Assembly: GCF_000695095.2 (NCBI RefSeq)
Contig: NZ_CP011454.1
Span: 1,736,001-1,800,000 of the forward strand
Source of the DNA: Gemmatimonas phototrophica
Lineage (GTDB): Bacteria > Gemmatimonadota > Gemmatimonadetes > Gemmatimonadales > Gemmatimonadaceae
Direction: 5' to 3'
DNA length: 64,000 nucleotides
Part shown: positions 1 through 64,000 of the stretch, piece by piece
Layout of the letters: every line of letters begins with the position of its first letter
How positions within the stretch are numbered: the stretch's first letter is position 1
Program-made: the position numbers and the translations under genes
Notes under the pieces: generated by a model
What the model saw: the letters and a program-made list of their open reading frames with translations, nothing else
The model's database searches: none
What the model was told of the DNA's origin: nothing

Positions 1-178
1 GCGATTTGGGGGCATCACTCACCGTCACGTCTACCACGTCGTGCAGCGCGAGACGTTGGAAGAGCGTTTCGATGCCGTGATATCCCGACGCTTCGCGCGC
101 GAGAATACGCAACACCAGATTGAGCTTGGCGTGTGCGGTTTGTGTGCGCGAACGCGCGGCGGTGCTCTCTTGTCCCAT
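1..178 (-). CDS. ispE: 4-diphosphocytidyl-2-C-methyl-D-erythritol kinase, N-terminal part (cut by window edge)
   Basis: Only about 59 N-terminal residues lie in the window; the rest runs off the left edge. The reverse strand from the ATG at 178 reads through AKLNLVLRIL, GYHGIETLFQ and LHDVVDV, the characteristic opening of the IspE GHMP-kinase fold (AKINLxLxV, then GYHxLxTLFQ). IspE phosphorylates CDP-methylerythritol in the non-mevalonate isoprenoid pathway, in the cytosol. It is the last visible gene of the minus-strand run pdxJ - Hpt-like - flippase-like - ispE, 36 bases after the preceding stop, so it is probably co-transcribed. Identification rests on the N-terminus only. Confidence 0.85.
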   Translation of the reverse strand, partial: MGQESTAARSRTQTAHAKLNLVLRILAREASGYHGIETLFQRLALHDVVDVTVSDAPKS

Positions 179-214
179 CACGAACGTTCCTTCACCGGAG
201 TAGCAGAGGGCGGC

Positions 215-1228
215 TCACGGGCCGGGGGCGCGTTGAGCCTGCCGGACTTCGCCCATATTCAGTCCGACGCGCGCGAAGTATATCGCGCCAATGACGGTGA
301 TGGGGATGAAGCTGAGCAGGTGATAGCCCAGCGCCCAGGTCACGGCAATTTCCTTGGGGACACCGTACACGGCCAGCCCCACGTTGGCGGCCACTTCAAA
401 CACCCCGAAAAAGCCGGGTGAGCTGGGGACAGCCACCCCAATGGCCAACACGCCCTGCAGAAAGAGCGCCGCACTCACGGGCACGTCCATCCCCACGGCC
501 AGAAAGCCCAGCCACAGCGCCAGCGCATGCGTGAGCCAGTGCAGCACGGTCCAGAGCAGCACGGCTCCAAAGCGGCGGGAATCTTTAAGCACCGCCAGAC
601 TGCCCACGCCCAGTTCCACAAAGCCCACCACCGTATCGCGCTGGGCGGGCATGAGTCGCGCCGCCACGGCGCTGGTGAGGCCCACCACCATGCCGGGGCG
701 CAAGACGATCACGTAGCACACCGCCAGGGCGGCTCCCACGAGCCCAACGCCACCAATGGCAATCTCACCCAGTGTGCGACCCGCCACCGTGGCCCCGGAG
801 GGGAACCGGGGGTCGAGCATGGCGGCGAACATCATGGCAAACACCACCAGCGCATCAAAGATGCGATCGACGGCGAGTGACCCGAGGCTCGTGGTGAGGG
901 CAACGGCTGGCACTTCCCGGGTGAGCGCAAAGGCCCGCGCAAACTCTCCGGCGCGCAGCGGGAACACATTGTTCATCATCACGCCAATGGCGGTGCTGCG
1001 CCACAACGGACCGTAGGGGACTACCCCGACCACGGGCTCCAGAATGGGCTGCCATTTCCGCGCTCGGATGGGCACAATGGCGGTGGCCGCCGCCGCGGAG
1101 AGCGCAAACAGCACCCCGTTTGCTGCGCGCAGCACCTCCCACACCGCCGCCAGCTCGACACCCCGCAGCGTCCACCAGAGCAGGAGGGCGCTGAGCAGAA
1201 AGCCGAGCAGGGTGCGGCCGGCCTTCAC
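215..1228 (-). CDS. lysylphosphatidylglycerol synthase TM / flippase-like (UPF0104) membrane protein
   Basis: 337 residues with about eight hydrophobic segments spread over the whole length, the first at residues 7-22. The motifs NNVFPLRAGEFARA (about 85-98) and SLAVDRIFD, plus a late segment PSSPGFFGVFE, are typical of the UPF0104/AglD-like family that includes the flippase half of MprF. Members move lipids or lipid-linked molecules across the inner membrane, but substrates are mostly unknown. There is no C-terminal aminoacyl-transferase domain, so this is not MprF itself. It starts 7 bases after the Hpt-like gene stops and is followed by ispE, so co-transcription is likely; a link to isoprenoid-carrier lipids is only a guess. 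Confidence 0.8.
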   Translation of the reverse strand: MKAGRTLLGFLLSALLLWWTLRGVELAAVWEVLRAANGVLFALSAAAATAIVPIRARKWQPILEPVVGVVPYGPLWRSTAIGVMMNNVFPLRAGEFARAFALTREVPAVALTTSLGSLAVDRIFDALVVFAMMFAAMLDPRFPSGATVAGRTLGEIAIGGVGLVGAALAVCYVIVLRPGMVVGLTSAVAARLMPAQRDTVVGFVELGVGSLAVLKDSRRFGAVLLWTVLHWLTHALALWLGFLAVGMDVPVSAALFLQGVLAIGVAVPSSPGFFGVFEVAANVGLAVYGVPKEIAVTWALGYHLLSFIPITVIGAIYFARVGLNMGEVRQAQRAPGP

Positions 1229-1235
1229 GCGCGCG

Positions 1236-2243
1236 TCAGGTAGTAACGGCCAGGTCGAGCAAGTCGCTCAGTTCCTCGAAGAGCGCCTGGGCGTCGGGCT
1301 GCGCGAGCGATCCCCGTTGCCAATGCACCTTGAGCTGATCGCGGACCTCGCGTGCCCGCGTGACCGCCGAGTGTCCGCGATAGAGCAGCGACTCAATGGA
1401 CACGATGGCCACCTCGGGGGCCGGCGCCCCGTTCCAGGTGACATTGGCCTGCTTCACCTGCGCGGCCAGCTGGGCGTCGGTGAGTTCGCGGTTCATGAGC
1501 AGCTGGGCAAACCCTTGCACACCGGCGCGCTCGGCCGCATTGGCCAGCGGAGCGCGGGCCATTCTGGTGACCAGATTGGCGATGCTGGCGGCGCCATAGC
1601 TTTCCGCCACGTCGGCCAATCCCAGCAGGGCCCGGCGCACACCATCGGCCAACGCCAGCTGAGACGGTCCGGCCGGGCTGGTGGCCAATGCGGCCGCCTC
1701 GCGGGCCACGCCGTCGGCGGCAGCCGCGACGTCGCTGCGGAAGCGTTGGGCGAGGGTAATGGCCGGCGTCGGATTGCGCTGCAGAATGGCGGGCATGCCG
1801 TCATCCGGGAAAAAGCGCGAGATGGGCACGACCTGCGCCGTCGGCGATTCCGCCGGCGCCTTGGTGGCCAGATAGCCCGCGGCCACTGAGGCCAGGGCCA
1901 CCGACTGCGTGCGGGCCCGTCGCTGCTCGCCCTCAGCCCACATGGGGGCCTTCTCCACCAGCTGGCGCAGTTCCGCCAGCGCCCCGCGCACCGCGAAATG
2001 CAAACGCTGATCCCAGCGCAGCTCCTGATCACGCAGCCCGGTGGCAATGCGCTCCAGGGTCGAGGCAAAGTCGGGGAGCCCATCCAGACGCGTCATGGTG
2101 GCGCTGCCGCGCAACGCGCGGGCGCTGGCCAGAAACGCTGCCGCATCAGGAGCCCCCGGATCGGTGAGCAACTGATCCAGCCGGTCGAGGTATTCCGTGG
2201 CTTCCTTCTGGAAGAACTCGATAAGCGCCTGCGGTGCACTCAT
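1236..2243 (-). CDS. Hpt-like (histidine phosphotransfer fold) protein lacking the phospho-histidine
   Basis: 335 residues, largely helical and Ala-rich, no signal peptide. The N-terminus (about 1-120) resembles an Hpt/CheA-P1 helical bundle: it opens FFQKEATEYLDRLDQLL and carries ALRGSATM at residues 43-50 where Hpt domains have HTLKGSA. The phospho-acceptor histidine is arginine here (Arg42, codon CGC) and the following Lys is Arg45. The C-terminal two thirds is a second helical region (about 175-300) with no motif I recognise. The domain cannot take phosphate in the usual way, so a scaffold or dimerisation role is more likely than relay. It sits between pdxJ (23-base gap) and the flippase-like gene (7-base gap). 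Product function is unknown. Confidence 0.6.
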   Translation of the reverse strand: MSAPQALIEFFQKEATEYLDRLDQLLTDPGAPDAAAFLASARALRGSATMTRLDGLPDFASTLERIATGLRDQELRWDQRLHFAVRGALAELRQLVEKAPMWAEGEQRRARTQSVALASVAAGYLATKAPAESPTAQVVPISRFFPDDGMPAILQRNPTPAITLAQRFRSDVAAAADGVAREAAALATSPAGPSQLALADGVRRALLGLADVAESYGAASIANLVTRMARAPLANAAERAGVQGFAQLLMNRELTDAQLAAQVKQANVTWNGAPAPEVAIVSIESLLYRGHSAVTRAREVRDQLKVHWQRGSLAQPDAQALFEELSDLLDLAVTT

Positions 2244-2266
2244 GCGCGGGAGAGCTAAAGGAAAAT

Positions 2267-3007
2267 TCAGAACCGATCGGCTTCGCGGGCGTCGTCCATG
2301 GCGGCACGAACCTCCCGCACGGCAGCATCCAGTCCGATAAAGATGGCGCGTCCGATGATCGCGTGCCCGATATTGAGCTCCTCGATCTCCGGAATAGCCG
2401 CTACCGGGCCCACGTTGTCCACCGACAGGCCATGGCCGGCGTGCACGGCCAGCCCCAACGACACGCCAAGGGCTGCCGCGTCCTTGAGTGCCTGCAGGGT
2501 GGCCGGGTTTCGCGGCGCATGCGCATACGAACCGGTGTGCAACTCAATCGCGTCGGCATCGACCGCCTTGGACAGGCGAACCGCCGCCGGATCGGGGTCA
2601 ATGAACAGACTCGTACGGATCCCCAGGCGTTTCAGGCGTGTCACGGCCTCGCGCACCGCCGTCTCATGGCGCACCACATCGAGCCCGCCCTCGGTCGTCA
2701 CTTCTTCGCGCCGTTCAGGAACCAGCGTCACCTGCGCGGGCCGAAGTGTTTCGGCGAGACGGAGCATGTCGTCGGTTATGGCACACTCCAGATTGAGGAG
2801 GGTGGTCACCGCGGCGGCCAGCCGGTGGATATCGTCGTCCTGAATGTGACGACGGTCTTCACGCAGATGGGCGGTGATCCCATCGGCACCCGCCTTTTCA
2901 CAAAGCACTGCCGCCGCCACCGGATCGGGCGTCTCGCTGCGGCGGGCCTGCCGCACGGTGGCGACGTGATCGATGTTGACGTACAGACGCTGGTAGCGAA
3001 GCGACAT
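2267..3007 (-). CDS. pdxJ: pyridoxine 5'-phosphate synthase
   Basis: PdxJ condenses 1-deoxyxylulose 5-phosphate with 3-amino-2-oxopropyl phosphate to make pyridoxine 5'-phosphate. From the ATG at 3007 the protein is 246 residues, the normal PdxJ length. It shows VNIDHVATVRQAR at the N-terminus, GADGITAHLREDRRHI, then the barrel motifs VTLVPERREE, TSLFIDPD and ELHTGSYA, and ends with NIGHAIIGRAIFIG. The reading frame stays open for 31 more codons upstream, but that extension is Pro/Gly-rich and unlike the family, so I chose 3007. It heads the minus-strand run that continues into the Hpt-like gene and diverges from the lipoprotein gene at 3156. Confidence 0.95.
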   Translation of the reverse strand: MSLRYQRLYVNIDHVATVRQARRSETPDPVAAAVLCEKAGADGITAHLREDRRHIQDDDIHRLAAAVTTLLNLECAITDDMLRLAETLRPAQVTLVPERREEVTTEGGLDVVRHETAVREAVTRLKRLGIRTSLFIDPDPAAVRLSKAVDADAIELHTGSYAHAPRNPATLQALKDAAALGVSLGLAVHAGHGLSVDNVGPVAAIPEIEELNIGHAIIGRAIFIGLDAAVREVRAAMDDAREADRF

Positions 3008-3142
3008 CTCTGGGGTAGTCCTGGAAGAAGCGGGCGGGTCACTCGGACCGCCCTGACCACAAAAGGTACCGGCCCCTGGCCGGTTGGACATGTGCGGCAC
3101 GGAATGGTGATAGCTTACACCATTGCACGTTTACACCGAAGG

Positions 3143-3150
3143 TAAGGAGG
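3143..3150 (+). promoter_or_regulatory. strong Shine-Dalgarno that fixes the start of the 3156 gene
   Basis: TAAGGAGG is a near-perfect complement to the 16S rRNA 3' end. It lies five bases before an in-frame GTG at 3156. This favours GTG 3156 over the upstream TTG (3123) and the downstream ATG (3177). Confidence 0.75.
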
Positions 3151-3155
3151 CCTTG

Positions 3156-3680
3156 GTGCTCGGACAGCAGCTCAAGATGCGAAAGGGGTTCACGCCGCGG
3201 GTGGCCATCATGGCCGTCGCGACCATCCTGTTCACCAGCGCGTGCGCCCGTCAGGCGGTTTCCACGGAAACCCGTTTGCCCGGCGCGACCGCCGTGCCCA
3301 CGGTGGGCGGGACGCCAACGAGCATTGGTGGCAATACGGGGCGGGCGGCCGTGGAATCGTTCATGGCCGCCGTCAAGGCGCAGGATCTCCAGGCCATGTC
3401 CGGCCTGTGGGGGAACGGGAAGGGGCTGGCCCGCGACCAGTACAAGCGCGACGAACTGGAAAAGCGTCTTGTCATCATGCAATGCCTGCTCCAGCACGAT
3501 CAGTTCCGCTTTGCCGAGAATGGCCCCCGACTGCAGACCGGCGGCCGGCAGGAGCACCTGATCGAGATCAAGAAGGCCAAGCTGGAAGCCCGGACCACGG
3601 TCATGACCGTCCCCGGGCCCGGTGGCAAGTGGCTCGTGGAAGACATCGACGTGAGCAAGCTGCGCGACTTCTGCCAGTAA
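3156..3680 (+). CDS. putative lipoprotein with NTF2/SnoaL-like region
   Basis: 174 residues. After a short basic start (MRKGFTPR) there is a hydrophobic stretch ending LFTSAC, a plausible lipobox, so the protein is probably anchored at the outer face of a membrane. Residues from GRAAVESFMAAVKAQDLQAM onward resemble the first helix of NTF2/SnoaL-like folds, followed by a predicted beta-rich half containing EARTTVMTVPG and GKWLVEDIDVSKL. No catalytic motif is visible. It stands alone between divergent pdxJ and the convergent epimerase gene. Function unknown; the export call is firmer than the fold call. Confidence 0.65.
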   Translation: MLGQQLKMRKGFTPRVAIMAVATILFTSACARQAVSTETRLPGATAVPTVGGTPTSIGGNTGRAAVESFMAAVKAQDLQAMSGLWGNGKGLARDQYKRDELEKRLVIMQCLLQHDQFRFAENGPRLQTGGRQEHLIEIKKAKLEARTTVMTVPGPGGKWLVEDIDVSKLRDFCQ

Positions 3681-3746
3681 GCGGTCGCCCCACAATGCCC
3701 CGGGCGGCCGTTCCGGCCCCCGGGCTATCCCCGCTGGACAGGCCGA

Positions 3747-4157
3747 CTAGTATTCGGACAGTTCGACGAGCACCCCGCCGGTCGCGCTCGGATGCAGGAA
3801 GGCGATACGCTTGCCTTCGGCGCCAAGGCGTGGGGTCTCGTCGATAAGTCGGAGACCGGCGTCACGGCACTTCTGCAGCATGCCGTCGAGGTCGTCCACG
3901 GCGAAGCAGACGTGATGGATGCCAGGGCCGCGCTTGGCGACGTATTTCCCGATGGGTGTCGCCTCGGACGTCGAGTGCAGCAGCTCCACCAGTGATTCTC
4001 CGGCGGCGAGTCCCACAATCGTGGCGCCGTCGGCATCACTCAGGGGTACTTCAGGCATCTCCAGCACGTCTCGCATGATGGGGAGCAGCTCGTCGAGGGC
4101 GCGAACGGCAATCCCGATGTGGGCGATGCGCGTGCCGCGGCGAACGGAATCAGTCAT
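3747..4157 (-). CDS. mce: methylmalonyl-CoA epimerase (VOC superfamily)
   Basis: 136 residues from the ATG at 4157, the usual size for the family. The sequence has the two glyoxalase-fold half-motifs IAHIGIAVRALDE and GIHHVCFAVDDLDGML, and ends ATGGVLVELSEY; the metal-binding positions H (in IAHIG), H (in IHHV) and E (in VELSE) are present. The enzyme interconverts (R)- and (S)-methylmalonyl-CoA, feeding propionyl-CoA carbon into succinyl-CoA. The methylmalonyl-CoA mutase is not in this window. The frame is open upstream to 4232, but that extension is basic and atypical. A related VOC enzyme is possible, but the DDLDGMLQK region fits epimerase well. Confidence 0.85.
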   Translation of the reverse strand: MTDSVRRGTRIAHIGIAVRALDELLPIMRDVLEMPEVPLSDADGATIVGLAAGESLVELLHSTSEATPIGKYVAKRGPGIHHVCFAVDDLDGMLQKCRDAGLRLIDETPRLGAEGKRIAFLHPSATGGVLVELSEY

Positions 4158-4246
4158 GTCGGTCTTTATGGATCGGGGTGAACGATGCCGAATTCTAATC
4201 CTGTAAAGGGACACCAAGGCTGCGTGCCTCACGCGGCAGGTGACCC

Positions 4247-4582
4247 ATGGAGCACACGATGGCGAACGCAGTCGAAGTGATGGACGATACCTTCGCGACG
4301 GAAATTGAGCAGCAGGCCGGTCTGTCGGTGGTGGATTTCTGGGCGACCTGGTGTGCCCCGTGCCGCATGATCGCCCCGATCGTGGAGCAGCTCGCGGCCG
4401 ACTACGCGGGCAAGGTGAAGGTGGCCAAGCTCGACGTGGACAACAACCAGCGCACCGCCGCCAAGTTCAACGTGCGGTCCATCCCCACGATCCTGTTCTT
4501 CAAGGACGGGAAGCTGGTGGATCAGGTTGTGGGCGCGGTGCCGCGTCCCGCCCTCGAAGCAAAGTTCAAGGAGCATGCCTGA
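4247..4582 (+). CDS. trxA: thioredoxin with WCAPC active site
   Basis: 111 residues, a single thioredoxin fold. The order is VVDFWATWCAPCRMIAPIV (active-site Cys pair), LDVDNNQRTAAKFNVRSIPT with the cis-proline, and LFFKDGKLVDQVVG. The active site is CAPC in place of the more common CGPC; this variant is frequent in bacteria and remains redox-active. An AGGTGA element lies shortly before the ATG at 4247; a second in-frame ATG at 4259 is also possible. The 3' end overlaps the rsmI start by eight bases. General cytosolic disulfide reductase. Confidence 0.93.
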   Translation: MEHTMANAVEVMDDTFATEIEQQAGLSVVDFWATWCAPCRMIAPIVEQLAADYAGKVKVAKLDVDNNQRTAAKFNVRSIPTILFFKDGKLVDQVVGAVPRPALEAKFKEHA

Positions 4583-5504
4583 GGCTGACGTGAGTCAGCC
4601 CGGCACCACCCCCGATCTGCCGGCCGCTGAGGGTGCCTCGGCGCTGGCGGGGCGGGCGGCGGAACTCTGGCCCCAGGCAATCACGCCTGGGGCTTTGCAC
4701 GTCGTAAGCACACCCATTGGGCACCTCGGGGACATCACCCTGCGGGCGCTGGCGGTGCTGCGCGAAGCGGCCGTGATCTGCTGTGAGGACACCCGGCACG
4801 CGCGCCCCTTGCTCGACCGCTACGGCATTGGCACCTCCACGCTGGCGCTCCACGAGCACAATGAAGCCAGCATGATTCCCCGGCTGCTCGACCGTCTGCG
4901 CGCCGGAGAAGGGGTGGCGCTCATCAGCGACGCCGGCACGCCCCTGGTCTCAGACCCGGGGGCGCGGCTGGTGGATGCCGCAATCTCGGCCGGGCTGCGG
5001 GTGGTGCCTATTCCCGGGGCCTCCGCCACACTGGCCGCTCTGGTGGCCTGCGGCCTCACGCCGCACCCCTTTACCGTGCTTGGCTTTCTCGACCGGAAGG
5101 GGAAGGAGCGGGAGAACGCCCTCGCCATGGCCGTACGCCTGCCTCATGCCGTGGTGCTCTTCGAGTCGCCCAACCGGTTGGTGGATACCTTGCGCGACCT
5201 GGCGGTGCTGGCCGGGACCGGGCGCGCCGTGGCCGTGGCCCGAGAGCTCACCAAGCATTTCGAAGAGATCAAGCGCGGAACGCTGGAGGAGGTCGCCGCG
5301 TATTACGAAGCGGTACCCCCTCGGGGAGAAATCGTGATCGTGCTGGCTGGCGCTACGGCCGCGGAACCCACGGAAGACGGCCTGCGCGCGACTGCCGATG
5401 CATTGCGCGCCGAGGGCTTCCGCCCGCGCGACATCGTTCGCATGCTCATGGACGAGCACGGCGCCAGTCGTAACCTTGCGTATCGTCTCGCCCACGACAC
5501 CTGA
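4575..5504 (+). CDS. rsmI: 16S rRNA (cytidine(1402)-2'-O)-methyltransferase
   Basis: RsmI methylates the ribose of C1402 in the decoding centre of the 30S subunit using SAM. The tetrapyrrole-methylase fold is clear: LHVVSTPIGHLGDITLRAL, CCEDTRHARPLL, ALHEHNEAS, VALISDAGTPLVSDPG, VVPIPGASATLAAL, then FLDRKGKE and VLFESPNRLVDTL. An N-terminal tail of about 40 residues precedes the fold. The start is uncertain: ATG 4575 overlaps the trxA stop, but its upstream AAGGAG is only one base away; the in-frame GTG at 4590 has a better-spaced GAGG. Translational coupling to trxA is likely in either case. The downstream DUF4159 gene begins 11 bases later. Confidence 0.93.
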   Translation: MPEADVSQPGTTPDLPAAEGASALAGRAAELWPQAITPGALHVVSTPIGHLGDITLRALAVLREAAVICCEDTRHARPLLDRYGIGTSTLALHEHNEASMIPRLLDRLRAGEGVALISDAGTPLVSDPGARLVDAAISAGLRVVPIPGASATLAALVACGLTPHPFTVLGFLDRKGKERENALAMAVRLPHAVVLFESPNRLVDTLRDLAVLAGTGRAVAVARELTKHFEEIKRGTLEEVAAYYEAVPPRGEIVIVLAGATAAEPTEDGLRATADALRAEGFRPRDIVRMLMDEHGASRNLAYRLAHDT

Positions 5505-5515
5505 TCCGGTCCCGC

Positions 5516-6241
5516 ATGCCACTCCCGCAGCGCCTGCTCCGTCCCGTCCTGCTCGCTGCGTGTCTCGCCGTTCCGGCCGGACTGGTGGCGGCGCGGCCGT
5601 TTGCAGCGCCCGTGACCGCAGCGACTGCTGGCCCCGGCCGGCTGGCCGTGGCGCGCCTGCAGTACGAAGGGGGCGGTGACTGGTACGCCAATCCGTCCAG
5701 CTTGCCCAACCTCATTCGCGCCATCGCGGAGCGTACCTCGCTTCCTATTGAGCGCGCCGAGGCCAAGGTCACGCTCACCGATTCGGCGCTCTTTGATTTT
5801 CCGTTTCTCCATGCCACCGGGCACGGGGAAATGAAGTTCAGTGAAGTCGAAGCACGCCGGTTGCGCGAGTACCTCACGCGCGGCGGCTTCCTGCATGTGG
5901 ATGACAACTACGGGCTCGACGAAAGCTTTCGCCGCGAGATCGTGAAGGTGTTTCCCGATCGCCCGCTGGTGGAAGTGCCCACGTCGCACCCCATTTACCA
6001 TCTCGTGTATGAGTTCCCCAACGGCCTGCCCAAAGTGCATGAGCACGACGGCAAGCCGGCCAAGGGGTACGGCATTTTCATTGGGAACCGGCTCGCGCTG
6101 TACTACACCTATTCCGCCGATCTCGGAAACGGCTGGGAAGACGTGGGCACGTATCCGGACCCACCAGCTATCCACGAGCAGGCGCTACGGCTTGGCGTGA
6201 ATCTCTTTACTTACGCGGCCACCAGCCGCGTGCAGCCGTGA
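5516..6241 (+). CDS. DUF4159 domain protein, exported
   Basis: 241 residues. The N-terminus (about 8-26) is hydrophobic and ends with Ala residues, consistent with a signal peptide. The mature part opens LAVARLQYEGGGDWYANPS and continues through FLHATGHGEMKFSE and REYLTRGGFLHVDDNYGLDE, the hallmarks of DUF4159, thought to be a class I glutamine-amidotransferase-like Rossmann fold. The position of the usual GATase cysteine is Asp (Asp129/Asp130), so amidotransferase chemistry is not expected. The gene starts 11 bases after rsmI and ends 7 bases before the DUF4175 gene; these and the two genes after them look like one transcription unit. Its role is not established; the neighbours point to the cell envelope. 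Confidence 0.85.
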   Translation: MPLPQRLLRPVLLAACLAVPAGLVAARPFAAPVTAATAGPGRLAVARLQYEGGGDWYANPSSLPNLIRAIAERTSLPIERAEAKVTLTDSALFDFPFLHATGHGEMKFSEVEARRLREYLTRGGFLHVDDNYGLDESFRREIVKVFPDRPLVEVPTSHPIYHLVYEFPNGLPKVHEHDGKPAKGYGIFIGNRLALYYTYSADLGNGWEDVGTYPDPPAIHEQALRLGVNLFTYAATSRVQP

Positions 6242-6248
6242 TGCCCAC

Positions 6249-9200
6249 ATGACCGCACCGGCACTTGGTGGACTGCAGGCCGCGACACCCGCCGTTGGAC
6301 GCGCACTCGAAACGCGCCTTGGCGGTGAACAGCAGGCGTTGGCAACCCGAGGGACGGCCGCTGCCGCGTTGGGCGCCGTCGCGGTGTTGGCGACAGGGCT
6401 GGCTCTCGCCGCCTTTGTGCTGGCCGACGGGCGGTGGCTCACTCTTCCCGCCCCGCTGCCGTTGCTGGCGGCCGTGGTGGCCGTGAGTGGTGCGGGCGCG
6501 ATGTTTTTGTGGCGGTGGCGCAAGGTGCAGGCCGTACTGCAACTGCCGTCGCTGGCGGGCACCGTGGAACGCGAACAGCAGTTGCGCGAAGGCTCACTGC
6601 GTGGCGCGCTGGAAGTGGCGAGTACCGGTGCGTTGGGCGCCCGTGCTGCCGACGATGTCGCGCGTCGCCTTCAGGCCGGCCCACTGGTCCCGGCCCTGAC
6701 CGGTTCGCTCACGAAAGCGTTGATGCTGGCCGCCGCAGCGGCGGCCGTAGGTGCGGCGCTCGTGGCTGGTGCCGCGCGCCTCGCGCCGGACGGGTTGGCG
6801 GCCGTGCTGCAGCCGGTGAGCGCATGGCGTGGTACGCTGTTGCCGGCGCTGGCCTTTGATGATCTCACCACCCGCGTCCCGCGCGGCATGCCGGTCACCG
6901 TGCGTGTGCTGGCCACTGGGCGACAGACGGTCACCATATCCCGGCGGGCCGAAGGGGAAGCGTGGAGTGATACGCTGCTGACCGTGCCGGAAAACGGCGT
7001 GGTCATGTTGGCGCTCGGGCCGGTGCGTGCGGCGACCTCCCTGCGTGTGTCCGATGGACGGTCGGAGGAGCTGTCGGCCACGCTGGTGGTGGAAGAGCGC
7101 GGCTGGATTGGGGAGGTGTCGCTGCGGGCCATCTATCCGGCCTACCTCGGTCGCGCCGACGAAACGCTGGAACCGGTACCGCCCCTGCGCGTGCCACGTG
7201 GGACGCAGATTCGCCTGCGGGCCATGCTGCGCGGTGGTGCCCGCAACGCCGTGCTGACCGACGGACGGAGCCGTGTGCCGCTCACGGCGGTCAACGGCGG
7301 CACAGGCGAAGGGGGCGTGGCCGAAGGGCTGTTCACCGTTGATCGTGATGGCGCGTGGCAGTGGCAGGCCGAGGCGACGCCGCGGGCCGATGGCGCGGTG
7401 TTGCCCCCAGAACTCCCGGATTCATTGCCGTTCACCGTCATTCCTGATCAGGTGCCCGCTGTGGTAATTGTGGCGCCGGCCACCGACACGGCCATTGGGC
7501 CCACGGGTGAAGTGGCCGTGATTGTGGATGCCGGTGATGATCATGGCGTTGCACGGGTGCATCTGGTGATGTGGAAGGAACTGGCCAACGGCGGTGGCTC
7601 CATTACGCGTGAGCGGGTGGAGGTGGCTACGCCGCAATCGCCGGTGTTTGAAGGCGGCACGACCATCACGTTGGACGGGCGTGGGCTGGAGCCGGGCGAC
7701 AAGCTGCACGTGACCGCCGTGGCCACCGACGACTCGCCGTGGGCGCAGCAGGCACAGAGCGCCGAAGTCATTCTGCGCATGCCAACGCTGTCCGAGCAGC
7801 GCGCCATGGCGCGCTCCATGGCCGACTCATTGGCCGCCAAGGCGCTCCAGTTGGCACAGCAGGAAAAGCGGTTGCAGCAGAACACTGCCGACGCCTCACG
7901 CAGCCGCGACCTCAAGGCCAATGGTGGCGATCAGTCTTCGTCGAACGGTGCCAAGAGTGATGCCGCCAAGCAGATGAGCTTCACGCAGGCGGAGAAGGCC
8001 AAGCAACTCGCGCGCGATCAGCAGCAGCTGTCGGCCAAGGTGGATTCGCTGCGCATGAACGCCAAGGAACTTGAGTCTCGACTCAAGAACGCCAACGCGC
8101 TCGACACCACCATGGCGTCGCGCATGCGCGACATCCAGAAGATGCTGCGCGATGCCATGACGCCCGAAATGCAGAAGCAGCTCGAGGCGCTGAATAAGAA
8201 TTCGGACAAGCTGAGCGGCTCCCAGGCCCAGCAGTCCATGCAACAGTTGGCCGACGCGCAGAAGCAGATGCGCGAGCAGCTCGAGAAGAGCGCCGAAATG
8301 CTCAAACGGGCGGCGTTGGAAGGCGCCATGCAAACACTGCGCGACGACGCCAAGGAGCTGTCGAAGGCGCAGCAGCAGATGGCCGACCGCATGGACGGCA
8401 AGAACGACGGCAAGTCGCCGCAGCAGGGGCAGGGCAAGCCGGGCGAACGGAGCACCACGCCGGCCAACCAGGACCAGGACCCCCGTTCGCTGGCCGACCG
8501 GTCGCGCGATTTGGAGCGTGAAGTGCAGGCGTTGGCCAAGCGTCTCGAAGAGGCGGGGGCCAAGCCCGGCGCATCCAAGACCCGCGAAGCGCAGCCGCTG
8601 GCCAAGGAAGCCGCCGACGCCATGAGCAAGGCCGCCGAGCAGCAACGGCAGCAGCAACAGGCGCAGCAGCAGGGCCAGCAAGGCCAGCAACAGCCCGGCC
8701 AGCAACAGCAGGGTCAGCAAGGACAACAGGGCCAGCAGGGCCAGAAGCAGCAAGGGCAACAGGGCCAGCAGGGGCAGCAAGGCCAGCAGGGCCAGCAAGG
8801 GCAACAGGGTCAGCAGGGCCAACAAGGCCAGCAAGGCCAGCAAGGCCAGCAGGGTCAGAAGTCGGGGGCCGAACAGGCCCGTCAGGCCGCCGAGGCCATG
8901 GAGCGTGCGGCACAGCAGCTGTCGCAGGCGCGCGACGCACAGGTGAATGCGTGGAAGGGGGAGCTGTCCGATCAGCTCGACCAGTCCATCAACGAAACCA
9001 TGCAGCTGGCGCGGCAGCAGGCCGAGTTGGAGAAGAAGATGCGCCAGCAGGGGCAGCAAGGCGCGCAGGGCATGCAGGGGGAGCAGAGCGCCCTGCAGCA
9101 GGGTGTGCAGCAGGCGGCCGAACGGCTCGAAGAAGCTGGTCGCTCGTCGTCGTTGCTGTCGCAGCGTTCGCAGAAGCAGATGGGTGAAGCGCAGCGCCGG

Positions 9201-9893
9201 GTGCAACAGGCCACGCAGGCCATGCAGCAGGCAGGGCAGGGACAGCCCGGCGGCAGCGAGCAGGCGCAGAATGCCATGAAGGACGCCACCGAGGCGCTCA
9301 ACCAGGCGCTCAGCTCACTCGTGCGCGACCGCGAACGCGTGAACAACGCGCAGTCGGCCTCCGGCTTCACCGAAATGATGGAGCAGCTCAAGCAGCTTGC
9401 TCAGCAGCAGGGGCAGCTTAACAGTCAGATGCAGGGGCTCAACATGATGCCGGGCGGCGCCAAGGGAGATCAGGCGCAGCAACAGGCGCGTGTGCTGGCG
9501 CGGCAGCAGCGCGAAGTGGCGCGCAGCCTCAACGACTTCTCCGACGCCGACGAAACCGGCCGCACGGATGCCCTCGCCAAGGAAGCGCAGCAGCTGGCGC
9601 AGCAGCTTGAACGGGGCGGGCTCGACCCCGCCGTGGCCGCGCGTCAGCAGCAGCTCTATCGTCGCCTGCTCGACGCCGGTCGCTTCCTCGAACAGGAGGA
9701 GCGGGATGACCAGGGACCGCGTGAAGCCAAGGCGGGGAACGGCGCCGGTGGTCGTGTTGATGGGTCGCAGTCTGGGAAGGCCGCCAGCAAGTACGCGCCG
9801 CCCACCTGGAACGACCTGCGTGGCCTTGGCCCCGACGAGCGTCGTCTGGTGGTGGAATACTTCCGCCGACTCAATGGCAGCACACCGCCGTAA
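6249..9893 (+). CDS. DUF4175 family protein: membrane-anchored, long coiled-coil with Gln-Gly repeat
   Basis: 1214 residues. Three hydrophobic segments lie near residues 34-57, 62-82 and 155-180, followed by beta-rich regions (about 190-510) with repeated EVSLRAIYPAYLGR- and VIPDQVPAVVIVAP-like elements, which fits DUF4175. From about 510 on the chain is Gln/Lys/Glu/Ala-rich and should form long coiled coils, interrupted near residues 797-871 by a Gln-Gln-Gly repeat. The C-terminus has PPTWNDLRGLGPDERRLVVEY, a compact conserved-looking tail followed by a few residues. It is large for the family, mainly through the coiled coils. It is placed between the DUF4159 gene (7 bases) and the TPR gene (overlap 20 bases), so the products probably act together, perhaps as a scaffold spanning the inner membrane. 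Molecular function unknown. Confidence 0.85.
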   Translation: MTAPALGGLQAATPAVGRALETRLGGEQQALATRGTAAAALGAVAVLATGLALAAFVLADGRWLTLPAPLPLLAAVVAVSGAGAMFLWRWRKVQAVLQLPSLAGTVEREQQLREGSLRGALEVASTGALGARAADDVARRLQAGPLVPALTGSLTKALMLAAAAAAVGAALVAGAARLAPDGLAAVLQPVSAWRGTLLPALAFDDLTTRVPRGMPVTVRVLATGRQTVTISRRAEGEAWSDTLLTVPENGVVMLALGPVRAATSLRVSDGRSEELSATLVVEERGWIGEVSLRAIYPAYLGRADETLEPVPPLRVPRGTQIRLRAMLRGGARNAVLTDGRSRVPLTAVNGGTGEGGVAEGLFTVDRDGAWQWQAEATPRADGAVLPPELPDSLPFTVIPDQVPAVVIVAPATDTAIGPTGEVAVIVDAGDDHGVARVHLVMWKELANGGGSITRERVEVATPQSPVFEGGTTITLDGRGLEPGDKLHVTAVATDDSPWAQQAQSAEVILRMPTLSEQRAMARSMADSLAAKALQLAQQEKRLQQNTADASRSRDLKANGGDQSSSNGAKSDAAKQMSFTQAEKAKQLARDQQQLSAKVDSLRMNAKELESRLKNANALDTTMASRMRDIQKMLRDAMTPEMQKQLEALNKNSDKLSGSQAQQSMQQLADAQKQMREQLEKSAEMLKRAALEGAMQTLRDDAKELSKAQQQMADRMDGKNDGKSPQQGQGKPGERSTTPANQDQDPRSLADRSRDLEREVQALAKRLEEAGAKPGASKTREAQPLAKEAADAMSKAAEQQRQQQQAQQQGQQGQQQPGQQQQGQQGQQGQQGQKQQGQQGQQGQQGQQGQQGQQGQQGQQGQQGQQGQQGQKSGAEQARQAAEAMERAAQQLSQARDAQVNAWKGELSDQLDQSINETMQLARQQAELEKKMRQQGQQGAQGMQGEQSALQQGVQQAAERLEEAGRSSSLLSQRSQKQMGEAQRRVQQATQAMQQAGQGQPGGSEQAQNAMKDATEALNQALSSLVRDRERVNNAQSASGFTEMMEQLKQLAQQQGQLNSQMQGLNMMPGGAKGDQAQQQARVLARQQREVARSLNDFSDADETGRTDALAKEAQQLAQQLERGGLDPAVAARQQQLYRRLLDAGRFLEQEERDDQGPREAKAGNGAGGRVDGSQSGKAASKYAPPTWNDLRGLGPDERRLVVEYFRRLNGSTPP
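8638..8861 (+). repeat. in-frame nine-base repeat encoding Gln-Gln-Gly units
   Basis: About 224 bases of imperfect tandem repeat, unit roughly GGC CAG CAA / GGC CAG CAG / GGG CAA CAG, inside the DUF4175 gene. Third-position variation (CAG/CAA, GGC/GGG/GGT) shows the protein repeat is kept while the DNA drifts. The clean run has more than ten consecutive GQQ units, ending at GQKSGAEQ. Low-complexity, probably flexible; a site where length differences between strains are expected. Confidence 0.9.
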
Positions 9894-11643
9894 CAGCGGG
9901 CGTTCGCCGCTTCGCCGTTGCTGCGCCATTGCTCTCGGTGCGGTGGTTGCGGCGTGGCCGCTTCCTGCTGTGGCGCAGGCTACGACGCCGGCCACCAGCG
10001 CCGCCGACGCGCTCACACGCGCGCTGGAGGCAGAAGACAAGCGCAACACCGCCGTCGCCTCTGTCGCCTATCGTGAGGTGCTCCAGCGCGCGCTCACCGT
10101 TGGCAACACCGATGGTGATCGGGTGGCGCTGGCCATCCTCGGGCTCGAGCGCGTGTGGGTGGATGCCGGAATGCTCGACTCCATCGTGCCGGTGGTGACG
10201 CGGGTGCTGCAGCTCCGCCCCAACGATCCCACGGCGCGTTCGGTACAACTGCGCACCCTGGTCACCATGGGGCGCGACAGCGACGCGCGCGAAGCCTTTA
10301 CCACCTGGCGTCGGGCGGCCGGCAACGATGCCGCCCCCTTTCGCGAGTACGCTCGGCTCCTCATGCAGCAGGGACGCACGCTGGCGGCCGATAGTGTGCT
10401 TGCTGACGCGTCGCGGCTGATGGGCGCCGGTGGCGCCCTCTCCGGAGAAACGGCGCAGTTGCACATTGCGCTGCAACGGTGGGTACCGGCAGCGGCCGCG
10501 TTTCGCGAATCGCTCACCGAGCAACCGTGGCTCGAAACGGCGGCGCTCTTTGGTTTGCAGCGGGCCCCTGCCACCGTTCGCGATTCCATTCGTACCGTGT
10601 TGCTGGCCGACCCCGTTACGCTTGGCCCGCGTCGTGTCCTGTCGTCGCTGGAGTTTGCCTGGGGCGAACCACGTCGCGCGTGGAGCGCCATCAGTACCGT
10701 GCCCTCCAACGATTCCACCACGGCGGCCTGGCGAGGATTTGCCGAACGCGCCGAGTTGAACGAGTCGTGGCTGGTGGCGCGCGACGCGTGGATGGCGGTG
10801 CTCGACAAGGCCGGCGATCTCGAGGCGCAGCAGCGCGCTGCCGATGCCGCGTTACGGGCCGGTGATGCGGCCGGGGCACTCGCACTGGTACGCCGCAAAG
10901 CCACCGGCGCCGGCAAGGGAACCGACAGCCTGCGTGTCAGGGCCCTGCTGGGGCTCGAAATTGCCGCGCTTGGTGAGTTGGGGCGCGGCGCCGAAGCCCA
11001 GCAGCAACTCAACGATGCGGCCCGGAAATTGGACCCCGATACGCGGGCCGCGTTGGCGCGCCCACTGGTTGGCGCCTGGTTGCGCGCCGGCGATGTGGAG
11101 CGGGCCCGCTCTGCCATGCAGGGGTCGGACTTGGTGGACGACGACGAAATGGTGGGCTGGCTGGCGCTCTACGACGGCGATCTGCTCACGGCCCGCAAGC
11201 GACTGGTACGCGCGGCCTCCAGCCGACCGGAGCTGGTGGATGCCCTCGGCATTCTGGCGCGCACTCGCGTGGACCAACTGCCCGGTGTAGGACAGGCATT
11301 TGTGCTGTTGGCGCGGAAGGATTCCACGGCGGCGGCCACGCGGTTTGCGCAGCTGGCAGATTCGGTCGGGAACGCTGCGCCGGCATTTCTGGCCCAGGCG
11401 GCAAGACTCTCGCCACGCGCCGGGGCCGTCAGTATCCACGAACGTATCGTCCGCGACTTCCCCAAGAGCCCCGAAGCGCCCGAATCGCTCCTGGCCTGGG
11501 CGCGCGCGCTACGCGATGCGGGCGACAAACCCGGGGCCATTGCCAGACTCGAACAGTTGCTGGTGGAGTACACCACCAGTGCACTGGCGCCGCAGGCGCG
11601 ACGGGATCTCGAGCGCCTCAAAGGCATGGTGCCGCCGCTGTAA
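9874..11643 (+). CDS. exported tetratricopeptide-repeat-like protein
   Basis: 589 residues from the ATG at 9874, inside the last codons of the DUF4175 gene (20-base overlap). A basic start is followed by a hydrophobic segment and an Ala-x-Ala cleavage site (LPAVAQA, about residue 32). The rest is helical and Ala/Arg-rich with TPR-like periodicity, e.g. LRPNDPTARSVQLRTLVTMG, ALRAGDAAGALALVRRK and, at the C-terminus, SIHERIVRDFPKSPEAPES with ARALRDAGDKPGAIARLEQL, which looks like a YbgF/BamD-type outer TPR pair. The reading frame stays open well upstream, but that part only mirrors the neighbouring gene. Probably a periplasmic scaffold that works with the DUF4175 and DUF4159 proteins. Confidence 0.8.
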   Translation: MAAHRRNSGRSPLRRCCAIALGAVVAAWPLPAVAQATTPATSAADALTRALEAEDKRNTAVASVAYREVLQRALTVGNTDGDRVALAILGLERVWVDAGMLDSIVPVVTRVLQLRPNDPTARSVQLRTLVTMGRDSDAREAFTTWRRAAGNDAAPFREYARLLMQQGRTLAADSVLADASRLMGAGGALSGETAQLHIALQRWVPAAAAFRESLTEQPWLETAALFGLQRAPATVRDSIRTVLLADPVTLGPRRVLSSLEFAWGEPRRAWSAISTVPSNDSTTAAWRGFAERAELNESWLVARDAWMAVLDKAGDLEAQQRAADAALRAGDAAGALALVRRKATGAGKGTDSLRVRALLGLEIAALGELGRGAEAQQQLNDAARKLDPDTRAALARPLVGAWLRAGDVERARSAMQGSDLVDDDEMVGWLALYDGDLLTARKRLVRAASSRPELVDALGILARTRVDQLPGVGQAFVLLARKDSTAAATRFAQLADSVGNAAPAFLAQAARLSPRAGAVSIHERIVRDFPKSPEAPESLLAWARALRDAGDKPGAIARLEQLLVEYTTSALAPQARRDLERLKGMVPPL

Positions 11644-11678
11644 GGGCGCGCCACCAGACAACCAGGATACATTTCGGC

Positions 11679-12944
11679 ATGCGCATGTCGCGGCTCTTTC
11701 TCCTGTTGGCCCTCTTCCTGAGCGGCGCGCCCCTCGCGCACGCGCAGCATCTGCTGCTGCCCATGGACGACGGGCAGCGCAATCACCTCAAGGCATACGG
11801 GGTCACGTACCAGGCGCTGAAGGCCGGCCAGAAAGCGGAGTGGCTGCTCAACTACCGCGGCGGTGCCTTCCTGCTCCCCGATGTCCCGGATCTCCGTAAG
11901 CGCGCCGCACTCGATGGCGTGACCGTGGAACCGTACACCGACGCCAACGTGGCGGCCGCGCGCGCTGAAATTGCCGGCGGCAACATGGACGCCGTGGTGC
12001 TCGAGCGCGCACCGAAGATTGCCATTTACCGTCCGGTGGATCAGCCACCCTGGGACGATGCCGTGACGCTCGCGCTGACTTACGCCGGCATTGAATTCAC
12101 GTCGGTGTGGGATGATGACGTGATGAAAGGCGATCTGTCCAAGTACGATTGGGTGCACTTGCACCACGAAGACTTTACGGGACAGTACAACAAGCTGTAT
12201 CTCGCCTATCGCGATGCCCCGTGGTTTGTCGCGCAGCGTGAACGTGATCTCTCCACTGGTCGCAAGTTCGGCAAGAATGACGTGCCAGGGCTCAAGAAGG
12301 CGGTCGCCGACAACATTCGCGGCTTTGTGGATCGCGGCGGCTTCCTCTTTGCCATGTGCGGCGCCACGGAGTCGCTCGACCTGTCCATTGCCTCACTGGC
12401 CGTGGACATCGCCGGTCCATTCTCCGATGGAACGCCGCCCGCGGCCGACGCCGACGCGCGTCTCGATTGGACGCGCGCGCTGGCCTTTCAGGGCGCCCAC
12501 GTGGAGCCCTCGCCGTATGTGAATGCCCTCAGTGACATTGACGGGCATCAGGTCAACGTGCCATCGCGTCGTCAGCCGCTCGGGGCGTTCTCCCTGTTCG
12601 GGTTTTCGGCCAAGCTGGACCCGGTGGCCACCATGTTGGTGCAGAACCATCGCACCGTCATCTCCGACTTCTACGGCGTGACCACCAGCTTCAACAAAGC
12701 GGTGGTAAAAGCCAACGTGACGGTGCTGGCGCAGGAAGAAGGCGCGCCGTGGTCCAAGTATCTGCACGGCGACTACGGCAAGGGTTCCTGGACCTTTCTG
12801 GGTGGGCACGACCCGGAAGATCCGCAGCACGCCATTGGCAGCGCGCCCACCGATCTGTCGTTGCACCCCAATTCCCCGGGCTATCGCCTGATCCTCAATA
12901 ACGTCCTCTTCCCGGCCGCCAAGAAGAAGCCGCGGAAGACGTGA
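11679..12944 (+). CDS. exported GATase1-like protein of unknown function
   Basis: 421 residues with a clean signal peptide (cleavage after AHA near residue 22). The mature protein opens HLLLPMDDGQRNHLKAYG. Two sections look like a class I glutamine-amidotransferase/ThuA-type fold: DDAVTLALTYAGIEFTSVWD, then FVDRGGFLFAMCGATESLDL with Cys227 at a nucleophile-elbow position, and later GSWTFLGGHDPED with His377. The RGGFL stretch matches TRGGFLHVDD of the DUF4159 protein in the same cluster. From memory, homologues in other phyla are labelled asparagine synthetase B; nothing here supports that, since there is no N-terminal Cys2 glutaminase and no ATP-pyrophosphatase motif. Substrate unknown; I infer an exported hydrolase-like or ligand-binding protein. 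It starts 36 bases after the TPR gene. Confidence 0.75.
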   Translation: MRMSRLFLLLALFLSGAPLAHAQHLLLPMDDGQRNHLKAYGVTYQALKAGQKAEWLLNYRGGAFLLPDVPDLRKRAALDGVTVEPYTDANVAAARAEIAGGNMDAVVLERAPKIAIYRPVDQPPWDDAVTLALTYAGIEFTSVWDDDVMKGDLSKYDWVHLHHEDFTGQYNKLYLAYRDAPWFVAQRERDLSTGRKFGKNDVPGLKKAVADNIRGFVDRGGFLFAMCGATESLDLSIASLAVDIAGPFSDGTPPAADADARLDWTRALAFQGAHVEPSPYVNALSDIDGHQVNVPSRRQPLGAFSLFGFSAKLDPVATMLVQNHRTVISDFYGVTTSFNKAVVKANVTVLAQEEGAPWSKYLHGDYGKGSWTFLGGHDPEDPQHAIGSAPTDLSLHPNSPGYRLILNNVLFPAAKKKPRKT

Positions 12945-12962
12945 TGGAGTATTGAGCGCGTC

Positions 12963-15503
12963 GTGATGCTGGGGGAATCTGGTGAAGCGCGGCTGCTGCC
13001 CAAGGCCGCTGCCGCCATTCGTACGCAAATCAAACTGCATGGGGGCAACGAAGTCTGCTTCGTGTGCACCCTTGATGAGGACGGGCACCTGGCCACCGCG
13101 CGCAAGGTGGCGGCGGGCGACGTGCAGAGTGTGCTGGCGCTCCCCGGCGTGGCCGAGCGCGGCGAAGTGTTGGTGCACAATCATCCGTCGGGTGAACTCA
13201 CGCCCAGTGATGCCGACATGGAAGTGGCCTACCGTCTGCATGGCAACGGGGTGGGCTTTGCGATTGTCGACAACGAGGCCACGCGCGTCTACTTCGTGAC
13301 CGAAGTGCCTACCAGCAAGGCACTGGTACACGTGGACGCGGATGCGGTAGATGTGGCGCTGGGCCCTTACGGCCTCATTGCGCAGGCCATGCGTCAGGTA
13401 CACGGCGCGCGGGAGTACGAAGACCGCCCCAGCCAGCGCGCCATGGCGGTGCAGGTCACGGCCGCGTTCAACGAAGGTGGCGTCGCATTGCTGGAAGCCG
13501 GCACCGGCGTGGGCAAGTCGTTGGGCTATCTGGTGCCCGCCTTGCGTTGGGCCGCCGCCAATGGTGAACGCACCATTGTAAGCACCAACACCATCACGCT
13601 GCAGGAGCAGTTGGTGGCCAAGGATTTGCCGTTCCTGCAGCGTGCGCTCAGCGATCAGCCGGTTCGCTTCGCGTTGCTCAAGGGGTGGCGCAATTATCTC
13701 TGTCTCTATCGGCTGGAGCAGGCCCAGGGCGCCGGCGCGGCACTCTTTGAGGACAACGCCACCGAGGAGGTGGCGAAGATTGCCGAGTGGGCGCTGCGCA
13801 CCAAAGATGGGTCGCTTTCCGACCTGGCCACCGCGCCGCGCCCTGACGTGTGGGATGAAGTCGCTGCCGAGCCGGATTTGTGTGGGCGGCTCAAGTGCTC
13901 GTTCTACAACGACTGCTTTCTCTTCAAGGCGCGCAAGGAAGCGGCCAACGCCGACGTCGTGGTCGTGAACCATCATCTGCTGCTCTCCGATCTGGCCGTG
14001 CGGCGTCAGGCGCAGAATTGGGATGATGCGGCCGTGTTGCCGGCGTACAAGCGTCTGGTGGTGGACGAGGGGCACCATCTCGAAGACGCGGCAGCGTCAC
14101 ACCTGGGCAGCTCCATCACCCGTCGGGCGTTGGCCCGCATGTTCAATCGGCTCGAACGGCGCGGCAAGGGACTCTTGCCTGCGTTGTCGGCACGACTGGC
14201 GGGGAGCAAGGATCTGCTCAGCGTCGCCAGTCTCGACCTCGTGAACGAACGCTTGTTCTCAAGTGCCGTGACGGCGCGCGATCGTGTGCAGCTGTTGTTT
14301 GAACTCCTTGGCGCCGTGCTCGAAATGCAAGGCACGCCCGTCATGCGCCTCACGGGTGAGTTTCAACAGCACGACCTGTGGCGCAACGGCATTGATAGCA
14401 CGCTCAAGGAACTGCTCAACGAAATCGATGCGCTGGCCACCGGCCTCAAGGTGGTACGCGAACGTTTAGAGAGTGACCAGAAACGCGCCGAAGAGCTGGC
14501 CCCGTTGCTGAACGAAGTGCGCGCCGTCATGCGGCGGCTGGGGAGCGCTGGAGATGCCCTGGCCAAGGGGCTCATGCCCCCGGCCGACGGGCCGCCCGTG
14601 GTGCGCTGGATGGAGTTTCAGGGCAAGCCCACGGCCCCCGAACGCAATCTGGCCGTGCATTGTGTTCCGCTCGATCTGGCGCCCGTATTGCGCGAAGATC
14701 TGTTCGAGCGGGTGGAGACCGCGGTGATCACCAGTGCCACCCTGTCCACCCACGGCGGCTTTGATTTTCTCGAGCAACGCTTGGGCATTGATGACGCTCG
14801 GCGCAGCAAGCGCACGGCCGTGTTCCCGTCGCCCTTCGATTATCCCACGCAGGCCATGCTGGTGGTGCCAACGGACCTGCCGGCGCCGAACGAGAATGCG
14901 CGTGAGCATTTCGCGGCGGTATCGCGGCATCTGCGCGATCTCATGACCGCCAGTGACGGCGGCATCTTCGCGCTGTTCACCAGTCACCGCGATGTGCGCG
15001 AGATGGCCGAGTGGTTGCGCGGGCCGGGCAACGGCGGTGGGTGGCCGTTGCTCGTGCACGGCGAAGAGCCGCGCGACATTCTGCTGCAGCGGTTCCGCGA
15101 CGCGGGGCGCGCGGTGCTGCTGGGCACCGCGACGTTCTGGGAAGGGGTGGACGTTCCCGGTGATGCGCTGCGCGGGCTGCTCATTGCCAAGCTGCCGTTC
15201 CGCGTGCCCACCGAGCCCATGGTGGCCGCGCAGTGCGAAGCCATTGAAGCGCGTGGCGGCAACAGCTTTGGAGAGTTCATGCTGCCGCACGCGTCGTTGC
15301 GGCTCAAGCAGGGCTTTGGCCGACTTATTCGCACGGGGACCGACGCCGGGGTGGTGGTGCTGAGTGATCCCCGAGTGGTGACCAAGCGCTACGGACGCGA
15401 ATTGCTCGACGCCCTGCCGCCGGCGAAGCGAGTGGTTGGGGCATGGGGGGACATCCGTGGTGAAGTGTCCCGCTTTTATCGGCAACGACGGCCCCAGCCA
15501 TAG
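12963..15503 (+). CDS. JAMM/RadC-like domain fused to DinG/XPD-type Fe-S helicase
   Basis: 846 residues. Residues 1-115 form a JAB/MPN domain with HNHPSG at 72-77 and the downstream PSDAD (Asp85), the metal-binding H-x-H...D set of RadC-like JAMM proteins. From about 150 a superfamily 2 DNA helicase follows: Walker A GTGVGKS (180-186), four cysteines spaced like the XPD/DinG iron-sulfur cluster (247, 307, 312, 318), a DEGH motif II (368-371; DEAH in most relatives), and motif VI QGFGRLIRTGTD near the C-terminus. DinG-type enzymes unwind 5'-tailed DNA, R-loops or G-quadruplexes. The start is either GTG 12963 or the adjacent ATG 12966; residue numbers use the former. It lies 18 bases after the GATase-like gene. 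The domain pairing suggests DNA repair; the substrate of the JAMM part is unknown. Confidence 0.88.
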   Translation: MMLGESGEARLLPKAAAAIRTQIKLHGGNEVCFVCTLDEDGHLATARKVAAGDVQSVLALPGVAERGEVLVHNHPSGELTPSDADMEVAYRLHGNGVGFAIVDNEATRVYFVTEVPTSKALVHVDADAVDVALGPYGLIAQAMRQVHGAREYEDRPSQRAMAVQVTAAFNEGGVALLEAGTGVGKSLGYLVPALRWAAANGERTIVSTNTITLQEQLVAKDLPFLQRALSDQPVRFALLKGWRNYLCLYRLEQAQGAGAALFEDNATEEVAKIAEWALRTKDGSLSDLATAPRPDVWDEVAAEPDLCGRLKCSFYNDCFLFKARKEAANADVVVVNHHLLLSDLAVRRQAQNWDDAAVLPAYKRLVVDEGHHLEDAAASHLGSSITRRALARMFNRLERRGKGLLPALSARLAGSKDLLSVASLDLVNERLFSSAVTARDRVQLLFELLGAVLEMQGTPVMRLTGEFQQHDLWRNGIDSTLKELLNEIDALATGLKVVRERLESDQKRAEELAPLLNEVRAVMRRLGSAGDALAKGLMPPADGPPVVRWMEFQGKPTAPERNLAVHCVPLDLAPVLREDLFERVETAVITSATLSTHGGFDFLEQRLGIDDARRSKRTAVFPSPFDYPTQAMLVVPTDLPAPNENAREHFAAVSRHLRDLMTASDGGIFALFTSHRDVREMAEWLRGPGNGGGWPLLVHGEEPRDILLQRFRDAGRAVLLGTATFWEGVDVPGDALRGLLIAKLPFRVPTEPMVAAQCEAIEARGGNSFGEFMLPHASLRLKQGFGRLIRTGTDAGVVVLSDPRVVTKRYGRELLDALPPAKRVVGAWGDIRGEVSRFYRQRRPQP

Positions 15504-15577
15504 CGCTCGGCGTGTTTCGCTGAAGATTACCCGAGTTCGCGATGTTCTCCTGAGTCTCGCCGTCCTCCGCCCCCGCC

Positions 15578-16192
15578 ATGAAGCCGTCCAAGATCGTCTG
15601 TGTTGGCCGTAACTACCTCGCGCACGCCCGGGAAATGGGCAACGATGTGCCCAAGGAACCCTTGCTGTTCCTCAAGCCGACGTCGTCCATCATTGCCGAG
15701 GGTGAGGCCATTGTGCTGCACCCGGTGTCCACGCACATCGAGTACGAGGGCGAAGTCGCCATTGTCATGGGTGCGCGCCTCAGCAAGGCCCAGAGCGAGG
15801 CCGAGGCCGTGGCGGCCATTGGCGGGGTGGTGGCGCTCAACGACGTGACCGCCCGCGACCTGCAGAAGAACGACGGGCAATGGGCCCGCGCCAAGGGGTT
15901 GGACACCTTCTGCCCCATCGGCACGCCCGTCCCCGCACCGGCGGATCTCGACAGCATTGAACTGATTACCCGTCTCAACGGTACGGTGGTGCAGCACGCC
16001 AAGGCCGGCGAGATGGCGTTCAAGATCCCGTTTCTGCTGCACTACATCTCCCAGTACCTCACCCTTGAGGCGGGGGATATTGTGGCTACTGGTACGCCGG
16101 CCGGGGTCAGCCCCATCAAGCCCGGGGATGTGGTGGAAGTGGAACTGGTTGGGCTGAGCCGGGTGTCAAATCCTGTAGTCGCCGGCGCCTGA
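15578..16192 (+). CDS. fumarylacetoacetate hydrolase (FAH) family protein
   Basis: 204 residues, the length of single-domain FAH enzymes. It opens IVCVGRNYLAHAREMGND and has EPLLFLKPTSSI, then the metal-site sequence HIEYEGEVAIVMG (Glu-x-Glu type), ALNDVTARDLQ, and ends with GDIVATGTPAGVSPIKPGDVVEVE. These match the YcgM/acylpyruvase and oxaloacetate-tautomerase/decarboxylase branch. The exact substrate (acylpyruvate, oxaloacetate or an aromatic-ring cleavage product) cannot be read from the sequence. No aromatic-catabolism genes are adjacent, so a housekeeping oxaloacetate or acylpyruvate role is more likely than a pathway-specific one. Confidence 0.88.
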   Translation: MKPSKIVCVGRNYLAHAREMGNDVPKEPLLFLKPTSSIIAEGEAIVLHPVSTHIEYEGEVAIVMGARLSKAQSEAEAVAAIGGVVALNDVTARDLQKNDGQWARAKGLDTFCPIGTPVPAPADLDSIELITRLNGTVVQHAKAGEMAFKIPFLLHYISQYLTLEAGDIVATGTPAGVSPIKPGDVVEVELVGLSRVSNPVVAGA

Positions 16193-16237
16193 GGGCGCCC
16201 CCGGGTCGATTTCGCCAAAACCGAGTAGATTTATCGT

Positions 16238-17293
16238 ATGTCCGCCCCTCTCCCTCCAGCGACGCCGCCCGGCGACCGCTTGCCCGATTCGTCGGGGCAG
16301 GGGGAGGCGCCCAGGTCCGTAGCGCGCGCGCAGAACAGGCGCTCGCTGGCCACAAGATTGTCTGGGCTGCCGCAGGGGGAGAAGCGATCGCCGCGAGCGG
16401 TGGCCATCGCGGTGGGACTGCACGTGGTTGTGGGCGCGGTGCTCATTCAGGCGCTCACCTTCGGACACGGTATTCCTCAGTGGCTCCGCTTCGGTAATCA
16501 GGATGTCGCCACCGAAGAACGCCTCACGTACGTAACCCCGCCGGCGCCGGTTCCTCCGCCCAAGCCGGTCGCGCAGCGTCCGGTGCCACGCGAAGTGCCG
16601 CCGTCCACATCACCAACGCTCAGTGCACCGCCGGTGGGCCCTGTCGCCCCGCCGCCGCCGGTGCGTCCGGCCACGCCACAGGACACCGGGAGTGGCGGAT
16701 CGGTGGGCAATGGCATTGGCGCCATCGATCCCAACACCCGTGGCGTGAAGCCGAACTACAACGACGAGCGCGTTTGGCGCGGACCGGTGGGTGAGGGCGG
16801 TGCGGGTGGCGGTGGTACCGGGGTGGGCACGGGAGACCGGGCGGACAAGCTCGACAGCATCATGCGTGGCGTGCTGGTGGCGGCGCGTGATTCGCTTGAT
16901 TCCATTGCGCGGGCGCAGGGGCGGTACGGCCGCGCGCCCGGCGATTGGACCAAGACCGACAAGAACGGCAACAAGTGGGGCTGGGACCAGCAGGGCATTC
17001 GTTTGGGCAAGGTGATGATCCCCAACGCGCTGCTCGGGCTGTTGCCCTTGAACGCGGCCACTGCGGCGCAGATGTCCGGCAATCCCACTGCCATGGCGCG
17101 TGAATCACGCCTCGCCGCCGGCCGCGCTGACATTCAGCGCATGTCTGAACGCGGCATGGGCGAAGCCGAGTTCAAGCGCATCGTGAAGGAAATGGACAAG
17201 CGCCGCGACGCCGAGCGTCGAGAACGGTTGCGCGCCCCCAGCGCCAGCGTGGCCGCGCCCGTCAAGACGATCGAGCCGAAGGCGGACAAGTAA
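16238..17293 (+). CDS. TonB-like single-span Pro-rich protein of unknown function
   Basis: 351 residues. A cytoplasmic basic tail of about 45 residues precedes one hydrophobic span (AVAIAVGLHVVVGAVLIQAL, about 48-70), then a Pro-rich stretch (about 95-150: PPAPVPPPKPV, PVGPVAPPPPVRP) and a Gly-rich linker (GEGGAGGGGTGVGTG). This architecture resembles TonB, but no TonB C-terminal domain is visible. The C-terminal half has GDWTKTDKNGNKWGWDQQG and then a helical region with many Arg/Glu. No exbB or exbD is nearby. It is convergent with gltX, with only 22 bases between the stops. Function not assigned. Confidence 0.65.
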   Translation: MSAPLPPATPPGDRLPDSSGQGEAPRSVARAQNRRSLATRLSGLPQGEKRSPRAVAIAVGLHVVVGAVLIQALTFGHGIPQWLRFGNQDVATEERLTYVTPPAPVPPPKPVAQRPVPREVPPSTSPTLSAPPVGPVAPPPPVRPATPQDTGSGGSVGNGIGAIDPNTRGVKPNYNDERVWRGPVGEGGAGGGGTGVGTGDRADKLDSIMRGVLVAARDSLDSIARAQGRYGRAPGDWTKTDKNGNKWGWDQQGIRLGKVMIPNALLGLLPLNAATAAQMSGNPTAMARESRLAAGRADIQRMSERGMGEAEFKRIVKEMDKRRDAERRERLRAPSASVAAPVKTIEPKADK

Positions 17294-17315
17294 ACGGGGG
17301 CTGGCCCGGCCGTTA

Positions 17316-18779
17316 CTAGGCCGTCTGCCGCAGGTAGGCCACCGACTCGTTGATGCGCGCCAGTGAGCGCTCGCGCCCCACATACAGCAGCACATCAAAA
17401 ATGCCCGGGCTCACCGTGAGACCGGTGAGCGCTACGCGCAGCGGTTGAAAGATTTTGCCGCCGGAAATGCCGCGCTCTTCGGCCAGTTTGCGCAGCCCTT
17501 CTTCCATGTGTGCCGGCTCCCAGTCGGGCAGGCTGGCCAGGCGCTCCTGCGTGGCTTCCAGAATGTCCGCCGCGCCGGCGGCATCCCGCCACTGCTTGCT
17601 CACCGCTTCCGGATCGTACTCGACGCTCTGCACAAAAAACGGTCGTGCCTGTTGCACGATTTCGTCGGTAAGCCGAGCGCGAATACGCAGCAGCTCCAGC
17701 ACGCCACAGAACCACTCGTGGCGTTCGTTGAGCTCCGCCACCGTGGCCAGACCGGCGCGCTCCACCATGGGGGCCACGATCTGTGCCAACTCATTAATGG
17801 GGATGAGCGCCATATGCTGCCCGTTCATCCACTCGAGCTTTTTGGTGTCGAACACCGCGGCTTTGGCGTGCAGCCCGTGCGCGCTGAAGCGCTGAATGAG
17901 CTCGGGCATCTGCATCACTTCGATGTCGTCGCCCGGGGACCAGCCCAGAAGCGCCAGGAAGTTCAGCATCGCTTGCGGCAACAGTCCCTGATGCTGATAG
18001 TCGCCCACCGCCGTGGCACCGTGGCGCTTGGACAGCTTTTTGCCGTCGCTGCCGTGAATCATGGGCACGTGCGCGAACTGCGGCACCTCGGCGCCCAACG
18101 CCCGGTAGAGCAGAATCTGCTTGGGCGTGTTGGAGATGTGATCGTCGCCGCGCATGACCAGCGTTATCGCCATGGCAATGTCATCGCTGACCACGGCCAT
18201 GTTGTACACGGGCGTGCCGTCGGACCGGAGGATGACAAAATCCTCGATGTCCTTGTTGGGGAAGGCAATGCGCCCATGCACGAGGTCCGGCCACTCGGTG
18301 GTTCCTTCGGGGACCTTGAAGCGAATGGCGTACGGTTCGTTGTTCGCGAGCTTCAGCGCGAGGTCCTCCGGGCTCACTTCGGCAAGCGCCCGGTCAAACC
18401 GGAACGTCTCCCCTCGGGCTTCGGCATCAGCGCGAAGCTTTTCCATGACCGACGGCGGCGTGAAGTCACGATATGCGGCACCGGTCTCCAGCAGACGATG
18501 GGCGTCGGCGTAGTGCCGGGCGACGTTGGCGCCCTGGTACACGACCTCTTCGTCCCACGTGAGGCCAAGCCACTCCAGCCCTTCAAAGATGGCGCGGGTG
18601 CTTTCGTCGGTGCTGCGGGCCCGGTCGGTGTCTTCGACGCGGAGCAGGAAGTCGCCGTCGAACTTCTTGGCGTACAGCCAATTGAACAGCGCGGTACGCG
18701 CACCACCCACGTGCAGGAAGCCCGTGGGCGAAGGAGCAAAGCGTACCCGGGGGCGCTTCGCAGGAGTCGCTGCCGTCAT
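17316..18779 (-). CDS. gltX: glutamyl-tRNA synthetase
   Basis: 487 residues from the ATG at 18779; a GTG three codons upstream (18788) is an alternative. Class I synthetase: the HIGH-type motif is in RFAPSPTGFLHVGGARTAL, the conserved LRVEDTDRARS follows, and the KMSKS-type loop is KKLSKRHGA. GDDHISNTPKQILLYRALG and MALIPINEL are also typical of GlxRS. It charges tRNA-Glu for translation; whether it also charges tRNA-Gln (non-discriminating) cannot be decided from the sequence, and neither glnS nor gatCAB is in the window. A tRNA-Ser gene lies 91 bases upstream on the same strand. Confidence 0.95.
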   Translation of the reverse strand: MTAATPAKRPRVRFAPSPTGFLHVGGARTALFNWLYAKKFDGDFLLRVEDTDRARSTDESTRAIFEGLEWLGLTWDEEVVYQGANVARHYADAHRLLETGAAYRDFTPPSVMEKLRADAEARGETFRFDRALAEVSPEDLALKLANNEPYAIRFKVPEGTTEWPDLVHGRIAFPNKDIEDFVILRSDGTPVYNMAVVSDDIAMAITLVMRGDDHISNTPKQILLYRALGAEVPQFAHVPMIHGSDGKKLSKRHGATAVGDYQHQGLLPQAMLNFLALLGWSPGDDIEVMQMPELIQRFSAHGLHAKAAVFDTKKLEWMNGQHMALIPINELAQIVAPMVERAGLATVAELNERHEWFCGVLELLRIRARLTDEIVQQARPFFVQSVEYDPEAVSKQWRDAAGAADILEATQERLASLPDWEPAHMEEGLRKLAEERGISGGKIFQPLRVALTGLTVSPGIFDVLLYVGRERSLARINESVAYLRQTA

Positions 18780-18870
18780 ATGAACCACAGACCGAAGAAG
18801 GTCGAAACGCGACGAAAAGTCCAGACAAAAAAATGCGCGGGCCCGCCGGCAAGCCAGCGGACCCGCGGCA

Positions 18871-18960
18871 CGGAGGGAGCGGGATTCGAACCCGCGATAG
18901 GGGTTGACCCCCTATGCCGGTTTAGCAAACCGGTGCCTTCAGCCTCTCGGCCATCCCTCC
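18871..18960 (-). tRNA. tRNA-Ser (anticodon GCT)
   Basis: On the minus strand an acceptor stem GGAGGGA/TCCCTCC closes a class II tRNA of 90 bases including the discriminator G. The anticodon arm CCGGTTTGCTAAACCGG presents GCT (reads AGC/AGU). A long variable arm (ATAGGGG...CCCCTAT) and the T arm GCGGGTTCGAATCCCGC are intact. CCA is not encoded. Confidence 0.95.
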
Positions 18961-19212
18961 CAACCACACGGATACAGCCAACTGCTTACGAACAAACAGC
19001 TTGTGTATCTCGCGCCGCCTTGGCTCGCAGGAACCACGCGGAGCGGAAATGTAGTGGTAGGCGAGCCGTGGAAGCAATGGCACCCCACCGCAAAAACGGG
19101 TATCGGAGCCGGTTGTGGCCATATCGGTGAAATCCCGACTGCTGGCCCCGAGTGTGCACCTTAGCGTCCACATGAACGCGGTTGCCGCTGTCTGCTACCG
19201 GCTCACTGCCAG

Positions 19213-19234
19213 CTGCTCCCTGCTCCCTCCCTCC
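19213..19234 (+). repeat. short intergenic heptamer repeat (CTGCTCC)
   Basis: Two perfect tandem CTGCTCC heptamers followed by a degenerate CTCCCTCC lie just ahead of dps, in a 288-base gap that otherwise shows nothing I can name. It resembles other intergenic period-seven words near 58215 and 39484. Confidence 0.5.
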
Positions 19235-19248
19235 AATCGGAGTGCCAC

Positions 19249-19752
19249 ATGTCGAAAGCCGCTCTCGAACCCCCCCATCGCACCCGTGTCGATCTTCCAC
19301 AGGACACCCTCGTGGCCATTGGGCTCATTCTCAACGAACGACTGGCGGATGTTCTCGATCTTGAACGGCAGGCCAAGCAGGCGCATTGGAATGTGCGGGG
19401 CGCCCGCTTCCAGCCCTTGCACCAACTGTTCGACGCCGTAGCGGCGTTGGCGGTTGGCTGGGCCGACGATCTCGCCGAACGCGCCGTGCAGCTCGGGTGT
19501 GTGGCCGAAGGCACGCTGCAGGCCGTATCGGCCCGTTCGGAACTGCCCGTCTGTCCGCTCAACGTGAACAGTGCCGACGAATGGCTTCACGTCATTGCGG
19601 AAGCGCTGGCGTTTTGTGCCAACGCTGCCCGGGCGGACATCAAGGAGGCGGCCGCGGCCGACGATGACATTACCGCGGATCTGCTGACGCGCATTACCGG
19701 CGAAGCCGACAAGCAGTTGTGGTTTGTGGAAGCGCACCTCGACCAGTCCTGA
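19249..19752 (+). CDS. dps: DNA-protection ferritin-like protein Dps
   Basis: 167 residues, typical Dps length. The ferroxidase site region QAKQAHWNVRGARFQPLHQLFD (His in AHWN, then the LHQLFD helix) and the partner acidic residues in WADDLAERAVQLG match Dps family dodecamers, where the centre forms between subunits. The C-terminal helix has DLLTRITGEADKQLWFVEAHL. Dps stores iron using peroxide and can coat DNA in starvation or oxidative stress. The N-terminal tail (about 15 residues) has few basic residues, so DNA binding is uncertain. Transcribed alone; it is convergent with the propeller gene that ends at 19789. Confidence 0.93.
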   Translation: MSKAALEPPHRTRVDLPQDTLVAIGLILNERLADVLDLERQAKQAHWNVRGARFQPLHQLFDAVAALAVGWADDLAERAVQLGCVAEGTLQAVSARSELPVCPLNVNSADEWLHVIAEALAFCANAARADIKEAAAADDDITADLLTRITGEADKQLWFVEAHLDQS

Positions 19753-19788
19753 CAGACGGGTAGCCCGGTGGCGCCAGCGCGTGGCGGG

Positions 19789-20856
19789 CTAGAAGTCCAG
19801 CCGCCAGAGTTTGCCGTTCGCGCCACCAATCCAGACCGTCCGGCCGGCGGCCGACACGCCGGCCGTGACCGTGCTGGTAATGGTGGTCCAGCTACGCCCT
19901 TCATCCAGGGTGTAAAAGGCACCACCAAAGCCCACGGCGACCGCAACACCGGGCCCGGCGCCCGGAACCCAGGTCACTCCGGCCAATGCGCCAGGAAGGG
20001 GCGGGCGGGGGCGCATTTCCCAGGTGCGGCCGGCATCGCGGGTAATGCCCACCACCGACTGTGACGTATCGGTACGCAGCCGGTTGATATCGGCACCCAC
20101 GGCAATGCCCAGGGTGGCGTTGGCAAACGAAAGCCCCGTCATCCCGGCGGCGGTGCCCCGGGTGAACGGGGTGTTCTCCACGATCCAGCTGCGCCCCGCG
20201 TCGCGGCTGCGAAACAGCCGAGCTCCCGGCGCACCGGTGGCGACAAACACGGTGTTGGCGTCGCCGTGCACCACGCAGAGTCCACTGGCGGCAAAGGCCC
20301 CCTCACCGGGGAGCGGCGTCGGCACGGCGGCCGGAGCAAGCAGCGTCCAGGTGGCCCCGGCGTCGTCGGTTCGCAGCAGGTTCGTGCGCTTCTGCGATGC
20401 GTCGCCGTAGGCTACGCCCGTTGTGCCGTTGCCAAAGGAAAAACAGTCGTAGAACGCCGCGCTGTCCGGATTGAGGAACTGTAATCGCCACGAGGCGCCA
20501 CCATTGGTGGTACGATAAATGCGCGATTTGCTGCCGTCCCCCGATGACAGAATCCAGGCACTGTCCGCACTCACCGCGTGGATGTCGCGATATTCGAGCG
20601 TGTCCCCGGCCGGCGTTTCAAAACGCTCCCAGGTCCGCCCGCCGTCGCGCGAGCGCAGCACGGTGCCCTTGTGCCCTGAGGCCCACACCACCTGCTCGTT
20701 CACGGCGTGTACCGCCTGCACCAGCGCGCTGGCCGCGCTGGGAAGCTCCACGATGCGCGGGGGCGTTGACGGGCCGGCTTGCGCTCCGGCGGAAACGCCA
20801 ATCGCCGCCGAAAAGACGGCGGCGATTGTCACTGGAACGTACGTGCGTGTGTGCAT
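19789..20856 (-). CDS. exported YCF48/BNR-type beta-propeller protein
   Basis: 355 residues from the ATG at 20856, with a signal peptide ending SAGAQA (about residue 27). At least six BNR/Asp-box repeats occur: RSRDGGRTWE, RTTNGGASWR, RTDDAGATWT, RSRDAGRSWI, TRDAGRTWE and LDEGRSWT. This is the Ycf48-like or sialidase-type propeller; here it should be a periplasmic or surface binding scaffold. The photosystem II assembly label often given to such proteins does not apply, because no photosynthesis genes are present. An upstream extension of the frame would run into the tRNA-Ser gene, which supports the 20856 start. Confidence 0.85.
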   Translation of the reverse strand: MHTRTYVPVTIAAVFSAAIGVSAGAQAGPSTPPRIVELPSAASALVQAVHAVNEQVVWASGHKGTVLRSRDGGRTWERFETPAGDTLEYRDIHAVSADSAWILSSGDGSKSRIYRTTNGGASWRLQFLNPDSAAFYDCFSFGNGTTGVAYGDASQKRTNLLRTDDAGATWTLLAPAAVPTPLPGEGAFAASGLCVVHGDANTVFVATGAPGARLFRSRDAGRSWIVENTPFTRGTAAGMTGLSFANATLGIAVGADINRLRTDTSQSVVGITRDAGRTWEMRPRPPLPGALAGVTWVPGAGPGVAVAVGFGGAFYTLDEGRSWTTITSTVTAGVSAAGRTVWIGGANGKLWRLDF

Positions 20857-20858
20857 AG

Positions 20859-20945
20859 CGGGGGGAGTGGGATTCGAACCCACGGTACCCTTTCAGGTAC
20901 GCCGGTTTTCAAGACCGGAGCCATAAACCACTCGACCATCCCCCC
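20859..20945 (-). tRNA. tRNA-Ser (anticodon TGA)
   Basis: 87 bases on the minus strand: acceptor GGGGGGA/TCCCCCC, anticodon arm CCGGTCTTGAAAACCGG with TGA (reads UCN codons), a long variable arm (GTACCTGAAAGGGTAC) and T arm GTGGGTTCGAATCCCAC. Only two bases separate it from the propeller start, so the propeller gene may be transcribed through the tRNA. CCA is not encoded. Confidence 0.95.
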
Positions 20946-20997
20946 GGGGCGGCCCGACCACGACCGCAGCGAAATGTAGTGAGGGGACGGCCCGGCG

Positions 20998-21501
20998 TCA
21001 CGCCGCGACTTTCTGGCTCGCCTTCAGGGCCATACCAAGCACCGACGCCATCTGGTGCAAGTACGCCATGTGTTCATCGGTCCACGCCTTCTGCTCGCCG
21101 CAGTGTTCGCAGCAGAGCACCATGGTGGGCTCGTCACGCACCAGCACCACATGGTCCAGCAGGGAGCGGATATCCAGCGGGGTGAAATAGATCTCGTCGA
21201 AGCAGGAGGTGGCGGGGTGCGTCAGCGCGTCCGGGGCCACGATCTTGAGATCATGACGAATGGCCGCGAAGTAGTCGCCAAAATCCTCCTCCTTGAGCGT
21301 CACGCCGCGAGAGACCGAGCCGTCCCGCGAGTCAAACAGACAGTCGCTGGTAATGGCATCCTTCAACGACGAAAACGTCCAGACGCTGGCGCGGGTAGCG
21401 CCCACATTCTCCACAATGTCGCGGCACACCGCTTCGTAAAACTCCGCAAGTGCTGCGGGATCCTTCTTGACTGCTCCAAGTGCCTGACGGGCACGCTGCA
21501 T
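20998..21501 (-). CDS. GAF-domain sensory protein
   Basis: 167 residues, essentially one GAF domain: AEFYEAVCRDIVENVGATRASVW at the N-terminus, SCLFDSRDGSVSRGVTLKEEDF-like strand/loop region in the middle, PLDIRSLLDHVVLVRDEPTMVLCCEHC, and a final helix WTDEHMAYLHQMASVLGMAL. The order fits stand-alone GAF proteins that bind small ligands or regulate partner enzymes. No output domain is present. Cys residues in LCCEHCGE could bind a metal or act in redox sensing, but this is not shown. It is divergent from the monooxygenase operon (158-base gap), so a regulatory link is possible but unproven. Confidence 0.75.
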   Translation of the reverse strand: MQRARQALGAVKKDPAALAEFYEAVCRDIVENVGATRASVWTFSSLKDAITSDCLFDSRDGSVSRGVTLKEEDFGDYFAAIRHDLKIVAPDALTHPATSCFDEIYFTPLDIRSLLDHVVLVRDEPTMVLCCEHCGEQKAWTDEHMAYLHQMASVLGMALKASQKVAA

Positions 21502-21659
21502 GATTCCGTTCTCCGCGGAAAGGGTTTGCAGAGAAGTGTCGGCAGAAGGGACGCCGGGCTTAATTCCCTGCGCTCGCCACCGGTCGGGATCCTCGGGGGC
21601 TACCTTACCACGAGCATAATCCCGCGATATCAGTCATCATCCCGCGGTCCGGAGCCCCC

Positions 21660-23168
21660 GTGGAGCAGCTCGACGTTCTCATTATTGGCGCAGGCCTTTC
21701 CGGTATCAGCGCCGCCTGGCATCTCCAAATGGAATGCCCGGCGTTGTCATACGCCATTGTCGAGGGACGCGAACGGATGGGCGGCACCTGGGACCTGTTC
21801 CGCTATCCAGGCATTCGCTCCGATTCCGACATGTACACCCTCGGCTATCGCTTCCGCCCCTGGCGGCACGCGAAGGCCATCGCCGACGGCCCGTCCATCA
21901 AGGCGTACATCGAAGACACCGCGCGTGAATCGGGAGTTGATCGTCGCATTCGTTTTCAGCACCGGCTGGTGCGCGCGGAGTGGTCGTCGTCGTCGGCTCT
22001 GTGGACAGTGACCTTGGAAGTGGGTGCTGATCGGCACCTGGAGCAGCTGCAGGCGCGTTTCGTATTCAGCTGCGCCGGCTACTACGACTACGCGCTGGGC
22101 TATACGCCACAGTGGCCGGGTATGGCGGAGTTCACAGGCACCGTGGTGCACCCGCAGCACTGGCCAGACGGGTTGGACTATGCCGGCAAGCGCGTGGTGG
22201 TCATTGGCAGCGGCGCCACGGCGGTCACGCTGGTACCGGCCATGGCCATGGGGCCGCGCGCTGCTGCCCACGTCACCATGTTGCAACGCTCTCCCACCTA
22301 CATCGCCACGTTGCCGTCGGAAGACGCGATGGCCACGGCCCTGCGACGTGTCTTCCCCTCGCGTGTGGCGTATGCGTTGACACGCTGGAAGAACGTTGCC
22401 CGCAGCATGTTCTACTACCGTCTGGCGCGCTCGCAACCGGAGCTTTTCAAACGGGGCCTGCGGACGGAAGCACGCAAGCAGTTGGGGAAGGACTATCCGG
22501 TGGATACCCACTTTTCACCGCGCTACCAGCCATGGGACGAGCGCCTCTGCATGGTCCCAGATGGCGATCTGTTTCAGGTGATCCGCGAAGGACGCGCGTC
22601 GGTTGTAACGGACACGATTGCCCGGTTTGATGCCACGGGGATTGTGCTGGAATCGGGCGCGCGCGTGGATGCCGACATCATTGTCACGGCAACGGGGCTG
22701 CGCATGGCGATTCTCTCGGGCGTGTCGCTGGTGGTAGACGGAACGCCCGTCGATTTCGGCCGCACGTTGCTCTACAAAGGCATGATGCTGAGCGACGTAC
22801 CCAACATCGCGGCGTCAGTGGGGTACACCAACGCCTCGTGGACGCTCAAGAGTGACCTCATTGCACAGCATGTCTGTCGCCTGCTCAACTACATGCAGGC
22901 GCATCGCTATCGCCAGGTCACGCCTCGCCGAGAGCCGGGAATGGAGGAAACGCCTGTGTTTGATTTCACCTCCGGGTATGTACAGCGCGCTGCGTCGCAG
23001 TTGCCTCGGCAGGGTACACGGGCACCGTGGCGGTTGTATCAGAACTACGTGAAGGATCTGCTGTCGCTCCGCTACGGACGCGTGAACGATCCGGCGCTTG
23101 AGTTCCGCGCACAGGCCTCGTCCGCCGTGAACGCCGCTCCGGAGATCCAGAGGGCGGGGCATGCGTAA
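21660..23168 (+). CDS. flavin-containing (Baeyer-Villiger type) monooxygenase
   Basis: 502 residues from a GTG at 21660 with GGAG a few bases ahead. FAD-binding Rossmann motif IIGAGLSGISAAWHL is at residues 8-22, followed by GGTWDLFRYPGIRSDSD. The Baeyer-Villiger fingerprint FxGxxxHxxxW is present as FTGTVVHPQHW, and a second dinucleotide motif VVVIGSGATAV binds NADPH. The C-terminus contains VTATGLRM and YVQRAASQLPRQGTRAPWR, as in AlmA/EthA/MymA-like enzymes. Such enzymes insert oxygen next to a ketone or hydroxylate long alkyl chains. It overlaps the SDR gene by eight bases; with the SDR and hydrolase this fits an alcohol-to-ketone-to-ester-to-products route. The substrate is not determinable here. 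Confidence 0.88.
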   Translation: MEQLDVLIIGAGLSGISAAWHLQMECPALSYAIVEGRERMGGTWDLFRYPGIRSDSDMYTLGYRFRPWRHAKAIADGPSIKAYIEDTARESGVDRRIRFQHRLVRAEWSSSSALWTVTLEVGADRHLEQLQARFVFSCAGYYDYALGYTPQWPGMAEFTGTVVHPQHWPDGLDYAGKRVVVIGSGATAVTLVPAMAMGPRAAAHVTMLQRSPTYIATLPSEDAMATALRRVFPSRVAYALTRWKNVARSMFYYRLARSQPELFKRGLRTEARKQLGKDYPVDTHFSPRYQPWDERLCMVPDGDLFQVIREGRASVVTDTIARFDATGIVLESGARVDADIIVTATGLRMAILSGVSLVVDGTPVDFGRTLLYKGMMLSDVPNIAASVGYTNASWTLKSDLIAQHVCRLLNYMQAHRYRQVTPRREPGMEETPVFDFTSGYVQRAASQLPRQGTRAPWRLYQNYVKDLLSLRYGRVNDPALEFRAQASSAVNAAPEIQRAGHA

Positions 23169-23979
23169 TCGTCTGTCGCTTCGCGACCGGACAGCGGTCA
23201 TTACCGGTGCCGGCAGCGGGATTGGACGCGCGTTGGCACAGTCGCTGGCGCAGCGTGGCTGCCATTTGGCGCTGGTCGATGTGAACGCACACACGCTGGC
23301 GGAGACGGTGGCGCTGCTGCCTACCGGAGTGCGCATATCGCAGCATGTCTTTGACGTCGCAAACCGCGACGTAGTGGCGGCGTTTCCAGTGGCCGTGGTT
23401 GATGCCCACGGCGGGGCCGATGTGCTGATCAACAACGCGGGGGTCGCGCTTGGTGGCACCTTCGAAATGGTGTCCGAGGAAGACTTTGACTGGCTCTTTG
23501 GCATCAACTTCCACGGGGTGGTGCGCATGACCCGTGCCTTTCTGCCATTGCTGCGGGCCCGTCCGGAGGCGCAGCTCGTGAATATCTCCAGCATCTTCGG
23601 CATTGTGGCACCGGCCGAACAGGTGGCATATGCGGCGAGCAAGTTTGCCGTGCGCGGATTTTCGGAAGCGCTTCGCCACGAGCTGGAGGGGAGTTCCGTG
23701 GGCGTGACCGTCGTGCACCCCGGTGGGATCCGCACGAACATTTCCGACAGTGCGCGGGCACCGCAGGGCGCTGAGGCGGCAGAGGTGCAGCGCCGACGTG
23801 AGGCGTTTCGCAAATTTCTGCGAATGCCGCCGGAGCAGGCCGGTGAAATCATTGTGCAGGCGATTGAACGGCGCCGGAAGCGGGTGCTGGTAGGGAGTGA
23901 TGCGGTCGGCCTCTCGCTGCTGTCGCGCGTGGCGCCGGTCTCGTACTGGTCCCTCATGGCGAAAGGACTGCCCAAGTGA
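23161..23979 (+). CDS. short-chain dehydrogenase/reductase
   Basis: 272 residues. Classical SDR motifs in order: TGAGSGIGRALA (cofactor binding, about 16-27), NNAGVAL, the catalytic Ser in VNISSIFG, and YAASK (Tyr-x-x-x-Lys). Asp following the second beta strand (LALVDVN) suggests NAD over NADP. The tail AIERRRKRVLVGSDA is seen in SDRs from mycolic-acid and long-chain lipid operons. It overlaps the monooxygenase gene upstream by eight bases and the hydrolase gene downstream by four, so all three are translationally coupled. Likely oxidises or reduces the alcohol/ketone partner of the monooxygenase. Confidence 0.9.
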   Translation: MRNRLSLRDRTAVITGAGSGIGRALAQSLAQRGCHLALVDVNAHTLAETVALLPTGVRISQHVFDVANRDVVAAFPVAVVDAHGGADVLINNAGVALGGTFEMVSEEDFDWLFGINFHGVVRMTRAFLPLLRARPEAQLVNISSIFGIVAPAEQVAYAASKFAVRGFSEALRHELEGSSVGVTVVHPGGIRTNISDSARAPQGAEAAEVQRRREAFRKFLRMPPEQAGEIIVQAIERRRKRVLVGSDAVGLSLLSRVAPVSYWSLMAKGLPK

Positions 23980-24926
23980 ACGTGACGACGGTGCTGGTCA
24001 CGGTGCTTGTCTCGGCGTTGGTGGTCGGGTTGGCATTGGTGCTGTTTGCCGCCTCCACTTCCCGACGCGTGGAGCGTGCGCTCCCACCCACAGGAAACTT
24101 TGTAGAGGTAGACGGCGCGCGTATTCACTACGTGGAGGATGGCAACGGACCACTTACGCTGTTATTGGTCCATGGCTTGGGGGGAAACGCCGGGCACTTC
24201 ACCCACTCGCTCGTTGAGCGGCTCGCCCGCGAGTATCGGGTCATTGTCATGGAGCGTCCGGGCTCCGGCTATTCCTCCCGCGCGCCCGGGGCCGCTGCCG
24301 GACCCATAGCGCAGGCGCAAACGGTCGCGGCCTTCATTCGCGCCCTGGGACTCGATCGACCGGTGCTTGTTGGGCATTCGTTGGGAGGGGCCGTATCTCT
24401 GGCGACGGCCATCGCAGAGCCGTCCCTGGTACGCGCCCTGGCCCTCGTCGCGCCGCTCACCATGCTCCCCTCGGAGCCCCCGGCGGTGTTCAAGGGATTG
24501 GCGGTGGCCAGTCCACTGCTGCGCACCATGATTGGCTGGACCCTCGCGCTCCCGCTGTCGATTGCACGCCGGGAGGTCACCCTCACCGCGATCTTCGGTC
24601 CCGAGCCGGTCCCCCGCGACTTTGCAATTGGTGGCGGCGGTGTACTCGCCATGCGTCCGAAGGCGTTTGTCTCTACCTCCACGGATTTCATGGCGGTGCC
24701 CGGGGACATGCCGGCGCTCATGCAGGCCTATGGGGCAATGCGTGTGCCGGTGTCGGTGCTGTACGGCACGCACGATCGTATCCTCGACCCGGCGCTGCAT
24801 GGCGACGCCTTCCGGGCCCTCCTCCCGCAGGTGCGCCTGGAATACGTGGACGGGGCAGGGCATATGTTGCCGCTCACCGTCCCGGAGCAGGTCGCGAGCT
24901 TCGTGCGAGCCGTGGCCCAGGGGTAA
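23976..24926 (+). CDS. membrane-anchored alpha/beta hydrolase
   Basis: 316 residues from the GTG at 23976 (GTGA overlap with the SDR stop). A hydrophobic N-terminal segment (about 4-25) anchors or exports it. The alpha/beta-hydrolase core has LLVHGLGGNAGHF (oxyanion loop), the nucleophile elbow VGHSLGGAVSLA, an acid in YGTHDRILDP and the catalytic His in DGAGHMLPL. The active site should lie on the outer side of the membrane if the first segment is a signal anchor, whereas the two partner oxidoreductases look cytosolic; the topology deserves attention. Probably an esterase or lipase that cleaves the ester made by the monooxygenase; substrate unknown. Confidence 0.87.
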   Translation: MNVTTVLVTVLVSALVVGLALVLFAASTSRRVERALPPTGNFVEVDGARIHYVEDGNGPLTLLLVHGLGGNAGHFTHSLVERLAREYRVIVMERPGSGYSSRAPGAAAGPIAQAQTVAAFIRALGLDRPVLVGHSLGGAVSLATAIAEPSLVRALALVAPLTMLPSEPPAVFKGLAVASPLLRTMIGWTLALPLSIARREVTLTAIFGPEPVPRDFAIGGGGVLAMRPKAFVSTSTDFMAVPGDMPALMQAYGAMRVPVSVLYGTHDRILDPALHGDAFRALLPQVRLEYVDGAGHMLPLTVPEQVASFVRAVAQG

Positions 24927-24958
24927 CGGCGCGGCGCCCCCCAAGTCATTTTTGTCAC

Positions 24959-25969
24959 ATGCCAGAGCTTCGCAAACCCTATTTGTTGTATCTGGGCGAC
25001 GCCCAGTATCCCACCGACGCCAAGACGGCGTGCGGCCTTCGTGATTGGTGCCGCACCGATGTCGTGGGTGAATGGAGTCTCCCGGCGGCCACGGTCAGTG
25101 TGGGCGTCCCGCGACTGTCGCCAGCGGATGCCGCGGCGCAAGGGGCGGGCAGTCTGGTCATTGGCATCGCGTCGGTAGGGGGGAAGCTCCCCGACGCCTG
25201 GGTGCCTGACCTATTGGCGGCCATTGAGAGTGGTCTCGATATCGTAAGTGGCATGCACACCCGGCTCACCAGCTTTCCGGCGCTGGTGCAGGCCGCGGCG
25301 GCGCGTGGCGTGCGCCTGGTGGATGTGCGGCACAGCGACCAGACCTTTCCTGCCGGCACCGGCGCCAAACGGACAGGGATGCGCATTGCCACGGTGGGCA
25401 CCGACTGCGCACTGGGTAAAAAGTATTCGGCGCTGGCGCTCACCAATGCGTTGCACGCGCGGGGGCAGAAGGCCACGTTCCGGGCGACCGGACAAACCGG
25501 CATCATGATTGCCGGCAGCGGCGTGGCCATTGATGCCGTGGTGGCCGACTTCATTGCCGGCGCCGCCGAAACGCTGTCGCCCGACAACGACCCCGATCAC
25601 TACGATGTCATTGAGGGGCAGGGAGCGCTCTTTCACCCCGCCTACGCCGGGGTGACGCTGGGGTTGCTGCACGGGTCGCAACCCGACTGGATTGTGCTCT
25701 GTCACGATCCCAGCCGCAAAACCATCGAGTACCGCCCCGACTTCCCCATCCCCCCGCTGGGGGAAGCGGCCAAGCACTACCTGCAGGCGGCCCGCATTAC
25801 CAATCGGGCGGTGCGGCTGGCCGGCGTGTCCATCAACTCCTCGTCGCTCAGCGACACCGAGTGGGACGAGTACCGGGACGTGGTGAGTCGCGAACTCGGG
25901 GTGCCGGTGTGCGACCCCCTGCGCGGCGGGCTGGACCCGATCGTTTCCCGGGTTCTTGGTGTAGAATGA
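24959..25969 (+). CDS. DUF1611 family protein (DgcN-like N-acyltransferase)
   Basis: 336 residues. The N-terminal part (1-140) has IGIASVGGKLPDAW and GLDIVSGMHTRL; the C-terminal part begins TGMRIATVGTDCALGKK, a P-loop-like turn, and contains FRATGQTGIMIAGSG and YDVIEGQGALFHPAYAG, all hallmarks of DUF1611. Some members have been shown to acetylate D-glutamate (DgcN), usually beside the dipeptide epimerase-like DgcA. No DgcA partner is here, so the D-amino-acid role is possible but not supported by context. Starts 32 bases after the hydrolase gene and could be a fourth member of that operon. Confidence 0.8.
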   Translation: MPELRKPYLLYLGDAQYPTDAKTACGLRDWCRTDVVGEWSLPAATVSVGVPRLSPADAAAQGAGSLVIGIASVGGKLPDAWVPDLLAAIESGLDIVSGMHTRLTSFPALVQAAAARGVRLVDVRHSDQTFPAGTGAKRTGMRIATVGTDCALGKKYSALALTNALHARGQKATFRATGQTGIMIAGSGVAIDAVVADFIAGAAETLSPDNDPDHYDVIEGQGALFHPAYAGVTLGLLHGSQPDWIVLCHDPSRKTIEYRPDFPIPPLGEAAKHYLQAARITNRAVRLAGVSINSSSLSDTEWDEYRDVVSRELGVPVCDPLRGGLDPIVSRVLGVE

Positions 25970-26001
25970 AGACGTAGGGTTTCCTCAACCGACTTGAGCA
26001 T

Positions 26002-26751
26002 ATGCGCACAAACAATCCCGTTCTGTCCAAGTTCGCCGACACGGCGCGTTCCACCTTTGGCCTTACCAGCCCGGGGGCCATGACGGTGGCCGGCACCGCC
26101 GGCAAGGCGTCACTCCTGCTGGCACTGGTGGTCTTTTCTGCCGCCATGACCTGGCAGCAAGTGGCCGCCGGTCGCACCGATCTCGTGATGCCGGCCATGC
26201 TGGTGGGTGGCCTGGGTGGTTTTGTCTTTGCCATGATCACCAGCTTCCGTCCGCAGTGGGCACCGTGGACGGCTCCCATCTACGCGTCGCTGGAAGGCAT
26301 TCTATTGGGCGCCATCTCGGCGCTGTACAACGCGCGCTTCAATGGGCTGCCGCAGCAGGCCGTGCTGCTCACCTTTGGCGTCACGCTGGGTGTGCTCACG
26401 CTGTATCGCTTCCGTGTGCTGCAGGCGAGCGCCGGCTTCAAGCGCATGATGCTGGGCGCCACCATGGGTATCGCGCTCTTCTACCTGGGCTCCATGGTGC
26501 TGTCGCTCTTCGGCGTGCAGATCGGCTACTTCACGTCGTCAGGCTGGCTCGCCATTGGCATCAACGTGGCCATTGCCGGTGTGGCGGCGCTCAACCTGGT
26601 GCTCGACTTCGATCGCATTGAAGAAGGCGCGCGCATGGGCGCCCCCAAGGCCATGGAATGGTTTGCCGCCTTTGGTCTCATGGTCACGCTCATCTGGTTG
26701 TATCTCGAGTTGCTGCGGTTGCTCTCGCGGTTGCAGGGGCGGCGCGACTGA
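26002..26751 (+). CDS. Bax inhibitor-1 / YccA family membrane protein
   Basis: 249 residues with about seven hydrophobic spans, starting near residue 37. The C-terminal signature NLVLDFDRIEEGARMG followed by MEWFAAFGLMVTLIWLYLELLRLL is the di-aspartyl region that in BI-1 homologues gates a pH-sensitive calcium leak. Bacterial YccA also modulates FtsH proteolysis. The cytoplasmic N-terminus NNPVLSKF is typical of the Bax1-I/YccA-like bacterial group. It is followed by a strong hairpin terminator. I cannot tell which of the two known activities applies. Confidence 0.88.
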   Translation: MRTNNPVLSKFADTARSTFGLTSPGAMTVAGTAGKASLLLALVVFSAAMTWQQVAAGRTDLVMPAMLVGGLGGFVFAMITSFRPQWAPWTAPIYASLEGILLGAISALYNARFNGLPQQAVLLTFGVTLGVLTLYRFRVLQASAGFKRMMLGATMGIALFYLGSMVLSLFGVQIGYFTSSGWLAIGINVAIAGVAALNLVLDFDRIEEGARMGAPKAMEWFAAFGLMVTLIWLYLELLRLLSRLQGRRD

Positions 26752-26786
26752 TCACGCGCGACTGATCACGATGGTGTGATTGAAAA

Positions 26787-26825
26787 ACGGCGCGCATCCC
26801 GACTGGATGCGCGCCGTTCGTTTTT
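26787..26825. terminator. bidirectional intrinsic terminator
   Basis: A 13-bp perfect stem (ACGGCGCGCATCC / GGATGCGCGCCGT) with a five-base loop. It is followed by TCGTTTTT on the plus strand and preceded by AAAAA, giving a T tract on the minus strand. It serves the BI-1 gene from the left and the amidohydrolase gene from the right. Confidence 0.9.
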
Positions 26826-26873
26826 GGGGTGGAGCCCGCTCTGCTCACGAGTCACACCCGCAGCACTTCGTGG

Positions 26874-28085
26874 TTACTTCGGAAACCCCATCGCCGCCGC
26901 TCCGAGCGCTGGCATGATGCGCAGCGCATTCTGGTAGTACACCTTCTTCAGCACGGCATCCGGCAGGTCAATGCCGTACAGCTTCCAGAAGGCGTGATAG
27001 TCGCGGTAGTAATCGAAGTAGTCGTCACGCGTTTCGAGCACGCGCCAGTAGTACGGATACTCTTCCGGCTGGAAACTGTCCTTGCCGAAGAGAATGCGGT
27101 CCTGGTACTTCACGAAAAAGTCGTGCGCCGCGCGCGGCTGACGGCCAATGTCGTAGAGCACCGCCCCCATTTCGCCGAGCACGTTGGGCATGGCGTCGAA
27201 CATCTTGCCAAGGCGACCGAGATCGTTGGCGTGCCACCCCAAATGCGCCGCCACGAACGTGGTCTTGGGGTGCCGACGGAAGAGGCTGTCCCGCTCGGCC
27301 ATGAGCTGATCAAAGCTCGGATAGCGGTCCTGCGGATACCGACGCTCCGGAAAGAGCGACTGCTCGAGCCACCGCTCGTTGGTGTAGTCCACCTCGCGGA
27401 AGAACTCCTGCGGGTCGGCGGTGTGAATGAACACCGCGAGCTTGAGGCGACCCGCCGCTTCAAACACCGGGGCGAGCTCGGGGTCGTTGAGCTTGAGGCG
27501 TGATCCGTCGGCCTTTTTGGCGGACAAGCCGAAACCCTTGCCCACTTCGCCAATGCCCACCGCGCCCGCCTTGGCGTCGGCTTCGAGCTGCGCAATGGCC
27601 TTCTGTGCCCACCCCGGCGTCCCCACACCATTGAAGCTGATGCCGGTGAGGAAGCGTACGCGGTCCTTCATGGTCTTCGACTGATTGACCAGCGCGATTC
27701 CCTGCGTGAGTCGATCGCCCGACACGTTGCCGGCCACCACCATGAGGCGCACGTTGATGGAATCGAGCGTGGGGCCGAAGCGCTCCAGCGCCTCCACGCT
27801 GCCAATCTGCGCGCCGCCCGGATGCCCGTGGAAATCCACCACCGGGAACTTGGCCTTCATGCGCATGGTGGACGGCACCTTGAGCGTGCTCTTGGGGCGG
27901 TAGTCCACGATGCTCGGCACTTTGCCTTCGGGGGCCAGGCAGGTGCGTGGACGCACTTCGGTGGTGCCGGCGGGGCACTCTTCACCGGCCTTGATGGTGG
28001 TGCCGCCACGAAAGCCCTGCGCGGCGAGCGTGCAGGGGAGTGTGAGGGCGAAACCGGTGAGCAACGAACGGGAAACTCGACGCAC
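26874..28085 (-). CDS. exported amidohydrolase (metal-dependent hydrolase, Amidohydro_2 type)
   Basis: 403 residues with a signal peptide (cleavage near ALAAQ, residue 23). Metal-binding motifs of the amidohydrolase TIM barrel are visible: FPVVDFHGHPGG (H-x-H), VFIHTADP, FVAAHLGWHANDLGRL, and RILFGKDSFQPEEY with the late Asp. The sequence resembles the 2-amino-3-carboxymuconate decarboxylase/amidohydrolase-2 group, but these are usually cytosolic, so an extracytoplasmic member is somewhat unusual. Residues 28-60 hold two Cys (EECPAG and RTCLAP) that could form a disulfide. It begins 12 bases after the DUF2723 gene ends, on the same strand. Substrate unknown. Confidence 0.85.
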   Translation of the reverse strand: MRRVSRSLLTGFALTLPCTLAAQGFRGGTTIKAGEECPAGTTEVRPRTCLAPEGKVPSIVDYRPKSTLKVPSTMRMKAKFPVVDFHGHPGGAQIGSVEALERFGPTLDSINVRLMVVAGNVSGDRLTQGIALVNQSKTMKDRVRFLTGISFNGVGTPGWAQKAIAQLEADAKAGAVGIGEVGKGFGLSAKKADGSRLKLNDPELAPVFEAAGRLKLAVFIHTADPQEFFREVDYTNERWLEQSLFPERRYPQDRYPSFDQLMAERDSLFRRHPKTTFVAAHLGWHANDLGRLGKMFDAMPNVLGEMGAVLYDIGRQPRAAHDFFVKYQDRILFGKDSFQPEEYPYYWRVLETRDDYFDYYRDYHAFWKLYGIDLPDAVLKKVYYQNALRIMPALGAAAMGFPK

Positions 28086-28097
28086 AGCGGCTCCTTA

Positions 28098-30428
28098 TTA
28101 CTTGGAAGTGTCAGGCGGCAGCAACAGCTGCTGCGCGGCGGTGTCGGCACCCGGCGCAATGGGCAGCTGCGGCTGACGGTCAAAGCCAAACACCTGCGCC
28201 CGGCGCATGGCGGTGGCAATGCCCTTCGCCTGCTCGTACACGGCACGCGACTTGTCTACCTGGCCACTCTGCGCCAGTGCTTCGGCCAGCGTGACCCCAC
28301 TGATCACGTACAGGTCGGGGATGCCCACCGAGGCATCGTCCACCCAGCCGTTGCGGGCGGCCAGTGACTTGGTGGCCGTGAACACATCGTTCCACAGCGC
28401 GTACGACCGCTCCACATCCACCGCGCCTTCGCCCGGAATGAGCACGATGTTGCCACCCGGTACGACCTGCTGCGGCAGCAGCTTCTTGGCCATGCCGTGC
28501 GTTACCACGTACCGCTCGAGACCCAGCTCGTACGGGTAGCCACCCGCCGTGCGGCTGAAATACATGGCGCGGTCGGGGAAGGCGTCGCGAATCATGAAGT
28601 AGATCATCTGATCGGCCTTCATGATCTGCGGCAGCCGCGGCTGCGCCACAATGTCGCCCTTCTGGAACGCCGCGTTCTCCGGCGTCGCAATGGCGAGCGG
28701 CAGTGCGTCGGCTTCGTCGAAGGTCATCTTGACCGGCGGGCCCGAGGGCTTCTTCCAGTTACCACCCTTGTAGATGGCCGGTCCCTTTTCCGCGTCGTAC
28801 TCGTACACCGGTCGGCGCAGCAACTGACGCACGTACCAGTCGGTGTTGAGCAGCGACGTGTTGGCAATGATGACGTCCTTGCGGATGCCTTCCACTTCCT
28901 GCGCGTACCACAGCGGGAAGGTGTCGTTGTCACCCACCGTAACCAGGATGCCGTACGGCTCCACGCTGTTCAGCAGGTCGCGGGCAAAGTCGGTGGTGTC
29001 GGTCTGGCCGGCGCGTGACGCCTGCGTCCAGTTGCCGAAGAGCGGGATGAACGCCACGGCCAGCAGCGGTGACGCCATGATGAAGCTGCGCGTGCGCGGC
29101 TCCACCACGGTTTCCTTGCCCAGCTTCACTTCGTCGGCGCCAAAGAGCGTGGCCACCGTCTCCCACAGATAGAACAGCCCCAGCGCGGCCCACACGGAAA
29201 GCGCCGAGAAGCTCCAGAGATAGAAGTAGTCACGGTCGCGCACTTCGCGCGGTACCGAGTCGCCCAGATCGAGCGCCTGCGAGTGACCGTACTTGAAGTT
29301 GAGGTAGAAAATGAGCCCCAACGTCATGGTGCCGACCAGCGGACCAAAGAACCAGAAACTTCGTCGGTCCTTCTTGAAGTGCATCCACCCGCCAAGAATG
29401 ACCAGAATGAAGTAGAACACCGCGAGCCCGTTCTGCAGCCCCGGGTTCTCATTGTAGGCGTCGCGCAGCCACTGCCACTTGAAGTACAGCCAGTACATCC
29501 CGAGCTGCGCCGTGAACGGCGCCTGCCGCTCGCCCAGCTCCGGCTTGCCGTACTGCCCGCGATTGAAGTTGTACATGAAGCGATCGTACGTGAGCGCGCT
29601 GAACGTACAATCGGCCTTGAGCTCGGTGACGCAGCCGGTGGGTTCCCCTTCGTTGATCGCGGGGAAGTGTCCGGCGCGAATGGGCTGCGTGGCAAAGGGC
29701 GTAAGGCCAAACACCAGCGCGGCGGCACAGGCCACCAGCAGCTTCCAGCGCAGCAGCGTTTGCGGGCGACGAATGAGCACCGCAATGCCCACTGCCGGCG
29801 CGGCCAGCATGCCGGCCATGTGGTTGGTATAACCAAGACCCAGCAAATACGCGATCAACACCATGATACGGTCGGCCGTGGGGCCTTCCGGATCGTCACA
29901 CCAGCGCACCGTAAGCCAGCAGATGATGGCCAGCCCCACCAGCGACACCGTGTACACCTTTTCGTTCACGACTGACTGGTTCCACACCGTGAACGCGGTG
30001 GCGCCAATAAGCACCGCCAGCGAACCGCCCACAATGCGCTGCCAGCGGCGCGGCATCCACTGCACCAGCACCCGCTCGGTCACGAGGAACCAGAACATGG
30101 CACTCACCGCACTCGACAGCGCGGCCAGCACATTGATGCGCATGGCCACCGTGGGCGCGATGGGGAGAATACTGAACACGCGCCCGATGAGCACGAAGAA
30201 CGGGTTGCCCGGCGGGTGCGGAATACCCAGCACATAGGCGGCCGCGATGTATTCGCTGGTGTCCCACATCGACGTGGTGGGGGCCAGGGTGACCAGGTAC
30301 AACAGGAAGGTCACCAGCCCCGCAATCGCGGCGGCGAGGTAAGACGGGCGGTAATCGAGCTCGGCGACGGCGGCGCGGGTCGCGCCGTAGCCAGTCGAGG
30401 TCGCAGTTGCGGTCGCAGCGACGGTCAT
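28098..30428 (-). CDS. DUF2723 multi-spanning membrane protein (glycosyltransferase-like)
   Basis: 776 residues from the ATG at 30428; the frame is open to another ATG at 30476 and neither start has a clear ribosome site. The N-terminal 430 residues carry about ten hydrophobic spans and the DUF2723 core: LYLVTLAPTTSMWDTSEYIAAA and GIPHPPGNPFFVLIGRVFS, resembling GT-C/protein O-mannosyltransferase enzymes with an acidic pair (WDTSE) in the first outer loop. The remaining 350 residues are mainly outside the membrane and include VTVGDNDTFPLWYAQEVEG. GT-C enzymes transfer sugars from lipid carriers to proteins or glycans outside the cytoplasm. Substrate is unknown. It is divergent from the PLP enzyme at 30646 and followed by the amidohydrolase. 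Confidence 0.85.
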   Translation of the reverse strand: MTVAATATATSTGYGATRAAVAELDYRPSYLAAAIAGLVTFLLYLVTLAPTTSMWDTSEYIAAAYVLGIPHPPGNPFFVLIGRVFSILPIAPTVAMRINVLAALSSAVSAMFWFLVTERVLVQWMPRRWQRIVGGSLAVLIGATAFTVWNQSVVNEKVYTVSLVGLAIICWLTVRWCDDPEGPTADRIMVLIAYLLGLGYTNHMAGMLAAPAVGIAVLIRRPQTLLRWKLLVACAAALVFGLTPFATQPIRAGHFPAINEGEPTGCVTELKADCTFSALTYDRFMYNFNRGQYGKPELGERQAPFTAQLGMYWLYFKWQWLRDAYNENPGLQNGLAVFYFILVILGGWMHFKKDRRSFWFFGPLVGTMTLGLIFYLNFKYGHSQALDLGDSVPREVRDRDYFYLWSFSALSVWAALGLFYLWETVATLFGADEVKLGKETVVEPRTRSFIMASPLLAVAFIPLFGNWTQASRAGQTDTTDFARDLLNSVEPYGILVTVGDNDTFPLWYAQEVEGIRKDVIIANTSLLNTDWYVRQLLRRPVYEYDAEKGPAIYKGGNWKKPSGPPVKMTFDEADALPLAIATPENAAFQKGDIVAQPRLPQIMKADQMIYFMIRDAFPDRAMYFSRTAGGYPYELGLERYVVTHGMAKKLLPQQVVPGGNIVLIPGEGAVDVERSYALWNDVFTATKSLAARNGWVDDASVGIPDLYVISGVTLAEALAQSGQVDKSRAVYEQAKGIATAMRRAQVFGFDRQPQLPIAPGADTAAQQLLLPPDTSK

Positions 30429-30645
30429 GGACTGATCGGAGGGTGTGCGGCCGACGCCCGGGCCGGGCAGCGGCATTCAACGGATCTGCTACAATCACCA
30501 AAGTTCGCCCCGGACGACTATGGGCACAACCGCCCGGGCAGCCCTCCGGGGCGATACCTTTACAGGAATTGCCCCTTCAGGGCCCGACTCCCAACCCGGG
30601 GACCGGCGCCTCGGTCACATTTGCCCCCTTCCGTCCCGCACGGCC

Positions 30646-31896
30646 ATGCACAAGCGCGACTTTCTCCGCACCGTTGGCGGCGCCACCCTGGGGCTCCTGC
30701 TTCCCCCAGCTCAGCTCCGGGCACTGGCGACCCTGACGCCGGGGGAGCTGGCTCGGCGGGACGACTTCTGGACCGCACTGCGGGGGCAATACAAGGTGCC
30801 CGCCGAGTTCATTCACCTGGAGCACGGCTACTATTCCATGCAGTCGCAGCCGGTGCTGGAGAAGTACGTGCAGCACATCCGGGATGTGAACGCCCTCAGT
30901 TCGCGCTACATGCGCACGGTGCAGGTACCCAACAAGGCCCGCGTGCAGGCCCGGCTGGCCGCGCTGGCAGGGTGTACGCCGCAGGAGCTGATCATCACCC
31001 GCAATACCACCGAGTCACTGGATACGGTGATTTCGGGCTTTGATTGGAAGCCGGGCGACGAAGCGGTGATGGCGGTGCACGACTATGGCGCCATGCTCGA
31101 TCAGTTCAAGCTTATGGAGCGACGCTGGGGCATCGTGAACAAACGCGTGACGGTCCCGATAGACCCGCAGAGCGACGACGAGGTCGTGCAGGTGTACGCC
31201 AACGCCATCACGCCGCGCACCAAGCTGCTCATGGTGTGCCACCTCATCAACATCACGGGGCACGTGCTGCCGGTGCGCAAGATCTGCGATATGGCACACG
31301 CGCGCGGGGTGCCGGTCATGGTGGACGGGGCGCATGCGTTTGCGCAGCTCGATTTCCGTATTCCCGATCTCGACTGTGATTTCTACGGCGCCAGCCTGCA
31401 CAAATGGCTGGGCACGCCACTAGGTGCCGGCATTCTGTACGTGAAGCCGGGATCGGTAGAGAAGTTGTGGCCGCTGTACGGCGACGAAGGCTTTGCCGCC
31501 AACGACATCCGCAAGCTCAATCACACCGGCACGCACCCGGTGCACACCGACCTCGCCATTGAAGACGCCATTGCCTTTCACGAGGCCATTGGCATTCAGC
31601 GCAAACAGGAACGGTTACGCTGGTTGCAGCAGTACTGGACGACCAAGGTACGCGGCAAGAAGGGGATCAATCTCTTCACGCCCAGCGATCCCGCCCGCAC
31701 CGGCGCCATTGCCAACGTGGGGATCGTGGGGATGAAGCCAGGCGATCTCGCCACGGCGCTCATGGAGCGCTACAAGATTTTCACGGTGGCGATCAACACC
31801 GCCGGGGTGGCCGGCGTGCGTATCACGCCGCAGCTGTTCACCACCACGCAGGAACTCGATGCACTGGTGAACGCGCTGACCGCGCTGGCCGGGTAG
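30646..31896 (+). CDS. class V aminotransferase-fold PLP enzyme with Tat-like signal
   Basis: 416 residues from the ATG at 30646. The N-terminus HKRDFLRTVGGATLGLLLPPA is a twin-arginine-type signal in which the pair is Lys-Arg. The body is a class V aminotransferase/isopenicillin-N-epimerase-like fold: FIHLEHGYYSMQS, TRNTTESLDTVISGF, VDGAHAFAQLDFRIPDL (Asp that pairs with the PLP nitrogen), and FYGASLHKWLGTPLGAG with the PLP-binding Lys. Export of a folded, cofactor-loaded enzyme is the usual reason for a Tat signal. Reaction unknown: epimerase, cysteine desulfurase-like or lyase. The reading frame is open about 67 codons upstream, but without family similarity. A small membrane protein follows 6 bases downstream. 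Confidence 0.87.
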   Translation: MHKRDFLRTVGGATLGLLLPPAQLRALATLTPGELARRDDFWTALRGQYKVPAEFIHLEHGYYSMQSQPVLEKYVQHIRDVNALSSRYMRTVQVPNKARVQARLAALAGCTPQELIITRNTTESLDTVISGFDWKPGDEAVMAVHDYGAMLDQFKLMERRWGIVNKRVTVPIDPQSDDEVVQVYANAITPRTKLLMVCHLINITGHVLPVRKICDMAHARGVPVMVDGAHAFAQLDFRIPDLDCDFYGASLHKWLGTPLGAGILYVKPGSVEKLWPLYGDEGFAANDIRKLNHTGTHPVHTDLAIEDAIAFHEAIGIQRKQERLRWLQQYWTTKVRGKKGINLFTPSDPARTGAIANVGIVGMKPGDLATALMERYKIFTVAINTAGVAGVRITPQLFTTTQELDALVNALTALAG

Positions 31897-31902
31897 TTCT
31901 GC

Positions 31903-32166
31903 ATGCTGGGGTTGAAGATCGTCATTTCCATGCTCGCCGGCTTGGCCATCGGCCTCTTTTCGTGGAGCCTTCGCCAGGCATACCGTCGGGTGGGGCGCAC
32001 CGAGGCCGTCGTCTATGTCATAGCGGGGCTGGTTCTACTGCTGCCCGTGAGCAAGGTGCAATTCATTCTCTTTGAGCAGCCGCTGATGGTGCTGGTCTCA
32101 GCGGCCGGCTCGTATTTGGCCACGCGCGAAATTGCCACCAAGCTGGGGTGGCTGGAGCGCAGGTAA
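31903..32166 (+). CDS. small membrane protein, unknown
   Basis: 87 residues with three hydrophobic stretches (about 4-22, 36-52, 55-72). An amphipathic basic loop LRQAYRRVGRTEAV follows the first span, and the chain ends EIATKLGWLERR. It starts 6 bases after the PLP enzyme stop, so co-transcription is likely. No family recognised; coding status is supported by spacing, hydrophobic pattern and codon choice, but not by homology that I can name. Confidence 0.6.
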   Translation: MLGLKIVISMLAGLAIGLFSWSLRQAYRRVGRTEAVVYVIAGLVLLLPVSKVQFILFEQPLMVLVSAAGSYLATREIATKLGWLERR

Positions 32167-32170
32167 TACT

Positions 32171-32242
32171 CACAACTCGATACCCAAACTCTAAACCCGG
32201 AACTGATCAGTTCCGGGTTCTGAGTCCGAGTCTTGAGTTGTG
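32171..32242. repeat. long imperfect palindrome between convergent genes
   Basis: Two arms of about 34 bases, CACAACTC...AACCCGGAACT and its imperfect complement, meet at a GATC centre; the inner 11 bp (AACCCGGAACT/AGTTCCGGGTT) and outer 8 bp (CACAACTC/GAGTTGTG) are perfect, the middle has scattered mismatches. It lies between the small membrane gene and convergent purH and has no T tract on either side. Could act as a bidirectional transcription barrier or RNA 3'-end stabiliser. Confidence 0.8.
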
Positions 32243-32268
32243 GGTGATGCCGGGTGATACGGAGTGGC

Positions 32269-33798
32269 TTAGTGGCGGAACAACCGCTCGCCCGTGAACA
32301 CCATGGCAATGCCATGCTCGTTCGCAGCGGCAATCACTTCTTCGTCGCGCACAGAACCGCCTGGCTGCACAATGGCCGTGACACCGGCCGCCGCCGCCTG
32401 ATCAATGCCGTCGCGGAAGGGGAAGAACGCATCCGACCCCAGCGACGCCCCCTTGGTGTCGTGCCCCAACGTGGTGGCCTTGTGCACCGCTACGAAGCTG
32501 GCATCCACACGGCTCATCTGCCCGGCGCCAATACCGATCGTGGCGCCGTTGCGCGCCAGCACGATGGCGTTGCTCTTCACACTCGCCACACTCTTCCACG
32601 CGAAGAGCAGATCGCGCTGCTCTTCCGGCGTGGGCTGTCGTGACGACACGACGTTCCACTGCTGGGGGTCGGTGGGCGACGGCGCCCGATCCTGCACCAG
32701 CAGGCCACCGCGCACGCGCTTGTAGTCCATGCCGTGGGCCGGCCAGCTGGCTTTGCCCTCGAGCACGCGCAGGTTCTTCTTGCGCCCCAGAATTTCCACC
32801 GCTTCTTCGGCAAACGACGGCGCCACGATGCACTCCACGAACAGGCTGGAGATCGCTTCGGCCGCCGCAATATCCACCGGCACCGAGAACGCGATGACGC
32901 TGCCAAAGGCGCTCACCGGGTCACAGGCCAGCGCCTTCTTGTAGGCATCCAACGCATCGCTCCCGGTGGCAAGACCACAGGGGGTGGTGTGCTTGATAAT
33001 CGCACACGCCGGCTGCGCGCCGAACGGTTCAATGGCCAGCAGCGCGCCTTCAAGGTCGAGCAGGTTGTTGAAGGAGAGCTCCTTGCCTCCCTTCTGCACC
33101 AGCGCGCCCAGTCCGGCGCCGGGCTTTTCCACGTAGAACGCGGCCCGCTGCTGCGGATTTTCACCGTAACGCAGCGACTGCTGCTTCTCGAACGCCAGCG
33201 GTAACGTGGGGGGAAACGGTTCGCCACGCTGCTGGGCGAACCAGGTGGCAATGGCCGAGTCGTAGGCGCTGGTGTGGGCGTACACCTTTTCGGCGAGCAG
33301 GCGACGGAAGGCCAGATCATCGCCGCCGGCATTCACGATGTCGAGCACGGTGGTGTAGTCACTCGGATCAACAATGACCCACACCGACTCGAAGTTCTTG
33401 GCCGCCGAGCGCAGCATGGACGGGCCGCCAATGTCGATGTTTTCAATCACCTCTTCCGGATGCACCCCCGGCTTGGCCGCCGTTTGCCGGAAGGGATAGA
33501 GATTCACCACCACGAGATCGATGGTGCCGATGTTGTGCGCCTTGATCGCCTCCATGTGCTCCGGCAGATCGCGGCGCGCCAGCAGGCCACCGTGCACCAC
33601 CGGGTGCAGCGTTTTCACGCGCCCATCGAGCATTTCCGGAAAGCCGGTGATCTCACTGATGTCTTTCACGGCCAGCCCAGCCTCACGCAGAGTGCGCGCC
33701 GTACCACCGGTGGAGACCAGTTCAACGCCTTTGGCCGCCAGTCCCTGAGCAAACGGGACGAGGCCGGATTTATCGGAGACCGACAGCAGAGCGCGCAT
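32269..33798 (-). CDS. purH: AICAR transformylase / IMP cyclohydrolase
   Basis: 509 residues, standard PurH length. The N-terminal IMP cyclohydrolase (MGS-like) domain has [31 protein letters not shown] and [16 protein letters not shown]; the C-terminal transformylase domain has [16 protein letters not shown], the catalytic Lys-His in [13 protein letters not shown], and ends [17 protein letters not shown] with FTGERLFRH. It catalyses the last two steps of de novo IMP synthesis. It is the last gene of the minus-strand run valS - lipoprotein - HAD - purN - purH, about 100 bases after purN. Confidence 0.97.
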
Positions 33799-33898
33799 CT
33801 ATGTGGAGGGCTGAGTGCGTGAACAGCAATTGGAGACTACGGTGAACACGGGGCTGCAGGAGCGTATGACGCAATGCACTAACAACTACGAACGGCGA

Positions 33899-34663
33899 TT
33901 ACCGCGGAAACAGACGGGCCACATCGGTTGCAAACAGTGGCGCATCGTTGGCGACATCAGCCACCAGGCCAAATCGCCATTCCGGCGCCGCCAACCCTAC
34001 CGGAACATCGAGGTGCCCGTGCACGCGGCCGTCGTCGCCCAGCACAATGGCCCCGCTGGCCACGGCGGCCACACAGAGCGGGAAGAGCCGATGTTCCACG
34101 CGCAGAACGCGCGCAGCCAGCATGGCGGGCGTATCACCGGGCAGCACCGGAACCGGCCACTGGGCAATGATGGGCCCACGATCGTAGTGCTCATCCACGA
34201 AGTGCACCGTTGCGCCGGTCACCAGCGCACCGTGCTCGATGACCGCCGAATGAATGCGCATGCCGTACATGCCCGGCCCGCCAAACGCCGGCAGCAGTGC
34301 CGGATGAATGTTCAGCAGTCGGCCCTGAAAGGCGCGTACGACCGCTTCCGGGATGAGCCTGAGATATCCGGCCAAGACCAGGAGATCGGCGCCCGCAGCA
34401 TCCAGTTGCGCAATGATGGCGCCGCCGTCGGCCGGATTCGCAATCACGCCGGTGGCCACTCCCGCCGCTTGGGCGCGGGTCATGGCGCCGGCGGTTGGCT
34501 TGTCCGATCCCACCCACACAATGTCGCCCATATGCGACGCGGGGCCGGCAAAGTGATCAAGGAGCGTCTGCAGGTTGGACCCGCCACCAGAGGCCAGCAC
34601 GGCAATGCGCGAGCGCACCGGCACAGGCAACGGGGCAGGGGACGTCTCACGGTCGGTGGTCAT
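33899..34663 (-). CDS. purN: phosphoribosylglycinamide formyltransferase
   Basis: 254 residues, longer than the usual ~200 because of an N-terminal tail of about 18 residues and an extended C-terminus. PurN motifs in order: IAVLASGGGSNLQTLLD, ADLLVLAGYLRLIP, the catalytic region GRLLNIHPALLPAFGGPGMYG (Asn-x-His), and TGATVHFVDEHYDRGPII. It transfers a formyl group from 10-formyl-THF to GAR in purine synthesis. The start overlaps the stop of the upstream HAD gene by four bases, so the two are translationally coupled; purH follows. Confidence 0.95.
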   Translation of the reverse strand: MTTDRETSPAPLPVPVRSRIAVLASGGGSNLQTLLDHFAGPASHMGDIVWVGSDKPTAGAMTRAQAAGVATGVIANPADGGAIIAQLDAAGADLLVLAGYLRLIPEAVVRAFQGRLLNIHPALLPAFGGPGMYGMRIHSAVIEHGALVTGATVHFVDEHYDRGPIIAQWPVPVLPGDTPAMLAARVLRVEHRLFPLCVAAVASGAIVLGDDGRVHGHLDVPVGLAAPEWRFGLVADVANDAPLFATDVARLFPR

Positions 34664-35301
34664 GACCGATGGCTCGAGTGGTGGTTCGAGAACTGGTTCT
34701 GCCGAGCGTCGTGCTCGGGCAGGTCACCCACCCCAAGGCGGGTCAGGGCCAACATGACGGCGTCCAGCAGTGTATGGCTCACCGCGATGTTCGGGGCGGT
34801 GCTGCGATGCGCGGTATCCACGTCGCTGGCAGGCGTTTCCGCCCCGGGCACCAGAATGCCCAACCCACCGGTCGCGAGCGCTGGCTGCGCATCACGCCAG
34901 CGGTCGCCAATGTAGGCACTCTGCGCGAGATCGAACCCGTGTTCGCGCGACGCTTGCTCATACATGCCGAGCGCCGGCTTTCTGCAATTGCAGGCTCCGG
35001 TCAGCTCGGCCAGGTGTGGGCAGTGATACGTCGTCAGGACCTCGGCCCCCCCGGCCTGCAGCAACGCCACCGTGCGGTCTCGCACCGCTTGGTACTGCGC
35101 TTCGGTGATCAAGCCGCGGGCAATGCCTGACTGATTGGTGACGATGACGACCGGGACCTGCGCGCGATTAGCCAGAGAGACGGCCGCTACCGCATCGCGC
35201 AGCAGTCGCACGCCCGACGGGTCGGCGAGATAATGCGCGTCGGCAATGATGGTGCCGTCGCGGTCGATGAACAGGGCCCCGCGAGACGGCTCAGCGGCCA
35301 C
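34660..35301 (-). CDS. HAD-IIIA phosphatase, GmhB-like
   Basis: 213 residues. The HAD nucleophile motif is FIDRDGTIIADAHY (D-x-D), motif II is VTNQSGIARG, and the zinc-binding loop CPHLAELTGACNCRKP has the C-x-H...C-x-C pattern of GmhB-type histidinol/heptose bisphosphate phosphatases; motif IV is YIGDRWRDAQPA. GmhB removes the C7 phosphate of heptose 1,7-bisphosphate for LPS core. No other heptose genes are in the window, and the placement directly ahead of purN (4-base overlap) raises the possibility of another sugar-phosphate substrate. A C-terminal tail rich in Ser/His (about 25 residues) is unusual. Confidence 0.85.
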   Translation of the reverse strand: MAAEPSRGALFIDRDGTIIADAHYLADPSGVRLLRDAVAAVSLANRAQVPVVIVTNQSGIARGLITEAQYQAVRDRTVALLQAGGAEVLTTYHCPHLAELTGACNCRKPALGMYEQASREHGFDLAQSAYIGDRWRDAQPALATGGLGILVPGAETPASDVDTAHRSTAPNIAVSHTLLDAVMLALTRLGVGDLPEHDARQNQFSNHHSSHRS

Positions 35302-36646
35302 GGTTCACCGTATCACGCTTTACCGAGTCCCGTTTCCCCGGGTCACGTTTCGCGGCGGTACTGTCGCCGGCGATGCTGTCGACCTTCGGTTTGGGAATCG
35401 TGAAATTGCGGGCGGGCGCTTTCACGATGCTGTTCAGGCTGATCACGCCGGTCATCTGCAACCGGTACGTTTTCCCGGGGGTGAGCGCGCTGTCGAGCGT
35501 GATGTACGCTTCCTTGTACACCTGCGGCCGGTTCATCTTGGGAAGTGGCAGCGTATCCGGCGGAGCCACTCGGCCGCCACGCAGGCGCGCCGCCTGACGC
35601 GCGGCTTCCCGCTTGGCCCGATCGGCCGCGGCCACACTGTCGGCGCGGCGCACCAGCACCAGCGAATCGCGGCGGGCGCGCTGTTCGGCCGACAGCGTGT
35701 CCTTCTTGGCCGCTTCCGCCGACAGCGAATCGGCCTTGCGTTTGGCGTTCAGGGAATCGAGCTGCTTCTTCTGCGGTGCCGTTTGCACCAACGAGGCCCC
35801 CATGCGCACCGAGTCCGGCGCGCGCATGAGCCGCACCCCGTCAGGTACGAAGAACTGGTCCAGCGCATACGGCTTGTCGAACGTCACTTTCAGCACGCGG
35901 TTGCTGTCGAGCGGTTCGATTTGCTGGATGCGCAACCCCACCGTGTCGCGGGCAAAGGTATAGAACTCCGCCTCCGCGTACCCCGTGAGCGTGACCCGGA
36001 GCGAGTCCCAGATTTCGAGCGGCTCGAGGTCCTTGTTGTTGTTGCGATCACCATAGGCGCGCAGCAGATACGGGCCAATAGGGATGTTGCGCAAATCGTA
36101 CCGCCCAGCCGAATCGGCCACGACCTGATACACCAACGACGTGTCGGCCGACACCGCTTCAATCACGGCGCCTTTGAGCCCACGACCTTCGGTCCAGTCA
36201 AAGGCCACCCCCTTGATCCGGGTCTCCGGAATAGGGAGCCCCGTGGAGAACACCACGCTCAACGCGGTGTCGAGCGCATTGTTGTAGAGGTCCTGCAGCC
36301 CCGGCTTGATCTGCACGGTGTACACCGTATTCTGGCGCCACCCCTTGGCCGGTCGGATCTGGATGCTGGTGCGGTCCCAGTCCACCCGGGCCTCACCGCT
36401 TTTGGGGCTGATGAACACCAGCTCCGACAGATCCCGAGCACCCTTGGGTGTTTCGCTGATCACCTCGTCAAACCGGATGGTGACCTCGCCGGGTTTGCCC
36501 GTAACCGATTTGTTCTCCGGCGTAATCTTGACCACGAGCGGCGGGGCAAAATCTTCGGGACCGCCCGGAGGCAATGACTGGTTGGCGCACGCGGTCCCCG
36601 CCGCCAGCACCGCCCCGAAGAGCAGGAGGCGGCGCATGGCGGCCAT
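35291..36646 (-). CDS. lipoprotein with SbsA-type Ig-like domain
   Basis: 451 residues from the ATG at 36646; MRRLLLFGAVLAAGTACANQ gives a lipobox (GTAC) and so a lipid anchor. Residues about 35-130 form an Ig-like domain of the Big_5/SbsA type (PPLVVKITPENKSVTGKPGEVTIRFDE, VYTVQIKPGLQDLYNN). A carboxypeptidase-regulatory-like segment follows (GRGLKGAVIEAVSADTS to DLRNIPIGPYLLRAYGD). Near the C-terminus is a charged Ala/Lys/Arg/Asp coiled stretch with several AKRKADSL-type repeats and a repetitive KRD tail. The frame is open upstream into valS, but that region has no signal. It overlaps the HAD gene by 11 bases and starts 40 bases after valS. Likely surface structural; function unknown. Confidence 0.8.
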   Translation of the reverse strand: MAAMRRLLLFGAVLAAGTACANQSLPPGGPEDFAPPLVVKITPENKSVTGKPGEVTIRFDEVISETPKGARDLSELVFISPKSGEARVDWDRTSIQIRPAKGWRQNTVYTVQIKPGLQDLYNNALDTALSVVFSTGLPIPETRIKGVAFDWTEGRGLKGAVIEAVSADTSLVYQVVADSAGRYDLRNIPIGPYLLRAYGDRNNNKDLEPLEIWDSLRVTLTGYAEAEFYTFARDTVGLRIQQIEPLDSNRVLKVTFDKPYALDQFFVPDGVRLMRAPDSVRMGASLVQTAPQKKQLDSLNAKRKADSLSAEAAKKDTLSAEQRARRDSLVLVRRADSVAAADRAKREAARQAARLRGGRVAPPDTLPLPKMNRPQVYKEAYITLDSALTPGKTYRLQMTGVISLNSIVKAPARNFTIPKPKVDSIAGDSTAAKRDPGKRDSVKRDTVNRGR

Positions 36647-36686
36647 GGGACGGCGTGACGAATCCGGGGCGCTCACGACGGTGGGA

Positions 36687-39434
36687 TCACGCGGCAATCG
36701 CGGTGCGCTTCTGGCGCAACTGCTCCAGACGTGCGCGCCATTCGGCGGCCTTGGCGCGTTCCGCCTCCACCACCTGCGGCTTGGCCTTGGAGATAAAGCC
36801 GTCGTTGGACAGGCGAGCATCGAGGGCGGTCAACTGCTTGTCGAGCTGGGCGATTTCCGTATCCAAACGCTGCTTCTCCTTGTCGAGATCGATCATGCCG
36901 GCCAGCGGCACGACGAGTTCGACGCCGCCCGAGAGCAGCACCTGCGCCGCCGCGCCGCCGGGGTTGGTCGTCTCCACGCGCACTTTCGAGCGCGCAAGCG
37001 ATCCTACGGTATCGGCCTGCGCCACCAGCATGCCCTGCGCGTCACCGGAAGCCACCAGAATGGCCTCCACCCACGCGCCCGGATTCACATTGTACTCCGC
37101 ACGGACCTGTCTGATCGCCGCCACCGATTCGCGCACCATTTCGAAGCCGGCGCCGGCGCCAGCCGCCTCGCCGCTGGCCACTGGCCACGAGGCCTGCGCA
37201 ATGAAGGCGCCCTGTGGAGTCTGTGGCAGCTTCTGCCACAGCTCTTCGGTGATGAACGGCACGACCGGATGCAGCAATCGCAACGCACCGTCAAAGGCAT
37301 GAGCCAGCACGGCCCGGGCCACTTCGCGGTCGGCGGTGCCTTCGGCCGCGAGACGCGGCTTGATGCTTTCGAGATACCAGTCGGCCAGTTCGTTCCAGAC
37401 GAACCGCCGTGCGGCCTCCGCGTACTCCGACAGTCGCAACCCGCGACCGCGCTCCTGCTCAGTCCAGGTGGCCAGGTCACTCGGGCGCGCCGGCCCCAGT
37501 GCCGCATCGCAGTCGGCAATGGCCACGTCGAGGCGCTCCAGAATCCAGCGATCCGCCGGGGCCAGCTGCGCGCGATCCAGCGAGGCCACAGGCGCCACGG
37601 GATCGGTGCCCACGCGTGACAACAGGAAGCGCCCGATGTTCCACAGCTTCGTGCAGAAATTGCGCCCGGGGGAGAACGACTTTTCGAGGTCGTTGGGGTC
37701 GAGCATGATGTCCACGCCAAGCCCCAGTCCGGCCACCATCGTCCACCGCAGCGCATCGGCGCCGTACAACTTCACCACGTCCAGCGGGTCGATACCGTTA
37801 CCGAGCGACTTGGACATCTTGCGGTGCTGCATGTCGCGCACCGTGCCGTGCAGGTACACCGTGTGGAACGGCGCCTTGTCCAGGAACCAGCAGCCGCTCA
37901 TCACCATGCGGGCCACCCAGAAGAACAGAATTTCGGGGGCGGTGACCAGTACATCGCCGGGGTAAAACGCCTTGAGGTCCGGCGTCTTCTCGGGCCACCC
38001 AAGGGTACTGAAGGGCCAGAGCCAGCTGGAGAACCAGGTGTCGAGTACGTCCTCATCCTGGCGCACCGTACCCTGACAGCCCGGGCAGGTGGCTACATCG
38101 GTGCGCGACACGATGGGCGCTTCGCCGCACGCGGCCGTGCAATACCACACCGGCACCCGATGGCCCCACCAGATCTGACGCGAGATGTTCCAGTCTCGAA
38201 TGCCTTCGAGCCAGTTCACATACACGGCTTCCCAGCGTTCGGGGAGAATGCGCAGCTCACCCGTACGCAACGCGGCCAGCGCCTTGTCGGCGAGCGGCTG
38301 CATCTTCACGAACCACTGGTCGGAAAGCCGCGGCTCCACCACGGTGTCACAGCGGTAGCAGTGCCGCACGCTGTGCGCGTGGTTTTCGATCTTCACCAGG
38401 GCGCCTGCCGCTTCCAGCAGGGTCACAATGGCTTTGCGCGCGGCAAAGCGATCGACCCCCGACAGCTCGGCCGGCACGCGGCCAGCGGCGCCTTCCACTT
38501 CGCGCACCACGCCTTCGGCATCGATGATGACGGGCATGGCGAGGTTGTGCCGCTTGCCCACCTCAAAGTCGTTGGCGTCGTGCGCGGGCGTGATCTTCAC
38601 CGCGCCGGAACCGAAGGTGGGGTCGGTATAGCTGTCGCCAATGATCGGAATGCGCACACCGTTCAGAGGCAGCACCACGTCGCGGCCAATGAGCGGCTGA
38701 TAGCGCTCATCGTCCGGATTTACAGCGACGGCCACGTCACCCAGCATCGTTTCCGGACGCGTGGTGGCCACCGTGATGGACTGCGACGGATCGTCGGCCA
38801 GCACGTAGCGCAGGAGATACAGCTTGCCGTTGGTGTCGGTGAACTCCGCTTCTTCGTCGGACAGGCTGGTGCCGCAGCGCGGGCACCAGTGAATGACGCG
38901 GTGGCCCTTGTACACCAACCCATCTTCGTGCAGCCGCACAAATGCTTCCCGCACCGACTTGGACAGCTCGGGGGAGAAGGTGTAGGCCGTCCGCGTCCAG
39001 TCGGCGCTGGCGCCAATGGACTTGAGCTGATTCAGAATTTCGCCACCGGTCTTGTCCACAAACTCGGCAACACGCTGCACGAACGGCTCACGCCCCAGGT
39101 CGAAGCGGGTCTTCCCTTCGGCGGCGAGCTGCTTCTCCACCACATTCTGCGTGGCAATGCCGGCGTGGTCAGTGCCCGGCACCCAGAGTGCCTCGTCGCC
39201 AGCCATACGGCGCCAGCGAATGAGTACGTCCTGCACGGTGTTGTTGAGCCCGTGACCCATGTGCAGCACCGCCGTCACATTGGGCGGCGGAATGACGATC
39301 ACAAAGGGTTCACGGGACGCGGCCCGGGCAGGGTCGGCGGTGAACACCCCATGTTCAGTCCATGTGGGGTACCACGCCGCCTCCGTTGCAGCAGCGTCGT
39401 AGGTCGTCGGGAGAGCGGAATCAGGCCAAGTCAT
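36687..39434 (-). CDS. valS: valyl-tRNA synthetase
   Basis: 915 residues from the ATG at 39434. Class I synthetase: opening PTTYDAAATEAAWYPTW, the HIGH-type motif PPPNVTAVLHMGHGLNN, editing-domain sequences TTRPETMLGDVAVAVNP and the zinc-like CPRCGTS and CYRCDTVVEP pairs, and the KMSKS loop HRKMSKSLGNGIDPLDV. A C-terminal coiled coil (MIDLDKEKQRLDTEIAQL onward) is typical of ValRS. The frame is open 84 codons upstream of 39434, but that stretch is low-complexity and overlaps the hairpin at 39484, so I reject it. First gene of the run that continues into the lipoprotein, HAD, purN and purH. Confidence 0.97.
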   Translation of the reverse strand: MTWPDSALPTTYDAAATEAAWYPTWTEHGVFTADPARAASREPFVIVIPPPNVTAVLHMGHGLNNTVQDVLIRWRRMAGDEALWVPGTDHAGIATQNVVEKQLAAEGKTRFDLGREPFVQRVAEFVDKTGGEILNQLKSIGASADWTRTAYTFSPELSKSVREAFVRLHEDGLVYKGHRVIHWCPRCGTSLSDEEAEFTDTNGKLYLLRYVLADDPSQSITVATTRPETMLGDVAVAVNPDDERYQPLIGRDVVLPLNGVRIPIIGDSYTDPTFGSGAVKITPAHDANDFEVGKRHNLAMPVIIDAEGVVREVEGAAGRVPAELSGVDRFAARKAIVTLLEAAGALVKIENHAHSVRHCYRCDTVVEPRLSDQWFVKMQPLADKALAALRTGELRILPERWEAVYVNWLEGIRDWNISRQIWWGHRVPVWYCTAACGEAPIVSRTDVATCPGCQGTVRQDEDVLDTWFSSWLWPFSTLGWPEKTPDLKAFYPGDVLVTAPEILFFWVARMVMSGCWFLDKAPFHTVYLHGTVRDMQHRKMSKSLGNGIDPLDVVKLYGADALRWTMVAGLGLGVDIMLDPNDLEKSFSPGRNFCTKLWNIGRFLLSRVGTDPVAPVASLDRAQLAPADRWILERLDVAIADCDAALGPARPSDLATWTEQERGRGLRLSEYAEAARRFVWNELADWYLESIKPRLAAEGTADREVARAVLAHAFDGALRLLHPVVPFITEELWQKLPQTPQGAFIAQASWPVASGEAAGAGAGFEMVRESVAAIRQVRAEYNVNPGAWVEAILVASGDAQGMLVAQADTVGSLARSKVRVETTNPGGAAAQVLLSGGVELVVPLAGMIDLDKEKQRLDTEIAQLDKQLTALDARLSNDGFISKAKPQVVEAERAKAAEWRARLEQLRQKRTAIAA

Positions 39435-39483
39435 AGCCCGAAAAGATAACGAGATCCCCCCAACTCCGTTAACTGCAGAAAAA

Positions 39484-39575
39484 GCGTCATGGGTTATGGG
39501 TTGGCGGGGCACCGAGTAACTGCGGGCACAGCCACCGCGGTTACTCGGTGCCTGATAACCCATGACCCATAACGC
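39484..39575 (-). terminator. very long hairpin terminator after the BON gene
   Basis: Read on the minus strand, arms of about 40 bases (GCGTTATGGGTCATGGGTTA...CCGAGTAACCGCGG and its imperfect complement) close a hairpin, followed at once by CGCTTTTTC, a T tract. It begins three bases after the BON stop codon. The outer arms carry heptamers of the type ATGGGTT/ATGGGTC. Acts as an intrinsic terminator between the BON gene and valS, which therefore needs its own promoter in the about 50 bases before 39434. Confidence 0.8.
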
Positions 39576-39577
39576 CG

Positions 39578-40168
39578 TTACAGCTTTTGTCCGCTCACTG
39601 CCAGCAAGCTCACCACTGCCGCCACGTCCGGTACTCCCTTGGCTAACACCACGGCGTACTCCGCTTCCGAGGCCGCTTCCACCCACCCGGTCAGCTCGAT
39701 CACGCCCTCGTCGTTGGCGCCAATATCGATGGTGCGTTCGGCCAGCAGGAGGTCATTGCGGAACACTTCCAGCACCCGTTCTTCCAGCTCAACGGGATCA
39801 ACGCCGCTGGTCGCCGCCGGTACAACGGGGCGCCGCGGGGGCGTCCGGTAAGACTCCGAGGGGTGCGAAGACCGGGACGAGGGCTCAGGGTACCGGCCCC
39901 GAAGGTGCAAATGAGAGATGGCCTCGGGGGCGAGCTCGGAGTCATCGTCTTCCAGCTCGTCGAACGTCTGGGAGCGGCGCTCATCGCCCCGCCAGCCATC
40001 CTCCCGATGCCGACGCTGGCGCCGACTGGTCTTGCGGCGCAGCAGCCCGTCCATGCCACCGGCCCGATCGGCGATGGCCATGCCAATCGCCAGTCCTGCC
40101 ACGGCGCCGAGCGCCACCAACAACAGCTGTCCGGATCTGCTGGCCCCGGACCGTCTCCCACGTGCCAT
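39578..40168 (-). CDS. membrane-anchored BON-domain protein
   Basis: 196 residues from the ATG at 40168, which has AGG a suitable distance upstream; ATG 40186 is an alternative. One hydrophobic span (LLLVALGAVAGLAIGMAIA, about 15-34) is followed by a highly charged Arg/Glu/Asp/Ser linker (about 45-110) and a C-terminal BON domain: LEERVLEVFRNDLLLAERTIDI, GVIELTGWVEAASEAEYAV and VPDVAAVVSLLAV. BON domains bind phospholipid surfaces and help keep the envelope intact under stress. The domain could face the cytoplasm or periplasm depending on topology. Transcribed alone, divergent from thrS, ending at the long hairpin at 39484. Confidence 0.82.
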   Translation of the reverse strand: MARGRRSGASRSGQLLLVALGAVAGLAIGMAIADRAGGMDGLLRRKTSRRQRRHREDGWRGDERRSQTFDELEDDDSELAPEAISHLHLRGRYPEPSSRSSHPSESYRTPPRRPVVPAATSGVDPVELEERVLEVFRNDLLLAERTIDIGANDEGVIELTGWVEAASEAEYAVVLAKGVPDVAAVVSLLAVSGQKL

Positions 40169-40366
40169 CTGAAACCTGCCTCGCATGGTGCCTGCCGCAT
40201 CCGCGGTGGATGCGTGTGTCTTGGCGTAAGTCCTCTAGCAAGGATAACTTGGAGGGACCTGTCGAGCGAGGTCGACTGCCACGGACCGTAGCCGTGCGTC
40301 CTTGTGTCCCGCGATGGTCCATCCATCGGGGCAGATCATGCTCGCATCCTTTTGCTGTCCTGCCCG

Positions 40367-42358
40367 ATGATTGCCGGTATGCCGTCTGTAAGTTCCGATG
40401 CCCTGATCGTTCTCACGCTTCCCGATGGCTCCACGCGGGAAGTTGCCCCGGGCACCCTCGCCCGCGATGTCGTGGGCAGCATCGGCGCCCGCCTGCTGCA
40501 GGCCTCTGTGGCCGTGGCCGTTGATGGCGAGGTCCAGGACCTCATGACCCCGCTGCGCAAGAGCGGCGCCTTTGTGGTCATCACCGACAAGGATCCGCGC
40601 GCACTGGCCGTACTGCGCCATTCGGGCGCGCACATTCTGGCCACTGCCGTACGTCGCCTGCGCCCCGATGCCAAGATTGGCTTTGGGCCGGCCATCGACG
40701 ACGGCTTCTACTACGATTTCGAAGTCGAAACGCCGTTCACGCCGGAAGATCTGGCGGCGTTCGAAGCCGAAATGAAGAAAGTGGTGGCCGAGAAGTATCC
40801 GTTCATGCGTGAGGAAGTGTCGCTGGACGAGGCGAAAGTGCGCTTTGCCGATGACCCCCTCAAGCTTGAGCGGCTGGCGGACTTTGAAGGCACCGACGAA
40901 GTGATCTCCACATACACGGACGGGCCGTTCATCGACTTGTGCCGCGGCCCCCACGTGCCCGACACCTCGCACCTCAAGCACTTCAAGCTGCTCCACACGG
41001 CGGGCGCCTATTGGCGCGGCGATGTGAAGCGGCAGATGCTGCAGCGCATTTATGCCACGGCCTTCTTCAAGAAGGACGAACTCGAGACGCACCTGCACAA
41101 TCTCGAGGAGGCCAAGAAGCGCGATCACCGCGTGCTCGGCAAGTCGCTGGGGTTGTTCCAGATCTTCCCGCAGGCTCCCGGCGCCGCGTTCTGGACGCCC
41201 AAGGGGACGCAGCTGTACAACACCCTCGAAGGGTTTGTGCGCGAGCGGCAGAAGGAAGCGTTCCAGGAGATCAAGACGCCCCTGCTGTACAACAAGAAGT
41301 TGTGGGAGCAGTCGGGGCACTGGGGCAAGTACAAGGAGAACATGTTCCTCGTGCTCGACAACGAGACGGGGGAGCACGACATGTCGCTCAAGCCCATGAA
41401 CTGCCCGTCGCACCACGTGTTGTACGCGTCCGAAAAACATTCGTACCGTGAACTGCCGGTGCGCTATGTCACCTTCGACGTGCTGCACCGCAATGAGTTG
41501 TCCGGCGCGTTGTCCGGGCTCACGCGCGTACGGCAGTTCTCGCAGGACGACTGTCACGTCTACCTGCGCGAAGATCAGATTGAAAGCGAGGTGAAGTTCC
41601 TCATGGACTTCATTCTCTCGTACTACGATACGTTCGGCCTTACGGCGCGCCTCAAGTTTGCGACGCGCCCCGAACAGCGCATTGGCAGCGACGAGCTGTG
41701 GGATCGCGCCGAGGGGGCCCTGCGTGCAGCCCTTGAAAGCACGGGACGTGAGTACGAAATGAAGGAAGGGGACGGCGCGTTCTACGGCCCCAAGATCGAC
41801 TTCGACGTGACGGACAGCATCGGGCGTGCGTGGCAGCTGGGCACCATCCAGCTGGACTACAACGCGCCGGAGCGTTTCGATCTGTCGTATACGGGAGAAG
41901 ACAACGCCCCGCACCGCCCGGTGGTCATTCACCGTGCCGTGAGCGGTTCGTTCGAGCGGTTCATCGCCATTCTCATCGAGCACTTCGGGGGCGCCTTCCC
42001 CGTGTGGCTGGCGCCGGAGCAGGTGCGGGTCATTCCCATCGCCATCGACTACAACGAGCACGCGCAAGCGCTGGTGACGCGTCTCAAGGCCCACGGCATT
42101 CGCGCCACCCTCGATGCCCGCAACGAAACGCTCAACTATCGCGTGCGGGAAGGGGAAGTGGAGAAGGTGCCGTACATGTGCGTGATTGGCCGTCGTGAGG
42201 CGGAAGAGCAGACGGTCGCGCTGCGGGCCCGTGGCGGGGGCAAGAAGCAGGATATCTTGTCGCAGGACGCGTTCCTCGAGCGGGTGCTTGAAGAAGTGCG
42301 TACCCGTGCCCTCCCGGTTCCCGCTGAGAAGGCGGCCGCGGCGGAGGCCGACGCGTGA
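40367..42358 (+). CDS. thrS: threonyl-tRNA synthetase
   Basis: 663 residues from the ATG at 40367 (an in-frame ATG at 40379 is equally plausible; neither has a strong ribosome site). N-terminal TGS domain (LTLPDGSTREVAPGTLARDV), editing domain with H-x-x-x-H (RHSGAHILATAVRR) and AIDDGFYYDF, and the class II core with the zinc Cys in MNCPSHHVLY, motif 2 YRNELSGALSGLTRVRQF-like (here LHRNELSGALSG) and motif 3 IHRAVSGSFERFIAILIEH. The C-terminal anticodon domain has VRVIPIAIDYNEHAQ. The 198 bases between the BON start and this ATG form a leader with no clear regulator. The 3' end overlaps the next gene by four bases. Confidence 0.96.
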   Translation: MIAGMPSVSSDALIVLTLPDGSTREVAPGTLARDVVGSIGARLLQASVAVAVDGEVQDLMTPLRKSGAFVVITDKDPRALAVLRHSGAHILATAVRRLRPDAKIGFGPAIDDGFYYDFEVETPFTPEDLAAFEAEMKKVVAEKYPFMREEVSLDEAKVRFADDPLKLERLADFEGTDEVISTYTDGPFIDLCRGPHVPDTSHLKHFKLLHTAGAYWRGDVKRQMLQRIYATAFFKKDELETHLHNLEEAKKRDHRVLGKSLGLFQIFPQAPGAAFWTPKGTQLYNTLEGFVRERQKEAFQEIKTPLLYNKKLWEQSGHWGKYKENMFLVLDNETGEHDMSLKPMNCPSHHVLYASEKHSYRELPVRYVTFDVLHRNELSGALSGLTRVRQFSQDDCHVYLREDQIESEVKFLMDFILSYYDTFGLTARLKFATRPEQRIGSDELWDRAEGALRAALESTGREYEMKEGDGAFYGPKIDFDVTDSIGRAWQLGTIQLDYNAPERFDLSYTGEDNAPHRPVVIHRAVSGSFERFIAILIEHFGGAFPVWLAPEQVRVIPIAIDYNEHAQALVTRLKAHGIRATLDARNETLNYRVREGEVEKVPYMCVIGRREAEEQTVALRARGGGKKQDILSQDAFLERVLEEVRTRALPVPAEKAAAAEADA

Positions 42359-43602
42359 CCCCCGAGGCGCTGCTCGACCTATTCCTGCTGTCGCCGGTTG
42401 GGCTTGTGGAGGTGGACGAGTCTGGCGCGGTGGAAGTCGCGAATCTCGCGGCGCGGCGCCTGCTCACCCCGTTCACCAGCACGGGGTCGTTGGAAGATCT
42501 GTTCAATACGTTGAGTGCCGTGGCCCCCGACCTGCCCGCGCGTGTGCGCGGATTTGACGGCCCCCGCGGCATTATCGTGGACAATCTCGAACTGCTCGCC
42601 CCCGGGCAGCACAGCGGCGTGTTCCTCTCGCTGGTGAAGGTGGCCAACGGTCGCATCGTTGCCGTGGCCACCGACGCCTCCTCTCTCGCCTCGGCGCGTG
42701 GCCTCGTGTCACGCTACGAGCAGCGGTTGAACGCGGTGGAAGGGGCCGTGCGCGAGTACGCCATCTACACGGTCGATGCCCAGGGGGTGGTGGATAGCTG
42801 GAGCACGGCCGCCGAACGGGTGCACCAGTGGAATGGCACCGCCATTGTGGGGCAGAGCATGACGCAATTGCTCCCCCCCGATCATGGCGGCGCCACGTAC
42901 CTGCAGGACACGCTGGCGCTCGCGGCACGCAACGGCTGGTGCGAAGAAGAAGGGTACCGTCAGCGGCAGGACGGCACGACGTTCTGGGCCACCACGGTGG
43001 TGACGGCTTTGCGCGATGCGGCCGGTGAGGCCGTGGGCTTTTCGGTGGTCTCGCACGATGTGTCCGAGCGCCGTCGGCTCGAAGAGCGGCTGCGTGATGA
43101 CGCCTCCAGTACGACCGACTATCTCACCGGTGTCTCCGCGCGCCGGGCGTATTTCGACGTGGCGCAAAGCGAAGTGGCGCGTGCACGGCGTTACGGACAG
43201 CCGCTCACGATGCTGCTGGTGGACCCCGACCACTTCCGGGAGCTGGTGGATCAGCACGGCGAGCCCTTTGCCAACGAATGGCTGCGCGCCATTGCGTGGG
43301 TATGTCGTCAGGAATCCCGCACCACCGACGTCGTGGGCCGCATTGGCGGTGAGGCGTTTGGCGTGCTGTTGCCCAGCACCGAGCTCTCCGGTGGTCTCGT
43401 GCTGGCCGAACGTATTCGTGAACGCATGGCGCGCCACGTGTTCTCCGGGGACTTCTCCGGCGTACGCGGAACGCTCTCCGTTGGCGTGGCCGAAGTGAGC
43501 GACTCGGTCACCAGCGTGGACGGACTCCTGAGCGCGGCCGGTACGGCGGTGGCGCGCGCCCGGCAGGCGGGGATGAACCTGGTGGTCGGCTACGACGACT
43601 GA
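42355..43602 (+). CDS. PAS protein with degenerate GGDEF domain
   Basis: 415 residues, starting at GTG 42355 within the thrS stop (GTGA overlap), so translation is coupled to thrS. Two PAS-like domains: an N-terminal one (about 1-115, LLSPVGLVEVDESGAVEVAN) and a second (about 133-240, VDSWSTAAERVHQWNG to VVSHDVSERRRLEERL). The last 170 residues are a GGDEF fold: DYLTGVSARRAYFD, LLVDPDHFREL and RIGGEAFGVLLP. The active-site loop reads GGEAF (331-335) where GG(D/E)EF is required, and the substrate-binding Asn of DHFKxxND is Val298; the metal Asp290 remains. I expect no cyclase activity; a GTP- or c-di-GMP-binding or scaffold role is more likely. A sensory protein coupled to a synthetase gene is unusual. 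Confidence 0.85.
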   Translation: MTPEALLDLFLLSPVGLVEVDESGAVEVANLAARRLLTPFTSTGSLEDLFNTLSAVAPDLPARVRGFDGPRGIIVDNLELLAPGQHSGVFLSLVKVANGRIVAVATDASSLASARGLVSRYEQRLNAVEGAVREYAIYTVDAQGVVDSWSTAAERVHQWNGTAIVGQSMTQLLPPDHGGATYLQDTLALAARNGWCEEEGYRQRQDGTTFWATTVVTALRDAAGEAVGFSVVSHDVSERRRLEERLRDDASSTTDYLTGVSARRAYFDVAQSEVARARRYGQPLTMLLVDPDHFRELVDQHGEPFANEWLRAIAWVCRQESRTTDVVGRIGGEAFGVLLPSTELSGGLVLAERIRERMARHVFSGDFSGVRGTLSVGVAEVSDSVTSVDGLLSAAGTAVARARQAGMNLVVGYDD

Positions 43603-43619
43603 TCCTGCCTGGACGGGCC

Positions 43620-45113
43620 TCAGCGATCGCCAGGGCGGCGTCGCTGACCCGTCCAGATGACAATGCTGCCGCAGCCGTTGCGACTCTGAAATTGCGGCGG
43701 TGTTGATCCGTTCCGGGTGTACACCTCCACGGCGCGCACCTCGGGGGCGGACACCAGGCCGTCAATGACGCCGTCCGGTACCGGGGTGTTCATGCCGTTG
43801 AGAAACACGGCGGGAACGCATGAGCCGGCGCCGGCGGATCCGCGCATGAGCACGCGGTCGCGGCCGCCGTTGGCGCCGGGCTGCACGGAAATGCCCGGCA
43901 TGCTGCGCATGATGTCGCCAACGAACAGGGCGTTGCGCCGCTCGAGTTGCTGGTCGTCCATGAAATAGCCGCCGCCCTGCTTTTTGCGTTCCTCAAAGGC
44001 GCCCATTTCGCGCGTCCAGCGATCGGCCTGCACGCGCACCGTATCCAGGCGAGGGGCCAATCCTTCAAGGCTGATTTCGGCCGCTGACTCCGTGCCGTCG
44101 ATGAGGTCCACGGCCACGCGCCGCGGCTCAAATCCTACCGCGCGGGCCTCCACCATCCACGACCCGCCGGGCAACTGGTCAAAGGTGAACGCCCCGCCGC
44201 CGCCCGACGTCCCCTCGGTGCCGGTCCCGGGGACCGATACACGAGCACCCACCAGAGGTTTGCCCGCACTGTCGCGCACGATGCCCCGCACCTTGCTGGT
44301 ACCCTTCAGCAACGTCTGCGGGCGTTCGGTGGGACCGGCAGGCGGTTTTACAATGCGCTGCGGATTGGCCACGTACAGGTCGCGCAAGAGCAGTCCATGG
44401 CGCGGCATGGGAAGTTCCACCACGCCGCTCGAGTCTATCCCGGCGTACGCACGGGTGGTGATTGTGGCATCTGAGGGCACCCCGCACAGCAGAAAGGCGC
44501 CGCTGGGGGTCGCGTCCGCAAAGCGCGAGGGGAAACGTCGCGACACGCCGGTCGGAGACACGGTGGTCTCCAGATACTGCACCCGCACGCGGGCATTGCC
44601 TTCCAGAGGCGTTCCCCGCGCTGAACGTACTACGCCCATGAACGCCCCCTTCTCCATCCCGGCGCCCTGGCCACCACACACATTGGCCAACATGGTGGCC
44701 GGCGACGGCAACCCCAGTGACAGCGACACATCTCCGCTGCCCACAATGTTCACCTGAATCACCCGGCTCTCGAGCCCGAGGCGATCCACCTGCTCGTGAA
44801 TCATCCCCACGATGTAGGTGCCCACGCGCATGGAATCGAGCACGAACAGCCCCACCGAATCGGTGCGTACCGAGCGCACGTTGGCCGGGTTCTCCGATTC
44901 CACGAACTGCACAGTGGCCCCGACCAGCGGGCCACCGGCGATGCTGTCGTACACCTCGCCGGTGATACGAGCCAACGGGATCTGGATTGCTGGCGCTTTG
45001 GCCGGCACCGCGACCGGCTTGGGCGGCGGCGCCGGCTTGCGGGGAGGTTGGCGAACCTGGGCGCCGGCCAAGGCCGGGAGGAGCAGCAGGAGAAGCGGTA
45101 GGGCGGTACGCAT
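43620..45113 (-). CDS. exported carboxypeptidase-regulatory-like protein ending in a TonB-receptor plug domain (no barrel)
   Basis: 497 residues from the ATG at 45113; signal peptide LLLLLLPALAGAQ. A Pro/Lys-rich linker leads to a first carboxypeptidase-regulatory-like domain (ITGEVYDSIAGGPLVGATV, about 50-110), a middle beta region with a second element, and another CarboxypepD_reg domain (VRGIVRDSAGKPLVGARV, about 290-360). After LDTVRVQADRW comes a plug-type domain (RRNALFVGDIMRSMPGISV, RVLMRGSAGAGSCVPAVFLN, VRAVEVYTRNG) and the chain ends at GSIVIWTGQ. A TonB-dependent receptor would need about 500 further residues of barrel; none follows. The two plug cysteines could form a disulfide. 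Perhaps a soluble or surface partner of true receptors. Confidence 0.85.
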   Translation of the reverse strand: MRTALPLLLLLLPALAGAQVRQPPRKPAPPPKPVAVPAKAPAIQIPLARITGEVYDSIAGGPLVGATVQFVESENPANVRSVRTDSVGLFVLDSMRVGTYIVGMIHEQVDRLGLESRVIQVNIVGSGDVSLSLGLPSPATMLANVCGGQGAGMEKGAFMGVVRSARGTPLEGNARVRVQYLETTVSPTGVSRRFPSRFADATPSGAFLLCGVPSDATITTRAYAGIDSSGVVELPMPRHGLLLRDLYVANPQRIVKPPAGPTERPQTLLKGTSKVRGIVRDSAGKPLVGARVSVPGTGTEGTSGGGGAFTFDQLPGGSWMVEARAVGFEPRRVAVDLIDGTESAAEISLEGLAPRLDTVRVQADRWTREMGAFEERKKQGGGYFMDDQQLERRNALFVGDIMRSMPGISVQPGANGGRDRVLMRGSAGAGSCVPAVFLNGMNTPVPDGVIDGLVSAPEVRAVEVYTRNGSTPPQFQSRNGCGSIVIWTGQRRRPGDR

Positions 45114-45318
45114 GCTGCAAACTCGGGAATGTGGCCTCGCAGGTCCAGTGGGGCCTCGCTCCTGGGAAGCGGCCAGCCGCACTGCGCGGTCGCTCTCCCC
45201 CCGCGCCCCGTCACAGGGCTGATCGGCATTTTCAGTAAACGCCAAACCTGATGGCGTATTCGTTAGCTTTGAAGGCTGTCCCACTCCCCAGTCTTCCCAT
45301 CTGTCCGTCACCACACTC

Positions 45319-46527
45319 ATGTCTGACCTTTCCCGCCAGCCCGTGATCGTCGGTGCCGCGCGCACCCCGATTGGCCGGTATCTCGGAGGCCTCGCCTCCC
45401 TCGGGGCGCCCGACCTCGGCGCCATTGCCATCAAAGCGGCGCTCCTGCGTAGCGGTGTCGCGCCCGATCAGGTGCAGGAAGTCATCATGGGCCACGTGCT
45501 GCAGGGCGGCACGGGGCAGGCGCCGGCCCGGCAGGCCATGCTCAAGGCCGGCGTGCCGAGCACGGCGTCGGCGCTCACCGTGAACAAGGTGTGCGGCTCT
45601 GGTCTCAAGGCGGTCATGCTGGCGGCTCAGGCCATCAAGGCCGGAGATGCGCAGGTGATTGTGGCCGGCGGACAGGAAAGCATGAGCAACGCGCCGCACT
45701 ACGTGTACGGTATGCGGGGGGGAGTAAAGATCGGCGATCAGACCATGGTGGACGGCATGATCAAGGACGGGCTCTGGTGCCCCACCTGCGATGTGCACAT
45801 GGGATCGCACGCCGAGTACACCGCCACCAAGGCGGGCGTTTCGCGAGAGGCGCAGGATGCCTTTGCGGCCGGCTCGCACGCCAAGGCGGTCGCAGCGCAG
45901 CAGGGCGGCAAGTTTGCGGCGGAAATTGTGCCGGTGGAGATCCCCGGTCGCAAAGGCCCCACGGTGGTGGATACCGACGAAGGGCCACGTGCCGACACCA
46001 CCGCCGACTCGCTCGCCAAGTTGCGGCCGGCCTTCCCGGGCAAGGGCGACAACAGCACGCTGTCGGTGACAGCAGGTAACGCCTCGTCGCTCAATGATGG
46101 AGCGGCGGCAGTGGTGGTGACCAGCGAGGCGTACGCCCGCGAGCATGGCCTTACGATTCTCGCCCGCATTACGGCGTATGCCACCGGCGCCGGCGATCCG
46201 CGTGACCTGTTCTTTGCGCCCATTACGGCGGTGAAGAATCTCATGGCCAAGGCCGGCACCACCATGGGTGATTACGATCTCATCGAAGCCAACGAAGCCT
46301 TTGCCAGCCAGGCGCTGGCTGACGGTCAGGGGCTCGAGTGGGATGCCAGCCGCGTGAACGTGAACGGCGGCGCCATTGCGTTGGGCCATCCCATTGGGGC
46401 CAGCGGCACCCGTGTCCTGGTCACGCTGCTGCACGCGCTCATTGACCGCGACCTGCGCACCGGATTGGCCACGCTCTGTCTGGGTGGTGGCGACGCGGTC
46501 GCGTTGTCGGTGGAACGGGTTTCCTGA
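45319..46527 (+). CDS. acetyl-CoA C-acetyltransferase (thiolase)
   Basis: 402 residues. Thiolase motifs: VIVGAARTPIGRYLGG, the acyl-Cys in TVNKVCGSGLKAVMLAAQ, VAGGQESMSNAPH, GNASSLNDGAAAVVV, YDLIEANEAFASQAL, the catalytic His in NVNGGAIALGHPIGASG, and the second Cys in GLATLCLGGGDA. It condenses two acetyl-CoA or cleaves acetoacetyl-CoA; the ACAT/PhbA-like class fits better than long-chain thiolase. First gene of the plus-strand cluster 45319-50579; the CPBP protease gene follows after 16 bases, then the hydroxyacyl-CoA dehydrogenase. Direction, synthesis or breakdown, cannot be set from the sequence. Confidence 0.92.
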   Translation: MSDLSRQPVIVGAARTPIGRYLGGLASLGAPDLGAIAIKAALLRSGVAPDQVQEVIMGHVLQGGTGQAPARQAMLKAGVPSTASALTVNKVCGSGLKAVMLAAQAIKAGDAQVIVAGGQESMSNAPHYVYGMRGGVKIGDQTMVDGMIKDGLWCPTCDVHMGSHAEYTATKAGVSREAQDAFAAGSHAKAVAAQQGGKFAAEIVPVEIPGRKGPTVVDTDEGPRADTTADSLAKLRPAFPGKGDNSTLSVTAGNASSLNDGAAAVVVTSEAYAREHGLTILARITAYATGAGDPRDLFFAPITAVKNLMAKAGTTMGDYDLIEANEAFASQALADGQGLEWDASRVNVNGGAIALGHPIGASGTRVLVTLLHALIDRDLRTGLATLCLGGGDAVALSVERVS

Positions 46528-46543
46528 TCCGGCGTCACTGGTC

Positions 46544-47428
46544 GTGAAGGTCGCCGCGCGCGTCCTCTGGCGACTGGGCAGTTTCGCCGTGGCCTGGATC
46601 CTCGCCCAGGGGATCTTTGAGTCACTGGCGGCGCCGCTCTTTGCGATGCTGTCGCGCGCGCTGGGTGAGCCCATTCCGCTCTATCCGTTCAGCATGCTGG
46701 TGGGGGTGTTGGGGGGCTGCTGGGTGGGCTTTCGATTCATGGACGAGGTGCCGTGGTCGCTCATGGGGCTGGGCGAGGGCGTCTGGCGCCTGCGTCCGGT
46801 GGTGGGCGGCGCCCTCGTGGGAACCGCCGCGATCGTGGTGACCGCGGCGGTGCTCTGGATGGCTCGGCAGTTGCGCTTCGAGACGGTGGATGCGCTGGCC
46901 TTTGTGGGGGAGAGTTGGAGTGGCACGGCGCTGCGGCTGGCGATCGTGCTGGCACCGGCCGCGCTGTGGGAGGAACTGGCCTTTCGCGGCTACCTGTACG
47001 GGGTGGCCGTGGAGGCGACCCCGGAGGGGCAGGGGCCGTGGTTGGCACGTGCGGCCAGCAGTGTGGCGTTTGGTCTGGTGCATCTCACCAATCCCGGCGC
47101 TGGTGTTCGCACCACGCTCATCGTGATGCTGGCTGGCTGGTGTCTGTGTCTGGTGCGTGAGCGGGTGGGGCTGCCCGGTGCGTTTACCGCGCACTTCGCC
47201 TGGAACTGGGTCATGGCCGCGGTGCTGCATGTGCCGGTCAGCGGGTTGCCCTTCTCCACACCGGGGTACCGAGCCGTCGTCAGTGGACCGGAGTGGTTGA
47301 CCGGTGGCAGTTGGGGACCGGAAGGCGGACTGGTGGCAGCACTCGTTATGGGCGCCGCCGCGATCTGGTCTGGCAGAACACAACAGCAGGTTCAGACAGC
47401 ACACCCTTCGTTGATGATCAGGAGCTGA
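46544..47428 (+). CDS. CPBP family intramembrane glutamic protease (CaaX-like)
   Basis: 294 residues from the GTG at 46544; an upstream open frame overlaps the thiolase gene and is discarded. About seven hydrophobic spans. The CPBP motifs are WEELAFRGYLYG (Glu-Glu-x-x-x-Arg), a histidine in SSVAFGLVHLTNPGAG (motif 2) and the last histidine/asparagine pair in HFAWNWVMAAV. These enzymes cut membrane peptides or act as bacteriocin-immunity-type proteins. Its position between thiolase and hydroxyacyl-CoA dehydrogenase genes has no obvious metabolic reason. Function inferred from family only. Confidence 0.87.
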   Translation: MKVAARVLWRLGSFAVAWILAQGIFESLAAPLFAMLSRALGEPIPLYPFSMLVGVLGGCWVGFRFMDEVPWSLMGLGEGVWRLRPVVGGALVGTAAIVVTAAVLWMARQLRFETVDALAFVGESWSGTALRLAIVLAPAALWEELAFRGYLYGVAVEATPEGQGPWLARAASSVAFGLVHLTNPGAGVRTTLIVMLAGWCLCLVRERVGLPGAFTAHFAWNWVMAAVLHVPVSGLPFSTPGYRAVVSGPEWLTGGSWGPEGGLVAALVMGAAAIWSGRTQQQVQTAHPSLMIRS

Positions 47429-47434
47429 AGCGAT

Positions 47435-48298
47435 ATGTCCGAGTCGGTGAATGCCGTGCAGCGCGCGGCGGTGGTGGGAGCGGGGCAGATGGGCAATGGC
47501 ATTGCCCATGTCTTTGCCGTCAGTGGTCATGACGTGACCATGATTGATGTGAGCGCCGATGCGCTGGCCCGCGGCCGCGACACCATTGCCAAGAATCTCG
47601 ATCGGCAAGTGAAAAAGGGCGCTCTCGAGTCCAGTGCGGCAGAAAGCGCGTTGGCGCGCATTCACACCGCCACCGCGCTCGACGCCGTTGCCGATGCCCA
47701 GATCGTGGTGGAAGCGGCCACGGAACGCACCGACCTCAAGTTCCGCATCTTCGAAGACCTTGATCGACTGGCTCCCGCCGGCGCCATCCTGGCCAGTAAC
47801 ACCAGCTCCATTTCCATCACGGAAATCGCCGCGCGCACCAAGCGCCCCGAACTGGTGATTGGCATGCACTTCATGAACCCCGTGCCGGTCATGCAGCTCG
47901 TGGAAGTCATTCGTGGCCTCGCCACGAGCGACGACACCACACAGCAGGTCATGGCGCTGTCGCGCGCGCTGGGCAAGACGCCGGTGGAAGTGAATGATTT
48001 CCCGGGCTTCGTGGCCAATCGCATTCTGATGCCCATGATCAACGAGGCCATCTACTGCGTCATGGAAGGGGTGGGGACACCCGACGCCATCGACACGGTC
48101 ATGAAGCTCGGCATGAACCATCCCATGGGACCGCTGACGCTGGCCGATTTCATTGGCCTCGATACCTGCCTGGCCATTCTGGAAGTGCTGCACGAAGGGC
48201 TGGGTGACCCCAAGTACCGCCCGTGTCCGCTGCTGCGGAAGTACGTGGCGGCTGGTTGGTATGGTCGCAAGAGCGGCCGCGGCTTTTACCAGTACTAA
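47435..48298 (+). CDS. 3-hydroxybutyryl-CoA dehydrogenase
   Basis: 287 residues, standard length for short-chain 3-hydroxyacyl-CoA dehydrogenases. The NAD-binding start is [20 protein letters not shown]; the catalytic His is in [19 protein letters not shown], the signature [20 protein letters not shown] follows, and the C-terminal domain has [21 protein letters not shown]. It oxidises or forms 3-hydroxybutyryl-CoA. It starts 6 bases after the CPBP protease gene and is followed 3 bases later by the acyl-CoA dehydrogenase, giving a compact short-chain acyl-CoA module. Confidence 0.93.
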
Positions 48299-48301
48299 CG
48301 C

Positions 48302-49486
48302 ATGTCACTCATTCAGCTCACCGACACGCAGCGCGACATTCAGCAGCTCGCCCGCGACTATGCGCAGCGTGAGCTCGTAGCGCTGGCGGGCGAACGCGAC
48401 CGCGAATCCCGCTTCGACCGCGTGATGATCACGCAAATGGCCGAAATGGGTTTTCTCGGCATGCTCATTCCCGAGCAGTACGATGGCCTTGGCCTCGACG
48501 CCCAGAGCTATCTGCTGGCGCTCGAAGAAATTGCCGTGGGCGATGCTACGGCGGCGGTCACACTGAGTGTGCACAATTCGCTGCCCACGCAGATGATTCT
48601 CAACTTCGGTAACGACGCGCAGCGCGCCCAGTTCCTGCCGCCCATGGCGCGCGGCGAATTGTTGGGCGCCTTTGCGCTTTCGGAACCCGAGGCCGGTTCC
48701 GATGCGGCCAGTTTGCGCACGCAGGCAATACGCGATGGCGACAGCTGGGTGCTCAATGGCACCAAGGCGTGGGTGTCGCACGGCAACGAAGCCGGGGTCA
48801 TTCTGTGCATGGCGCGCACCGATAGCTCCGACGCCCGCAAGGGTACCAAGGGGATCAGCACGTTCATCCTCACCCCCGACCTGCCGGGCTTCCATCTCAC
48901 CAAGAAAGAAAACAAGATGGGGCTGCGGGCATCGCCCACGCTCCAAATCGTGCTCGACAACTGCCGGGTACCGGCAGACCGTTTGCTGGGCGACGAAGGC
49001 AAAGGGCTCACCTACGCGCTGGGCTCCCTCGACCACGGGCGGCTGGGCATTGCCGCGCAGGCCATTGGCATTGCGCGCGCCGCGCTTGAGGCCAGCATCA
49101 AGTACGTGGGTGAGCGCAAGCAGTTCGGCAAGAACATCGGCGAGTTTCAGGCCATTCAGTTCAAGATTGCCGATATGGCCACTCGCATTACGGCCTCCCG
49201 CACGCTGTTGCATGCCGCGGCGGCCGCCAAAGAGCGCGGTGAGAAGATCACGCGCTTCAGCAGCATGGCGAAGCTCTTTGCCACCGAGACCGCCATGTGG
49301 GTCACCACGCAGGCCGTGCAGATTCACGGCGGCTATGGCTACGTGACCGACTACCCCGTCGAGCGCCACATGCGCGACGCCAAGGTGACGGAGATCTACG
49401 AAGGCACGTCGGAGATCCAACGCATTGTCATCTCGCGTGAAACGCTGGCCGCTGCGGCGGCCGCCGACGGATCACTCCCCGACTGA
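48302..49486 (+). CDS. acyl-CoA dehydrogenase
   Basis: 394 residues. Family motifs: ALEEIAVGDATAAVTLSVHN, GAFALSEPEAGSDAASL (signature 1), LTKKENKMGLRASPT, QFGKNIGEFQAIQFKIADM and QIHGGYGYVTDYPVERH, with the catalytic Glu in EIYEGTSEIQR. Sequence style is that of short-chain (butyryl-CoA) dehydrogenases. FAD enzyme; introduces the alpha-beta double bond in short-chain acyl-CoA, handing electrons to an ETF that is not in the window. Starts 3 bases after the hydroxybutyryl-CoA dehydrogenase and precedes leucine dehydrogenase by 16 bases. Confidence 0.93.
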   Translation: MSLIQLTDTQRDIQQLARDYAQRELVALAGERDRESRFDRVMITQMAEMGFLGMLIPEQYDGLGLDAQSYLLALEEIAVGDATAAVTLSVHNSLPTQMILNFGNDAQRAQFLPPMARGELLGAFALSEPEAGSDAASLRTQAIRDGDSWVLNGTKAWVSHGNEAGVILCMARTDSSDARKGTKGISTFILTPDLPGFHLTKKENKMGLRASPTLQIVLDNCRVPADRLLGDEGKGLTYALGSLDHGRLGIAAQAIGIARAALEASIKYVGERKQFGKNIGEFQAIQFKIADMATRITASRTLLHAAAAAKERGEKITRFSSMAKLFATETAMWVTTQAVQIHGGYGYVTDYPVERHMRDAKVTEIYEGTSEIQRIVISRETLAAAAAADGSLPD

Positions 49487-49502
49487 TCTTTTCGAGTCTT
49501 TC

Positions 49503-50579
49503 ATGCATTACTTCGACACCATCGCCGAGATGGGTCATGAGCAGGTGGTTTTCTGCCACGACAAGGCGTCCGGCTATCGCGGCATCATTGCCATTCACGA
49601 CACCACACTCGGCCCCGCCCTCGGCGGCTGCCGGTTCTGGAACTACGCCTCCGACGAAGAAGCCGTCATTGACGCGCTGAGACTGTCGCGGGGGATGACC
49701 TACAAGAACGCCGTGGCCGGGCTCAATCTGGGCGGCGGCAAGTCTGTCATCATTGGCAACAACAAGACGGCGCAGCGCGAGATGCTCTTCCGTGCGCACG
49801 GCCGGTTTGTGGATTCGCTGGGCGGCCGGTATGTGACGGCCGAAGACGTGGGCACGACCGTGGAAGACATGGACTTCGTGCATATGGAAACCACCCATGT
49901 CACCGGTATCGGTTCCAAGTCGGGCGATCCGTCCAGCGTGACGGCCCGTGGGGTCTTCCGCGCCATCCAGGCTTCGGCCTTCCAGAAGTGGGGGAGCAAG
50001 GAGCTCACCGGGCGCACGGTCGCCATTCAGGGGCTGGGGCACGTGGGCTATTATCTGGCGCGCGAACTGCATGTTGCCGGGGCCCGTCTGCTGGTCACGG
50101 ATATCGATGCCGGTCGCATCGACCGCGTGGTGCAGGAGTTCGGCGCCACCTCGGTGGCGCTCGCCGATATCTACGCCGCCAAAGCGGATATTTTCGCTCC
50201 CTGTGCGTTGGGCGGTATCCTCAACGACGACACCATTCCGCAGCTGAGCGTCGAGATCGTTTCGGGCGCGGCCAACAACCAGCTGCTGGAAGACCGTCAC
50301 GGCGACGAGCTGGAAAGCCGGGGCATTCTGTACGCTCCCGACTATGTGGCCAACGCCGGTGGTGTGATCAACGTGTACAGCGAACTCACCGGCTGGAGCG
50401 CCGATCGCTCCCTGCGCAAGGCCGACGAGATTTACGAGACCGTGCTCAGCGTCTTTACCCTGGCCAAAAGCACGGGAATTCCCACGTACAAGGCCGCTGA
50501 TCGGGTGGCTGAGCAGCGCATTGCCGCGGTTCGCGGTATGATGAGGACGTGGCCGCAGTATCCCAACAAGGAAGCCTGA
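49503..50579 (+). CDS. ldh: leucine dehydrogenase (Glu/Leu/Phe/Val dehydrogenase family)
   Basis: 358 residues from the ATG at 49503, close to the 364-366 of characterised leucine dehydrogenases; upstream codons overlap the acyl-CoA dehydrogenase gene and are not included. GPALGGCRFWNYASDEEAV, the catalytic Lys region TYKNAVAGLNLGGGKSVI, EDVGTTVEDMD, the NAD site VAIQGLGHVGYYLAREL and the C-terminal YAPDYVANAGGVINVYSEL all match. It deaminates leucine, isoleucine and valine to keto acids. With the acyl-CoA genes upstream it points to branched-chain amino acid breakdown, or reverse amination for supply; the branched-chain keto acid dehydrogenase is not here. Confidence 0.9.
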   Translation: MHYFDTIAEMGHEQVVFCHDKASGYRGIIAIHDTTLGPALGGCRFWNYASDEEAVIDALRLSRGMTYKNAVAGLNLGGGKSVIIGNNKTAQREMLFRAHGRFVDSLGGRYVTAEDVGTTVEDMDFVHMETTHVTGIGSKSGDPSSVTARGVFRAIQASAFQKWGSKELTGRTVAIQGLGHVGYYLARELHVAGARLLVTDIDAGRIDRVVQEFGATSVALADIYAAKADIFAPCALGGILNDDTIPQLSVEIVSGAANNQLLEDRHGDELESRGILYAPDYVANAGGVINVYSELTGWSADRSLRKADEIYETVLSVFTLAKSTGIPTYKAADRVAEQRIAAVRGMMRTWPQYPNKEA

Positions 50580-50639
50580 CCCCGGCGCATCCCGCCGTCG
50601 GGTGTGATTTTTACACCTCTACGCCCAGTGAGCTGACCC

Positions 50640-51134
50640 ATGGTTGACGTCGCACGCCCCGGAGAGCGCATCCCCATTGCCTCTGACCACGCCGGATTTG
50701 AACTCAAGGAACGGCTGCGGGTGGTGCTGGGGGAGCTGGGCTACGAGGTGGAAGACATTGGGACGCACAGCACGGCCAGCACCGACTACCCCGACTATGC
50801 GCACCCGCTCTCGCAGCAGGTGAGCGATGGCGCGGTGGATCGCGGCATTCTGCTGTGCGGCACCGGCCTGGGCATGAGCTACGTGGCCAACCGGTATCCG
50901 GGGGTCCGCGCGGCGGTGGTGTGGAACCCCGAGATTGCCGGTCTCGCCCGCAAGCACAATGACGCGAACGTTTTGGTGCTCCCGGCGCGTTTCGTTTCAG
51001 ACGAAGACGCCGTGGCCATTCTCAAGACGTGGCTGGAAACGCCGTTTGAAGGCGGCCGCCATGGCACGCGCGTCAACAAGATCGAACAGACGAACGAACA
51101 GAATGGGGCCGAGTCCCCGGGGAGCGCGTCATGA
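50640..51134 (+). CDS. rpiB: ribose-5-phosphate isomerase B
   Basis: 164 residues. RpiB motifs: [14 protein letters not shown] at the N-terminus, [16 protein letters not shown], the active-site Cys in [22 protein letters not shown] and [17 protein letters not shown]. It interconverts ribose 5-phosphate and ribulose 5-phosphate. An extra C-terminal tail of about 15 residues ([17 protein letters not shown]) is unlike most homologues. It overlaps glyA by four bases, so the two are coupled; pentose phosphate and one-carbon metabolism meet in nucleotide synthesis. Confidence 0.94.
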
Positions 51135-52429
51135 GTGAAGGAGCCAGCGCACACTGGTCGCAGTGGGATCGCCTGCCACCCGGTGATGCGCTGATGGCCG
51201 TAGATCCGGACATTGCTCACCTCATTGTTGAGGAAACGCAGCGGCAGAGCGATGGTCTGGAACTGATTGCCAGCGAAAACTTCGTGTCACCGGCCGTCAT
51301 GGAAGCCGTGGGCTCAACGCTCACCAACAAGTACGCCGAAGGGTTGCCGGGCAAGCGCTACTACGGTGGGTGCGAAGTGGTGGACAAGGTGGAGCAGTTG
51401 GCCATCGATCGCGCCAAGCAGCTCTTTCGTGCCGATCATGCCAACGTGCAGCCGCACAGCGGGGCCTCGGCCAACGCGGCGGTGTTCCTCGCGTTCATGA
51501 AGCCGGGCGAGACGTTCCTCGGGATGGACCTGTCGCAGGGCGGGCACCTCACGCACGGCTCGCCGGTGAATTTTTCCGGGCTGTTGTACAACGCGGTGTC
51601 GTACGGTGTCACGGGCGACGGGCTTATTGACTACGACCATATGCGCGCGCAGGCACGTGAGCATAAGCCCAAGATCATCATTGCCGGATACAGCGCGTAT
51701 TCGCGAGTGATCGACTGGCAGGCGTTTGCCGATATCGCCAGGGAAGTGGGCGCGCTGTTCTGGGTGGACATGGCGCACTTTGCCGGTCTGGCGGCCACGG
51801 GGATGTATCCGTCGCCCGTGCCCTTTGCCGATGTGGTCACCAGCACCACGCACAAGACGCTGCGCGGCCCGCGTGGTGGCATCATTCTGTGCAAGGCGGA
51901 GCATGCCAAGGCCATTGATAAGGCCATGTTCCCCGGCATGCAGGGTGGTCCGCTGGAACATGTCATTGCGGGCAAGGCGGTGGCGTTCCACGAGGCATTG
52001 CAGCCGTCGTTCACGGCGTATTGCCGGCAGGTGGTGCAGAACGCGCAGGTGCTCGCGCAGGCGCTGGTCGATCGCGGTTATCACATCGTGAGTGGCGGTA
52101 CCGACAATCACCTCATGCTGGTGGATCTGCGCAACAAGGGACTCACCGGCAAGGTGGCGGAAAAGGTGCTCGACCAGGCGGGCATTACGGTGAACAAGAA
52201 CACCGTGCCCAACGAAACGCAGTCGCCGTTTATCACGAGCGGTATTCGCATTGGCACGCCGGCCGTCACCACGCGCGGCATGGATGCCGACGCCATGCAA
52301 CAGATTGCGGCGCTTATTGATCGGGTGCTCAGCGCACCCGACGATGCGGCATCGGTGGAGGCTGTCAAGGCCGATGTCAAGGCGCTCGCCGATCGATTTC
52401 CGTTATACCGGGCGGTCTCGCGCGTCTGA
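51131..52429 (+). CDS. glyA: serine hydroxymethyltransferase
   Basis: 432 residues. SHMT motifs: [79 protein letters not shown] and the PLP Lys in [19 protein letters not shown]. It makes glycine and 5,10-methylene-THF from serine, supplying one-carbon units for purN and purH and for the methyltransferases. The first about 20 residues are a variable tail; the ATG at 51131 overlaps rpiB. A terminator follows at 52519. Confidence 0.97.
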
Positions 52430-52518
52430 TTGATGGACGTTCGATAACTCCCTCGCACAGCGTCGGTTCCATGCGGCGCCATCACAAAGCTGTGTGTGGG
52501 TGGTGACCGAAGCAGGTT

Positions 52519-52558
52519 GCGGGCGGCCAACAGGAGTTGTGGCCGCCCGCTTCTGTTT
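52519..52558 (+). terminator. intrinsic terminator after glyA
   Basis: Eleven-bp GC-rich stem GCGGGCGGCCA/TGGCCGCCCGC with a ten-base loop, followed by TTCTGTTT. It lies about 90 bases after the glyA stop and just before the Minf_1886-family gene. Confidence 0.85.
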
Positions 52559-52610
52559 GCAGTATTCACGACGATCAATCGTGGCCGTTCTACTTGAGGA
52601 GCAGGATAGC

Positions 52611-52994
52611 GTGACCGAGCTGGCGTTCCGTGAAGGCATCATGGATCAGATCCGACTGCGTGAGCAGCGGTTCGATGAGCGCGCGTATCTGTTTGTGCTG
52701 TCGGCACTCGAGCACAGCCAGACGAAGCTCACGGAACGGCGGCACATCACCGGTCCCGAACTGGCGCACGCCTGTCGCGATCTGGCGTTGCAGCGCTTCG
52801 GCGTGATGGCCAAGGTGGTGCTCGACCACTGGGGCATCCGCTCCACGCTCGATATTGGCGACATCGTGTTCACGCTGGTCGATCTCGGCCTGCTTATCAG
52901 CCAGCCGCAGGATTCGCGCGACGATTTTTACGGTGTCTTTGACTTCGCGGACGCGTTTGATCGCGAGTATCCGTGGAGTACCACGCACGTCTGA
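52611..52994 (+). CDS. Minf_1886 family protein
   Basis: 127 residues from the GTG at 52611, with AGGAG and GGA elements just upstream; the frame is open further, but across the terminator. The sequence contains RYxxxAYxFV-like DERAYLFVLSALEH, the core RRHITGPELAHACRDLALQRFG and VVLDHWGIRSTLDIGDIVFTLVDLGLL, and ends DFADAFDREYPW; this is the Minf_1886 family as I know it, small acidic cytosolic proteins of unknown function found in Verrucomicrobia, Planctomycetes and relatives. The family often sits near translation or metabolism genes without a common partner. Followed by the nnrD/E gene after 30 bases. Confidence 0.8.
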   Translation: MTELAFREGIMDQIRLREQRFDERAYLFVLSALEHSQTKLTERRHITGPELAHACRDLALQRFGVMAKVVLDHWGIRSTLDIGDIVFTLVDLGLLISQPQDSRDDFYGVFDFADAFDREYPWSTTHV

Positions 52995-53024
52995 TACCTT
53001 TCGGTCGCGCCGGTAGACCCCGCT

Positions 53025-54659
53025 ATGCGAGCCCCGCGCGTCACCACCGCCTCCGAGGCCGCCGCGCGCGATCACGCCGCCATTCATGGTGGCACGCCAT
53101 CGTTCGTTTTGATGCTGCAGGCGGGCACCGTTGCCGCCGCGTATCTGCTGCGGGAGCACGCTGATCGGCTGTCCCATGGCGTAGCGCTTTTTGCCGGCAC
53201 CGGCAACAACGGCGGCGATGCGTACATCATAGCCGCGCAACTTGCGCGGGCCGGGGTTGCAGCACGTGTGCATGCGGCCTTGCCGCCAAAGAGCGCCGAC
53301 GCGCATCGCGCCGCGCAGCTGGCCGCGCCGTATCTGGAACACGGGGCCCCCACCGGTCACGAGCGGATCGTGGTGGATGGGTTGCTGGGCACCGGCCACG
53401 AGGGGGAGTTCCGCGGCGGGATCTGGGCCGAGTGTGCACGCCTGGCCATGGCGCAGGACGGTGGAGCGCTGGTGGTGGCCCTCGATGTGCCAAGTGGTCT
53501 CAACGCCACCACCGGCGACGTGGCGCACGGCAGTGTGGCCGCGGATGTCACGTTGAGCTTTGGCACCTACAAACGTGGGGCCCTGCTGCAGCGCCGTCAC
53601 TGCGGGCAACTCGTGTTGCTGGATATCGGACTGCACGGCTTTGCCGACGTGCCTGGTCATGTCGATGATGACGCGTGGCGATGGGCGGATGCCCGCCAGG
53701 TGCACGAATTGCTGCCCGACATCGCGTGGAACGCCCACAAAGGGACTCGCGGTCGTGTTGGAGTGGCCGGTGGTGATGTGGGCATGGCGGGAGCCATCGT
53801 GCTGGCCGCCCGCGCCGCGTTGGCCACCGGGGCCGGGCTGGTACACGCCATTGTTGATGAACCCAGCATTCTCCCGGTGCAGGCGCTGGTCCCGCAGGCG
53901 CTGGCGCATCGTTGGCCGGCGTTACCCACCAGTCGCCGCGCCGATGAGCGACCGGAGGGCGTATCGCATCCCACGCCCAGTCAGGCCAACGCCGACCCGC
54001 GCTACGATGCCCTGGCTATTGGCCCGGGGCTTGGTCGCGGCAAGCACTCGGCCACCGTGATGCAGCGACTGCTCGATGAGTATCGGGGGACGCCGATGGT
54101 GCTCGACGCTGACGCCCTCTGGCTGGCGGCCGATGCGGCCAATGCCCTTGGCACCGACACGGCGAGCATGCTGCGCCACTGGACACGCGATACGGAGCAG
54201 GTGGTGTGTACGCCGCACCCCGGGGAGTTCGCGCGCCTGCTGGGAGTCCCTCTCCCCGATGACGTGGAGGAACGGGCCAGACAGCTGCAGCAGTTTGCCA
54301 CGCGCGCCAATTGTACCGTTTTGCTCAAGGGCACGCCCACGTTGATTGCGGACGCCACCGGTGAGCCGCTCTGGGTGGTGCCGCACGGCACACCCATGCT
54401 GGCCACCGGCGGCAGTGGCGATTGCCTGAGCGGCATTATTGCCACGCTGCTCGCGCAGGGTTGCTCTGCCCGAGATGCGGCGGTGGTTGGCGCCACCGTG
54501 CACGGCCGCGCCGCCGAAGCGGCCACGGTGCAACTGGGCGGTGTGCGTGGTGGCACGCTGGACGACGTGCTGGCCGCGCTGCCACTCGTTTGGACGGAGC
54601 TGGGTCGTGAGCGGGATACCGCTGCCCCCGGCGTGCTGGCGGTGCTGCCGGCCGTCTAG
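53025..54659 (+). CDS. nnr: bifunctional NAD(P)H-hydrate repair enzyme (epimerase/dehydratase)
   Basis: 544 residues. The N-terminal YjeF_N epimerase domain (about 1-215) has LFAGTGNNGGDAYIIAAQLA, VVDGLLGTGHEGEFRG and the SFGTYKRGALL region; the C-terminal ADP-dependent dehydratase (about 235-540) has GTRGRVGVAGGDVGMAGA, VLDADALWLA, CTPHPGEFARLLG, and the late MLATGGSGDCLSGIIATLL. Together they repair hydrated NADH/NADPH. Fused in this order as in E. coli. A Pro/Ser-rich insert (about 308-326) lies between halves of the C-terminal domain. Probably co-transcribed with the Minf_1886 gene. Confidence 0.95.
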   Translation: MRAPRVTTASEAAARDHAAIHGGTPSFVLMLQAGTVAAAYLLREHADRLSHGVALFAGTGNNGGDAYIIAAQLARAGVAARVHAALPPKSADAHRAAQLAAPYLEHGAPTGHERIVVDGLLGTGHEGEFRGGIWAECARLAMAQDGGALVVALDVPSGLNATTGDVAHGSVAADVTLSFGTYKRGALLQRRHCGQLVLLDIGLHGFADVPGHVDDDAWRWADARQVHELLPDIAWNAHKGTRGRVGVAGGDVGMAGAIVLAARAALATGAGLVHAIVDEPSILPVQALVPQALAHRWPALPTSRRADERPEGVSHPTPSQANADPRYDALAIGPGLGRGKHSATVMQRLLDEYRGTPMVLDADALWLAADAANALGTDTASMLRHWTRDTEQVVCTPHPGEFARLLGVPLPDDVEERARQLQQFATRANCTVLLKGTPTLIADATGEPLWVVPHGTPMLATGGSGDCLSGIIATLLAQGCSARDAAVVGATVHGRAAEAATVQLGGVRGGTLDDVLAALPLVWTELGRERDTAAPGVLAVLPAV

Positions 54660-54684
54660 GCTGGTGCACCAGGTACATTGGGGC

Positions 54685-56358
54685 ATGCCAATCCCGCTGC
54701 GGTTCGCGCCCCTGTGCGCGCTGCTTGCCGTTTCCTGCGCCCCGCTTCCGCCGGGTGCCGGAGGCAGTGCCATGGGCAACACGGGTAGCGGGAGTTACGC
54801 ACGTCAGGATGAACGACTGCGCATTGGCAGCTACTCGGTGGTGCAGGGCGTCGCGGTGTCGCGCCGCTACGTGTTTGCCGCCAGCAGCGGCGGCATTGCC
54901 ATTTACGATCGCTTTCAGGAGCGCTGGCTGCCGCCGCTCACGCGCGACCTGGGGATTGCCGAACAGCAGATCACGGTCATGGCCGGTGACCCGGTTGAAG
55001 ACGCGCTCTGGTTGGGTGTGCCGGGCGGAGTGCTCATGTATCGTCCGCTTACTGAACAGCTGCAGCGCAGCATCATAACCGGCGTACCGCAGGTCATTGC
55101 GTTTGACCGCTCCGGTACGGGCGACGCGCTGGTGCGCAGTGGCGGCCAATGGACGCGGGTCTCACGGGTGGGGATCACCACGCCCATGAGCGGGGCTCCG
55201 GCCGCGGCGCAAACCATTGTGCCCCGCACGCTGGGGGATTTGTACGCCCAGTATCCCACGTTGCGCACGCAGCCGCAGATGCTTGTGCGTGCTCAGCAAG
55301 CGAATCGTCCGTTGCGGCCTTTCGGACTCCTGGCCGGCGCCGCGTCGCCCGACCGCCTGAGCGAAGTGTGGCTGGGTACCGACGGCGACGGGTTATTTAG
55401 ACTCGATCCCAATTTCCTGCAGGGCACGTCGCTCCCCTACGGTTTGCTGGAGCCCGGTGTGGGCGCCCTCGCCCCCGCCGCCAACGGTGTCTGGATGGCC
55501 GGACTGGGGCAGTCTGAGCGACGGGGCGGGTTGACCTTTGCCACCAGCGACCTGCAGCGCTGGCGCTGGATTGAAGGCACCATCGCCGTGCCAATGATCG
55601 GGGTGCGCACCTACGCCATGGCCACGCGCGCGGAACGCGCCTGGCTGGGGACCGACCGTGGTCTCGTGCGGGTCCGCCTCGATGGCAGCAACGAGATCAC
55701 GTCGTGGACGTTGCTCGATGGCCTGGCGGATGAACGGGTGCTGGCCGTGGCACCGCGAGGCGATGGCGTGTGGGCCGGCACGCTGCGGGGGTTGGTGTAT
55801 GTGAACGACACCAGCGACAGCAAAGCGCCGCGCACGCGTGGCATTGGCGCGCAATTGCTCAACAACACGCCGGTGTACGCGCTGCAGTTCACCGGTGATA
55901 CGCTGTGGGTGGGCACCGACGCCGGGTTGTTGGCTATCCCGTCGCCCAATACGGCGGCCGGTGGGTCGCTCATGCGCCCCGACGGCGCCGATCCCGCGCT
56001 GCGTCGCGCCATTCGCAGCCTGGCCTGGAGCGACACGGTGCTGCTCGCCGCCACCGACGACGCGGTGCTCGCGCTCGCTCCCAAGGGTGGCGTTGAACCC
56101 ACACGGGTGCGCGCACTCGATGTGTTGCAGGTGGGGCGTCCGCTGCGCGTTGCCATTGACGAGCGGGCCATGTGGCTGACGGGGACCGACGGGGTCATCA
56201 TGCAGTCGCGCGTCAGCGGTGCCGTTCGGGTGCTGCGCGTGCCGGTGGATCTGCCAGGGCCGGTGCTCGATGTGCTGGCCCAGCGCGATTGGCTCTTTCT
56301 GGCCACACCGCAGGGGCTGGTGCGTTATCGCCGTACCGCCGACGGCCTCGTGCCGTAA
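54685..56358 (+). CDS. putative lipoprotein beta-propeller
   Basis: 557 residues from the ATG at 54685; the frame is open upstream, but only over the nnr gene. A short hydrophobic start ends LLAVSCAP, a lipobox, so it is probably lipid-anchored. The rest is made of repeated four-strand blades of a propeller (two-component-regulator/WD-type): DALWLGVPGGVLMYRP, ERAWLGTDRGLVRVRLDG, DGVWAGTLRGLVYVND, DTLWVGTDAGLLAIPS, and RAMWLTGTDGVIMQSR. No enzymatic site is visible. Its place between nnr (25 bases) and thiL (16 bases) suggests an operon but not a function; an outer-membrane binding role is likely. Confidence 0.78.
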   Translation: MPIPLRFAPLCALLAVSCAPLPPGAGGSAMGNTGSGSYARQDERLRIGSYSVVQGVAVSRRYVFAASSGGIAIYDRFQERWLPPLTRDLGIAEQQITVMAGDPVEDALWLGVPGGVLMYRPLTEQLQRSIITGVPQVIAFDRSGTGDALVRSGGQWTRVSRVGITTPMSGAPAAAQTIVPRTLGDLYAQYPTLRTQPQMLVRAQQANRPLRPFGLLAGAASPDRLSEVWLGTDGDGLFRLDPNFLQGTSLPYGLLEPGVGALAPAANGVWMAGLGQSERRGGLTFATSDLQRWRWIEGTIAVPMIGVRTYAMATRAERAWLGTDRGLVRVRLDGSNEITSWTLLDGLADERVLAVAPRGDGVWAGTLRGLVYVNDTSDSKAPRTRGIGAQLLNNTPVYALQFTGDTLWVGTDAGLLAIPSPNTAAGGSLMRPDGADPALRRAIRSLAWSDTVLLAATDDAVLALAPKGGVEPTRVRALDVLQVGRPLRVAIDERAMWLTGTDGVIMQSRVSGAVRVLRVPVDLPGPVLDVLAQRDWLFLATPQGLVRYRRTADGLVP

Positions 56359-56374
56359 CGTCACAGAACGATCC

Positions 56375-57370
56375 ATGTTCAATACCCACGGTTCCTCTCC
56401 GCACGCGCCCACCGGCAATGTCTCCACCCGTCATGGTTTTCGCGACCATCAGACCATGGGGCAGGGCTCGGAGTTCGACATCATCCGTCAGCTCATGGCC
56501 CAGTGGGGCCCGCTGGCCGTCGATATTGGCGACGACGCTGCGGTACTGCCGCCGTTGGCTGCGGGCCGCCGCGTGGTGAGTACCGATGCCTGTGTGGAAG
56601 GAGTGCATTTCGTCCGCGAATGGCTCACCCCGTTCGAAGTGGGCGCCCGTGCCGCTGCGGCCGCGTTGAGCGATCTGGCGGCCATGGGAGCGGCCGCCGA
56701 ATGTGTGCTGGTGGCGCTGGTGGTCCCGCCGTCGTGGGAGTCGGAGCTGGCCGCCGTGGCCGATGGGCTGGGTGATCAGGTGCGTCGCGCCGGCGCGCGC
56801 ATTGTGGGGGGCAACCTTAGCCGGGGGGCCACCTTTGCGCTCACGCTGACGGTGATTGGGGTGGCCGAGCGCGCGGTGCCGCGGGGCGGAGCACAGGTGG
56901 GCGACCTGGTCGTGGTGACTGGGCGTCTGGGTGGCCCCGGTGCCGCGCTGGAGGCCTTTCTTGGCGGTGCCGCACCGTCGGGGTGGGCCCGTGATCGTTT
57001 TGCCGCGCCTCAGCCTCGGCTGCGCGAGGGGCAGGCGCTGGCCGACGCCGGCGCATCGGCCATGGTGGATATTTCCGATGGCCTGGCTGCCGACGCACGT
57101 CATGTGGGCGCCGCCAGCGGTGTGGTACTGCAACTCGACCCCGCACGGGTACCAGTGGGGCCAGGTGTTTCCCCCGCCAATGCCCTCGTGAGCGGCGAAG
57201 AGTACGAACTGCTGGCCACGATAGCGCCGGCTGCTTTTGAGGCCCTGGCGGGGCGCTGGGCGGCCGTGTCGGGGGAGCCGATCACCGTGGTGGGGATCGT
57301 CGTGGCGCCAGACGACACCCACTTGCCCCCAAAGTCGCTTCCCGGTCACGATCACTTCACCACGCGTTGA
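56375..57370 (+). CDS. thiL: thiamine-monophosphate kinase
   Basis: 331 residues from the ATG at 56375. The conserved core begins at GQGSEFDIIRQLMAQW; the in-frame ATG at 56456 would give the typical family start and drop a His/Gly-rich 27-residue extension, so the true start may be there. PurM-like fold: AVDIGDDAAVLPPLA, STDACVEGVHFVREWLTP, VGARAAAAALSDLAAMGA, VGGNLSRGATFAL and MVDISDGLAADARHV. It phosphorylates thiamine monophosphate to thiamine diphosphate, the last step of B1 cofactor synthesis. The stop overlaps the possible TTG start of plsC. Confidence 0.93.
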   Translation: MFNTHGSSPHAPTGNVSTRHGFRDHQTMGQGSEFDIIRQLMAQWGPLAVDIGDDAAVLPPLAAGRRVVSTDACVEGVHFVREWLTPFEVGARAAAAALSDLAAMGAAAECVLVALVVPPSWESELAAVADGLGDQVRRAGARIVGGNLSRGATFALTLTVIGVAERAVPRGGAQVGDLVVVTGRLGGPGAALEAFLGGAAPSGWARDRFAAPQPRLREGQALADAGASAMVDISDGLAADARHVGAASGVVLQLDPARVPVGPGVSPANALVSGEEYELLATIAPAAFEALAGRWAAVSGEPITVVGIVVAPDDTHLPPKSLPGHDHFTTR

Positions 57371-57402
57371 TTACGCGCGGCCATCCGGCGACTTTTCAGG
57401 GA

Positions 57403-58188
57403 ATGGTCCGGACCGCCCTCACTTTCCTCGCGCTGCTGATCGGGACACTTGTCTTCGGTGGCATCGTGCTGCTCGCGCAGCTGTTTGGCGTGCAGCAGGG
57501 GCCCGACAGCATTTACGAAAAGTGCCCGCGCTGGTGGGCGTGGTGGCTGCTCCGCGCCGCCGGCGTCAAGGTGGTGTTGCACGGCGACCAGCAACTCGTG
57601 TCGGGGGCACCGCGACTCTACGTGGCCAACCACGTGAGCTGGTTCGACATTCCCGCCATGATTGAAGTGCTGCCGCACTACGGTTTCGTGGCCAAGCGGG
57701 AACTTGAAAAAATTCCCATCTTCGGTCCGGCGGCGCGCGGGGTCGGAGTCATCTACATCGACCGCGAGAATCGCAAGGCCGCCTTTGGCGCCTACGAAGA
57801 CGCGGCCCAGAAAATCCAGCAGGGCAACGCCGTGCTGGTGTATCCCGAAGGCACCCGCGGGGGCAGCTACACACTGCGACCGTTCAAGAAGGGCCCCTTT
57901 GTGCTAGCCATTGCCTCCGGTGCGCCAATTGTTCCGGTGGTCATTCACGGCACGATCGAGGTGAATCCGCGCGATGAATTCCGCGCGTCACCCGGTACCG
58001 TGCACGTCCACCTGCTGGACCCCATTCCTACGGCTGGACTCACGTACGGCGATCGCGAAGCCCTCGCTGAACAGGTCCGCGAGCGAATGGCGCACTGCCT
58101 GAACACTGTCTACGGCGTCGAGCCCGCTCTCGAAGAGCGCGCCTCTCGCCCGCCTGCCGTCGTGGAAGCTCACCCGTCCACCGCCTGA
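57403..58188 (+). CDS. plsC: 1-acyl-sn-glycerol-3-phosphate acyltransferase
   Basis: 261 residues from the ATG at 57403. A TTG at 57367 overlapping the thiL stop is an alternative, as the sequence AGGGA sits too close to 57403 to act as a good ribosome site. One hydrophobic N-terminal span (TFLALLIGTLVFGGIVLLAQL) anchors it in the inner membrane. Acyltransferase motifs: ANHVSWFDIPAM (H-x4-D), REYGFVAKRELEKIPIFG-like GFVAKRELEKIPIFG, VLVYPEGTRGG (E-G-T-R) and APIVPVVIHG. It makes phosphatidic acid from lysophosphatidate. The C-terminal tail is Pro/Ala/Glu-rich. Confidence 0.93.
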   Translation: MVRTALTFLALLIGTLVFGGIVLLAQLFGVQQGPDSIYEKCPRWWAWWLLRAAGVKVVLHGDQQLVSGAPRLYVANHVSWFDIPAMIEVLPHYGFVAKRELEKIPIFGPAARGVGVIYIDRENRKAAFGAYEDAAQKIQQGNAVLVYPEGTRGGSYTLRPFKKGPFVLAIASGAPIVPVVIHGTIEVNPRDEFRASPGTVHVHLLDPIPTAGLTYGDREALAEQVRERMAHCLNTVYGVEPALEERASRPPAVVEAHPSTA

Positions 58189-59568
<1,380 letters not shown>

Positions 59569-59579
59569 GGAGCCCGCAC

Positions 59580-59939
59580 GTGGCAGGGAAAAGTCAGAAG
59601 CCCGGTCGCGTGCTGGTCCGGCGCCTCGCCTGGGGCGCCGGTGCGGTGTTCGTCCTCTGGGCCTTGGTGGAGGGGGGCGAATACGGGACCACCGACCTGC
59701 TGGCTCAGCGGGAGGAGAAAGCGCAGCTCGAGGCCGATCTCGGGCTGCTGCGTGACACCGTGGCGGCACTTGATGCGACGCTCAAGCAGGTGAGCACCGA
59801 CGACTTCACGATGGAACGCATTGCGCGTGAAGAGCACGGGTTGGTGAAGAGCGAGAAGGAGTTGCTCTACTGGATTGACGATCCGTCGCAGAAAGCGCGC
59901 GCGGACAGCGTGCGGGCCGATAGTACAACCACCGATTGA
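59580..59939 (+). CDS. ftsB: septum formation initiator family protein (FtsB/DivIC-like)
   Basis: 119 residues from a GTG at 59580 with AAGGAG ahead. A basic N-tail is followed by one membrane span (about 16-33, GAGAVFVLWALVEGG), a leucine-zipper coiled coil (REEKAQLEADLGLLRDTVAALDATLKQV) and the FtsB signature MERIAREEHGLVKSEKELLYWI. FtsB links FtsL and FtsQ at the division septum. A short Asp/Ser/Thr/Arg tail ends the protein. Placement after eno matches the eno - ftsB order common in bacteria, which supports the name. Confidence 0.9.
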   Translation: MAGKSQKPGRVLVRRLAWGAGAVFVLWALVEGGEYGTTDLLAQREEKAQLEADLGLLRDTVAALDATLKQVSTDDFTMERIAREEHGLVKSEKELLYWIDDPSQKARADSVRADSTTTD

Positions 59940-59960
59940 GTCGGATAGACGCGCTCGGGG

Positions 59961-59988
59961 TTGACTCTCAGGGTTTGCCGACTAATAT
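59961..59988 (+). promoter_or_regulatory. sigma-70-type promoter for the initiator tRNA
   Basis: TTGACT (59961-59966) and TAATAT (59983-59988) with a 16-base spacer, close to the consensus for the main vegetative sigma factor. Transcription would start near 59995, a few bases ahead of the tRNA at 60000. Confidence 0.8.
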
Positions 59989-59999
59989 CCCAAGACTGC

Positions 60000-60073
<74 letters not shown>

Positions 60074-60080
60074 TAGCATC

Positions 60081-60107
60081 TGGCCAGTCCGAAAGGGCTG
60101 GCCATTT
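60081..60107 (+). terminator. hairpin after the initiator tRNA
   Basis: Ten-bp stem TGGCCAGTCC/GGGCTGGCCA (one G-U pair) with a GAAA tetraloop, followed by TTT. It lies between the two Met-anticodon tRNA genes, so they are probably not one long transcript. Confidence 0.7.
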
Positions 60108-60150
60108 GCGTCCTGAAATTACCGTCACTGCTCGATGGTAACCGTTTTGG

Positions 60151-60224
60151 GGCTGGGTAGCTCAGCCGGTTAGAGCGCACGACTCATAATCGTGAGGTCG
60201 GGAGTTCGAGTCTCCCCCCAGCTA
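60151..60224 (+). tRNA. elongator tRNA-Met (anticodon CAT)
   Basis: 74 bases, acceptor GGCTGGG/CCCAGCT with a G-U pair at 1:72, D arm GCTCAGCCGGTTAGAGC, anticodon loop CTCATAA, T arm GGGAGTTCGAGTCTCCC. A tRNA-Ile(CAT) read with lysidine shares this anticodon; the overall similarity to elongator Met decides for Met, but not beyond doubt. Confidence 0.85.
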
Positions 60225-60253
60225 TCGCTGCAAAAAATACGAAGTCTCTCATC

Positions 60254-60286
60254 AGCGGCTGACTCATCACGAGTCAGCCGCTTTTG
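60254..60286 (+). terminator. intrinsic terminator after the tRNA-Met pair
   Basis: Perfect 12-bp stem AGCGGCTGACTC/GAGTCAGCCGCT with a five-base loop and a short TTT run. Confidence 0.85.
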
Positions 60287-60567
60287 TGTTGTGACCGTGA
60301 GGCGTGGGCTCGGCCGACCACCAACACCTTCGGGGGGAACGCGCCACTGCCAGAAAGGGAGGCCGTCCAACGCCGACGCTGTAACGGTCCGGCTCGCTAA
60401 GTGACGGCCCCAGCAGTACTTCCAAAAAAAGTTGGGACGAATTGACGAATGGTCTGGTACTTTTGACTGGCCCGATCGTATGATGTTTGGGTGTTCACAG
60501 TATTCAATGTCTGTCCCATTGCAGCATCGCGTCGCGTTCGCGGCGCGAATACCGGGAGAATCTCCTT
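60287..60567. other. non-coding gap of about 280 bases
   Basis: Lies between the tRNA terminator and the small membrane gene. It contains a run of seven A after TCC near 60423, and TTGACT at 60463 with TATGAT at 60479, but those two boxes are only ten bases apart and do not make a normal promoter. Base composition is less GC-rich in the second half, as expected for a promoter region. No RNA family or gene recognised. Confidence 0.5.
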
Positions 60568-60813
60568 ATGAGTCAAAAACTGCAGGATAGTCCACACCGA
60601 CTCGGTGTCACCTTTGCCACCGTGGTGGTTCTGGTCGGCATGGCCGTGCTCGTCACCGACATGCTCCGCGGGGCCGCGCCGCGTGATGTGGCAGCCGTGG
60701 GCGCCTACACCGCCGGTATTGCAGCGCTTTGCTACGTGGTCGTCCGGCTGGTGGGATGGGCGTTCGCGGAAGCCATGATTACCACACGCGAACACAAGGC
60801 CCGCGGCTCCTGA
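60568..60813 (+). CDS. small two-span membrane protein, unknown
   Basis: 81 residues from the ATG at 60568, preceded by a GGGAGA ribosome site. Two hydrophobic spans (about 13-31 and 43-65) flank LRGAAPRDVAAVG; the C-terminus is charged (TTREHKARGS). Stands alone between terminators, which suggests a separately controlled transcript. No family recognised; a frame reaching upstream to 60487 exists, but the shorter start has the better ribosome site. Confidence 0.65.
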   Translation: MSQKLQDSPHRLGVTFATVVVLVGMAVLVTDMLRGAAPRDVAAVGAYTAGIAALCYVVVRLVGWAFAEAMITTREHKARGS

Positions 60814-60853
60814 CGCGGAGGGCGGTTTCCGCTCACAACGACCGCCGCACGAA

Positions 60854-60881
60854 AAAGGCCACCCGGTTCCGGGTGGCCTTT
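60854..60881. terminator. bidirectional terminator between convergent genes
   Basis: Stem AAAGGCCACCCGG/CCGGGTGGCCTTT around TT, so the physical loop is larger. A run of A on the left and T on the right allow use from both sides: the small membrane gene and DUF2911. Confidence 0.88.
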
Positions 60882-60912
60882 GCCATATCATGTGACCGCT
60901 CCGGGCCGGTGC

Positions 60913-61503
60913 TTACTTCGCGCTCCACTCAGCGGAGAGAAATACCGTACCCCACGCAATGGTGAGCTCACCCTTTTGCACACCGGGCGCGGTAGACGGC
61001 ACGAGCGTAATGCTGAGGCTCTCCATCCCGTGCATGAGCGTGCTGGCCTTGAGCGGAATGCGCGCGTAGTCCTTGGCTATGTCATACGCCGCCACGTTCA
61101 CCTGCGCGGCCCCGGTGGTTTCCTGCTGCAGAATGAGCGTCCAGCCGGTGGTTTCCGGGAGCAGCTGCGCCACGTAGCGGCCCTTGGCCACGTCCTTGCC
61201 GCCAATCACCAGATCGGCGTCGGTGGTGAACAGCGTGGCGGCGTTGGCCCCCAAACGCCACACCTTGCCCATGGGGACCAGGCTGTCGGTGAGCAGCTTG
61301 CGGCCACGCAGATGCGGCTGGCCATAATCGATACGCACCAACGCCGGCTTGCCGGCGGCTCGCTGGGCGGCGGTATCGGCAAAGGTGAGCGACATCTCGG
61401 CAATGGCACGCGTGCTGGGCGCGGCACGACGGGCGCCGGCCTGGGCAAAGGCCGACGTGGCCGTGAGCGTGAGGGCAACGCCGGCAAGCATCAAGGAGCG
61501 CAT
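60913..61503 (-). CDS. DUF2911 family exported protein
   Basis: 196 residues with a signal peptide ending SAFAQA (about 21). DUF2911 motifs are clear: VRIDYGQPHLRGRKLLTD, PMGKVWRLGANAATLFTT, DLVIGGKDVAKGRYVAQLLP and the C-terminal ITIAWGTVFLS-like LTIAWGTVFLS. The family is common in exported proteomes of Bacteroidota and Gemmatimonadota; biochemical role unknown, possibly a periplasmic beta-sandwich binding protein. It follows the S8 protease gene on the same strand after 77 bases. Confidence 0.88.
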   Translation of the reverse strand: MRSLMLAGVALTLTATSAFAQAGARRAAPSTRAIAEMSLTFADTAAQRAAGKPALVRIDYGQPHLRGRKLLTDSLVPMGKVWRLGANAATLFTTDADLVIGGKDVAKGRYVAQLLPETTGWTLILQQETTGAAQVNVAAYDIAKDYARIPLKASTLMHGMESLSITLVPSTAPGVQKGELTIAWGTVFLSAEWSAK

Positions 61504-61580
61504 GGAGAGTGTGGGGCGGGAGGGATATCAGGGAACCGCGCCATGCATCGACACGGTCGAGTTATTGGAGATGCTGAACG

Positions 61581-63248
61581 TTACGGCCGCAACGCTTCCC
61601 GCTGCAGTGCCAACTTCACGGCGGCGTAGGCGTCAATAACCCCGCCGGTACGCGACAGACCGGCAAAAGGCGCCTTCTGCCCGTCGCTTCCGGGCAGCGT
61701 AACCGTGAGCCCGGGAAACGTCCGTACCGACTGCACGATGATGTCGCGCACCTCGGTCGGCGTGAGCTTGGGGAAATACGTGAGCAGCAGCGCCGCCACC
61801 CCCGACACCACTGGGGCGGCCATGCTGGTGCCGCTTTCGCGCTTCACGCCTCCGCCCGGCGCGGTGCTGAGAATGTCTTCGCCCGGGGCAAAGAGATCCA
61901 CCTGTTGCTTGCCATAGTTGCTGAAGCTCGTGGCTAACGTGCTCGTGCCCTTCCACGAGCTGGCGCCCACTTCCAGCCACAACGACGCGCGGGCATTCGT
62001 ACCCAGTGTGGGGGTGGGGAACGACGGCACCACATCGTTGTTCTCCCCATCGTTGCCGGCGGCGTGTACCAGCAGTACCCCCTTGCTCTCGGCGTAGCGC
62101 ACCGCGCTGTCAACTGAAGCTTTGCGTGGTGAGTACGCCTTGCCGAAGCTCATGTTGATCACCATTGCCCCGTTATCCACGGCATAGCGAATGGCGCGGG
62201 CCACATCTTCGTCGCGCTCGTCGCCATCGGGCACGGCGCGCACGGCCATGAGCCGCACGTTGGGGGCAATGCCTTGCACGGCGTTGCCTGCCGTTCGCTC
62301 CGCGCCAATGATGCCCGCCACGTGGGTGCCGTGCAGCGCATCGGGGCCGGTGACATCACCGGAGCCCACCACGCCCACGGCGCGTGGATAGTACGTGGTG
62401 TCGAGGCCGTACGTGGCCTGGTTCTGGTAGGCCTTGAGCGCGTCGGCAATGGCGTCCTCGCCCAAGCCGTTGGCATCAAGGGAGAGCCACGTCTGTTTGG
62501 CGTTCGTCTGCGCCGCGTTGGCCGGCGCGAATGCCACCACCCGCGCCCGCGTGAGCGGCCCCGGGCCCATGGCCTGCGTGAGGACTGCGGTTACCTGTGA
62601 AAGGGCGCGCTCGATGTTGCGAATCTGGCTGAGCGTGCCGTTCACTTCGGCGCTCTTTTCGAGATACGTGCTTGCCAATGAATCGCAGCGCGCGGCCGAT
62701 GGCTTGGCAATGCCACGACCCGCCGCCGTTCCGCGGCAGGCGGCATAGATCCGGGTGAGTTCAAACGTTTCCGCACCAACGGCAGCGCCGGTGGGCGTCA
62801 CCATCAGGTTCCACCCCCAGACGTCGTCGGTGTAGCCGTTCTTGTCGTCGTCCTGCCCGTTGCCGGCCACTTCGGTGCGGTTCTTCCAGAGGCGCGAGCG
62901 CAGTGACACGTGCGCCGTATCAATGCCGCCGTCGATCACCGCCACGATCACTTCGCGCTGCGGGGTGCGTGAACTCAGCAGTTCACGCAGCGCCCGTTCC
63001 GAGCCCACACCCAACACGCGGTCGGCGTCGTAATCCAGGCGGTGCCAGTCGGCCCGCGCCGTATCCGGTGCCGTGGGCGTAGGCGTGGGGGCCTGCGGCG
63101 GTGGCGCGACCGTAATGGGCGGCTGCTGCACTGGCCGCAACGCCGGCTCCGGCGTGGGCGCAGGGGTCGTGGTCGCGCGAGCACAGGCCGACAGCAGCAG
63201 CGCCGCAATCACCAGGCGGGGATAGGACGAAACAGAACGAGCGAGCAT
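61581..63248 (-). CDS. exported S8 (subtilisin-like) protease with a long insert
   Basis: 555 residues from the ATG at 63248; the hydrophobic start ends LLLSACAR, a lipobox, followed by a Pro/Thr-rich linker (about 25-60). The catalytic triad is Asp106 in VAVIDGGIDTAHV, His306 in ALHGTHVAGIIG and Ser475 in ESGTSMAAPVVSG. About 200 residues separate Asp and His, against 30-50 in most subtilisins; the insert carries DDDKNGYTDDVWGWN and a helical section with Cys171/Cys188. No C-terminal sorting domain is present. A lipid-anchored, surface or periplasmic protease. The frame is open upstream of 63248, but has no signal. Divergent from the methyltransferase at 63385. Confidence 0.9.
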   Translation of the reverse strand: MLARSVSSYPRLVIAALLLSACARATTTPAPTPEPALRPVQQPPITVAPPPQAPTPTPTAPDTARADWHRLDYDADRVLGVGSERALRELLSSRTPQREVIVAVIDGGIDTAHVSLRSRLWKNRTEVAGNGQDDDKNGYTDDVWGWNLMVTPTGAAVGAETFELTRIYAACRGTAAGRGIAKPSAARCDSLASTYLEKSAEVNGTLSQIRNIERALSQVTAVLTQAMGPGPLTRARVVAFAPANAAQTNAKQTWLSLDANGLGEDAIADALKAYQNQATYGLDTTYYPRAVGVVGSGDVTGPDALHGTHVAGIIGAERTAGNAVQGIAPNVRLMAVRAVPDGDERDEDVARAIRYAVDNGAMVINMSFGKAYSPRKASVDSAVRYAESKGVLLVHAAGNDGENNDVVPSFPTPTLGTNARASLWLEVGASSWKGTSTLATSFSNYGKQQVDLFAPGEDILSTAPGGGVKRESGTSMAAPVVSGVAALLLTYFPKLTPTEVRDIIVQSVRTFPGLTVTLPGSDGQKAPFAGLSRTGGVIDAYAAVKLALQREALRP

Positions 63249-63384
63249 GGCACACCGGTACAAGGAAACGTGCAGGCGGGACGAAATGCGGTGATCGAGC
63301 TGCCATGGAGTCTGGAGGGCTCCGTGGTATTGGGCAATAACGTACACTGCTGGCGCCGAACGGTGCCGACCGCGAGCATTAGCC

Positions 63385-64000
63385 ATGGCCTTTGTTGCGA
63401 TGGTATGTGCGGTCACCACCGTGCTCTTTGCGCTGTTGTACCAGCGGGAGCGTGCGCGCCGAAAGGGGCAGGGATTGTTGGGGGCGTGGCCTATTCCGGT
63501 CATGCCGCTGCCCCAGCTGTCACCGGTCTTTGCCACCGGTCCCTACGGCCCCACGCGGGAAGCGGAGGTGTCGTTCATTGGGCGCGGGCCGCTGGTGGTC
63601 CCCGGTGGCACCAGCGATGGCGAGGCGTGGATTCTGGCCGTGCTGGCCACCAAGGCTTCGCGCTGTTTCGAGTTCGGCACCTGTACCGGCAAGACCGCGT
63701 ACCTCTGGGCCCGCAACGCGCCGGCGCAGGCGCAGGTGGTCACGCTCACGCTGGCGCCAGAGCAGGCGGCTGCCTACGCGCGGGGGGCCAGCGATACCGA
63801 CGAAGACACGAAGTTTGCGCTGGCCGAGTCGGCGTTTACCGAGTTTCTGTACAGCGGGACCCCCGAGGCGGCGCGCATTACGCAGGTGTACGGCGACAGC
63901 AAGACGTTCGATGAGTCACCGTATGTGGCGTGGGCTGACCTGGTGTTTGTGGACGGGTCGCACGCCGAGTCGTATGTGGAGAGCGATTCGGCCAAGGCCA
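63385..64000 (+). CDS. class I SAM-dependent methyltransferase with N-terminal membrane segment (cut by window edge)
   Basis: Open from the ATG at 63385 to the window end, 205 codons so far. Residues 2-16 are hydrophobic (AFVAMVCAVTTVLFALL), giving a likely membrane anchor. The methyltransferase fold appears at SRCFEFGTCTGKTAYLWARN (SAM motif I, with GTCTG), VVTLTLAPEQ and WADLVFVDGSHAESYVESD, as in Methyltransf_24 proteins. The motif I loop FGTCTGK is typical of that family. Substrate unknown; small-molecule or sugar methylation is common for this type. The C-terminus is missing, so length and partners cannot be judged. Confidence 0.78.
   Translation, partial: MAFVAMVCAVTTVLFALLYQRERARRKGQGLLGAWPIPVMPLPQLSPVFATGPYGPTREAEVSFIGRGPLVVPGGTSDGEAWILAVLATKASRCFEFGTCTGKTAYLWARNAPAQAQVVTLTLAPEQAAAYARGASDTDEDTKFALAESAFTEFLYSGTPEAARITQVYGDSKTFDESPYVAWADLVFVDGSHAESYVESDSAKA

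What the first reader, a model, noticed from the sequence alone, without database searches (positions are those of the whole stretch)
5516..12944. Four-gene envelope cluster of unknown function (DUF4159, DUF4175, TPR, GATase-like)
The genes are tightly packed (gaps 7 bases, 20-base overlap, 35 bases), and all four products have a signal or membrane segment. They combine a large coiled-coil scaffold, a TPR protein and two proteins that share an RGGFL-type core. No known pathway enzyme is included. From general knowledge DUF4159 genes often sit in MoxR/DUF58/vWA (Bat-like) loci; no MoxR ATPase or vWA protein is visible here, so this may be a reduced or different version. This is the best candidate in the window for an undescribed system.
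Basis: partly seen in the sequence, partly recalled or inferred. Interest (0 to 1): 0.65.

Follow-up and report, generated by a model that had tools for sequence, protein, structure and literature searches.

The report
Co-inherited four-gene cell-envelope module
Four neighbouring genes for exported proteins of unknown function are kept or lost together across almost the whole bacterial phylum Gemmatimonadota, even where they no longer lie side by side, so they very probably form one undescribed machine of the cell envelope, with a likely enzyme at its core.

Summary
In detail: four tightly packed genes (5516-12944) encode DUF4159, DUF4175-like, TPR and GATase1-like (P0004) proteins, each with a signal peptide or membrane segment. 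They are more than local neighbours. P0004 occurs in 179 of 200 Gemmatimonadota genomes; cluster-type DUF4159 occurs in 175 of those 179 and in 1 of the 21 without P0004, all five exceptions being fragmented assemblies. In another class the set is split into DUF4159-DUF4175 and TPR-GATase pairs at separate loci, yet all four are kept. In at least four lineages the module is missing while the neighbouring RsmI gene stays, often with DinG close by. MoxR is absent here, but two MoxR-DUF58-BatA loci elsewhere in the genome carry homologues of DUF4159 and DUF4175. The P0004 model has a ThuA/glutamine-amidotransferase-like fold with an invariant Cys after a core strand and invariant HLHHEDFTGQ, DxH and GGHDPED motifs, so it is probably an enzyme. 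Best reading: an inner-membrane scaffold carrying a periplasmic amide-hydrolase-like enzyme. That the four form a module is well supported within the phylum; a physical complex, its substrate and its mechanism are inferred. Distribution beyond the phylum was not testable.

The parts
5516..6241 (+). DUF4159 protein (P0002, 241 aa), signal peptide; cluster-type motifs GDWYANPSSLPNL, TGHG, HVDDNYGLDESF, HEHDG, GNGWED
   Evidence: PF13709 1.2e-64; PDB 4i66 Hoch_4089 is a sequence relative, E 8e-13; orthologue alignment A3; paralogues lack HEHDG
6249..9893 (+). DUF4175-like protein (P0003, 1214 aa): N-terminal hydrophobic helices, strand-rich Ig-like stretch ~205-510, then long Gln-rich, probably coiled-coil region with a Gln/Gly tract
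9874..11643 (+). exported TPR protein (P0001, 589 aa), C-terminal end weakly resembling YbgF/CpoB
11679..12944 (+). exported GATase1/ThuA-like protein (P0004, 421 aa); invariant C227, HLHHEDFTGQ 160-169, D288/H290, GGHDPED 375-381
4527..5504 (+). flanking gene, RsmI-like methylase (TP_methylase); not part of the module, kept where the module is missing
12963..15503 (+). flanking gene, DinG-like helicase with N-terminal RadC-like JAB domain; not part of the module

Best explanation
The four genes encode one functional module of the cell envelope. Shown here: within the phylum they are kept and lost together, linked or not, and all four carry export or membrane signals. Inferred: P0003 is anchored in the inner membrane and reaches into the periplasm through its Ig-like stretch and long coiled coil; the TPR protein is the adaptor of P0004 (the two stay adjacent where the other pair lies elsewhere); DUF4159 pairs with P0003. 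P0004 is a GATase-fold enzyme, either a Cys-His-Glu hydrolase (C227, H377, E380) or, like dimethylformamidase, a metal-dependent amide hydrolase, acting on an amide-containing envelope substrate, with DUF4159 as accessory or ligand-binding subunit. The module shares its DUF4159-DUF4175 half with MoxR-DUF58-BatA systems but has no AAA+ ATPase of its own.
For: Order RsmI-DUF4159-DUF4175-TPR-GATase-DinG in 80 Gemmatimonadaceae-type loci as far as the contigs reach (TPR-GATase spacing enlarged in L066, altered in L091) and in most loci from other families of the class. P0004 in 179/200 genomes; cluster-type DUF4159 in 175 of these and in 1 of 21 without (my tally: E <= 1e-47 versus E >= 1e-28 or none). 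In genomes whose locus lacks DUF4159 it lies elsewhere at 270-332 bits, while paralogues score under 100; in the other class DUF4159 and DUF4175 adjoin at one locus and TPR and GATase adjoin at another. Module missing with RsmI kept, DinG close by in many; at least three changes on a tree of flanking genes, and G124 is a fourth case. In family f1 genomes without P0004 the TPR profile gives under 30 bits versus 661-775 with it, and DUF4175 under 40 versus 548-665. Catalytic candidates are invariant in all 55 and 35 aligned sequences. Fold matches to ThuA, GATase and DMFase-like proteins at Z 9-11.6. DMFase holds an Fe amidase site in a ThuA-like domain (PMC7686228).
Against: No substrate, activity or interaction is shown. 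The model's coordinates were not inspected, so the triad rests on the order of secondary structure; residues ~280-340 have low pLDDT. Sequence profiles do not recognise P0004 as a glutamine amidotransferase. Co-inheritance could reflect a shared pathway rather than a physical complex. TPR and DUF4175 profiles are too weak outside family f1 to prove absence there. Nothing beyond the phylum was tested.
Confidence: 0.45

Rival explanations
1. A non-catalytic binding or structural assembly: P0004 and DUF4159 are ligand-binding subunits (P0004 with a GATase-like fold that has lost or never had activity), and the complex anchors or senses an envelope polymer.
For: GATase-like domains without the Cys occur fused to secreted M14 peptidases in the same phylum; the fold matches include ThuA-like proteins and domains of glycoside-acting enzymes.
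Against: C227 and a dense set of His/Asp/Glu residues are invariant down to 50% identity, more than a binding scaffold seems to need.
Confidence: 0.25
2. A MoxR-dependent system in disguise: the ATPase from one of the two MoxR-DUF58-BatA loci serves this cluster in trans.
For: Two MoxR loci with homologous DUF4175 and DUF4159 exist in the genome.
Against: Those loci carry their own DUF4175 and DUF4159 copies; no MoxR is in or near the cluster. Co-distribution of MoxR with the module was not tested.
Confidence: 0.15
3. Merely conserved gene order: unrelated genes of one operon with RsmI and DinG, co-transcribed but not co-functional.
For: RsmI and DinG are conserved neighbours as well.
Against: The four are missing together while RsmI and often DinG remain, and they persist together when split over two loci away from RsmI and DinG.
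Confidence: 0.05

Closest known systems
MoxR-DUF58-BatA (aerotolerance-type) loci, here L005 and L007 of the same genome
   Same: Homologous DUF4159 and DUF4175 proteins; L007 also has a TPR and a GATase1_like protein
   Different: No MoxR, DUF58 or BatA/vWA; P0004 and its TPR partner show no clear similarity to L007's GATase1_like and TPR proteins; own DUF4159 motifs
ThuA-like / class I glutamine amidotransferase-like fold proteins, including domain III of dimethylformamidase and N-acetyl-(R)-beta-phenylalanine acylase
   Same: Fold of residues ~108-414, Z 9-11.6; a conserved residue directly after a core strand (C227) and His/Glu after a late strand
   Different: 9-17% identity, no profile match; extra N-terminal ~110 residues; the DMFase iron ligands are Tyr-Tyr-Glu (PMC7686228), here Cys plus His/Asp/Glu
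PDB 4i66, Hoch_4089 of Haliangium ochraceum (DUF4159)
   Same: Sequence relative of P0002 over residues 53-234
   Different: No HEHDG, TGHG or GNGWED motifs; deposited as uncharacterized
Gemmatimonadota M14 carboxypeptidases with a GATase-like C-terminal domain (L160, L161)
   Same: Nearest sequence relatives of P0004 found, 27-39% identity over short stretches
   Different: No Cys at the elbow (SDQAVD or FDASVD in place of MCGATE), fused to a peptidase

Membership tests
MoxR-DUF58-BatA system | MoxR AAA+ ATPase in the locus | tested here: not met
   four full MoxR genes in the genome, none in the window
MoxR-DUF58-BatA system | DUF58 and BatA/vWA proteins in the locus | tested here: not met
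   flanking genes scanned between 215 and 17293 give LPG_synthase_TM, Hpt, TP_methylase, RadC/DinG, FAA_hydrolase or nothing; the genome was not searched for stand-alone DUF58
MoxR-DUF58-BatA system | DUF4159 and DUF4175 accessory proteins | tested here: met
Pfam DUF4159 (PF13709) | score above curated cut-off | tested here: met
   218 versus 25.9 bits
Pfam DUF4175 (PF13779) | score above curated cut-off | tested here: not met
   18.4 versus 27.3 bits for P0003; 21 of 45 orthologue fragments match at E<=0.01, an orthologue in the other class reaches 28.6, and the paralogue at 46 bits aligns to the family profile at E=1e-18: homologous but divergent
class I glutamine amidotransferase-like / ThuA-like fold | alpha/beta/alpha GATase-like fold | tested here: met
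   model pLDDT 81, pTM 0.83; Foldseek E to 2e-06 and VIA-align Z to 11.6
class I glutamine amidotransferase | Cys nucleophile elbow with His-Glu dyad | tested here: inconclusive
   C227 follows strand 222-226 and precedes helix 228-238; H377-D-P-E380 follows strand 370-374; all invariant, but proximity in three dimensions was not inspected
class I glutamine amidotransferase | glutaminase activity | not testable with these tools
   needs purified protein

The most novel reading that the evidence does not exclude
A phylum-wide periplasmic machine with a new enzyme family (P0004) at its core: a membrane-anchored scaffold positions a GATase-fold Cys- or metal-dependent amide hydrolase, related to MoxR-Bat systems through its DUF4159-DUF4175 half only, and acting on an envelope substrate not yet recognised.
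Probability: 0.35. Interest if true: 0.75.

Novelty: new variant of a known kind. Interest (0 to 1): 0.5.

Why it matters
DUF4159 is named in none of the 5.39 million papers held, and DUF4175 in one (AdvA of Acinetobacter baumannii, a cell-division protein). This gives a defined, testable unit: four genes inherited together, a candidate catalytic residue set, and natural absences in at least four lineages to compare. It also ties DUF4159 and DUF4175 to a context without a local MoxR, so their role may not depend on the AAA+ ATPase.

Tried and rejected
Relatives of P0004 in plasmids and viral contigs: none found. Reaching other phyla: the genome-contig scan listed 80 of 310 loci, apparently Gemmatimonadota (two titles, L034 and L043, name other groups), and 'relatives' stayed inside the phylum; distribution beyond the phylum is untested. 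From memory only: Bacteroidota proteins annotated 'asparagine synthetase B' seem to carry similar LLNYRGGSF and HLHHEDFTGQ stretches; no such sequence could be compared here, and a paper naming such a gene among iron-regulated ones (PMC9478572) was not shown to mean the same family. Defence system: no PADLOC match. Promoter and terminator scans: at background level. P0004 versus P0002 profiles: only a 16-column motif. P0004 versus L007's GATase1_like: no relation detected. Fold search with the DUF4175 N-terminal model: only generic tandem Ig-like matches. Searches failed on a wrong frame; the scan was repeated with corrected coordinates.

Full report
WHAT IS THERE. The window lies in a 4.72-Mb single-contig genome (G000:C1:1736001-1800000). 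Four + strand genes fill 5516-12944 as described. P0002 is a clear DUF4159 protein (218 bits). P0003 is DUF4175-like but below Pfam's cut-off. P0001 has weak TPR matches, with a C-terminal end weakly resembling YbgF/CpoB. P0004 matches no Pfam or NCBIfam family. All carry a signal peptide or hydrophobic segments (P0004's signal peptide was read by eye). RsmI and DinG flank the four with gaps of 11 and 18 bases, so transcription may include them; no promoter or terminator signal rises above background.

NEIGHBOURHOOD. In 80 related loci the order RsmI-DUF4159-DUF4175-TPR-GATase-DinG recurs as far as the contigs reach; the TPR and P0004 matches lie several kilobases apart in L066, the TPR match ends early in L091, and L082 and L098 show no DinG match. 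Most loci from other families of the class show the same order, some without DinG and some without DUF4159 at that place. Since RsmI and DinG are conserved too, order alone proves little.

CO-INHERITANCE. P0004 was found in 179 of 200 phylum genomes, usually once (some have a second short or weak match). With a profile of cluster-type DUF4159 (A3) over 200 phylum genomes bearing the same handles, scores fall into two groups: E <= 1e-47, and E >= 1e-28 or nothing. By my tally from the two tables, P0004-positive genomes have it in 175 of 179 cases, P0004-negative ones in 1 of 21. The five exceptions (G195, G042, G090, G167, G130) have 290 to 990 contigs; in G130 the contig ends inside the cluster (L162). 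The Fisher value ignores relatedness and is not used as a probability. Where DUF4159 is missing beside the cluster it lies elsewhere in the genome: f7 genomes, G034 and f8. In f8 (L154/L195) a histidine kinase and further genes sit between RsmI-DUF4159 and DUF4175-TPR-GATase. In the other class (f10) DUF4159 and DUF4175 adjoin at one locus (L189, L190, L196) and TPR and GATase at another (L149, L152), and the f10 TPR protein aligns over its length to the cluster's TPR profile (hhalign probability 74%, E=3e-5). Keeping four genes together across two loci is stronger evidence of shared function than adjacency.

BLOCK ABSENCE. Of 20 genomes scored P0004-negative and searched with RsmI, 19 keep it. 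One of these, G130, is a contig end. At the RsmI loci fetched from 15 of the others none of the four genes is found, and in many DinG or FAA follows closely; in family f6 about 1.3-1.6 kb of other sequence lies between RsmI and DinG, and in G124 DinG is not nearby. On a tree of flanking genes the absence needs at least three changes; G124, whose genus-mates G119 and G175 have P0004, was not on that tree and is a fourth case. In family f1, where the profiles are sharp, TPR and DUF4175 are gone as well; outside f1 those profiles are too weak to prove absence (G051 keeps a DUF4175-like match of 101 bits, within the range of paralogues).

THE MoxR CONNECTION. The genome has four full MoxR genes, none in the window, and four DUF4159 genes. 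Locus L007 reads GATase1_like, unknown, TPR, DUF4159, MoxR, DUF58, BatA-vWA, DUF4175; locus L005 reads MoxR, DUF58, BatA-like, DUF4175, DUF4159. P0003's family profile aligns to both DUF4175 proteins (E=1e-18 and 3e-10). P0004 shows no relation to L007's GATase1_like protein and P0001 no more than a weak, TPR-level match to L007's TPR protein. So the module shares one half with MoxR-Bat loci and has a half of its own.

P0004. The AlphaFold model (pLDDT 81, pTM 0.83) has strand 222-226, then C227, then helix 228-238, and strand 370-374 followed by GGHDPED. Foldseek and VIA-align place ~108-414 with ThuA-like proteins, glutamine amidotransferases, dimethylformamidase and N-acetyl-(R)-beta-phenylalanine acylase (Z 9-11.6). 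C227, E231, H160, H163-E164-D165, Q169, D288, H290, N293, H363, H377-D378, E380-D381 and H384 are invariant in all 55 and 35 aligned sequences, down to 50% identity. Dimethylformamidase keeps a catalytic iron in a ThuA-like domain (PMC7686228), so both a Cys-type and a metal-type amide hydrolase remain open. The nearest sequence relatives found, GATase-like tails of secreted M14 carboxypeptidases, lack the Cys.

P0003 AND P0002. P0003's first 540 residues model well locally (pLDDT 90, pTM 0.61): helices around the hydrophobic segments, a strand-rich stretch ~205-510, then a helix opening the presumed coiled coil; fold matches are generic tandem Ig-like proteins. P0002 has one solved sequence relative (4i66). 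Cluster-type DUF4159 proteins share TGHG, HEHDG and LG-GWED motifs that the genome's three other DUF4159 proteins and 4i66 lack or alter.

CONCLUSION. That the four form a module is well supported within the phylum. Physical complex, topology and chemistry are inferred. Outside the phylum nothing was tested.

Noticed in passing
L160:6988-9945 and L161:1083-3782: Secreted M14 zinc carboxypeptidases with a GATase1-like C-terminal domain weakly similar to P0004, without the Cys elbow (Pfam M14 match checked for L160 only).
   Followed up: partly
window 12963-15503; L165 9898-12096; L166 4116-6371: The window's DinG-like helicase carries an N-terminal RadC-like JAB domain; the ORFs in L165 and L166, which lack the module, are shorter and seem to lack it.
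   Followed up: no
L195:3110-8108: In an f8 genome a histidine kinase, a response-regulator-like gene and further unknown genes sit between DUF4159 and DUF4175.
   Followed up: partly
L006:8966-9574 (-): A fourth DUF4159 gene in the same genome (G000:C1:4174965-4175573), with no MoxR found beside it.
   Followed up: no
L171:4819-6462: Unidentified stretch of about 1.6 kb between RsmI and DinG in family f6, at the place of the missing module.
   Followed up: no
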